Origin: Sphingomonas sp.
GTDB taxonomy: Bacteria > Pseudomonadota > Alphaproteobacteria > Sphingomonadales > Sphingomonadaceae
Assembly: GCF_013812825.1 (NCBI RefSeq)
Contig: NZ_JACCSU010000029.1
Span: forward strand, 1-39,327
Direction: 5' to 3'
DNA: 39,327 bases
Numbering within the stretch: position 1 is the first letter of the stretch; each line of letters begins with the position of its first letter. Below, piece after piece: positions 1 to 39,327 of the stretch. The translations under genes and the position numbers were made by a program. The notes under the pieces were generated by a model that worked only from the letters and a program-made list of their open reading frames with translations, did no database searches and was not told the DNA's origin.

Positions 1-1379
1 GCCTGGACTCGCCGCTCATCGGCGTCGGCGAGCGCCTGGGCGGCCGCCCTGACCCTCCGCTCGGCTTGTTCGCGGGCATTCGACTGCTCGCCGCCATCGC
101 CCAACGCTTCGAGCTGTTCGGCCAGGCGCGCGCGCTCCTGCTCGGTGCGCGCGAACTGCGCCTGCGCGGCCTCGAGCGCCGCCTCGGCGACTCGGCGCTC
201 GGCGCGCATTGCCGCCTGGCGGGCGAGCAATTCGGCGAGCGCCGTCTCGGCGTCGCGCGACAGGGCTTCCAGCTGGCCGAGCGCTGCGGCAATCCGCGCC
301 GCGATCGACTCCGCATCGACCAGCCGCCGTTCGATGATCCCGCGCTCCTCTTCGAGCTGCGCGATCGCCCGCTCGGCGTCGCACTGCAGCGCTTCCTCGC
401 GGGCAATGTCGGCGGCGAGCGATGAATCCAGCCGCTCGAGCTCGTCGAGGCGGCGAATGGCGGTATCGCGCCGCGCCCGAGCCGACGCCAATCGGTGAGC
501 GAGATTGAGCGCCGAGTCCCGCGCCTCGCCAAGCTCGCTGCGCCGCTCGGCGAGCAGAGCCGCCGCCTGCTGCTGCTTGAACTGCGCTTCGGCCACCACT
601 TGGTGGAGGCTCGTCACTTGCTCGCCGGCAGCCTTTGCCTCTTCGCTGGCGCTCTCGGCGGCGCGATCGGCCTCGACCCAGCGCGCGTGCACCAGGCGCG
701 CCTCGACGCTTCGGATCTTGTCGCTCAACTGGCGGTAGCGCTCGGCCGCCCGGGCCTGCCGACGAAGCGCCCCGGCGCGGGCGTCCTGCTCGGCGAGGAT
801 TTCGGCCAGCCGGGCAAGATTAGCCTCGGTCGCTCGGAGTTTCTGCTCGGCGTCCTTGCGGCGGGCGTGCAGGCCGGCGATCCCGGCCGCTTCCTCGAGC
901 ATCTGGCGGCGCTCGGTCGGCTTGGCGGCAATCACCGAGCCGATCCGCCCCTGGCTGACCAGCGCCGGCGAATGCGCTCCGGTCGCCGCATCGGCGAACA
1001 GCAGAGCGACGTCCTTGGCGCGGACGTCGCGCCCGTCGATCCGGTACGCGGAGCCGGCCCCCCGCTCGATTCGGCGGGTGACCTCGCTTTCCTCGCCGCC
1101 GCGGCCATCATCGCTGCGGTCGCGCTCGACGAGGATCGAGACTTCGGCGAAGTCGCGCGGCGGGCGAGTAGCGGTGCCGGCGAAGATCACGTCTTCCATT
1201 CCGCCGCCGCGCAGCGACTTCGGACTGCCCTCGCCCATCGCCCAGCGAATCGCCTCGAGGAGGTTCGACTTGCCGCAACCGTTGGGGCCGACGATCCCGG
1301 TCAGCCCAGGCTCGACCCGCAGCTCGGACGGCTCGACGAAGCTCTTGAAGCCGCTGAGCTTCAGCCGCCGGATCTTCAA
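1..1379 (-). CDS. smc: Chromosome segregation protein SMC (N-terminal part, cut by window edge)
   Basis: This is the ATPase of the SMC-ScpAB condensin, which organises and segregates the chromosome. The first 459 residues lie in the window and the rest runs off the left edge. The N-terminus has the SMC/ABC pattern: residues 10-14 GFKSF, a Walker A motif GPNGCGKSN at about 31-39, and the Q-loop region VSQGRIG. From about residue 170 it becomes a long Ala/Glu/Arg-rich coiled coil. The start is TTG at 1379 (Leu-Lys-Ile-Arg-Arg-Leu): an in-frame stop lies at 1404-1406, no ATG lies between, and a GGGAGCG stretch sits upstream. It follows the DsbA-like lipoprotein gene by 24 bases on the same strand, an order common in alphaproteobacteria. 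Identity is certain; the start codon is likely. Confidence 0.95.
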   Translation of the reverse strand, partial: MKIRRLKLSGFKSFVEPSELRVEPGLTGIVGPNGCGKSNLLEAIRWAMGEGSPKSLRGGGMEDVIFAGTATRPPRDFAEVSILVERDRSDDGRGGEESEVTRRIERGAGSAYRIDGRDVRAKDVALLFADAATGAHSPALVSQGRIGSVIAAKPTERRQMLEEAAGIAGLHARRKDAEQKLRATEANLARLAEILAEQDARAGALRRQARAAERYRQLSDKIRSVEARLVHARWVEADRAAESASEEAKAAGEQVTSLHQVVAEAQFKQQQAAALLAERRSELGEARDSALNLAHRLASARARRDTAIRRLDELERLDSSLAADIAREEALQCDAERAIAQLEEERGIIERRLVDAESIAARIAAALGQLEALSRDAETALAELLARQAAMRAERRVAEAALEAAQAQFARTEQERARLAEQLEALGDGGEQSNAREQAERRVRAAAQALADADERRVQ

Positions 1380-1403
1380 GGCCGCGCTCCCCGCTGCTTC
1401 CGC

Positions 1404-2135
1404 CTAGTCGCCGAGCGCGTCGCGGAGCTTGGGCTCAAGTTGCGCCCATGTGCCGCCGTCCTCGACCATCTTGCCGTTGATGGTGAACGTCGGAGTGCCC
1501 GGGAAATCCGGATACTGGTTCGTCGCGTCGGTGGTCATCTGGACCAGCTTGTCGATTTCGGCCTGGTTGGAAAGGCATTGCTGCTGGCGCGCCGACGGCA
1601 CGCCGCGCTGAGCGGCCCAAGACTGCAGCCCAGCGAGCTGAGCATAACCCTGGGCGGACTGAGACAGCGCCTGCTGTTGCTCCGCGGGAGCGGCCTGCGC
1701 CCGCTCAAAAAACTCCCGCTGGCTGGTGAACATCGCGTCCGTCAGCGGGAAAAAGCGCTGTGGGCCGCCGCAACGGGCGATCAGCGCCAATGCCATATCC
1801 AGGCCATCACGCACGTAGTTGCGGAGCTCGAAACTGGCGCGGCCGCTCTTCACATATTTGTCGACCAGCGGCTTGACCCCGGTTTCGGCGAACTCGGCGC
1901 AATGCGGACAGGTCATCGACGCATATTCAACTAGCTTCACGGCCGCGTCGGGATTGCCCATCATGTACCCGCCGGCAGGCGTCTGGGTGACGACTTGCGC
2001 CCAGTCCCCGCCCTGCGGCGGAGCGACGGCCTCGACCTTGGCGGCGGGGCGGTTCGAATCCGAGCCTTTGTCGCCGTTGCACGCGGCGCTTGCAAAGACC
2101 GCTGCGGCGGCGATGAGAAGATGAGTGCGCTTCAT
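1404..2135 (-). CDS. DsbA-like thioredoxin-fold lipoprotein
   Basis: Periplasmic thiol-disulfide protein of 243 residues. The N-terminus is a lipoprotein signal (MKRTHLLIAAAAVF, lipobox ASAAC near residue 19), so it is probably anchored to a membrane facing the periplasm. A Cys-Pro-His-Cys active site follows in the sequence SMTCPHCAEF, as in DsbA/thioredoxin_4 proteins. The C-terminal part has the cis-Pro region (GTPTFTINGK) typical of the fold. The family oxidises or isomerises disulfides in exported proteins; the substrate here is unknown. The ATG at 2135 lies 4 bases after the stop of the DUF721 gene, with GGAG inside the end of that gene, so the two are probably translated together. smc follows. 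Confidence 0.88.
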   Translation of the reverse strand: MKRTHLLIAAAAVFASAACNGDKGSDSNRPAAKVEAVAPPQGGDWAQVVTQTPAGGYMMGNPDAAVKLVEYASMTCPHCAEFAETGVKPLVDKYVKSGRASFELRNYVRDGLDMALALIARCGGPQRFFPLTDAMFTSQREFFERAQAAPAEQQQALSQSAQGYAQLAGLQSWAAQRGVPSARQQQCLSNQAEIDKLVQMTTDATNQYPDFPGTPTFTINGKMVEDGGTWAQLEPKLRDALGD

Positions 2136-2139
2136 CAGA

Positions 2140-2700
2140 TCATTCACTCCGGATGATGACTGGGACGGGATTGTCTTCGGGCGTCTCGATCGACGGCGGA
2201 CCCTGGCTCGAATCCAGCCTGGCGGCGAGCGATTCAAGGCAGGCGCGGAGCTCGGGATCGGCGATCTGGCGAAGTCCCTCGCCAAGCTCCTTGGGCACTG
2301 CCCGAAGCTCGGGCCGCTTGACCGGCTCCGGGGGCGCGGCCGGCCGGCCCTGGCGGAACACCAGGCGGTTGACGGCCTCATAACCGAAAAAGCGGTTGAC
2401 CCGCTCGATGATCAGCGGCGTCAGATGCTGCATCAAAGGCGCATGCGCGCCTTCGACCAGCAGGGTCAGGACGCCGCCCGACTTGCGCCCCGCGGGGAAA
2501 CGGATCGATTCCGGCGATGAGACTTTCGCGTAGCGTTCGCCGACGATCTCGCCCCAGCGGCTGACGACCGCGCCCTGGACGAAGCCGAAGCGCTTGAACG
2601 CCATGCCGCCGATCTTGCCGACGATGTCGCCGGCAGCGCGCGCCCGGCCGCTCCGGGGAGCGTCGGAATCCTTGGTCGTTGGTCGGCGGGGCTTCGACAT
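2140..2700 (-). CDS. DUF721 (DciA-like) protein
   Basis: Protein of 186 residues belonging to DUF721. The family includes DciA, the DnaB helicase loader or operator of bacteria that lack DnaC. Recognisable stretches are the N-terminal basic segment, the core KRFGFVQGAVVSRWGEIVG, and LLVEGAHAPLMQHL with ERVNRFFGYEAVNRL. These match the KH-like DciA core, and a Pro-rich tail follows. A helicase-loading role is inferred from the family only. ATG at 2700 was chosen; a longer form from ATG at 2718 (adding MAWSPQ) is possible, and neither has a clear Shine-Dalgarno. It is divergent from mutY with only about 27 bases between starts and heads the DUF721/DsbA-like/smc operon. Confidence 0.85.
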   Translation of the reverse strand: MSKPRRPTTKDSDAPRSGRARAAGDIVGKIGGMAFKRFGFVQGAVVSRWGEIVGERYAKVSSPESIRFPAGRKSGGVLTLLVEGAHAPLMQHLTPLIIERVNRFFGYEAVNRLVFRQGRPAAPPEPVKRPELRAVPKELGEGLRQIADPELRACLESLAARLDSSQGPPSIETPEDNPVPVIIRSE

Positions 2701-2727
2701 TTGCGGCGACCATGCCATAGCCGGAGC

Positions 2728-3732
2728 GTGCCCGCCAATGCCGCAAATCGAGTGATCCACCATTATCTTGGCCACGCCCGCGAATTGCCCTGGCGAGCGC
2801 TCCCCGGGGAGCCGAGGGCGGACCCCTATCGGGTGTGGCTGAGCGAAGTGATGCTGCAGCAAACCACCGTCTCCACGGTCGCTCCGCGCTTCGAGCGCTT
2901 CGTTGCCCGCTGGCCGACCGTCGACGCGCTGGCCGCGGCCGGCGACGCGGACGTCCTCTGCGAATGGGCGGGGCTCGGATATTACGCCCGGGCCCGCAAT
3001 TTGATCGTCTGCGCGCGCGAAGTCGCGGCCCGCGGCGGCTTTCCGTCGAGCGAAGCCGACCTTCGAGCGCTTCCCGGCATCGGCGACTACAGCGCCGCGG
3101 CGATTGCAGCGATTGCATTCGGCCGCGCCGCGGCGGTCGTCGACACCAATGTCGCGCGAGTGGTCGCCCGGCTGCACGGACTCAAGCAGCCAAGCCGAAG
3201 CGACATCCGCGCCCTCGTCGAAACGATGACCCCGCCGGATCAGGCCGGAGATTTCGCTCAGGCGATGATGGACCTCGGCGCAACCATCTGCCGGCCGCGG
3301 GCTCCGGAATGCCCGGTCTGCCCGCTTCGAGAGGACTGCGCGGCCCGCGCCAGTGGGAGCCCCGAGGAGTTTCCGGAGCCGAGGGTGAAGCGGGCGAGAC
3401 CGACGCGGCACGGGATCGCCCGGTGGATCGAGCGCGACGGCGCATTGTGGCTCGTGCGCCGACCGCCGAGAGGAATGCTCGGCGCCATGGCGGCGCTGCC
3501 CGGCAGCGACTGGACGGACCTGGTGCAGCCCCTGCCCTCGCCGCCGCTGGCCCATGTCCGCCATGTCTTCAGCCACTTCGCCCTCGAACTGGCCGTGGTC
3601 AGCGGCGGCGAAGCGCCCGACGACGGCTGGTGGCAGCCACTCGACCGCCTCGGCGAGGTGGGCCTGCCAACTCTCTACAGGCGGGCGGCGGAGCTCGTTC
3701 TGGCCCGCTCCGAAGACCGCCGCGCAGCCTGA
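2728..3732 (+). CDS. mutY: A/G-specific adenine glycosylase MutY
   Basis: Base-excision repair enzyme that removes adenine mispaired with 8-oxoguanine. All diagnostic parts are present: the catalytic Glu in SEVMLQQTTV, the helix-hairpin-helix LPGIGDYSAAAIAAIAFG, the catalytic Asp in VVDTNVARVV, and a [4Fe-4S] ligand set spaced C-x6-C-x2-C-x5-C (CRPRAPECPVCPLREDC). A C-terminal NUDIX-like 8-oxoG recognition domain follows (WLVRRPPRGMLG onward). GTG at 2728 is preferred (334 residues), with GGAG close upstream. A TTG at 2701 or a GTG at 2752 cannot be excluded, because the family core begins just after (ELPWR). It is divergent from the DUF721 gene. A six-base-pair hairpin lies after the stop. 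Confidence 0.95.
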   Translation: MPANAANRVIHHYLGHARELPWRALPGEPRADPYRVWLSEVMLQQTTVSTVAPRFERFVARWPTVDALAAAGDADVLCEWAGLGYYARARNLIVCAREVAARGGFPSSEADLRALPGIGDYSAAAIAAIAFGRAAAVVDTNVARVVARLHGLKQPSRSDIRALVETMTPPDQAGDFAQAMMDLGATICRPRAPECPVCPLREDCAARASGSPEEFPEPRVKRARPTRHGIARWIERDGALWLVRRPPRGMLGAMAALPGSDWTDLVQPLPSPPLAHVRHVFSHFALELAVVSGGEAPDDGWWQPLDRLGEVGLPTLYRRAAELVLARSEDRRAA

Positions 3733-3760
3733 CCGGCGAGCGCTTGAAGAAGCCCGGACT

Positions 3761-3777
3761 CCTGCCTAAAGGGCAGG
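3761..3777 (+). terminator. Short hairpin after mutY
   Basis: CCTGCC and GGCAGG form a perfect six-base-pair stem around the loop TAAAG, 29 bases after the mutY stop. There is no U-tract behind it, so it is only a weak candidate for an intrinsic terminator or an mRNA 3' end structure between mutY and the cytochrome gene. Confidence 0.25.
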
Positions 3778-3835
3778 CCACTCCACGACATTCGTCGGCC
3801 TTGCCTGACGTCCGTAAGCCCGAGCGGGGATCTGA

Positions 3836-4537
3836 ATGAACGACCGTTTCACGACCATCTCCGGCTGGGTGCTGTTTGCGGGGATCATCGCGCTCGGCTC
3901 GTCGCTCCTGGCCGGCGAAGTGTTCCACGCCGAGCGGCCGGAAGTTTTGGGCTATCCGATCGAAGGCGTCGTTGTTGAAGGCGGCGATGCAACCGCCCCC
4001 AAGCCGATCGCTTTCTACCTCGCCGGCGCCGACGCGGCCGCGGGCGAGCAGGTCTTCAAGAAATGCGCCGCCTGCCACAACGCCGAGCCCGGCGGAGCTC
4101 ATATGCTTGGCCCGGCGCTGCACGGAGTGATGGGCAATCCGATCGCCGGCCAACCGGGCTACGCCTTCTCGCCCGCACTCAAGGAGAAGGGCGGCACCTG
4201 GGACTGGGAAACGATGAGCGAGTGGCTCGCGAACCCAAAGAAATTCGCTCCCGGCACCAAGATGACCTTCGCCGGACTGAGCAAGCCCGAGGACCGCGCG
4301 AACGTCATGGCCTTCCTCAATTCGCGGGACAATTCGCCGCTGCCGGTCCCGCCGCCACCGGCCGAGGCCGCCGATGACGCGGCCGCCAACAAGCCCGGCA
4401 CCGGCACCGGTGATGGCCCGCAGACCGGCGAGAAGGAGCCGGTGCTCGATGAGCAGCAGGCGGGAACCAATCCCAAGAATGTCGGCGGCTCGGGAGCACC
4501 GAAGGTGAGCGGCCCGTCGGGGGTCGACAAGAATTAG
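3836..4537 (+). CDS. Membrane-anchored class I cytochrome c
   Basis: Electron-transfer cytochrome of 233 residues. One N-terminal hydrophobic helix (about residues 9-27, without a clear cleavage site) anchors it in the inner membrane with the heme domain in the periplasm. The heme attachment motif is Cys-Ala-Ala-Cys-His near residue 77, and the axial Met lies in FAPGTKMTFAGL, so this is a mitochondrial-type cytochrome like CycM/c552. Those proteins carry electrons from the bc1 complex to terminal oxidases. After the heme domain, about 60 residues are rich in Pro, Gly, Ala and Asp and look disordered, which is unusual for this family. ATG at 3836 has GGGGA five bases upstream. It converges with the LOG-family gene. 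Confidence 0.9.
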   Translation: MNDRFTTISGWVLFAGIIALGSSLLAGEVFHAERPEVLGYPIEGVVVEGGDATAPKPIAFYLAGADAAAGEQVFKKCAACHNAEPGGAHMLGPALHGVMGNPIAGQPGYAFSPALKEKGGTWDWETMSEWLANPKKFAPGTKMTFAGLSKPEDRANVMAFLNSRDNSPLPVPPPPAEAADDAAANKPGTGTGDGPQTGEKEPVLDEQQAGTNPKNVGGSGAPKVSGPSGVDKN

Positions 4538-4588
4538 CAGCCGGCGAAGCGGCCCGAAGCGATGAGCAACGCCGCGCGCGCCTGACGA

Positions 4589-5485
4589 CTATTCGGGTGG
4601 CCCGGTCCGAACCCGCTCGGGAGCCGGGTGCTCCTCGTAATAGCGAGTGACATAGTCCCAGGCTTCGCCGGCATCCTCGCACCAGTGGAAGATGTCGAGG
4701 TCGTGGGGCGCGATCACGCCCTCGTCGACCAGCGCCTGGAAGTCGACCACCTTGGACCAGAACTCGCGGCCGAACAGCAGAATCGGCAGCGGTCGTACCT
4801 TGCCGGTCTGGATCAGGGTCAGGAGCTCGAACATCTCGTCGAACGTGCCGAAACCGCCGGGAAATACCGCGACCGCACGTGCGCGGAGCAGGAAGTGCAT
4901 CTTCCTCAGCGCGAAATAATGGAACTGGAAACTCAGTTCCGGGGTCACGTAGCGGTTGGGCAATTGCTCGTGGGGGAGGACGATGTTGAAGCCGATCGTC
5001 TCGCGCCCCTCGTCGACGGCGCCGCGGTTGGCCGCTTCCATGATCGCCGGTCCGCCGCCCGAGCAGACGACGAAATTGCGCCAGCCGTCGGCGTCGGGCG
5101 GAGTCCGGCTGGCGAGCCGGGCGAGATCGTAGGCAACGTCGTAGTAACGCGACTTGGCCTTGAGCCGCTCGGCGACCGCGCGCTGCTGGTCGTCGGTCGC
5201 GGCCGCGACCAGCGCGTCGGCCATGTCGGGAGCCGGGATTCGCGCCGACCCGTAGAACACCAGCATCGAGCGGATTTTCGCCTCGTCGAGCAGCAGCTCG
5301 GGTTTCAGCAGCTCGAGCTGGAAGCGGACCGGGCGGAGGTCGGGCCGAAGCAGGAAGTCGGTATCCTGGAAAGCGAGCTTGTAGGCGTCGCTTTCGGTCT
5401 GCGGACTGGACGGCACATGCTTGGCGGATTGCGCATCGACCTTGGAGGTCGGGAAAATGCGCTCGGGTGGGACAGCTTCGGTCAT
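4589..5485 (-). CDS. LOG-family (TIGR00730-type) Rossmann-fold protein
   Basis: Protein of 298 residues with the family signatures GGGPAIMEAANRGA and PGGFGTFDEMFE, the PGGxGTxxE motif. LOG proteins hydrolyse nucleoside 5'-monophosphates to base and ribose 5-phosphate, known best from cytokinin activation in plants. The bacterial substrate is often just AMP or is unknown, so no specific role is claimed. The N-terminal roughly 95 residues, before the Rossmann core, are longer than in the short LOG class and fit the large-form group. ATG at 5485 (MTEAVPPERI) is preferred over an upstream in-frame start. It lies 70 bases after sdhA on the same strand, where sdhB would normally be expected. Confidence 0.82.
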   Translation of the reverse strand: MTEAVPPERIFPTSKVDAQSAKHVPSSPQTESDAYKLAFQDTDFLLRPDLRPVRFQLELLKPELLLDEAKIRSMLVFYGSARIPAPDMADALVAAATDDQQRAVAERLKAKSRYYDVAYDLARLASRTPPDADGWRNFVVCSGGGPAIMEAANRGAVDEGRETIGFNIVLPHEQLPNRYVTPELSFQFHYFALRKMHFLLRARAVAVFPGGFGTFDEMFELLTLIQTGKVRPLPILLFGREFWSKVVDFQALVDEGVIAPHDLDIFHWCEDAGEAWDYVTRYYEEHPAPERVRTGPPE

Positions 5486-5555
5486 TGCCCAGCGTCTAGC
5501 CGAGCCGCGCACATTCCCCAACAGCCCCGCCGCAAGCCATTCAGGCCGCTGGTTT

Positions 5556-7367
5556 TCAGTACACCCGAGCCTTGGGCTCGATGTACGCGATGTCGTCGGT
5601 GAGCGTGAACTCGTGGACCGGGCGGTAGTCGACTCGAACGCTCCCGCCCCTGCCGCCCCAGCCTTCGAACCAGGCGACCGTGTGCTTCATCCAGTTCTCG
5701 TCGTCGCGCTCGGGGTAGTCCTCGCGCATGTGGGCGCCGCGGCTTTCCTTTCGGTTGGCCGCGCAATGCATGGTCACCACCGCCTGGGCGAGGAGATTGT
5801 CGAGCTCGAGAGTCTCGACCAGGTCGCTGTTCCAGACGAGGCTACGGTCGGTGACGTGGACATCGGCCATGCGGGCGAACACCTGGTCGATCCTTGCCAT
5901 GCCCCCGGCGAGCGTCGCTTCGGTTCGGAACACCGAGCAATCGGCCTGCATGGTACGCTGCATCTGCTCGCGGATCGCCGCGGTCGGGCTGCCGCTGTCG
6001 GCATTGCGGAAGCGGTCGAGGCGTTCGAGCGACAGCTCGCCGGCCTCCTTGGGCAGCCGATCGCGAAGCGCTCCGGGCTTGATCACCTCGCCGAGCCGGT
6101 GGCCCGCGGCGCGGCCGAACACGACCAGGTCGATCAGGCTGTTCGAGCCCAGCCGGTTGGCGCCGTGGACGCTGACGCAGGCCGCCTCCCCGACCGCGAA
6201 CAGGCCCGGGACGATCGCCTCGGGATTGCCGTCCCGAAGGGTGACGACCTCGCCGTGATAATTGGTCGGGATCCCGCCCATGTTGTAGTGGACGGTCGGC
6301 ACCACCGGGATTGGCTGGCGGGTCAGATCGACCCCGGCGAAGGTCATCGCCGTCTCAGTGATCCCCGGCAGCCGCAACGCGAGCACCTTCGCATCGATAT
6401 GATCGAGGTGGAGGAAGATATGGTCCTTGTGCTCGCCGACGCCGCGACCCTCGCGGATCTCCATCGCCATCGAGCGTGAGACGACGTCGCGCGACGCGAG
6501 GTCCTTGGCCGACGGAGCGTAGCGCTCCATGAAACGCTCGCCCTCGCTGTTGGTGAGATAGCCGCCTTCGCCGCGAGCGCCTTCGGTAATCAATACCCCG
6601 ACGCCGTAGACGCCGGTCGGGTGGAACTGGACGAACTCCATGTCCTGCAGCGGAAGCCCGGCTCGGAGCACCATCGCGTTGCCGTCGCCGGTGCAGGTAT
6701 GCGCGGACGTGGCGGAGAAATAGCAGCGGCCGTAGCCGCCGGTCGCGAGCACCACCGCCTGCGCGCTGAAGCGATGCACCGAGCCGTCGTCGAGGCACAG
6801 AGCGACGACTCCGCGGCATTCGGGCGCATTGGCGCCATTGTCCATGATCAGGTCGAGCGCGAAATATTCGATGAAGAAGTCGGCGTCGTATTTGAGGCTC
6901 TGCTGGTAGAGCGTGTGGAGCATCGCATGGCCGGTTCGGTCCGCTGCGGCGCAGGTGCGCTGAGCGGCCGGGCCCTCACCCATGTTCTGGGTCATTCCGC
7001 CAAACGCGCGCTGGTAGATGCGGCCGTCCGCGGTGCGGCTGAACGGCAGCCCGGCATGCTCGAGCTCGTAGACCGCGGCCGGCGCCTCGCGGCACAGATA
7101 TTCGATCGCGTCCTGGTCGCCGAGCCAGTCGGAGCCCTTGACCGTATCGTACATGTGCCAGGTCCAGTGGTCCGGCCCCATGTTGCCGAGACTGGCGGCG
7201 ATCCCGCCCTGCGCTGCGACCGTGTGGCTGCGGGTCGGGAAGACCTTGGTGACGCAGGCGGTCTTCAGGCCCCTCTCGGCCGCGCCCATTGTCGCCCGAA
7301 GACCCGCCCCGCCGGCGCCGACCACGACCACGTCATAGACATGGTCGATGACCTGGTACTTGCTCAA
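5556..7367 (-). CDS. sdhA: Succinate dehydrogenase flavoprotein subunit
   Basis: Catalytic subunit of complex II, oxidising succinate to fumarate at the inner face of the membrane. It has 603 residues, the usual length. The FAD-binding motif [13 protein letters not shown] is at about 13-25, and the His for covalent FAD attachment is in [11 protein letters not shown] (His48). Further conserved blocks are [11 protein letters not shown], the active-site HIDAKV region and [10 protein letters not shown]. The start is TTG at 7367, overlapping the sdhD stop as TTGA, with GGGGGAG five bases upstream. The gene is translationally coupled to sdhD. No sdhB follows; the next gene is the LOG-family protein. 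Confidence 0.97.
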
Positions 7368-7759
7368 GCCGCTCCCCCGAACGCGATTCGGCCGAGCGCG
7401 AACAAAGCGAGTGACGCGCCGCCGACGGCGAGAAACAACAGCAGGGTGTTGAGCGCGAAGCGATTGCCCTCATCGTGCACATAATCGTCGACGATCACCT
7501 TCATCCCGTCGAGAGCGTGGACGAAGGAGGCGATCACGAACAGCGCCATCGGCACGGCTCCGGTCGGTGTTGCAAGCCATTCGGCGAGCGTGCGCTGGTC
7601 GAGCGAGGGCAGGAAGAACAAGGATGCGATCAGCCAGGACTCGAGCAGCAGCAGCGCGGCGCTGGTTACCCGTTCGGCAAGCCAATGCTCGCCGCCCTCG
7701 CGCGCAGATCCGAGACCGCGGACCTTGCCCAATGGTGTCGTGCTTTCGCCGACGCTCAC
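7364..7759 (-). CDS. sdhD: Succinate dehydrogenase membrane anchor subunit
   Basis: Membrane anchor of complex II, 131 residues, with three hydrophobic helices (about residues 35-52, 67-85 and 105-124). [14 protein letters not shown] between helices 2 and 3 matches the conserved SdhD HxxxG...DDY pattern that contributes to heme b and quinone binding. The start is GTG at 7759, overlapping the sdhC stop as GTGA; the stop overlaps the sdhA TTG as TTGA. The order sdhC-sdhD-sdhA and the overlaps make this one operon. Identity is secure from sequence and context together, as SdhD proteins are poorly conserved on their own. Confidence 0.92.
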
Positions 7760-8163
7760 AGCAGGCCTCCCAGCACCGGCACCCAGATGGCGAGGGTCAG
7801 CACCAGCGAGCCGACCAGCGTCAACACCGCGAACCGCTTGTTGGTGTCGAGCTCGAACGCAGCGCCGGTGTCCATCACCAGATGGCGGACGCCCGACAAC
7901 AGATGCTGGAAAAACGCCCAGGTCAGTCCGACGAGAACCACCAGGCCGACCGGATGCGTCACAGCCTTGGTGAAATCGGCATAAGCGTCGGCGCCGGCGG
8001 CGATCGCCATCAGCCACCAGGTCAGAACCGCGAGCCCCGCCACGGCGAGCGCTCCGCCGGTCATTCGGTGGAGGATCGAGACCAGCATATGCGGCCCCCA
8101 GCGCCAGACGGTCAGATGAGGCGACATTGGCCGCGAGGAGGGCCGGGAATGTTCGGTGGCCAT
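7756..8163 (-). CDS. sdhC: Succinate dehydrogenase cytochrome b556 subunit
   Basis: Membrane subunit of complex II, 135 residues with three helices. The N-terminal block RPMSPHLTVWRW...SILHRMTGG is the SdhC signature. FFQHLLSGVRHLVMD (about 84-98) contains the conserved His residues of the heme b site. ATG at 8163 is used; an upstream in-frame extension looks non-coding. It is the first gene of the sdh operon, and its upstream 185 bases are shared divergently with the chemoreceptor gene. Confidence 0.95.
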   Translation of the reverse strand: MATEHSRPSSRPMSPHLTVWRWGPHMLVSILHRMTGGALAVAGLAVLTWWLMAIAAGADAYADFTKAVTHPVGLVVLVGLTWAFFQHLLSGVRHLVMDTGAAFELDTNKRFAVLTLVGSLVLTLAIWVPVLGGLL

Positions 8164-8193
8164 TGGGCGGGGCCTTTCTGAGCTCGGCTTGAC

Positions 8194-8220
8194 CGGCCGG
8201 CAAACGGGGCGCGCCGGCCG
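8194..8220. promoter_or_regulatory. Inverted repeat in the sdhC-chemoreceptor intergenic region
   Basis: CGGCCGG (8194-8200) and CCGGCCG (8214-8220) form a perfect seven-base-pair inverted repeat with a 13-base loop, about 30 bases upstream of the sdhC start in the 185-base divergent gap. It could be an operator or a hairpin in the sdh leader. In GC-rich DNA it may also be chance. Confidence 0.25.
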
Positions 8221-8348
8221 AGGACCGCTTAGGGCTCCGCCCGCAGCGAGGCAAGAATGCTGCTCGCCTAACCCGGTCTTAACCATTTCAGGGGCACAAC
8301 GCGGGCTCGATCAAAGTTTGGCGCCAAGTGAATGACGGAGACCCACGA

Positions 8349-9638
8349 ATGAGCGGCGACATTGGACATCTGCAGCGGCTGACCAACGAGCAGGTGGCGG
8401 CGCGCATCGCCTCCTACGGCGACGACGGCCGCTTCGAGGCTTCGCTGCGCCAACTGTGGGACGATGCCGGACCGGTCATCGAGGCCGCTGCGCGCACCCA
8501 CTTCGGCGACGATGTCGGATGCCTGGGCGCCAGGTATTTCACCCAGCCGGTCGACGAAGCATGGGTCCGCTCGGTCGCCGACCAGGGCCTGAAAATGTTC
8601 GCGGCCAAGCGCAGCGTTCCGGAGTTCACCGTCGCCCGCGCCCGCATGGTCCGCGACGTGGTTCGCGGGTTCGACGACTGCTTCGCCGGCCGCGCCGACG
8701 GCCGCATCGCGGCGATCGACACTTTCCACCGCATGATGAGCTTCAGCCTCGACATCATCCTCGCCCAGATCGCGCTGCTCGAGGCCAACGAAGCCGCCGA
8801 CCAGCGCGGCCGCCAGAGCGAGCAGTTCGAGCGCCGCGTCGCCGACCTCGTCCGCGCCAGCACCGAGCAGTCGAAGGCGCTGACCGACCGCACCCGCGCA
8901 ACCGCCGCTTCGGCCCGCGGGATGCTCGGCAAGACCAGCGAAGTCGCCGCTGCCGCCGAGCAGTCGGCGGTGGCGATGCGCGAGGCCGCGCAGACCGCCG
9001 CCGGACTGATCCGAGCGATCGAGGACGCGCGCACCGAGGTCGAGACCGCTGCAGACGTGGCGATTCGCGCCGGCGGGCAGGCCGAGCAAGCGGTCAAGGT
9101 GAGCCAGGCGCTGTCGAGCCACGTCGAAGCGATCGAATCGATCCTCAGCCTGATCCGCGACATCGCCGGCCAGACCAACTTGCTCGCCCTCAACGCGACC
9201 ATCGAGGCGGCCCGCGCGGGCGATGCCGGCCGCGGCTTCGCGGTCGTTGCCCAGGAAGTGAAGAGCCTCGCCTCGCAGACCGCTCGGGCGACCGACGACA
9301 TTACCAACAAGATCACCGCGATCCAGCAGGCGACCCGCCAGACCGTCGAGGCCAACAGCTCGATCCAGGGCACGGTCGAAGAGGTGCAGACCTCCGCCGA
9401 CCGGATCCGCGAAGCGATGGAGCTTCAGGCGCAGACGGTGACCATGATCACCGCCGCCGTCGACGAAACCGCGCTTGCCGCCGATTCAATGAGCTCGACG
9501 ATCGCCGCCATCCGCTCCGACACCGAGAATGTCGCCAAGGACATCGACGAGGTGGAGCACGGCTTCGGCCGCTTCAGCGAGCAGATCTCGGACTTCAAGT
9601 CGACGACCAAGGAGTTCGTCAGCGGCATCGCCGCCTGA
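8349..9638 (+). CDS. Soluble methyl-accepting chemotaxis protein with protoglobin-like N-terminus
   Basis: Cytoplasmic chemoreceptor of 429 residues with no membrane segment. Residues 1-145 are an all-helical domain whose layout resembles the protoglobin sensor of globin-coupled receptors. Residues 160-429 are a long signalling coiled coil. The hairpin tip, [21 protein letters not shown] followed by [15 protein letters not shown] (about 272-308), is the conserved contact for CheA and CheW. At the place where globin-coupled sensors carry the heme His, this protein reads QGLKMFAAK (79-87), so heme binding is doubtful. No C-terminal CheR/CheB tether (NWETF-like) is seen. ATG at 8349 is chosen over GTG at 8328 because GGAG lies at 8336-8339. 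No che genes are nearby. Confidence 0.85.
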
Positions 9639-9675
9639 TCTTTCCCCGGCCGCGGAGCGCGGCTAGTCGGGGCGA

Positions 9676-10380
9676 ATGAACATTCTTGTCACCGGAGCGA
9701 GCCGCGGCATCGGCGCGGCCGCGTACCACCTCCTCCGCTCGACCGGCCACGAAGTTATTGGTCATTCGACTCGCGGCACCGACGAGCTGGTCGCGGGCGA
9801 TCTCGCCGATCCGGAGGCTCCGCGGTCGTTGTGGGGGTCCGCGCTGAAACGATTCGGCGGCCAAGTCGACGCGCTTGTCAATAACGCCGGGATCTACGAG
9901 GCAGTCGCCGACGATGCTCCAGACGAGGAATGGCACTCCGCCTGGGAGCGCACCCTCACCATCAACCTCCAGGCAGCGGCCGACCTCAGCCGGTATGCGA
10001 TCGGCCACTTCCGCGACCGCGGAGGCGGCGGCAGGATCGTCAACGTCGCCAGCCGCGCAGCCTACCGCGGCGATTCGCCGCAGCACTGGCATTATGCGGC
10101 CTCGAAGGCGGCGCTGATCGCCATGACCAAGACCATCGCCCGCGGCTATGCGGCCGAGCAGATCCTCGCATTCGCGGTCTGCCCCGGGTTCACCGTGTCC
10201 GAAATGACCGACGAATATCTGGCCGGCCGCGGCGGCGCGCAGATCGTCGCCGACATTCCGCTGGGCCGAGTCGCGACGACCGACGAGGTCGCCGAGGCCA
10301 TTCGCTGGCTGGCGGTCGCTGCGCCGGCGTCGGCGACCGGCACGGTGGTCGATGTCAACGGTGCCAGCTACGTCCGATGA
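9676..10380 (+). CDS. Short-chain dehydrogenase/reductase (SDR)
   Basis: Oxidoreductase of 234 residues with the classical SDR pattern: cofactor motif TGASRGIG (residues 6-13), NNAG near 76-79, a Ser in NVASRAAY, and the catalytic YAASK. The substrate cannot be told from sequence; FabG-like and sugar or steroid dehydrogenases share these motifs. The stop overlaps the prmA start as ATGA, so the two are co-translated, although no functional link between them is known. Confidence 0.9.
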   Translation: MNILVTGASRGIGAAAYHLLRSTGHEVIGHSTRGTDELVAGDLADPEAPRSLWGSALKRFGGQVDALVNNAGIYEAVADDAPDEEWHSAWERTLTINLQAAADLSRYAIGHFRDRGGGGRIVNVASRAAYRGDSPQHWHYAASKAALIAMTKTIARGYAAEQILAFAVCPGFTVSEMTDEYLAGRGGAQIVADIPLGRVATTDEVAEAIRWLAVAAPASATGTVVDVNGASYVR

Positions 10381-11288
10381 GCTGGCGGGCGACCCTGCCG
10401 TGCACGCGCGTCCAGGCGGAATCGCTGCCCGACCCTCATGAGCTGATGCCGATGGGGGACTCGCAGCCGGTGCTGGTCGCCGACGAGCCGGACCCCGACC
10501 GGCCCAATGAATGGCTGCTGCACGCTTATTTCGACAAGCAACCGTCGGCGGAGGTGCTGGAAGCGCTCGCGCGCCTGGGATGCGGCGCGGCCAAGGTCGA
10601 GCAGCTCGGCGAGGACGACTGGGTGGAGATGAGCCAGTCCGGGCTGCAGCCGATCCGGGCCGGCCGCTTTGTCGTCCATACTCCGACCCACCGCGGCGCC
10701 GCTCCGACCGGCAGCACGGCCTTCGAGATCGACGCCAGCCTCGCCTTCGGCACCGGCCAGCATGCGACCACCTCGGGCTGCCTCGAGGCGCTCGACAAGC
10801 TTGAGAGCGACGGGCGCCATTTCGCCAACATCGCCGACGTCGGCACCGGTACCGGCCTGCTTGCATTCGCCGCGCTGGCGCTGTGGCCCGCAGCGCGCTG
10901 CATCGCGACCGACATCGATTCCGTCGCGATCGAAGTTGCGCGCGACAACGCGGCGATCAACGGCATCAAGCTCGGGCACGGAACCGGCGAACTGCTGCTG
11001 GCCGTCGCGGACGGCATGGAATCGCCGCTGGTCGCCGCGCGCGCGCCCTTCGACCTGATCATCGGCAACATTCTCGCCGGCCCGTTGATCGAGCTCGCGC
11101 CCGACTTCGCCGGAGCGCTGTTGGATGAAGGCACCGTCATCCTCGCCGGGCTGCTCGACACCCAGGCGGACGCGGTCATCCGCGCCTATGACGAGTGCGG
11201 CTTCAGCCTCGCTGACCGCCGTCCTGGGGAATGGCCGGTGCTGACCCTGGCGAAGGCTCGCTCGAAACTCCCAACTGGCTCATCATGA
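10377..11288 (+). CDS. prmA: Ribosomal protein L11 methyltransferase
   Basis: SAM-dependent enzyme of 303 residues that trimethylates ribosomal protein L11. The substrate-binding N-terminal domain covers about residues 1-110. Then come FEIDASLAFGTGQHATT, SAM motif I (ADVGTGTGLLAFAA), the acidic motif II (CIATDIDSVA) and NILAGPLIELAP, which is the PrmA N-I-L-A block. Its ATG at 10377 lies inside the SDR stop. Its 3' end overlaps the end of the convergent S9 peptidase gene by 86 bases. Confidence 0.95.
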   Translation: MSWRATLPCTRVQAESLPDPHELMPMGDSQPVLVADEPDPDRPNEWLLHAYFDKQPSAEVLEALARLGCGAAKVEQLGEDDWVEMSQSGLQPIRAGRFVVHTPTHRGAAPTGSTAFEIDASLAFGTGQHATTSGCLEALDKLESDGRHFANIADVGTGTGLLAFAALALWPAARCIATDIDSVAIEVARDNAAINGIKLGHGTGELLLAVADGMESPLVAARAPFDLIIGNILAGPLIELAPDFAGALLDEGTVILAGLLDTQADAVIRAYDECGFSLADRRPGEWPVLTLAKARSKLPTGSS

Positions 11289-13377
11289 ACGCGTAATATT
11301 CTGCGATCGAACGGTAACGCCGGAAGCGCCCTGACTTGCCGCCATGGCCGGCTTCCATGTTGACCCGAAACAGCAGCGGGTTGCGGTCGGTCTTGGTTGC
11401 CCGCAGGCGAGCGACATATTTCGCCGGCTCATAGTACTGCACCTGGCTGTCCCACAGCCCGGTGCCAACGAACATCGCAGGATAAGCCTGTGGGCGGATC
11501 TGATCGTACGGCGAATAGGAGAGCATATAATCGTAGAACTGCCGCTCAGCGGGATTTCCCCATTCGTCATACTCGTTGGTGGTAAGCGGAATCGACGCAT
11601 CGAGCATGGTCGTCACCACATCGACGAACGGCACGTGCGAGATGATCACGCGATAGTCTTGCGGAGCCATATTCGCGACCGCGCCCACCAGCAGGCCCCC
11701 GGCGCTTCCGCCCTGCGCCGCTACCCGGTTCTTCGCGGCATAGCCCTGGCTGGTCAGGAAGCGCGTCGCGTCGATGAAGTCGGTGAAACTGTTTTTCTTG
11801 TTCAGCAGGCGTCCCTGGTCGTACCAGGCGCGGCCCATTTCCTGTCCGCCGCGGATATGCGCGATCGCATAGACCATGCCGCGGTCGAGTAGGCTCGGGA
11901 TTTGCGGCTGCCACGCCGGGTCGGTCGAGTAGCCGTAGCTGCCGTAGCCATATTGGAGCATCGCCGCGGTTCCATCGCGCGTGAAGCCCTTGCGATAGAC
12001 AAGCGACACCGGCACCTTGGTGCCGTCGCGCGCGGGCGCCCACACCCGCTCGGTCACATAGTTGGCCGGATCATAATTCGGTGACGGGGTGCGTTTGAGG
12101 ATCGTGCGGACGCCGGTCCGCGAATCCACTTCGTAGGTAATCTTGGGAGTCGTCAGCGAGTCATAGGTGTAGCGGAGCTTTGTGCTTGCGACTTCGAGAT
12201 TGTCGCCGAGGCTCATCGTGTAGGCGGGCTCCTCAGAACTGACGAGGCTGCTTGCGCCGCTGTTGGCGAGCAGCCGCAGGCGCTTGTTGCCGGCGGCGCG
12301 CTCCTCGATGCCGATGAAGCTGTTGAACGGCTGGAAACCCTCGATGAACACCTTGGGATCGTGCGGGACGAGGTCTGCCCAGGCGCTCCGGCCGCCGGCG
12401 TTCGCCGAGTCCCCTACCGTCATCAGCCGGTAATTGGGCGCGTTCCAATTGGTGCGGATCACCCAACGGTTGCCGACATGGTCGGCGGTGTAGAGGAAGT
12501 CGCGCTCACGCGGCGCCAGCACCGTGAACTCCCTGGGCCTGGAAGCACTCGTGCAGCGCTGCTCGTTGCTGACCGTGCCGCCGAGGAAAATGCAGATGAA
12601 CTTGTCGTCGCTGGTGCGGCCGATGCCCATGTAGAAGCTGTCGTCTTTTTCTTCGTAGATCAGGCGATCGGCCGAAGCGGCGGTTCCAAGCACGTGTGCC
12701 TTCACCCGCTTGCTGAGCAGGGTCACCGGATCCTTTTCGACGTAATAGATGGTGCGATTGTCGTCCGCCCAGACGAGGTTCGGTTCGACGTTCTCGACGG
12801 TGTCGGGAAGGACCCTGCCGGTCGCGAGCTCCTTGACCTTCATCTTGTATTGCCGGCGGCCAACAAGGTCCTCGGCATAAGCGAGCAGGCGGTTGTCCTG
12901 GCTGACGGCCTAGTCGCTGATGGCGAAGAAGCCGTGCCCCTTGGCCATCGCCGGCTGATCGAGCATCACCTGCTCGCGCGCCTTCATGCTGCCCTTGCGG
13001 CGAGCGACCACCGGATAGTCGCCGCCGACCTCGTAGCGCGTGTAATAATAATACCCACGCTCGCGCACCGGGACGCTGGAATCGTCCTGCTTGATGCGGC
13101 CGACAATCTCCGAATACAGCTTGTCCTCGAGCGGCTTCAGCGGCGCCAGGACCGCGTCCGCATAGGCGTTTTCGGCACTGAGATAGGCGAGCATCTCCGG
13201 CTGCTTTCGAGCGTCGTCGCGCAGCCAATAATATTCGTCGTTGCGCTCGACCGGGCCTTTGACGGTGAACGGCTTCTTCGCGACCACCGGCGGTGTGGGC
13301 GCCGTCGGCGGCGCAGCTTGGGCGTGCAGCAGCGCTGGAGCGGCGGCAAGCACCAGCAGAATCATCAATCGTTTCAT
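11203..13377 (-). pseudogene. Oligopeptidase B-type S9 peptidase with an internal in-frame amber stop
   Basis: Serine peptidase of the prolyl oligopeptidase family (S9A, oligopeptidase B-like), 724 codons long in total. The N-terminal piece (13377-12910) has a signal peptide (MKRLMILLVLAAAPALLHAQ) and the family stretch NDEYYWLRDDARKQPEMLAYL. It ends at TAG, codon 156. Reading on in the same frame without any shift gives AVSQDNRLLAYAEDLVGRRQY and then the whole beta-propeller and hydrolase domain. The triad is intact: Ser558 in GGSAGG, Asp643 in GTGLWDSQV, His678 in MEAGHGG. Related proteins usually have Tyr where the TAG stands, one base away. So this is a very recent pseudogene, a sequencing error or a readthrough case. 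The first ATG has GGGAGGGATC upstream. A downstream restart at ATG 12843 would lack the secretion signal. Confidence 0.82.
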
Positions 13378-13435
13378 GATCCCTCCCGGGAACTCCAAAA
13401 ATGTCCTCGCATGGCAATAGGGCTGTTCAGCAAGG

Positions 13436-16183
<2,748 letters not shown>

Positions 16184-16187
<4 letters not shown>

Positions 16188-16702
16188 GGGAGCTCCTTAG
16201 CCATCTCGGCGAGCTTGGCGACACTGTTCATGTTGCGGCTCGTTCCCGTCGCGGTGGCCGGGATGCGCAGCTTCGAGCGGCCGAGCAAGGTGCCGCGATA
16301 ATCGGTGTAGATCTCGCGCTTGCCGAGCGCGAGCCGCTCGCCATCGAGCCCCTTGGCCGCGTCGAGCGCGTCCCTGGGCGGCGCATCGGGCAGGAAGGTG
16401 ACCAACACTCGCCGGCCGGGCGCGTCCTTGAACGGATTGGCCTTGACGACCGCGGCCAGCTCAGCGGCGGTACGGACCATCACCGCGACGGGCTTGCCCA
16501 TATGCTCGGCCAGGCGTTTCTCGAGCGCAGCCCGGACCGCCGCTTCGCTCTTGCCGCTGGTGAAGACGAGGTTGCCGCTGGCGATGAACGTTCGTGGGCT
16601 TGCGAAACCGAGGTCCTCGGCGATGCTTTTCAACTCGGCCATCGGCAGCTTGGACGTCCCGCCGACATTCACCGCGCGGAGCAGCGCGACGTAAGCCGTC
16701 AC
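16184..16702 (-). CDS. DUF1697 family protein
   Basis: Protein of 172 residues matching DUF1697: opening YVALLRAVNVGGTSKLPMAELKS in the N-terminus, then TFIASGNLVFTS and a C-terminal LRIPATATGTSRNMNSVAKLAEM. The family has no firm function; its conserved RxxNVGG and TxRNxNT motifs suggest a small-molecule or nucleic-acid binding fold. The start is GTG at 16702, overlapping the recN stop (GTGA). The end overlaps the dienelactone hydrolase start (ATGA). Confidence 0.88.
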
Positions 16703-18351
16703 GCCGCCTCCAGCAGCCGGGCGGCCTGGGCGCGGGCCTCGTCGGTGACCAGCGCGCCCGACAGCATCCGGGCGATCTCCTCGCGCCGCTCGGATTCGTC
16801 GAGGCGGCGGACCAGCGTGCGGGCGCCCTCGGACCCGTGCGCTTTCTCGATCCGGTAATGGTGCGCGGCGCGCGCCGCGACCTGCGGCGAGTGAGTGACG
16901 ACCAGCACCTGCGAATCCCGCGCGAGCCGGGCAAGGCGCTCGCCGATCGCGCTCGCCACCGCTCCGCCGACGCCGCGGTCGATCTCGTCGAAGATCATCG
17001 TCGAGGCGGTCCCGGCCTCGGCCAGCGCGACCTTGAGGGCGAGAATGAAGCGCGACAGCTCGCCGCCGCTGGCGATGCGGGTCAGCGGGCCGAACGGAGC
17101 GCCGGGGTTGGTCGAGACCTCGAATTCGACTCGATCGGTGCCCGACGGGCCGGCCTCGGTTGGTGCAATCGCGGTTCGGAAGCGCGCGGAATCGAGCTTC
17201 AATGGGGCGAGCTCCCCCGCCACCGCTGCGTCCAGAGCCTTGGCTCCCGCCTGCCGCGCCGAGCTCAGGGCTTCGGCCGCTTGCGAATAGGCCGCGCGTG
17301 CCGCGAGCAGCTCGGAATCGAGCCGGGCGATGCGCTCGCCGCCTTGCTCGATCAGCGCCAGCTGGCCGCGCATCTGCTCGCCGAGCGCATTCAGAGCGTC
17401 GGCCTCGACCCGGTGCTTGCGGGCGAGTGCGCGGATCTCGAACAGCCGCGCTTCGACCGCTTCCAGCCGCGCCGGATCGAACGCCAGCGCATCGGCCGCG
17501 CGGGCGATCCGGTCCTCGCCCTCGCAGGCCTCGATCAGCGCCCGGTCGAGCGACGCCAGCGCTTCGGCGAGCAGCGGATGGTCGGCGGCGCCACGCTCGA
17601 TCCGCCGGGCCGCCAGCCGCAGTTTCGCCAAGGCGCCGTCCGAGCCGCCGAGCAGTTCGTCGAGGCCGCTCAGCGCTTCCCCCGCCTTGGCCCCGGCCTG
17701 CATCGCCGATCGCTCTTCGGCCAGCCTGGTTTCTTCGCCAGCTTGGGGGGCCAGCACCTCGATCTCCGCCGACGCATGGCTCAGCCAGTCGCGGTCGCGC
17801 TCGGATTCGGCGGCGTCGGCCCGCGCTTGGCCGAGCTCGCGCTCGATCCGGGTGACCTCGGCCCAGGCGGCGGCGACCCGGCCGGTGTCGATCCTGCGGA
17901 ACGCATCGAGCAATTGCCGGTGGCCCTTGGGGTTGAGCAGGCCGCGGTCGTCATGCTGGCCGTGGACCTCGATGCTGACCGCGGCGATATCGCGCAGCAC
18001 CGCGGCCGAGACCGGAGTCCCGCCGGCGAACGCCCGGCTGCCGCCGTCGGCTTTCAGCGTCCGCCGAAGCAGCAGCGGCTCGCCGGCCTCGGTTTCAACA
18101 CCGAGCTCGACGAGCAAAGCGTGGACCGAATGCCCGCTCGGCATGTCCAGCTCGGCTGAGACCGACGCCGTATCGCGGCCGTGGCGAACGAGGCCGGCGT
18201 CGGCGCGCAGGCCGAGCGCCAGCCCCAATGCGTCGAGCAGGATCGACTTGCCGGCGCCGGTCTCGCCGGTGAGGACTCCAAGGCCAGGTTCGAACTCGAG
18301 CTCGAGCCGGTCGACCAGAACGACGTCCCGGATGGCGAGCTGCCTCAGCAC
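16699..18351 (-). CDS. recN: DNA repair protein RecN
   Basis: SMC-like ATPase of 550 residues acting early in RecA-dependent double-strand break repair. The N-terminus reads MLRQLAIRDVVLVDRLELEF with Walker A GETGAGKS (about 29-36). The central coiled-coil arms are rich in Ala, Glu and Arg. The C-terminal lobe has the ABC signature SGGELSRFILAL and Walker B TMIFDEIDRGVGG. The start is GTG at 18351, with GGTGGG eight bases upstream. It lies 25 bases after bamD. No LexA-type site was recognised upstream. Confidence 0.97.
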   Translation of the reverse strand: MLRQLAIRDVVLVDRLELEFEPGLGVLTGETGAGKSILLDALGLALGLRADAGLVRHGRDTASVSAELDMPSGHSVHALLVELGVETEAGEPLLLRRTLKADGGSRAFAGGTPVSAAVLRDIAAVSIEVHGQHDDRGLLNPKGHRQLLDAFRRIDTGRVAAAWAEVTRIERELGQARADAAESERDRDWLSHASAEIEVLAPQAGEETRLAEERSAMQAGAKAGEALSGLDELLGGSDGALAKLRLAARRIERGAADHPLLAEALASLDRALIEACEGEDRIARAADALAFDPARLEAVEARLFEIRALARKHRVEADALNALGEQMRGQLALIEQGGERIARLDSELLAARAAYSQAAEALSSARQAGAKALDAAVAGELAPLKLDSARFRTAIAPTEAGPSGTDRVEFEVSTNPGAPFGPLTRIASGGELSRFILALKVALAEAGTASTMIFDEIDRGVGGAVASAIGERLARLARDSQVLVVTHSPQVAARAAHHYRIEKAHGSEGARTLVRRLDESERREEIARMLSGALVTDEARAQAARLLEAA

Positions 18352-18376
18352 GGCTTCGACCCACCCGCCATGTTTG

Positions 18377-19171
18377 TCAGCTGCGCCGGGTCTGGCCCCG
18401 CGGCTCTTTGTAGTAAATCAGCCGGTAGGCGCGGTGGTACCAGACGCTGTCCGGATAATTGGCGCCGAGGACGACCGCGGCTTTCCGAGCCTCGACCGGG
18501 ATCCCGAGCGCCAGGTAGGATTCGACCAGCCGGTGGAGCGCTTCGGGCGTGTGGCTGGTGGTCTGGTACTTCTCGATCACGGTGCGGAACCGGTTGGTCG
18601 CGGCGAGCCAGTTGCCGGACCGCTGGTAGAAGCGCCCGATCTCCATCTCCTTGCCGGCGAGATGGTCGTTGATCAGGTCGAGCTTGACCCGAGCGTCGGC
18701 GGCGTAGCGGCTCTCGGGATAGCGGCGAACGAGCTCACCGAAGGCGTCGGCCGCCTGCTGGGTGATGCGCTGGTCGCGGGTTACGTCCTCCATCTGCTGA
18801 TAATGGCTCATCGCCACCAGATAGTGGGCGTAGGGCGCTTCCCTGTTGCCGGGATGGATGGTGAGGAAGCGCCGGGCCGAGCTGATCGCCTCGGGATATT
18901 TGCGCGCCAGATAGTAGCTGAAGGCGCTCATCAGCTGGGCTCGCCGCGCCCACACCGAATAGGGGTGCTGGCGCTCGACCTCGTCGAAGAGCTTGGCCGA
19001 CTCCTCGTACTGGCCCTGGTCCATGCGCTGCTTGGCGAGCGCATAGAGCGTGTTGACGTCGCGGGCGATATAGGCGGTGTCGGCGGCGGACTTGTTGCGG
19101 GCGCAGCCGGCGATGGGAAGGACGAGCGCGCAGGCGATCAGCGCCGCAGCGCTACGATGGAATGTGGACAT
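18377..19171 (-). CDS. bamD: Outer membrane assembly lipoprotein BamD
   Basis: Essential lipoprotein of the BAM complex, which inserts beta-barrel proteins into the outer membrane. It has 264 residues. The lipoprotein signal MSTFHRSAAALIACALV ends in lipobox LPIAGC. Tetratricopeptide-type helical repeats follow (YALAKQRMDQGQYEESAKLF, SYYLARKYPEAISSARRFL, AADAFGELVRRYPESRYAADA), the BamD/ComL pattern. ATG at 19171 has GAGG nine bases upstream and directly starts the signal peptide; longer in-frame extensions are not credible. recN follows at 25 bases. The 174-base gap upstream to the L,D-transpeptidase gene could hold a promoter, but none was recognised. Confidence 0.95.
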   Translation of the reverse strand: MSTFHRSAAALIACALVLPIAGCARNKSAADTAYIARDVNTLYALAKQRMDQGQYEESAKLFDEVERQHPYSVWARRAQLMSAFSYYLARKYPEAISSARRFLTIHPGNREAPYAHYLVAMSHYQQMEDVTRDQRITQQAADAFGELVRRYPESRYAADARVKLDLINDHLAGKEMEIGRFYQRSGNWLAATNRFRTVIEKYQTTSHTPEALHRLVESYLALGIPVEARKAAVVLGANYPDSVWYHRAYRLIYYKEPRGQTRRS

Positions 19172-19345
19172 GGCAACCTCATTAGCGTGGCCCCCGGCGA
19201 AGGCCAAGCGGCGAGATGGCAAGCCGGCGATGAACCCCGAATGTCTCTTGGCGAAATCTCGCAGGAAGCCCCCTAGCCACCGCTCCCAGGGGAGTAGGCC
19301 TGCGGTCAGCCCCCGGAACGCCGATCGCAAATCAGGCGCGGCGTC

Positions 19346-20710
19346 CTAGCGCGCCGCGAGCTCGTAATCCGCGGCTCCATCGAGGTCGTAGACGTCGTCG
19401 GTGAAGGTCAGCCGAGCGCCATCCGACCGGACCGTCAGATAGGTGAGGAACACCGGGACGCCCTGAGCGAGCTGGACGTGCTGCTCGGGCGCCGACGAGG
19501 GCGCCACCGGGGAGCGGCCGAGCAGCCAGCGGGCGAAACGCGGCGCGTCCTCGAGCCGGACGCAGCCGTTGCTCAAGGTCCGCTTGCTGGCGTTGAACAG
19601 CTCCTTCTGCGGCGTGTCGTGGAGGTAGATGCCGACCGGGTTGGCGAAGGAGAATTTGAAATCGCCCATGGAATTGGCCGGACCGGGCTTCTGGCGCACC
19701 CGGATTCGCTCGCGGCCCGCCGCCACGGCCTTCCAGTCGATCTTCTCCGGCGCCAGGCGCGGCGCATTGTCAGCCCAGTTGAGGACGACCTCATAGCCGC
19801 GCGCCTGCAAGTAGGACGTGCCCTGGTTCAGAACGTTGGGAGCGATCAGGCTCCGGACCAGATCGTCCGGCACGTTCCAGTAGGGATTGAAGGTCGCAAA
19901 GTGGATCATGCTGGCGATCATCGGCGTCTTCTGCTCGCGCTTGCCGACGATCACTTTCATCGAATCGCGCACCTGCCCGTCCTCGAACATGAAAAGCTGC
20001 TGCGAGGCGACGTCGACGACGACGTACCGGCCGCTCGACGGGAAGGCGCGGGCCCGCTCGAGGTTGGCCATCACCCGGCGGTCGAGAACGCCGCCGGTCA
20101 TCTGCGCCAGGTTCCAGGCCGCGTCGCGAAGCTGGGCATAGACCGGATTGACGTCGGAGACGGAGCGCACATGGCTGACGAGATGAGGGGCGGACGCGGT
20201 TTCCCTGAGGATTGCGTCGACCGCGGTCGGACGGGCGATTTCGTCGGTCCCGTAGAGCACTCCGCGCGACGGGGAGCGGACCGCCTGGACGTAGCGCACC
20301 CACGCGGTCGACAGCAGGCGATCGGCGTGGAGCATCGCCGGCGGGCCGCCAAATTGCGCATTGCGGATCGCCTGCTGGAGGCCGGCGGCAAGTCGCGGCC
20401 CCTCGGCGAAGCCGTCGACCGTGGAGCGGTGAAGGATCGACAGGAACTGGGTCGCGGCGTCGCTGCGCGGCCCCGCCCGGAACCAGATCGGGGTGTTGCC
20501 GCGGTTCTCGTAGAACCGGATCACGGCGCCGGATGCCGGCACCGGCGGCGGGGTCAGCGCGGGCTGCCAGGGCGCCGGCTGCAACGGCGCCGGCTGCGCC
20601 CATGGCGTCCACTGCGCCGAAGCCGGCGCCGCAACGACCGCAGCCGCTAGAGCGACGGCAGCCAGGCCGGCGTGCGTTGACAGCAAGTTGGGACGAAACG
20701 GCACTGGCAT
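19346..20710 (-). CDS. L,D-transpeptidase (YkuD domain), periplasmic
   Basis: Murein-remodelling enzyme of about 454 residues. A signal peptide ends near AAPASAQ. A Pro/Gln/Trp-rich linker (about 34-60) leads to an N-terminal YcbB-like scaffold region, then the YkuD catalytic domain beginning at RYVVVDVASQQLFMFEDG. The active site is IYLHDTPQ (His near 364) and SNGCVRL (Cys near 383), with Asn in place of the commoner His of SHGC. Such enzymes make 3-3 cross-links or attach lipoproteins to murein. AGGAG directly touches the ATG at 20710, so translation more likely begins at the GTG two codons on (20704), six bases from that site. It is followed by bamD. Confidence 0.92.
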   Translation of the reverse strand: MPVPFRPNLLSTHAGLAAVALAAAVVAAPASAQWTPWAQPAPLQPAPWQPALTPPPVPASGAVIRFYENRGNTPIWFRAGPRSDAATQFLSILHRSTVDGFAEGPRLAAGLQQAIRNAQFGGPPAMLHADRLLSTAWVRYVQAVRSPSRGVLYGTDEIARPTAVDAILRETASAPHLVSHVRSVSDVNPVYAQLRDAAWNLAQMTGGVLDRRVMANLERARAFPSSGRYVVVDVASQQLFMFEDGQVRDSMKVIVGKREQKTPMIASMIHFATFNPYWNVPDDLVRSLIAPNVLNQGTSYLQARGYEVVLNWADNAPRLAPEKIDWKAVAAGRERIRVRQKPGPANSMGDFKFSFANPVGIYLHDTPQKELFNASKRTLSNGCVRLEDAPRFARWLLGRSPVAPSSAPEQHVQLAQGVPVFLTYLTVRSDGARLTFTDDVYDLDGAADYELAAR

Positions 20711-20745
20711 CTCCTAAAACTGCCGGAACCCTGGTCGATAACAGC

Positions 20746-20940
20746 TTACCGTGAGATGAATCCGGAAACTGCCCACCCGAAAAGTACGACGGCCAGGGTC
20801 AGGGAAGCCGCCATCAGTGTCCAGCCGAGCGGCCGCAGCACCCGGCGCTCCCAGGCGGCCAGCGGCTTGTTCCGGCCCAGCCGGAGCATCACGAAACCGG
20901 CGAGGAAGCCGAACAGGAAGGCGGCGAAGGCTGGCCACAT
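20746..20940 (-). CDS. Small two-helix membrane protein
   Basis: A 64-residue protein of unknown function with two hydrophobic helices (about residues 3-19 and 39-60), separated by the basic loop RLGRNKPLAAWERRVLRPLG. An in-frame stop lies just upstream, so ATG at 20940 is the first possible start; no good Shine-Dalgarno is visible. It sits 85 bases after secF and 35 bases before the L,D-transpeptidase gene, on the same strand. The alternating hydrophobic pattern argues that it is real, but evidence is modest and no family is recognised. Confidence 0.55.
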   Translation of the reverse strand: MWPAFAAFLFGFLAGFVMLRLGRNKPLAAWERRVLRPLGWTLMAASLTLAVVLFGWAVSGFISR

Positions 20941-21025
20941 GAGGAGCGTCTAGCGCGGGAGGGCCGCTCGGGCATCGAATCTTCGGGTCCATGGCCCTGT
21001 CGCCGACAAACCGGGGCCGAGACGC

Positions 21026-21976
21026 TCAGGCTTCCTGCGGCTCGGGCTGGTTCTTCGCGTCGACCTGAAGGAAGCTGTCGGGCGCGAGGCCCAGCCAGAT
21101 CAGCATCGGCGCCGAGATGTAGATCGACGAATAGGTGCCGATGAAGGTGCCGAGCAGGATCGCCAGGGTCAGCCCGAAGATCACGTCGGGGCCGAAGATC
21201 AGAAGCATCGCCAAAGCGAGCATGATCGACAGCGAGGTGACGATGGTGCGCGAAAGGGTCTCGTTGAGCGACAGGTTCAGGAGCGGGGCGATCCCCATCT
21301 TGCGGTATTTGCGCAGATTCTCCCGGATCCGGTCGTAGATCACCACCGTGTCGTTGAGCGAATAGCCGACGATGGCGAGAAAGGCGGCGACGATGTTGAG
21401 ATCGACCTGCAGCTGGGTCAGCGCGAAAAAGCCGAAGATCAGGCTGACGTCGTGGAACAGGGTGACCAGGGCCCCGACCCCGAACTGCCATTCGAACCGG
21501 AACCAGATGTAGATCGCGATCCCCAGCATCGCCAGGGTGATCGCCAGCGCGCCGTCGAGGGCCAGCTCCTCGCTGACCTTGCCGGACACCGTCTCGACCG
21601 CATCGACGCGGGCGCCGGGATAACTTCGCTCGACCATGGCGCGAACCTGCGAGGCCGCCCGGTTGGCGGCCGCTTCGCCGCCCTCCGGCTTGGGCAGCCG
21701 GATCTGGTAGGTGGTCGGGCCGCCGGCTTCCTGGATGCTGGCATCGCCGAGGTTGAGGGATCCGACCCGGCTCCGCAGCTGATCGACGTCGATCGGCTGC
21801 GCGAAAGTCGTTCGGATCATCTGCCCGCCGACGAAATCGACCCCGAGGTTGAGGCCGCGGGCTCCGACCAGCACCAGGCTGGCGACGGTGACCAGCACCG
21901 AGATCACCAGGGCGACATTGCGCCACCCCATGAAGTCGAGATTGGTGTTGTCGGGAACGAGCTTCAGGAGCCGCAT
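21026..21976 (-). CDS. secF: Protein translocase subunit SecF
   Basis: Inner-membrane RND-type subunit that works with SecD and YajC to pull exported proteins through SecYEG using the proton gradient. It has 316 residues: the first helix near 18-40, the SecF motif GLNLGVDFVGGQMIR, a periplasmic domain (about 55-130), and five further helices with FHDVSLIFGFFAL and VGYSLNDTVVIYDRIREN, the conserved SecF D-x-V-VIYDR block. The start at 21976 lies nine bases after the secD stop. Confidence 0.97.
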   Translation of the reverse strand: MRLLKLVPDNTNLDFMGWRNVALVISVLVTVASLVLVGARGLNLGVDFVGGQMIRTTFAQPIDVDQLRSRVGSLNLGDASIQEAGGPTTYQIRLPKPEGGEAAANRAASQVRAMVERSYPGARVDAVETVSGKVSEELALDGALAITLAMLGIAIYIWFRFEWQFGVGALVTLFHDVSLIFGFFALTQLQVDLNIVAAFLAIVGYSLNDTVVIYDRIRENLRKYRKMGIAPLLNLSLNETLSRTIVTSLSIMLALAMLLIFGPDVIFGLTLAILLGTFIGTYSSIYISAPMLIWLGLAPDSFLQVDAKNQPEPQEA

Positions 21977-21985
21977 TGCATCACC

Positions 21986-23581
21986 TCAGATGTACAGCGC
22001 GCGGGGCCGCTTGCGCCTGACCCACAGCGCAACCAGCATTCGCGTGAAGTTGACGGCGGTGAACACCGAAGTGACGATTCCGATCATCAGGACGACCGCG
22101 AAGCCGCGGATCGGGCCGGAGCCGAAGTACCACATCAGCGCCGCCGCGATGACGTTGGTGATGTTGGCGTCGAAGATCGCGGTCGAGGCCTCCTTGTAGC
22201 CGGTCTCGATCGAATCGAGGATCTTGCGGCCGCGCCGCTGCTCCTCGCGGATGCGCTCGTTGATCAGCACGTTGGCGTCGACCGCCGCGCCGATGGTGAG
22301 AACGAAGCCGGCGATGCCGGGCAGCGTCAGCGCGGCTCCGAAGATCGCCATGATGCCCAGGATCATCAGCGCGTTCACCAGCAGCGCCGCGGTCGCATAG
22401 ACCCCGAAGCGCCCGTAGGTGATGAGCATGAAGCCGATCACCGCCACCGTCGCGACGATGCTGGCGATGGTGCCCTTGCGGATGGAGTCCTTGCCGAGCT
22501 CGGGCCCGACGGTCCGCTCCTCGATCACGTTCAGCTTGACCGGCAGCTTGCCCGAGGCGAGCGACACGGCGAGCGCGTTGGCGCTCTCGACCGTGAAGCT
22601 GCCGCTGATCTGCGCCTGGCCGCCGAGGATCGGCTCGTTGATGTTGGGCGCCGACAGGATTTTCTCGTCGAGGATGATCGCGAACGGCTTGTTGACATTC
22701 TCTTGGGTGACCCGCCCGAAACGGCGAGCGCCGGAGCTGTTGAAAGTGATCGAGACGACCGGCTGACCGTCCTGGTCGAAGGTCTGCTTGGCGTCGACCA
22801 GCTGGTCGCCCGAGACCATCACCCGGCGCTTCACCGCCATCGCGCCGGTGCCGTCGGCGAGCGGCAGCACCTGGCTGCCGGCCGGGGCTCGGCCGGCCGC
22901 GACCTGGGCTTGGTCGGCGGTCAGGTCGACCAGCTTGAACTCGAGCCGCGCGGTCTGGCCGATCAGCTGCTTCAGCGCCTCGGGGTCCTCGACCCCAGGG
23001 ACCTGGACGAGGATCCGCCGCTCGCCCTGGTTGATGACCGTGACTTCCTTGGTGCCCTGCGGGTCGATCCGGCGGCGGACGACGTCGCGCGCGACGGTCA
23101 TCGCGTCGCGCAGCGCCTTGGCCGATCCGGACCGTGTCGGAGTCAGCACGATCCGAGTCGAATCGACGACGCTGACGTCCCAGTCGCGCGCTCCGGTGAG
23201 GGCGACCGGCTGGGTCAGAGCGCGCAGCCGCTCGACCGCGGCGTCGACCCGGGCCGGGTCGCGGACCATGAACGACAGCCGGCCACCGGTCGTCGAGATA
23301 TCGCCGATCTCGATCCGCGGCTTGGCTCGGCGGAGCTCGGTCGAGACCGTATCCTCCATCGCCGCCAGCCGCTGCTTGGCGGCATCCTCCGCGTCCGCCT
23401 CGAGCAGCAATTGGCTCCCGCCCGACAGGTCGAGGCCGAGGCTGATCTGGGCGCTCGGCAGCCAGCCTGGCCATTTGTCGCTGAGCGGGGTGCCGGCGAT
23501 CAGGCTCGGGATCGCGAACAATATTCCGATCGCGACGGTCAGCGAGACCGCCCAGATCTTCCAGCGGGGAAAGTCGAGCAT
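21986..23581 (-). CDS. secD: Protein translocase subunit SecD
   Basis: Partner of SecF, 531 residues. It has one N-terminal helix (about 10-28), the signature SLGLDLSGGSQLLLE, a large periplasmic P1 domain, and five C-terminal helices with FVLTIGAAVDANVLINERIREE and the MLVALW end. The length is normal. ATG at 23581 is 11 bases after the yajC stop. The order yajC-secD-secF is conserved in many proteobacteria. Confidence 0.98.
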   Translation of the reverse strand: MLDFPRWKIWAVSLTVAIGILFAIPSLIAGTPLSDKWPGWLPSAQISLGLDLSGGSQLLLEADAEDAAKQRLAAMEDTVSTELRRAKPRIEIGDISTTGGRLSFMVRDPARVDAAVERLRALTQPVALTGARDWDVSVVDSTRIVLTPTRSGSAKALRDAMTVARDVVRRRIDPQGTKEVTVINQGERRILVQVPGVEDPEALKQLIGQTARLEFKLVDLTADQAQVAAGRAPAGSQVLPLADGTGAMAVKRRVMVSGDQLVDAKQTFDQDGQPVVSITFNSSGARRFGRVTQENVNKPFAIILDEKILSAPNINEPILGGQAQISGSFTVESANALAVSLASGKLPVKLNVIEERTVGPELGKDSIRKGTIASIVATVAVIGFMLITYGRFGVYATAALLVNALMILGIMAIFGAALTLPGIAGFVLTIGAAVDANVLINERIREEQRRGRKILDSIETGYKEASTAIFDANITNVIAAALMWYFGSGPIRGFAVVLMIGIVTSVFTAVNFTRMLVALWVRRKRPRALYI

Positions 23582-23592
23582 TCCAGCGAGGC

Positions 23593-23919
23593 CTAGTCGT
23601 TGGCCGGCTTGCCGGGTTTGGTGACGACGTGGCTGAGCGTCGCCTTGACGATTCGGACCCGCGTTCCCTGCCCGATCTCGACCTCGACGTCGTCGTCCAT
23701 CACCTTGGTGACGCGGCCGCGGATGCCGCCGCCGGTGATCACCTCATCGCCCTTCTTGACCGCCCCGATCGTCGCCTGATGCTGCTTCAGCCGCTTCTGC
23801 TGCGGGCGAATCATCAGCAAATAGAAAATGACGAAGATCAGCAGCCAGGGCAGAATTCCGAAAAGAATTGCCGAGGAATCGTTCGGCGATGCCGCGGTCA
23901 TCAGGAGTGGCGTGGTCAT
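23593..23919 (-). CDS. yajC: Preprotein translocase subunit YajC
   Basis: Small inner-membrane partner of SecDF, 108 residues. It has one hydrophobic helix (ILFGILPWLLIFVIFYLLM) followed by the family hallmark IRPQQKRLKQH, then the beta-rich cytoplasmic part with GDEVITGGGIRGRVTKV. ATG at 23919 is preferred. In-frame sequence further upstream runs into the tRNA gene and is not coding. No clear Shine-Dalgarno is seen. The tRNA-Pro ends 30 bases upstream on the same strand. Confidence 0.95.
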   Translation of the reverse strand: MTTPLLMTAASPNDSSAILFGILPWLLIFVIFYLLMIRPQQKRLKQHQATIGAVKKGDEVITGGGIRGRVTKVMDDDVEVEIGQGTRVRIVKATLSHVVTKPGKPAND

Positions 23920-23949
23920 AGGCGAGAACGATCTTTCCATTGGACCGGA

Positions 23950-24026
23950 TGGTCGGGGCGACTGGATTCGAACCAGCGACCCCCACACCCCCAGTGTGAT
24001 GCGCTACCAGGCTGCGCTACGCCCCG
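23950..24026 (-). tRNA. tRNA-Pro (anticodon GGG)
   Basis: A 77-base cloverleaf read on the minus strand. The acceptor stem CGGGGCG pairs with CGCCCCG. The D arm is GCGCAGCCTGGTAGCGC. The anticodon arm is TCACA-CTGGGGG-TGTGG with anticodon GGG. The T arm contains TTCGAAT, flanked by GCTGG and CCAGT. Discriminator A and an encoded CCA end the molecule. It reads proline codons CCC and CCU. Confidence 0.95.
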
Positions 24027-24125
24027 ACCAGTTGCTGCGATAGGATGCCCCGAGGACATCGTCTTGCGGCGACGGCGCATCTAGTCAGGAGCGCCCGTCA
24101 AGGCAAGGTGCAAGCGGGAGGCCGA

Positions 24126-24830
24126 GTGGCTCGTCGAAGGCGAAAATCGAAGGGTTTCGGGCGCTGGGCGCGGCGGATTGTGCTGGGGATCGCGGCGGTC
24201 CCCGCACTGTATCTGCTCGCGGCGCTGCTGGGCTCGCTGATCCCGGTCAACCGCGGCTGGGAGGAAACCGACCGGGGCATCACCATCTATCTCGCCGACA
24301 ACGGAATCCACGCCGACATCATCATGCCGGCCAGGCTTGGCACGCTGGACTGGGAACCGCTGGTGCCCAAGCGCCATTTCGCCGCGCCCGATCCACAGGC
24401 GCAATGGGTGGCGTTCGGGTCGGGCGAAGAGCGCGTCTATCTGGAAACTCCGCGCTGGCGCGACATCAAGCCCAGGACCGTCTGGTCGGCGCTCTCCGGC
24501 GGCAAGCGCGTGATGCACGTCGAGTGGGTCCGCGATCCGCGCTACGCCGCGCGCGAAATCCGCCTTCGCCCGCACGAATACCGCCGGCTGTGGGCGGCGA
24601 TCCGCGCCGACTTCGAGCTCGATGCGCAAGGGCGCCCCCGGCACATCCACGCGCCCGGATACGGCTGCTGCGACGCTTTTTACTGGGCGACCGGCAAGGC
24701 GAGCGCGTTCCGCACCTGCAACAGCTGGGCGGCCAACCGCCTGCGCCTCGCCGGGGTCGAGACCAGCCTGTGGCCGCCGTTCGTCCAGGGGCTGCTGTGG
24801 CGGTACCGGAAGGCGGATCACAGCACGTAG
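24126..24830 (+). CDS. DUF2459 / TIGR02117 family membrane-anchored protein
   Basis: Protein of 234 residues with a basic N-terminus and one membrane helix (about 17-39), the rest probably periplasmic. It matches the TIGR02117/DUF2459 family: [17 protein letters not shown] near 52-68, [16 protein letters not shown], and a Cys-bearing C-terminal part, [14 protein letters not shown] and [12 protein letters not shown]. The His of NGIH and the Cys of TCNSW could form a papain-like pair in a permuted fold, but that is speculation. The family has no known function. GTG at 24126 has GGGAG five bases upstream and is preferred over an ATG at 24045. Its last 13 bases overlap the end of hslU. Confidence 0.82.
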
Positions 24831-26164
24831 CGGCTGAGGTCGGCGTTCTTGGCGATCCCCGACAGTTGCTTGTCGACGAACGCGGAGTCGATCATCAGGG
24901 TCTCGCCGCCCCGGTCCTCCGCCTCGAAGCTGATGTCCTCGAGCAGCTTCTCCATCACCGTCTGGAGGCGCCGAGCGCCGATGTTCTCGACCGCTTCGTT
25001 GACCTCGGCGGCGATTCGGGCGAGCGCTTCGATGCCATCATCGGCAAAGTTGACGGTCACGCCCTCGGTCGCCAGCAGCGCCTGATATTGCTCGGTCAGG
25101 CTGGCGCGCGTCGCCGACAGGATGCGGACGAAATCCTGCTGCGTCAGCGCCTTCAGCTCGACCCGGATCGGAAGCCGCCCCTGCAGCTCCGGAAGCAGGT
25201 CGGCGGGCTTGGCCATGTGGAACGCCCCCGAGGCGATGAACAGCATGTGGTCGGTTTTGATCGGCCCGTATTTCGTGGCGACCGTTGTCCCCTCGATCAG
25301 CGGCAGCAGGTCGCGCTGAACGCCCTCGCGCGACACCGAGCCGCCGCGAACGTCGCTGACCGCGATCTTGTCGATTTCGTCGAGGAAGACGATGCCATTG
25401 GACTCGGCGTCGGCGAGCGCCGCGCGATGGACGTCGTCGGGATCGAGTCTTCGGTCGGCCTCCTCCTCGGTCAGCCGGGCGAACGCGTCCGGCACTTTCA
25501 GCTTGCGGCGCTTGCCCGGAGCCTTGCCGAGCGCCTTGCCCATCATCTCGCTGATGTTGATCATCCCGGCCTGGCCGCCCATGCCGGGGATGTCGAACGG
25601 CATGCTCGGCGCTTCCTGGACCTCGATCTCGACCTCGGCGGCGTTGAGGCTGCCGTCGGCGAGGCGCTGGCGGAAGCTGGCGCGGGTCGCCTCGCTCGAT
25701 CCCTTGCCAGTCAAGGCGTCCAGGAGCCGGTCCATGGCCGCTTCCTCGGCCGCCGCCTTGACCGCGTTGCGGCGCCGCTCGCGCTCGAGCCGAACCGCTT
25801 CCTCGACGAGGTCGCGGGCGATCTGCTCGACGTCGCGGCCGACATAGCCGACCTCGGTGAACTTGGTCGCCTCGACCTTGACGAAGGGAGCGTCGGCAAG
25901 CTTGGCCAAACGCCGGCTGATCTCGGTTTTGCCGCAGCCGGTCGGGCCGATCATCAGGATGTTCTTGGGAGTCACTTCCTCGCGCAGCTCGGGCGACAGC
26001 TGCTGGCGCCGCCAGCGATTGCGCAACGCGACCGCAACCGCTTTCTTGGCGTCGTCCTGGCCGACGATATGCTCGTCGAGCGCCGCGACGATCGCCTTGG
26101 GAGTCAGCGCATCCTTTGGCGGGATTTGGGTCGCCGCGCCAGCGACTGAGGCTTCGTAGTTCAT
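24818..26164 (-). CDS. hslU: ATP-dependent protease ATPase subunit HslU
   Basis: AAA+ unfoldase that feeds substrates to the HslV peptidase. It has about 448 residues. The N-terminus contains [34 protein letters not shown], split here by Walker [11 protein letters not shown] further on. The inserted I domain is Glu/Arg-rich, Walker B is [11 protein letters not shown], and sensor residues follow. The C-terminus RYVL, which plugs into HslV, is intact. ATG at 26164 (MNYEAS) is used; ATG at 26179 would add five residues. hslV lies about 2.3 kb upstream on the same strand, separated by two other genes, which is unusual. Confidence 0.97.
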
Positions 26165-26198
26165 TTCGCCAGGCAACATGGAGGCGCGGCGGGCCAGT

Positions 26199-27293
26199 TC
26201 AAGCGGTGCAGCGCAAGCCGGCCATCAGCCGACGGTGCGCTTCGACGATTCCTGACACCGTTTGGGGGTCGGGCACCGTCGACCACATGTTTCGCTCGAA
26301 AGTGCCGCCGAGAACGATGCCGTCGCCGCGCGGGAACATGTAGCCGCTCGGCAGAGTGTACGCATATTGCACCTCGGGCTGGGGTGCGAGCATCACGATC
26401 TGGCCGCGAACAGGGCCCAATTCCTGATCGCCGAACAGCTCGCGCGCGCCAAGCCCGGTGCAGTTGAACAGCAGCGGCTCGGCAAGCTCGGACAGTTCGG
26501 CCGGAGTGGTGAAACGGCGCATGCGAATGCTGCCGCCAGCGCGCAGGAAATCGGCGGCGAGCTCGGCCAGATAGCGTCCGACTTCGACGTACATGGTTCG
26601 ATAGACTGCAAGGTCGCGGACTGAAAAAGGGTGGTCGCTCTGGGCAAGCAATCGAGAGCCGGGGAAATAGGGCGCGAGCCCAGGCGCCGCGAGCCGATCG
26701 GCCTCGGTGTATGTCGGCAGCCAGCGGATTCCGTAGCGCTGCTCGTCCATCGCTCGAAAGCGTTCCCAGCTCGCCGCCAGCGCCGCCTTGTACTGACTGC
26801 GCCATTCGGCCGTGACGGCGCTTTCGCGGTAATGGCCGGTCGGGCCCCACTGGCCGCCGGCAAGGTTCGACGTCGTGTTCATGGGTACTTCGGCGGTGTA
26901 GATGGTGACCGGAAATCCCGCCTCCTGCACCAAACGCGCGGTGGTCAGGCCCATCACGCCCGCGCCGATCACCGCCACGGGTCCGCTGTGCCCGGCGAGG
27001 CCCAGGCTCGTCGCGAGGCGCGAGGTCCCCCAGCTCAACGTGATGCCAGCCCCGCCGTGGCCGTAATTGTGGACCAGCGCCTTGTCGCTGAACCGATCGC
27101 GGCGCACCACGAAGCCGGCGGCGCGGTACGGCCGCAGGCAGCCATAGGCGCGGGTGATTTGCGCCGCATCCAGTTTGACCGGCGTCAGCGGCGTGCATTC
27201 GCCTTTCAGCCGGCGCCCGCTCGTCGCACAGCCCGAAAGCAGCGTTGCGGCGCCACCGGCCAGGAGCGCGCGTCTGTCCAGGTTGACAAGCAT
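26199..27293 (-). CDS. FAD-dependent oxidoreductase, D-amino-acid oxidase family, permuted motif order, Tat lipoprotein
   Basis: Protein of 364 residues. The N-terminus has a twin-Arg (7-8) and lipobox LLSGC (Cys22), suggesting Tat export and lipidation. Residues 52-60 (CLRPYRAAG) and 76-92 ([16 protein letters not shown]) match what is normally the C-terminal end of D-amino-acid oxidases. Only afterwards comes the FAD Rossmann motif [16 protein letters not shown] (107-122), normally at the very N-terminus. The protein ends at [11 protein letters not shown] plus about 28 residues, where the usual tail would begin. This looks like a circular permutation. The substrate is unknown. ATG at 27293 is used rather than an upstream TTG. 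It sits between a beta-helix gene and hslU (34 bases away). Confidence 0.78.
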
Positions 27294-27379
27294 CGGCAAG
27301 CGCTTAGCCGCGCCCGCCGTCAGGCTTCAACCGTCTCGAGCGTGGCCGCCGTCGAAACGAAGAGCGGGCCGAGCGGCGG

Positions 27380-28309
27380 CTATTGCGTTGCGATCGTCGC
27401 CGTCGGAGCTTGATTGCCGGCATTGCCCCGGATGATGTTGTTGCCCAGCGAGGTGACGGTGCCGCTGCCGTTTTGCAGCGCTGCAACCGTGTTCCCGGTA
27501 ATCGTGTTGCCGTAAAGGAAGACCGCCGGCGTCTGGCCCGGAGTGGCAAGGGTCACGCCAGCGGCATTGTTGGCCAGCAAGCTGTCGCTGATCGTCGCCG
27601 TGGCGGTCGACTGCTCGAGCCGGACGCCTGCCGCGTTGCGGTTATTGGTGAGCGCGGACCGGTGAATCGAGGCCGCGGTCAACTGCTGCAGGTTGATGGC
27701 CGCCAGCGCTCCCCTCGCGATGCGAACATTGTCGACAACGAGAATCACGTTGCCGGCGGGCGGTGCCGAATGGATCGCGTGGTTCTCCATGTTGTAGATC
27801 GAGGAGTTGGAAACGTTGACCCTGACGGCCGTGGTCGAGGTCTCGATCGTGATCGCGCGGCCGTTCGTCCCAGTGCCGGCGAAGTTCATGATGTTGACGT
27901 TGTCGATGTTCACCGCCGCCGCCTGAAGAATGCGAATGCCGTTGCCGAACGTGGCGTTGACGCCGTTGATCGACAGGTTGCGCAGATTGACCGTGATCCC
28001 CGCTCCGTTGATGGTGACTCCGTTCTGACCGGCCACCAGGATCGACGCATGCGGGCCGGCGCCGTCGATGGTGATCGACTTGGTGATCGTGACGGCGCCG
28101 AAGCCGCCCGAATCGAGCACATTGATCTCGCCGTTATTGGCGGTCTTCGAAATTGCTGCCGCGAAAGTCTTGCAGGGCGCGGTGCGGCTGCATGGATTGA
28201 CGTCGTCGCCGACGCCCGAAACCCAGGTTCGAGTCGCCTGGGCGAAAGCCGGCGATGCCACCGCGAGGAGAATCGCGGCGATGCAGAGTTTGATGAAGCT
28301 GGTCATCAT
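27380..28309 (-). CDS. Secreted right-handed parallel beta-helix protein
   Basis: Exported protein of 309 residues. The signal peptide is MMTSFIKLCIAAILLAVASPAFAQ. The mature part starts ATRTWVSGVGDDVNPCSRTAPCKTF, with a Cys pair likely to form a disulfide. The rest is a series of short beta turns rich in Asn, Gly, Thr, Ile and Val (ITIDGAG, GVTINGAGITV, LSINGVN, IDNVNIMNF, GNTITGNTV), the pattern of pectate-lyase-like solenoids. No catalytic residues are recognised. A polysaccharide-binding role is possible but unproven. GGGGGC sits just before two adjacent ATG codons, and the second (28306) has the better spacing. It separates hslV from the oxidase and hslU. Confidence 0.8.
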   Translation of the reverse strand: MMTSFIKLCIAAILLAVASPAFAQATRTWVSGVGDDVNPCSRTAPCKTFAAAISKTANNGEINVLDSGGFGAVTITKSITIDGAGPHASILVAGQNGVTINGAGITVNLRNLSINGVNATFGNGIRILQAAAVNIDNVNIMNFAGTGTNGRAITIETSTTAVRVNVSNSSIYNMENHAIHSAPPAGNVILVVDNVRIARGALAAINLQQLTAASIHRSALTNNRNAAGVRLEQSTATATISDSLLANNAAGVTLATPGQTPAVFLYGNTITGNTVAALQNGSGTVTSLGNNIIRGNAGNQAPTATIATQ

Positions 28310-28427
28310 GCCCCCGTTTCCAGCCGCGCCCCGGGCGGGGAGCGGCGCTTAGCAAGACCCCGAGCAGTTCGCGCAGACTAATCGAGAATGGAGGCTCGCG
28401 GCAACGGCATTCAGGGCGCCGGAATCG

Positions 28428-28985
28428 TCACTCGCCGGGCCCGACCGTCTCGACGGTCAGGCGGTCGTTGGTGAACACGCAGACTTCGGCGGCGATCGCC
28501 ATCGCCCGGCGAGCGAGCTTTTCCGGGTCGGGCTCATACTCGGCGAGCGCTCGGGCGGCGGCGAGCGCATAATTCCCGCCCGAGCCGATCGCGGCGATGG
28601 CATTGCCGTCCTCGGCCTCGGGCTCCAGCACATCGCCGGTGCCGGTCAGGATCAGCATCGAGCCGGCATCGGCGACGATCATCATCGCCTCGAGGTTGCG
28701 AAGATATTTGTCGGTACGCCAGTCCTTGGCGAGCTCGACCGCGGCGCGCATCAGCTGGCCTTGATACTGCTCGAGCTTGCGCTCCAGCCGCTCGAACAAG
28801 GTGAAGGCGTCGGCGGTCGCTCCGGCAAAGCCGCCGATCACCTTGTCGTACTCACCCAGCCGCCGGACCTTCTTCGCGTTCGGCTTGATGATGGTGTTGC
28901 CGAGGCTGACCTGGCCGTCACCGGCGATGACCGTCCGCCCGCCTTTCTTCACCCCGAGGATGGTTGTCCCGTGCCAGCTGTCCAA
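28428..28985 (-). CDS. hslV: ATP-dependent protease peptidase subunit HslV
   Basis: Threonine peptidase of the HslUV complex, 185 residues. The propeptide MDSWHG is followed by the catalytic N-terminal Thr of [10 protein letters not shown]. Conserved blocks are [41 protein letters not shown] (split between lines of homology) and [16 protein letters not shown]. The start is TTG at 28985, preceded by GGAGCGGG. It lies 60 bases after the alpha/beta hydrolase stop. The gap holds CTTGCAAG and a loose AT-poor element, not convincing as a heat-shock promoter. Its partner hslU is not adjacent. Confidence 0.97.
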
Positions 28986-29045
28986 ATGCCCGCTCCTTCG
29001 GTCAGCGATTTGGGATGCGAGGGCCGGGCTTGCAAGCGCGGCGCC

Positions 29046-29963
29046 TCAGCGCGAGTGCCGCAGCAGGAAAGCGCTGCTTTCGGCCAGCACCGGCGTTCGG
29101 CCGCGGAACGGCCGCGACAGCGAGGCGGCGAGGTCGACGTGGTTCGCGTTGGGATAGATGCGCAGCGTTACCGGCGCTCCGAGTTGGTTGAGGCGCCGCG
29201 CCAGCGAGTGGCTGTTGTGCGGAAGCACGATCCGGTCGGCCGCGCCGTGGGCGAGGAACATCGGCGGCGCGTCGGCGCGGGCGAAGCGGACCGGCTGGGT
29301 TTCGAGCGGCTGCTTCCAGGAACCGAAGGCGTTGCGGCCGCGCGCTTCGGTGAACGGGTAGAAATCGTACGGGCCGGACAGCAATGCCGCCGCCCGGACG
29401 ATCTTGGGATCGACTCCGACCCGATCGAGGAAGCGGCGGTCGAACACCAGCATCGCCGCATTGTAAGCGCCCGCCGAATGGCCGGCGAGCGTGATCCGGC
29501 GGGGGTCGCCGCCGAAACGTTTGGCATTGTCGCGCGCCCATTTCACGGCGAGCGCCCCGTCCTCGACGAACGCCGGGAAGCGCACCGCCGGCACCAGCCG
29601 GTAATCGGGCACGACGGCGATGAAACCCTGCCCCGCGTAAGCGGCGCCGGCAAAGCCGTAATCGCCGCGCGATCCCTCGTTCCAGCCGCCGCCGTAGAAG
29701 AAGACCACGACTGGCAAAGGATCGGCCGTCTGGGGACTGGCGGAGCGCGCTCGCGGAGCCCAGACATCGAGCCGCTGGCGAGCGTCGCTGCCGTAGGCGA
29801 GTCCATTGCCGACCTTCCGGGCATCGGCGCTGGAGCTCACTCGGTCGAGGCCGGTCAGGAATCCCGCCGGCGTGCAGCCGGTCAGGGCCAGCATGGACGC
29901 CGCCAATGCCGAGCGGTTTCGAAGGCGGCGGCGCGGCTTGGCGATCGGGACGTGCTCGGTCAT
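29046..29963 (-). CDS. Alpha/beta hydrolase (carboxylesterase-like) lipoprotein
   Basis: Esterase-type protein of 305 residues. An N-terminal basic stretch (PRRRLRNR) and the hydrophobic segment ALAASMLALTGC form a lipoprotein signal. The oxyanion-hole motif VVVFFYGGGWNEG resembles the HGGGW of hormone-sensitive-lipase-like esterases. The nucleophile is in GHSAGAYNAA, the acid in AHGAADRIV and the His in YPNANHVDLA, so the triad is complete. It probably acts on small esters in the periplasm; the substrate is unknown. ATG at 29963 is used. It lies 44 bases after the Rz-like gene and 60 before hslV. Confidence 0.87.
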   Translation of the reverse strand: MTEHVPIAKPRRRLRNRSALAASMLALTGCTPAGFLTGLDRVSSSADARKVGNGLAYGSDARQRLDVWAPRARSASPQTADPLPVVVFFYGGGWNEGSRGDYGFAGAAYAGQGFIAVVPDYRLVPAVRFPAFVEDGALAVKWARDNAKRFGGDPRRITLAGHSAGAYNAAMLVFDRRFLDRVGVDPKIVRAAALLSGPYDFYPFTEARGRNAFGSWKQPLETQPVRFARADAPPMFLAHGAADRIVLPHNSHSLARRLNQLGAPVTLRIYPNANHVDLAASLSRPFRGRTPVLAESSAFLLRHSR

Positions 29964-30007
29964 GCAATGCATCTGGGTGCCCGGCACGCGCACCGCAACT
30001 GTCGCGG

Positions 30008-30556
30008 CTAATTCGGCTGTTCGGGCTCCGCCGTCGTCGCGAGGCCCGCCTGCGCGTTCACCCATTTGATCAGCTCGTCGAGCTGGATGGCTTGCTCGGT
30101 CGCTAAAAGGCGGTCGGAGAAAGAAAATCCGTCTTCCTGGGCGGCACGACCAGCCGCGCCGGGGGCTGCGCCGGCGGCGGGCACAGCCGCTGCTCGGCGA
30201 CCGCCGCCAGCGGCTGCGGCCGATCTTTGCTCGAGCTGCAGGCGGACAGCGCGAGCGCGAGCATCGGCCAGGCGTGCTTCAAGGTCATGGGTGGTCCTTT
30301 CAGAGATGGTGCGCTGCTTCGCGGCGACTCGGCCGGCGTGCGCCAGATCTTCCTTGCGCGCGGCTTCGGCGGCGGCTCGGTAGTTGGCGATGGTCTGGGC
30401 TCGCGAGCCTTGCTCGGCGAGATAGAGTTGCTCGTAGCGGCCGGATTGCTTGCGCCAGTGTCGCGCCTCGCTCGCCTTGACCACGAACAGCGTCAGCACG
30501 AGCATGGCGGCGGCGATGCCGATCATGCCCTGCAAATTGAGGAAGCGCGGGATCAT
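30008..30556 (-). CDS. Rz-like i-spanin (inner membrane spanin subunit)
   Basis: Protein of 182 residues with the build of a phage Rz protein. It has one N-terminal membrane helix (about 11-27), then a long charged helix of Lys, Arg, Glu, Gln and Ala (30-113) expected to be a periplasmic coiled coil. An Ala/Gly/Pro-rich linker (114-140) and a second short helical part (148-170) follow. Rz bridges the periplasm with an Rz1 lipoprotein and fuses the two membranes at lysis. The start overlaps the holin-like gene's stop as ATGA. A lipoprotein gene is nested inside it in another frame, as in lambda Rz/Rz1. Assignment rests on architecture and context, not on strong sequence identity. Confidence 0.72.
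   Translation of the reverse strand: MIPRFLNLQGMIGIAAAMLVLTLFVVKASEARHWRKQSGRYEQLYLAEQGSRAQTIANYRAAAEAARKEDLAHAGRVAAKQRTISERTTHDLEARLADARARAVRLQLEQRSAAAAGGGRRAAAVPAAGAAPGAAGRAAQEDGFSFSDRLLATEQAIQLDELIKWVNAQAGLATTAEPEQPN
30103..30288 (-). CDS. Rz1-like o-spanin lipoprotein, nested in the Rz-like gene
   Basis: A 61-residue ORF lying wholly inside the Rz-like gene in a different frame (over Rz codons about 90-151). It encodes MTLKHAWPMLALALSAC, a textbook lipoprotein signal with lipobox ALSAC (Cys17). A short Pro-rich mature part of 45 residues follows (seven prolines in the stretch CPPPAQPPARLVVPP). Both features are typical of Rz1 outer-membrane spanins. It has its own Shine-Dalgarno, AAAGGA, six bases before the ATG. 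The second ATG of the signal (Met9) would be too late for an export signal. Confidence 0.7.
   Translation of the reverse strand: MTLKHAWPMLALALSACSSSKDRPQPLAAVAEQRLCPPPAQPPARLVVPPRKTDFLSPTAF
30295..30300 (-). promoter_or_regulatory. Shine-Dalgarno of the nested Rz1-like gene
   Basis: Read on the minus strand, AAAGGA stands six bases before ATG 30288. It lies inside the coding sequence of the Rz-like protein, so it has no role for that frame. Its presence supports independent translation of the nested lipoprotein. Confidence 0.6.
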
Positions 30557-30870
30557 CGCTTGGACTCCGGCGGACAATCGGCTTCGAGCGAGGCGCCGTC
30601 GCGGCCCGCAGCGACCTTGAAGCGGCCGACCGGGCCGCCGGCGAGCAGGCCGACGATCACCGCGATCATGGCGACGATGAACCCACCCAGCGACCAGCCG
30701 AAAATGGCGACGATGCTGTGCTCGACCCGAGCCGACCAGCCGCCCCACATCAGCAGCGCGACCAGGGCGACGGCCCCAACGCCGCAGAACATGCCGCCGG
30801 CGGCGGCCAGCAGGCCGTAGACCAGCCGCTGGCCTTCGGCGAAGGTAGCCGGAGGCGGAAGCCGGCTCAT
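30553..30870 (-). CDS. Holin-like small membrane protein
   Basis: Protein of 105 residues with two strong hydrophobic stretches (about 17-45 and 52-79) and a charged C-terminus (KVAAGRDGASLEADCPPESKR). It has no recognised sequence family. Size, membrane topology and position directly between an endolysin and an Rz-like gene make a holin the best guess. Holins permeabilise the inner membrane so that an endolysin without a signal peptide can reach the murein. Both ends overlap the neighbours by four bases (ATGA). Confidence 0.6.
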   Translation of the reverse strand: MSRLPPPATFAEGQRLVYGLLAAAGGMFCGVGAVALVALLMWGGWSARVEHSIVAIFGWSLGGFIVAMIAVIVGLLAGGPVGRFKVAAGRDGASLEADCPPESKR

Positions 30871-31430
30871 CGTGAATCGATCCGATTGGCGAGCCAGCCG
30901 TAAAGGAAGGCTTCGTTGGCGGGGCGCCGCTCGGCGAGGCGGATGTAGCGCTCGCCTTGCAGCGCCTCGAGCGCTCGCAGCAGCACCGTCTCGCCGCTGC
31001 GGCGGCCGCGTGCCCGGAGAAAGCCGTCGAGCGCCGCCAGGGTCCGCGGGCCCGCCCGGCCGTCGGGCACGAGGTCGGGGTAGTCCTTGCCATTGCGGTT
31101 GAGCGCGGTCAGCGCCCGCTGCAGAAAGGTGATGGCGACCGCCGGACCCATGTTGGCGCCCGTGTCGAACAGCTCCGTGGCGACCTTGGGTGCGCGCTTG
31201 GCGATTTCGTCGAAGCGCGGGCGAAGCCAGTACAATCGGCGGTAGATCGCCGCCGCCTCGTCGCGGGGAAGCATTGCCATCGCTCCGGAATAGCCGTGAG
31301 CGCGCGCCACCGCCTCGGTGATTCCGAAACGGGTCGGGCCACCGCGGTCGGCGGGATGGTTGACGAAGCCGCCCTCGCGCTCAATCAGTTCGTCGATCAG
31401 CCGGTCAGCGTCATCAACCGCTTCGCCCAC
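30867..31430 (-). CDS. GH108-type endolysin (peptidoglycan muramidase)
   Basis: Lysozyme-like protein of 187 residues. The glycoside hydrolase 108 signature is clear: catalytic Glu19 in REGGFVNHPADRGGPTRFGIT, then an RLYWLRPRFDEIAKRAPKVA stretch and FDTGANMGPAVAITFLQRAL. The C-terminal half holds the predicted peptidoglycan-binding domain (DGRAGPRTLAALDGFL). There is no signal peptide, so it depends on a holin. The start is GTG at 31430 with GGGAGGA six bases upstream, a strong site. It is the first gene of a four-gene lysis cassette and is divergent from the M20 peptidase gene. Confidence 0.88.
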   Translation of the reverse strand: MGEAVDDADRLIDELIEREGGFVNHPADRGGPTRFGITEAVARAHGYSGAMAMLPRDEAAAIYRRLYWLRPRFDEIAKRAPKVATELFDTGANMGPAVAITFLQRALTALNRNGKDYPDLVPDGRAGPRTLAALDGFLRARGRRSGETVLLRALEALQGERYIRLAERRPANEAFLYGWLANRIDSR

Positions 31431-31596
31431 TAATTATCCTCCCGCCGCTCATATTCTTCCGAGTCGCGGCTTTGTAACCAGATAGGTGGGTTGTAGGACA
31501 GCGAATTCGCCAAGCGCGCTCAAATGGATTGGAATTCCGGTGGTGGATGGCGGCGCCGGGATGACGCCGTCGGCCAACCGGGCTACGATTGCCGCC

Positions 31597-32907
31597 ATGA
31601 AACTCGGCCTGCTTCCGGCGCTCGCCGCTGCCTTCGCCTTATCCTTCGCCTTCCCAGCCGCGGCCGAGCTGAGTCGGCCTGAGCTGGCGATGATCCAAAC
31701 CGTCGACGCCGAGCAGGAGCGCACCGTCGCGATGCTTGGGCGATGGGTCGACCAGAACAGCGGGACGATGAACTTCGCCGGCGTCAAGGCGGTCGGCGAC
31801 ATGCTTCGCGCCGAACTGGAACCGCTCGGCTTCAAGGTCGAGTGGATCGACCTCAAGGCTGCCAACCGCGCGGGCCATCTCGTCGCCCGGCACAAGGGCA
31901 ACGGCCGCGGCAAGCGGATGCTGCTGATCGGGCATCTCGACACGGTGTTCGAGCCGGACTCGCCGTTCCAGCGCTGGGTCCGCCGCGGCGACGAGGGCGA
32001 AGGCCCGGGCGCCGGGGATGACAAGGGCGGAATGGCGGTGATCGTCGCCGCCCTGCGCGCAATGAAAGCGGCAGGAACGCTCAAGAACGCGGACATCACC
32101 GTGTTCCTGACCGGCGACGAGGAGGATGCCGGGCCGGTCGAAATCGCCCGCCGCGATCTGGTGACGGCCGGCAAATGGGCCGACGTCGCGCTCGATTTCG
32201 AGGGGCTGGTCCAGGATCAGGGCCGCGACATGGGGTCGATCGCCCGGCGCAGCAGCGACGAGTGGACGATTACCGTCAAGGCGCGCGGCGGCCATTCGAG
32301 CGGCATCTTCACGGCCAATGCCGGTGCTGGAGCGATCTATGAGGTCGCGCGGATCATCGACAGCTTCCGGCGTGAGCTTCCGGAACCGAATTTGACCTTC
32401 AATGTCGGGCTCGTCGGAGGCGGCGACAGCGCCCAACTCGCCGCCGACCGGATTCGCATCGCGGCGACCGGGAAGACCAACATCATTGCCAGCGCGGCGG
32501 TGGCGCGCGGGGACCTGCGCGCGATCAGCCCCGAGCAGATCGCTCGCGCTCAGGAACGGATGCGGGCGATCGTCGCACGGCCGCTACCCGGGGCGACGGC
32601 GACGATCGAGTTCCTTGCCGACGGCTATCCGCCGATGGCGCCGACGGACGCCAATCGCGCGCTGCTGGCGCGGCTCAACCGGGTCAATCGCGACATCGGG
32701 CTTCCCGAGATGGGCGAGCTCGATCCGGTCAAGCGCGGCGCCGCCGACATCAGCTTTGTCGCCAAGGACGTCGACGGCCTGGCCGGTCTGGGACCGGCAA
32801 GCCGCGGCGATCATGCGCCGGGCGAGACGGTCAATATCCCGTCGATCTTCCGCCAGGCCAAGCGCGCGGCGATCCTGATGTCGCGACTGGCGCGGGAAAG
32901 GCGATGA
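31597..32907 (+). CDS. M20-family zinc metallopeptidase, secreted
   Basis: Peptidase of 436 residues with a signal peptide (MKLGLLPALAAAFALSFAFPAAAE). Metal-binding and catalytic blocks of the M20/CPG2 group are present: LLIGHLDTVFEP (His, Asp), GAGDDKGGMAV (bridging Asp), LTGDEEDAGP (catalytic Glu and metal Glu) and PASRGDHAPGE (C-terminal His). A dimerisation domain lies in between (ARGGHSSGIFTANAG). Carboxypeptidase G2-like enzymes remove C-terminal Glu or split small peptides; the substrate here is unknown. ATG at 31597 directly starts the signal peptide, although no clear Shine-Dalgarno is seen. Confidence 0.92.
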   Translation: MKLGLLPALAAAFALSFAFPAAAELSRPELAMIQTVDAEQERTVAMLGRWVDQNSGTMNFAGVKAVGDMLRAELEPLGFKVEWIDLKAANRAGHLVARHKGNGRGKRMLLIGHLDTVFEPDSPFQRWVRRGDEGEGPGAGDDKGGMAVIVAALRAMKAAGTLKNADITVFLTGDEEDAGPVEIARRDLVTAGKWADVALDFEGLVQDQGRDMGSIARRSSDEWTITVKARGGHSSGIFTANAGAGAIYEVARIIDSFRRELPEPNLTFNVGLVGGGDSAQLAADRIRIAATGKTNIIASAAVARGDLRAISPEQIARAQERMRAIVARPLPGATATIEFLADGYPPMAPTDANRALLARLNRVNRDIGLPEMGELDPVKRGAADISFVAKDVDGLAGLGPASRGDHAPGETVNIPSIFRQAKRAAILMSRLARERR

Positions 32908-32929
32908 TCATCGCCCCAAGTCCGCGGCT

Positions 32930-33307
32930 TCAGCGGACGGTGAACCGGAAGCTGTCGCTGTGCGAGGTGCCCGCCACGGCCGCGCGCCAATTGACCGTGT
33001 AGGCGCCGGCTTGGAGGCCGGACAGCGGGATCGAATAACGCGCGACCTCGCCGACCGCGGTGACCATCATCGGCATGGTCAGTCCGTCGCTGCCGGTGAC
33101 GGTCAGCTCGAGCAGTCTCGCGGGCGGAGAGAAGCGCAACTCGAGGGAGTCGACCGGGCCCACGACGGTTGAGCCGTGGGCCGGAGTCGAGCTTTGCAGG
33201 ATCGACTGCGCCGTGGCGGCCGGGTCCGCGGGCGGCGCTTCAGCGCACGCGCCGAGCAACGCCATCGCAGCGAGCGCGAACCGGGCTTTTGCACGCAAGA
33301 TCGCCAT
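32930..33307 (-). CDS. CopC/YobA-like lipoprotein
   Basis: Protein of 125 residues with a lipoprotein signal (MAILRAKARFALAAMALLGAC). The mature part resembles CopC: SSTPAHGSTVVGPVDSLELRFS near its start and GAYTVNWRAAVAGTSHSDSFRFTV at its end, the two ends of the CopC beta-sandwich. Typical CopC binds Cu(II) through an N-terminal His, an Asp and a C-terminal His. Here the N-terminal His is replaced by the lipidated Cys region, so copper binding may differ. No CopD or PcoB partner is nearby. ATG at 33307 starts the signal. Confidence 0.78.
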   Translation of the reverse strand: MAILRAKARFALAAMALLGACAEAPPADPAATAQSILQSSTPAHGSTVVGPVDSLELRFSPPARLLELTVTGSDGLTMPMMVTAVGEVARYSIPLSGLQAGAYTVNWRAAVAGTSHSDSFRFTVR

Positions 33308-33535
33308 CGCTGAGTGCAACCGGCTCGCGCCGGGGTGGTTCCGCGCGGCTACTGATAGAGACCGTCGCGCAGATTGATCCCGTGCTCCAGCCAGACTGTC
33401 AGCGCGCACAGCATCTGCGACCGGCCGCGCTGTTGCTCTATTCGCGGGCGATGCAGAAGAAGGGGGTGCTTCGGTAAGCCGATTTACCGGCCTCCCGAGT
33501 TGCATCGGGGCCGCGACAGGCCCATTTTGCAGGCG

Positions 33536-33853
33536 ATGGCAAAGCCTGACGAGGTGACACCGCCAGCCGTGGACTCGCCGCGGGGCTGGACTCGGATCGA
33601 GGATTATCTCGACCTTGCCCGGCTATGGCGCCGCGCGGGCGAGCGTCGCCGGCGCCGCCTCAAGCCGCGCACCGAGCTGTCGGCCCCGCGCCTGATGTCG
33701 CTGGGAATGCTGCCGTTCGTCCTGCTGTTCATGGCGATGGCCGTGCTCGCCTTCCTGATCATCATCGTCGCCATTCCGGGCAAGCGCTACCCCGAGCGCC
33801 TGCCGCAACCAGCGGAAGTCGGCACCGCACCGCCAGGCTGGATCGACGGCTAG
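33536..33853 (+). CDS. Small single-pass membrane protein
   Basis: A 105-residue protein with a cytoplasmic-type basic region (about 28-45, RRAGERRRRRLKPR), one strong membrane helix (about 58-80, MLPFVLLFMAMAVLAFLII) and a short Pro-rich tail. No family is recognised, and similar small proteins occur scattered in sphingomonad genomes. ATG at 33536 has only a weak AGG upstream. In the 228-base gap before it, CGGTAA (33472-33477) and TTACCG (33484-33489) form a six-base-pair hairpin; no gene was found in that gap. Confidence 0.65.
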   Translation: MAKPDEVTPPAVDSPRGWTRIEDYLDLARLWRRAGERRRRRLKPRTELSAPRLMSLGMLPFVLLFMAMAVLAFLIIIVAIPGKRYPERLPQPAEVGTAPPGWIDG

Positions 33854-33865
33854 ATCAGCTCGCGT

Positions 33866-34261
33866 CTAGCAGCGCCAGCCGCCGCCCGACCACCATTGCC
33901 GCTGGCAGTCCTGGTTGTTCCGCACCCAGCGCGGGAGGCTTCGCTCGGGCCGCTCGTGCCACCAGTCGTTGTAGCTGTCGGGCCGCCACGCCGTGTCGCC
34001 CTGCCATTCGCGGTCGTCGAGGAAGACGAAGCCGTCGAGGTCGCGGTGCCGGCGCCAATCGTGGCGGTGGCGATGATGGCCGCGGCGGTCGCCGCGCCGC
34101 AAATCGCCGTCGAAACGGCCGGGCCCGCCGCGATGGACGGTGACTCCGGCGGGCGCGCCGAGCGTGAATTGCGGGCCGGCCGGGTCGATCGCCAAGGCCG
34201 GTGCGGCCGGGAGGGCAAGGGCGGCCAGCGGCGCCGCCAGGCCAAGCAACATCGTGCGCAT
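33866..34261 (-). CDS. Secreted His/Arg/Trp-rich small protein
   Basis: A 131-residue exported protein with the signal peptide MRTMLLGLAAPLAALALPAAPALA. The mature part has a basic, His-rich stretch (RRGDRRGHHRHRHDWRRH, about 57-74) and a Trp-rich end (WWHERPERSLPRWV, QRQWWSGGGWRC). Two Cys near the end could form a disulfide. The His cluster could bind metal, but no function is established. The Shine-Dalgarno AAGGAG lies about nine bases before the ATG. Confidence 0.7.
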   Translation of the reverse strand: MRTMLLGLAAPLAALALPAAPALAIDPAGPQFTLGAPAGVTVHRGGPGRFDGDLRRGDRRGHHRHRHDWRRHRDLDGFVFLDDREWQGDTAWRPDSYNDWWHERPERSLPRWVRNNQDCQRQWWSGGGWRC

Positions 34262-34335
34262 GTCGCTCACTCCTTCCTGTTCCCCTCCGGACATCTAGCA
34301 AACGCCGGAGAAGTCGCGGCGTTGCATGCCGCCCG

Positions 34336-34764
34336 CTACCTCCACAGCTGCAGCGAGCGGATCGCGGCCGGGACCTGCGGATTGTCGTCGGTTCGCGAGA
34401 TGATCCGCTCGACCATTCGCCAGCCGCGCCGCACGCGCCCCTTGCGCCACAGGTCGGTCACCCAGATCCGGCCGGACCAGTCGTGGCCGTCCATCGTCGC
34501 CTCGATCTCCGCCGCGGCGGCGAACAAAGCGATCGAGCCGATGCTGCGCGCGTAGAGGTCGCCGAAGCGGTAGGACTTGCACAAATAGCGGGTGGTCGCC
34601 GCCTCCAGCCAGCTCGGCGCATCGAGCAGGACCGGCGGTTTCGAACCGATCAGCATGACGAAGTTGCGCGCCGTCAACGACTTCAGCGCCCTGGAGTCGC
34701 GCCCGACCCAAGCGCGCATCCAGCGGTGCTCGTAGGTTTCGATGACGGGCAGCAGGTCGGCCAT
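34336..34764 (-). CDS. Nuclear-transport-factor-2-like (DUF4440/SnoaL-type) protein
   Basis: A 142-residue protein whose start MADLLPVIETYEHRWMRAWVGRDSRALKSL is split into helix and pocket in the manner of the DUF4440 group. LTARNFVMLIG and RIWVTDLWRKGRVRRGWRMVERI follow as the curved sheet of the NTF2 fold. These domains serve as small-molecule pockets or enzyme scaffolds; the ligand is unknown. ATG at 34764 is preferred to an upstream in-frame start. It is divergent from the next gene. Confidence 0.75.
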   Translation of the reverse strand: MADLLPVIETYEHRWMRAWVGRDSRALKSLTARNFVMLIGSKPPVLLDAPSWLEAATTRYLCKSYRFGDLYARSIGSIALFAAAAEIEATMDGHDWSGRIWVTDLWRKGRVRRGWRMVERIISRTDDNPQVPAAIRSLQLWR

Positions 34765-34859
34765 GGCGAACGGCGGCACTACAGCAGTCGGGTGGGGAGG
34801 CAAGTGCGCGGGGCAAGACATTCATTGCGCCGCGACCTCTCTGCCGACAGGATGGGCGG

Positions 34860-35405
34860 ATGCCGGCCGGTCTTTCCCTCGCGATCGCACTGCTCGTCGG
34901 GGTCGCCGCTGCGGAACCCACGGACGCGGGGCCCGAACCCGGGCAAGCCGCGAACAATTCCCAGCCGGCTGCAAAGGCGGCCAACGGCTGCGGGCCCGCA
35001 CCGGCAGCCATCGAGCCGGGCGAAATCTTCGTCTGCGCGCCGCGGCCGCAAGGGTACCGGATCGACCCCGACGTGCTCGAGGCGGACCGCGCCAAGCGCC
35101 GCGGCAAGCTCAAGCGGCCCGACCGAATGGTCGACAACAGCTGCGCCAGCGTCGGGCCGATGGGCTGCGCCGGAATGGGCGGCGCCGGGATCGACCTGCT
35201 CGGAGCGGCGATGGTCCTGGGCACGATGGCCACCAAGGCGATCCGCGGCGAGAATGTCGGCAAGATGTTCATCACCAGGCCCGAGCCGACCGAATATGAG
35301 CTGTACCAGGAGGCCAAGCGGGCGCGCGAGGCGAAGGAAGCCGAAGCGGCCGCGGCAGCGAAGGCGAAGGCGGCGCTGGACTCGAAGACCGAACCACAGC
35401 CCTGA
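34860..35405 (+). CDS. Hypothetical secreted protein
   Basis: A 181-residue protein of unknown function. A short signal peptide (MPAGLSLAIALLVGVAAAEP) is followed by an Ala/Pro-rich linker and a Cys-containing part (GCGPAPAAIEPGEIFVCAPRPQGYRID). Then comes a Gly/Met-rich patch (VGPMGCAGMGGAGIDLLGAAM) and a highly charged helical tail of Lys, Glu and Ala. The motif GEIFVCAP-RPQGYRIDPDVLEA occurs in other alphaproteobacterial hypotheticals as far as I recall. No catalytic motif is seen. AGGATGGGCGG precedes the ATG. Confidence 0.7.
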   Translation: MPAGLSLAIALLVGVAAAEPTDAGPEPGQAANNSQPAAKAANGCGPAPAAIEPGEIFVCAPRPQGYRIDPDVLEADRAKRRGKLKRPDRMVDNSCASVGPMGCAGMGGAGIDLLGAAMVLGTMATKAIRGENVGKMFITRPEPTEYELYQEAKRAREAKEAEAAAAAKAKAALDSKTEPQP

Positions 35406-35460
35406 ATGGGCGCCCGAGCCGGCAACGCTTTGGAAATAACCGGGGCGTATCGTCGCTGGG

Positions 35461-35820
35461 ATGGCCATCGCCCGATTCATCAAGCCGTGGACGCTCAAGC
35501 GCGACAAGAAGCGGCGGCGCCTGGCCGAGCTGCGCCAGCGCGACGGCGACAATTGCCGGCGCTGCCGGCGGCCGATGCGCTTCGACCTGCCGCCCGGCCA
35601 TGACCAGGCGCCGACCCTCGAGCCGGTCGGCCCCAGGTCGAAAGACGCCGGCGGCGGGCTCGACACTTTGTGCCTGTGCCACGTCCGCTGCAATGGAGCG
35701 ACGCTCGACAACACGGCCCAAGTGCAGGAACGGCTGCGCCGCCGGGCCGAAGAGGTCGCCGAAGAGAGCGTCCCCGAAGAGGCCGCCGCGCCCAAGAGGC
35801 GGGTCGCCGGCCGGCGCTAA
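35461..35820 (+). CDS. HNH-endonuclease-like protein with an altered active site
   Basis: A 119-residue basic protein with the zinc-binding frame of HNH nucleases: DGDNCRRCRRPM (C-x2-C) and LCLCHVRCN (C-x-C-H-x2-C). The central motif normally reads LExHxxPRS; here it is TLEPVGPRSKDAGG, lacking the first His. The fold is therefore probably kept while nuclease activity is doubtful. It sits 55 bases after the previous gene and 36 before a small membrane protein, all on the plus strand. No phage neighbours are seen. Confidence 0.7.
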   Translation: MAIARFIKPWTLKRDKKRRRLAELRQRDGDNCRRCRRPMRFDLPPGHDQAPTLEPVGPRSKDAGGGLDTLCLCHVRCNGATLDNTAQVQERLRRRAEEVAEESVPEEAAAPKRRVAGRR

Positions 35821-35856
35821 CCGGATCATAATTCCTTCGCTTTAGGTCGAGGCACC

Positions 35857-36126
35857 ATGGCAAGTCCGCTGCAAACCGCGAAGCCGACCGTCAATCTGGC
35901 GTCGAACCTGGCGTCGGCGGGGCCGCGCGTGTCGCGAATCCGCCGCGATCCGCCGCCGCCGGTGAAGGAGAAGGTGGTCGTCGATTTCGAAGAGCGTGAC
36001 CAGTGGGTGGTGATCGTCGGAGTGCTCGCCTTCGCGCTGGCGATCTTCGTCGTCATCCTCGCGTTCGGCAGCTACTCGAGCTGGTCGCCGCGGGAGTACA
36101 AGGTCGAGATGACGATCGCGGAGTAA
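35857..36126 (+). CDS. Small single-pass membrane protein
   Basis: An 89-residue protein. The first 45 residues are basic and Pro-rich (RRDPPPPVKEK), followed by one membrane helix (about 51-70, VVIVGVLAFALAIFVVILAF) and a short external tail (SYSSWSPREYKVEMTIAE). GAGG lies about five bases before the ATG. Function is unknown. It is the last gene before the low-GC segment. Confidence 0.7.
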   Translation: MASPLQTAKPTVNLASNLASAGPRVSRIRRDPPPPVKEKVVVDFEERDQWVVIVGVLAFALAIFVVILAFGSYSSWSPREYKVEMTIAE

Positions 36127-36595
36127 TTGGCGCGGCGGGGCGTCAGTGCGCCATTGGCAATCGCTTAAGTTCGCTATTGTCCCGTAGAACACGCCCATGT
36201 TTGTGACTTTAGCGGCCGGTCGAAGCTTTCGGGGCGATCGTGATCCACGACGAGAAAGAGCCTCAGCCGGCACGGCCTCCGGCAGCCGCTGCGCCGCTTC
36301 CGTGCTCACGACTGCCCCCGGCAGCCGCTGCGCCGGAAGTTCACTAAGTTCACTCCGCGACCGCGCGAGGAGCATCGGCCGAGGTGGCCGACTATGCACA
36401 TGGATGATCGCCTCGGCGATCTGCTGTTTCGATGGCTTGCCCATGCTCGTTGATTCCTTCTGGTTCTTCTGCGATGCGCAGCATGAACCAAATGGGATGC
36501 TGTAGGACAGTTCTTTTTGCGGCGCGCTCGGCGCGTAGGCGAGCTTGGAGTGAATGAAGACTATCGCTGGATACCGAAGCGGTAGAGTTTCCCGA
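36127..36595. other. Gene-poor stretch with short direct repeats between core genome and low-GC gene
   Basis: No convincing gene is found here. It contains two identical 18-base copies of CCGGCAGCCGCTGCGCCG (36279-36296 and 36318-36335, 39 bases apart) and a perfect tandem pair of AAGTTCACT (36337-36345 and 36346-36354). A minus-strand reading frame from ATG 36444, with AAGGA upstream, begins MGKPSKQQIAEAIIHVHS and encodes the repeats as a 13-residue period (AQRLPGAV / AQRLPEAV). It then runs into the antisense of the membrane-protein gene. It may be a remnant of a gene or noise. Confidence 0.4.
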
Positions 36596-38713
36596 TTACA
36601 TCGTTCTGACGAATTGTTGATCCACAAAATCAAGTGTCACGCGCTGAAGCTTAGGTTCAACAGCTCGTCGATTGGCCTCGACCCACAACATCGCTTCGGC
36701 GGTTTCACGCGTGACCACTCCGTAGCCGGTGTAGTCTTGAATCTTCCCAGTCAGATGGGCCGCGGTCGTAAGAAGCGCGAGCAGAAATAACAACGCTGGC
36801 GCGGGGGACGGATAGGCAATTGTCAGTGCCAACAGAACCAAATCTATCATTATGGCACCGGCCAATACGAAGTGACCTGATCGGCGCCTTCTCTTCACTA
36901 TCTCGCCGTTTGTGAAGGTGAGCAGCGCGTCAATCGCAATATCATCCTCATTCGTAAGCGAGGATAACTCTTCTTCCTTCTGGGAAACGCTCTCCTGAGC
37001 CTGTGAGACCTGGCTTTCGAGTACTGATGCCTGTAGCGCCGCCTCCCTCGCGAGCCTAGCCCGCTCAGCCTCGGCTTCCCTTCTCACCGCATCGAGGTTC
37101 GATTGAAATTCGGCAGCCTTCTCTGCGATGAGGCTTTCCCTCATGCTTTTCAGCACGTCGTCAAACATGGCCTCGTCCACTACCGATGCCGTATTCAACG
37201 TCTTTTGCATCAGGACCTGCGTGCTTCGATCAACCGTCAGCAGCAAGTCCAATTGTTCCGCCGTGTCAGGGCCACGGCGCTGCGCAATGTGTCGCGCTTT
37301 CTGGACCACGTCGGGTCGGAGCTGCAAAACTCGTTCGCAAGATGCCAGGAGCAGATGTAGTGGGATCGATTTTCGCTCCGAATCTTTCAATCCTGCTCGC
37401 AGCCAAATGGCGGTGGCCAATTGTCTTTGATGGACTACTGGCCCGATCGAATAGCGATTTATCTTGGCCTGATCGATTGCAACGCGTCGAGCGGCTCCGG
37501 TTAGGATAGCATTTCGGGTGACCAGCAGATGGCCACTCTCGAACAGGTCCGTCGTTTGCTTGCCTTGGCGCATTCGCATGATGTTGGTCACAACCAAGGC
37601 ATCGTGCGCTCGGGGTATGTCTTCGATGTGCCATTGAATTTGAGAGTACAAATCCCGATAGCAATCTCGATCGAAGTACTTGTGATCATTAGGAAATTGA
37701 TCGAGAGAGCGACTTACAACTTGAACACCTGCGCGCTCCAAGGCCACCACCGGTCGGGCTTGTACCTCTTGAACGTAATTTTCGAGAGTTTCGCGCTTCC
37801 TTATGGCGGTCGCTGTCGGCCCCGTTCGTTGCGGAGTGGGGCGGCGAAACAGCGCTCGAAGGTTGCGCTGTATCTCTGCAACTGAGTCATCAAAAATGCG
37901 AAGTGACCCGCCGAGAGATTTCACCCGATCAGTAATTAAGCGGATGTTCTGGTAGGCCTCTTTGCCCGAGATATTGAGCAGGTCCATAGCCACTGGCGCA
38001 TCGAGGTAGAGCGCCAAAGTCGTGCGTTTAACTGCTGTCGTCGGGCGCGCAAAGTCTTCCGCGGCTTCAGCAAGCAATCCGACCTGGACAACATGGGCGA
38101 GGATTTCAATCAAAGGGGAACCCAATGAGTGGAGATGCTTCGTGAAGCTGGCGCAGACAAACTGTTCATCGGTATTGAAGCGGTTGTTCGCGCCTTCCTT
38201 TTCAACCGCGTCCGCAGCCTCGCCTGCATCCACGGTGCGTCGAAGCTGCTCAACATCATAGACATCTAAGGACACTACCCAGCGAAGCAGCAAACTGAGG
38301 AGATCTTCCCTGGTGCGCTGCCCGAAGAATAATGGCGACTGCTTCTCCGTGTATTCGCAGAACTCGTTTTCGAGTCTCTTCAGGTCCTCGGTAAGGCCTG
38401 AGTGGAAGGCGCCATCTGGCAGGTAGCAAGTCACCTGATAAACGGCGTTCTGGTCATTTGATTCGAGAGGCTCGACCCAGCCTTGGTCAATGAAGTGAGG
38501 GATTAGGCCTTCTACGACATCGCTGGATAGGTTCCACGCGTAGGCGTCATTTGCGGTTTCTGCGAGTTCGGCTGGATTGAGAGTTCGACCGTTCATAAAT
38601 GCGAGGAGCGGATGAAAGAATGGGATCACCGCCCCTCGGATGTCCTCAGAACCGCTTCTAAGAGCTTCGATGACAGCGTAAGCTTTGAAGGTACGAGGAC
38701 GTAACGTCGTCAC
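36596..38713 (-). CDS. Putative PIN-like nuclease with coiled coil and C-terminal membrane anchor
   Basis: A 705-residue protein of no recognised named family. Residues 1-225 are helical and probably regulatory. Around 233-415 the pattern resembles a PIN-like nuclease core: LALYLDAPVAMDLL (Asp238), LRIFDDSVAEIQ (Asp275/276, Glu280), AHDALVVTNIM (Asp371) and HLLVTRNAILTGAA (395-408, where PIN proteins have a strand plus Asp; here Asn401). Residues 525-590 form a Glu/Ala/Arg coiled coil. Two membrane helices follow (about 614-633 and 637-653), then a short soluble end. The start is GTG at 38713, three bases after the nrdB stop, with GGAG inside the end of nrdB. GC content is clearly lower than in neighbouring genes, suggesting acquisition. 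A phage-defence role is inference only. Confidence 0.6.
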   Translation of the reverse strand: MTTLRPRTFKAYAVIEALRSGSEDIRGAVIPFFHPLLAFMNGRTLNPAELAETANDAYAWNLSSDVVEGLIPHFIDQGWVEPLESNDQNAVYQVTCYLPDGAFHSGLTEDLKRLENEFCEYTEKQSPLFFGQRTREDLLSLLLRWVVSLDVYDVEQLRRTVDAGEAADAVEKEGANNRFNTDEQFVCASFTKHLHSLGSPLIEILAHVVQVGLLAEAAEDFARPTTAVKRTTLALYLDAPVAMDLLNISGKEAYQNIRLITDRVKSLGGSLRIFDDSVAEIQRNLRALFRRPTPQRTGPTATAIRKRETLENYVQEVQARPVVALERAGVQVVSRSLDQFPNDHKYFDRDCYRDLYSQIQWHIEDIPRAHDALVVTNIMRMRQGKQTTDLFESGHLLVTRNAILTGAARRVAIDQAKINRYSIGPVVHQRQLATAIWLRAGLKDSERKSIPLHLLLASCERVLQLRPDVVQKARHIAQRRGPDTAEQLDLLLTVDRSTQVLMQKTLNTASVVDEAMFDDVLKSMRESLIAEKAAEFQSNLDAVRREAEAERARLAREAALQASVLESQVSQAQESVSQKEEELSSLTNEDDIAIDALLTFTNGEIVKRRRRSGHFVLAGAIMIDLVLLALTIAYPSPAPALLFLLALLTTAAHLTGKIQDYTGYGVVTRETAEAMLWVEANRRAVEPKLQRVTLDFVDQQFVRTM

Positions 38714-38716
38714 AGG

Positions 38717-39327
38717 CTACTCCGCCGCAACCCCAGCCCTGGCAAACATGTCCTCACCCTCGCCAGCCGCATCCGCCGGCGCGTCATTCGCCGCGTCCGC
38801 TTTCGCCTTCTGCCTCCGGTCGAAATTGTCCCAGACATCATTCCAGCTCCCCCGCGTCGCCGCCTTTGAATACTCCGTCGCCCTCGTTTCGAAGAAGTTG
38901 GCGTGCTCGACCCCGTTCAACAGCGGGGCGAGCCAGGGGAGCGGGTGCTCGTCGACCATGTAGATCGGCGCAAAGCCCAGTTGGCCGAGGCGCCAGTCGG
39001 CGATGTAGCGGATGTACTTCTTGATCTCCTTGGGAGTCATTCCGGGCACCGGCCCCTGCTCGAACGCCAGGTCGATGAACGCGTCCTCGAGCCGGACAGT
39101 CTTCTGGCAGACGTCCATGATCTCGTCCTTGACCGACCTGGTCAGGCAGTCGCGTTCCTTCACGAAGGTGTGGAACAGCTTGATGATGCCCTCGCAGTGG
39201 AGCGATTCGTCGCGCACCGACCAGCTGACGATCTGGCCCATGCCCTTCATCTTGTTGAAGCGCGGGAAGTTCATCAGCATCGCGAAGCTGGCGAACAATT
39301 GCAGCCCCTCGGTGAAGCCGCCGAACA
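38717..39327 (-). CDS. nrdB: Class Ia ribonucleotide reductase beta subunit (C-terminal part, cut by window edge)
   Basis: The radical-generating small subunit that, with NrdA, makes deoxyribonucleotides. The window holds the last 203 codons; the N-terminus lies beyond the right edge. Conserved blocks are FGGFTEGLQLFASFAMLMNF, the iron-ligand motif WSVRDESLHCEG (Glu and His of the di-iron site), and a typical C-terminal region ADWRLGQLGFAPIY with FFETRATEYSKA. The tail EGEDMFARAGVAAE has the acidic end that docks into NrdA. The stop TAG (38717-38719) overlaps the ribosome site used by the following PIN-like gene. Confidence 0.95.
   Translation of the reverse strand, partial: FGGFTEGLQLFASFAMLMNFPRFNKMKGMGQIVSWSVRDESLHCEGIIKLFHTFVKERDCLTRSVKDEIMDVCQKTVRLEDAFIDLAFEQGPVPGMTPKEIKKYIRYIADWRLGQLGFAPIYMVDEHPLPWLAPLLNGVEHANFFETRATEYSKAATRGSWNDVWDNFDRRQKAKADAANDAPADAAGEGEDMFARAGVAAE
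38720..38723 (-). promoter_or_regulatory. Shine-Dalgarno for the PIN-like gene inside the nrdB end
   Basis: On the minus strand, GGAG spans the last sense codon of nrdB (GAG) and stands six bases before the GTG of the PIN-like gene. This implies coupling of its translation to nrdB. No separate promoter was recognised between the two. Confidence 0.5.

Follow-up and report, generated by a model that had tools for sequence, protein, structure and literature searches.

The window analyzed here is an entire contig of 39,327 nt from a Sphingomonas sp. assembly of 2.45 Mb in 100 contigs, and close to its end it carries a large open reading frame (ORF) of low GC content. This ORF lies on the minus strand at positions 36596–38713 (stop codon included), starts with GTG and encodes a protein of 705 aa. 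ORF calling and translation reproduced the extent, length and strand reported in an earlier note on this DNA, and nine homologs have a nearly identical start position. The upstream border of the insert is the 3′ part of nrdB, the gene for the small chain of ribonucleotide reductase (38717–39327, minus strand; Pfam Ribonuc_red_sm, E 5.8e-33), which is cut by the contig end. Three nucleotides separate the nrdB stop codon from the start of the ORF, which is on the same strand. On its other side, a spacer of 469 bp (36127–36595, 61% GC) leads to a gene for an 89-aa membrane protein (35857–36126, plus strand), which forms the far border of the insert and has similar DNA behind nrdB in relatives. 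A further ORF of 119 aa (35461–35820, plus strand) looks by eye like a small HNH endonuclease and has a weak relative behind nrdB at locus L051.

With 54.2% GC, the gene differs clearly from positions 1–35856 of the window (67.9%), and no 1-kb bin of the window falls below 60% GC apart from the three that the gene spans. Its GC at third codon positions is 59% compared to 84% in 19 host-like ORFs of the window, which were selected partly for a high value at these positions. The earlier statement that low GC and codon use single out this gene in the window was thus borne out. Together with the absence of homologs from all 60 other genomes of the genus that were searched, the foreign composition supports the proposal that the gene was horizontally acquired.

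Conserved residues and hydrophobic segments

Conservation was analyzed in an alignment of 15 members, i.e., the window protein and 14 homologs, of which L015, L111 and L112 are incomplete. Invariant residues are found at 12 positions (D238, V241, G250, E280, A303, D371, R380, R382, N401, P425, W437 and C459), and D238, E280 and D371 are the only acidic residues among them; D389 is acidic in all but one of the 15 members. The codons of these three residues, each identical in 15/15 members, are found on the minus strand at 38000–38002 (D238), 37874–37876 (E280) and 37601–37603 (D371), and the codon of the equally invariant N401 at 37511–37513. A PIN-like acidic pattern consisting of D238, D275/D276, E280 and D371 had been proposed for this protein. 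Its first, third and fourth elements are invariant, whereas D275/D276 are not conserved: position 275 is acidic (Glu) in one of the other 14 members and position 276 in none.

Eleven of the 12 invariant positions fall within residues 226–445 (37379–38038, minus strand), which we refer to as the PIN-like region. The three acids occur there in the order D…E…D and in the local context usual for PIN proteins: a hydrophobic strand followed by D-(A/T/G)-x-V, a glutamate in a stretch that looks helical, then x-D-(A/S/T) and finally (T/S)-x-N, as judged by eye against six PIN proteins. Many PIN proteins carry a fourth polar or acidic residue near the position of N401. The homolog L022 matches the Pfam profile PIN_3 over the first part of the region, including the first two motifs, at a score below the cut-off (E 0.0011; 20.2 bits, cut-off 27), and no PIN profile exceeded its curated cut-off for the window protein or any of the 15 members. 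When the region was aligned with the six PIN proteins by hhalign, D238 and E280 were in register at an E-value of 0.17, which is not significant, and the segment 445–530 scored better (E 0.031). PDB sequence searches with the window protein and the profiles A1 and A7 matched no PIN chain, and the two profiles retrieved nothing at E <0.1. The PIN-like assignment of the earlier note is therefore carried by the invariant triad in PIN order and by the PIN_3 match of L022, but not by profile or PDB matches of the protein itself; in our judgment, a PIN-like fold is likely. The remark that no named family has this architecture also holds at curated cut-offs, since Pfam and NCBIfam gave no match above them, no family of PADLOC-DB 2.0.0 was matched at E 1, and PHROGs yielded nothing better than E 0.13.

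Two hydrophobic segments are located near the C terminus, at residues 615–633 (36815–36871, minus strand; hydropathy peak 2.54) and at about residues 638–658 (residues 640–658 at 36740–36796, minus strand; peak 1.66, near the threshold). At least one C-terminal segment above the hydropathy threshold recurs in 12 of the 15 members; the exceptions are L017 and L019, which stay below it, and L112, which ends early. These segments agree with the two C-terminal membrane helices proposed earlier and support a predicted membrane anchor. In the window protein, the first segment is preceded by KRRRR. Because basic residues mark the cytoplasmic side of membrane segments (positive-inside rule), the nuclease part would be expected to face the cytoplasm. 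Between the PIN-like region and the segments, weak coiled-coil-type database matches point to a probable coiled coil at about residues 529–600 (36914–37129, minus strand). Of the features described for this gene before, the ORF, its low GC, the three acids and the hydrophobic segments were thus recovered; D275/D276 were not, and the coiled coil, with these weak matches as its basis, was not confirmed.

A hotspot of low-GC genes behind nrdB

A match to nrdB was found in 54 other genomes of the genus, and for the 42 with the match on a longer contig the 12 kb behind nrdB were compared. Of 29 same-genus loci compared with the window, 25 lose DNA similarity to it at positions 38712–38721, a few bases from the nrdB stop codon, and the other four lose it inside nrdB, up to 75 bp earlier. 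The distance at which pairs of genomes regain similarity varies between about 0.1 kb and several kb, except that none was regained at L070. A near-empty site is seen in L084, in which DNA like the 89-aa membrane-protein gene follows 65 bp behind nrdB, compared to 2.6 kb in the window; such DNA lies farther behind nrdB in L056, L058, L061, L068 and L069 than in L084.

The DNA directly behind nrdB is poor in GC in most of these genomes. The first kb is below 58% GC in 30 of the 42 genomes (and not low in the other 12), compared to 2 of 294 1-kb bins located 4–11 kb away (Fisher p 8e-31), and the mean is 55.4% in the first kb versus 66.0% at 5–11 kb. In a second genus of the family (L113–L142; nrdB match in 59 of 61 genomes, 30 loci fetched), the first kb is below 58% GC in 9 of 29 usable loci. 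Some of the starts behind nrdB in this genus look by eye like the cargo of L058 and L063.

Mechanical ORF calling within 2.3 kb of nrdB revealed 56 ORFs with low GC and a length of 80 aa or more, distributed over 34 of the 42 genomes. Clustering of the 52 ORFs that reach 100 aa, which come from 33 genomes, gave 47 clusters, and 43 of these have a single member. Behind the conserved core gene nrdB there is thus a family-wide hotspot of small low-GC genes, which differ in nearly every species and in many cases have no annotation. One cargo family recurs in L074, L075 and L077, where it starts 5–19 nt behind nrdB; its proteins begin with FDKLDAYNLVANLVPGAALTY, are 63–77% identical and show a weak DUF1304 match in two of the three. 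A second related pair, L090:10645-12024 and L093:10638-12011, encodes proteins of about 460 aa with 64% identity on the strand opposite nrdB as the first genes of the hotspot; neither has a Pfam match, and the L090 protein has no PADLOC match.

A Pfam scan at E 0.01 of 40 cargo proteins from 31 genomes detected immune- or nuclease-type domains in 13 proteins from 13 genomes. These are reverse transcriptases (L065, L091), TIR (L060, L086), SIR2 (L069, and below the cut-off L095), GmrSD (L061), Swt1-like HEPN (L057), AbiJ (L085), Schlafen AlbA (L078) and HNH (L054, L058, L087) proteins; all of these domains are of immune or nuclease type. Further domains include DUF4145 (L063, L067), DUF3800 (L076), HATPase (L082), AAA (L055, below the cut-off), ParA-type (L089) and LprI-like (L079). 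As 27 of the 40 proteins have no immune-type domain at E 0.01, the cargo is not all defense.

Known defense genes among the cargo are also apparent from PADLOC. When 42 proteins were searched (the window protein, itself without a match, and the products of 41 cargo ORFs), 164 families were hit; among the 25 of these that were listed, the best match is Drt4 (4.3e-145). The control set consisted of the L090 protein and 39 host-like ORFs located 5 kb or more behind nrdB, and it hit 14 families (best match IetA, 1.6e-25). This contrast is inflated, since many models are matched by the two reverse transcriptases and some of the control ORFs are orthologs of each other. PD-T7-4 was matched by two members of the cargo scan; the L090 protein is not one of them, since it matches no PADLOC family.

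Several cargo genes are closely joined to nrdB. In 16 of 43 genomes (window included), an ORF of 100 aa or more on the same strand has its start −4 to +25 nt from the nrdB stop codon, and all 16 ORFs are below 58% GC. Of 116 host-like ORF stops used as a control, 64 are followed by such a tight ORF, and none of these is below 58% GC. The 3-nt gap in the window and the 15 other tight junctions suggest that these genes may be expressed from the nrdB message. The codons that precede the nrdB stop read GCGGCGGAG or similar, and GGAG is present in 31 of 43 genomes. GGAG as a ribosome-binding site that sets the position of the cargo was rejected, as tight starts are found in 13/31 genomes with it and 3/12 without it (Fisher p 0.48). 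A duplicated nrdB 3′ end that could serve as attachment site was not found: the best repeat of its last 24 nt within 6 kb is at control level in 42 of 43 genomes, L055 (19/24) being the lone exception. No integrase or transposase was detected by Pfam among the 40 cargo proteins within about 2.3 kb of nrdB, and within the ranges searched the site does not show the integrase gene and duplicated attachment site of an integrase-borne island.

Distribution and settings of the protein family

The family of the 705-aa protein is rare and patchy in its spread. Counting its own genome each time, homologs were found in 2 of 100 relatives and in 3 of 398 genomes of a phylum sample, and matches in 6 of 296 genomes of an order sample (one of them a fragment) and 5 of 385 genomes of a class sample (two of them short partial matches); further samples yielded 1 of 17 and 4 of 249 genomes, and all these samples overlap. 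The homolog set excludes L005 and L006, which are partial (E 3e-4; query residues 161–280 and 528–676), and L013, a fragment at a contig end. A scan for a single ten-residue pattern in one genome from each of 84,980 species retrieved nine loci, all with alphaproteobacterial titles, and in 9/9 the GC of the gene is below that of both flanks. Neither the 72,556 plasmid records nor the 50,697 phage records searched contained a homolog, and a search of viral contigs with one pattern found none either.

The sites of the homologs vary between genomes. The L016 homolog is located behind a tyrosine recombinase, and a phage portal gene lies near the L021 homolog. Recombinase- or transposase-like ORFs were recognized by eye around L018, which also has a HipA gene nearby, and around L022, which has a DUF4062 gene nearby. 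L011 (genome G1037, from the same taxonomic family) is identical in DNA to L022 of Sphingomonas horti MAH-20, so that the window most likely comes from the family of this species. The L109 homolog is followed by a low-GC ORF of 1369 aa (L109:11410-15516) with sub-threshold matches to AAA and to NACHT (the latter at E 0.014), which is possibly a second immune gene. The copy in L112 that ends early adjoins an ORF that looks transposase-like by eye, and in L015, L017 and L111 the gene stands alone between housekeeping-like genes, again by eye. L111 (7982–9953, genome G908) is a broken copy of the family with a TAG in its upstream part, behind a gene that resembles uvrA by eye. The neighborhood analysis called for in the earlier note therefore shows that the homologs are not confined to fixed housekeeping contexts, although several of them are alone among housekeeping-like genes.

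Possible function and known systems

We consider this gene to be probably an undescribed antiviral gene, because it is foreign-looking, encodes a probable membrane nuclease and is located at a spot with many antiviral-type genes. The location argues for defense, the motifs for a nuclease and the hydropathy for the membrane. The explanation that we favor, with moderate confidence, is a single-gene, horizontally acquired, membrane-anchored PIN-like antiphage effector carried in the nrdB hotspot. The earlier interpretation as a membrane-anchored PIN-like defense element is partly supported by these data: acquisition and the predicted membrane anchor stand and a PIN-like core is likely, while defense is deduced from context, namely the immune-type genes of the hotspot and the mobile settings of some homologs, and is not backed by a PADLOC family.

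In such an effector, the middle of the protein would form a PIN-like nuclease core with D238, E280 and D371, and a coiled coil would connect it with the C-terminal membrane helices, thereby placing the nuclease at the cytoplasmic face of the inner membrane. The N-terminal 220 residues may act as a sensing or regulatory part. Upon infection, nucleic acid would be cleaved at the membrane; the target could be incoming phage DNA or RNA or, in an abortive response, RNA of the cell itself. The gene may be expressed from the nrdB message.

A broader and rather doubtful extension is that the nrdB stop serves as a plug-in site throughout this family of Alphaproteobacteria. Immune genes would land directly behind nrdB one or a few at a time without an integrase of their own, be expressed from the nrdB message and hence together with DNA synthesis, and move between species through recombination in the flanking DNA. 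The protein of the window would then be one of these plug-ins, an undescribed membrane-anchored PIN-like nuclease, and the 27 of 40 cargo proteins that lack an immune-type domain would include unknown immune genes. If true, a membrane-anchored PIN-like effector would be added to bacterial immunity, and the position directly behind nrdB would be a simple address for searching this family of environmental bacteria for further antiphage genes. Moreover, the movement of single defense genes that lack their own integrase would become testable, as would their possible reliance on the expression of a replication gene.

Among the alternatives, an accessory PIN-like membrane nuclease without antiphage function, such as an RNase activated by stress or a fitness gene that spreads by recombination, is unlikely but the most probable. 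It is compatible with the cargo that carries no immune-type domain, including ParA-type (L089) and LprI-like (L079) proteins, and with the homologs found alone between housekeeping-like genes; the rare and patchy spread of the family speaks against it, as does the enrichment of the hotspot in immune-type genes. We give still less weight to the idea that the PIN-like region has a decayed site and serves for binding or sensing, so that the protein would act through its membrane part, e.g., by depolarizing the membrane. N401 near the place where many PIN proteins have a further acid and the lack of a PIN match for the window protein in Pfam and PDB searches would fit a decayed site, but catalysis is suggested by D238, E280 and D371 being the only invariant acids across 15 divergent members.

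A toxin of the VapC kind from a type II toxin-antitoxin pair is very improbable. The protein shares PIN-like motifs with these toxins, and a HipA-type gene lies near the L018 homolog; in contrast, the window protein has 705 aa and membrane segments whereas the six PIN proteins compared have 134–153 aa, and inspection revealed no small partner gene on either side of the gene, which is alone between nrdB and the 469-bp spacer. A housekeeping partner of NrdB in nucleotide metabolism, which the same-strand start 3 nt behind the nrdB stop might suggest, is largely refuted and has next to no probability, as relatives carry unrelated genes at the same place and tblastn found no nrdB in 14 homolog neighborhoods of 4.9–22 kb each.

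Among known proteins, the membrane-anchored PIN-like effector that we favor resembles PIN nucleases (PIN_3, PF13470; PIN, PF01850) in the order and local motifs of the three invariant acids, in the PIN_3 match of its homolog L022, and in the hhalign register of D238 and E280 (at the E-value given above). It differs from them in the 91 residues between E280 and D371, the lack of a match over the cut-off, the long N-terminal part, the probable coiled coil and the C-terminal membrane segments. That a membrane-bound nuclease alone can be a complete antiphage system is exemplified by SNIPE, in which phage DNA is cut as it is injected by a nuclease on the cytoplasmic side; this nuclease is of the GIY-YIG type and C-terminal, and SNIPE further has a DUF4041 domain and, close to its N terminus, a transmembrane domain (PMC13190303). 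The two proteins are alike in combining nuclease and membrane anchor in one polypeptide, and unlike in that the window protein has its anchor at the C terminus and a PIN-like nuclease; no Pfam match to GIY-YIG or DUF4041 was detected in it at E 1. Among the papers listed in searches of the open PMC library, no title or beginning of an abstract describes a membrane-anchored PIN antiphage protein or an nrdB hotspot.

For the site itself, core defense hotspots have been described in Pseudomonas aeruginosa, with cDHS1 ranging from 1 to 224 kb (PMC10250203), and in E. coli, where islands typically carry integrases or other mobile genes and 18 of 41 hotspots are in tRNA loci (PMC10121019). A term search of the main texts of these two papers found no mention of ribonucleotide reductase. 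The nrdB site differs from the hotspots so described in that its low-GC DNA mostly covers the first one to three kb, in that its 40 scanned cargo proteins include no integrase, and in its tight starts behind nrdB in 16 of 43 genomes. It shares with them a fixed place beside core genes that holds changing immune cargo, and on this basis the core-gene hotspots of P. aeruginosa and E. coli, as presented there, are the closest known kind of place.
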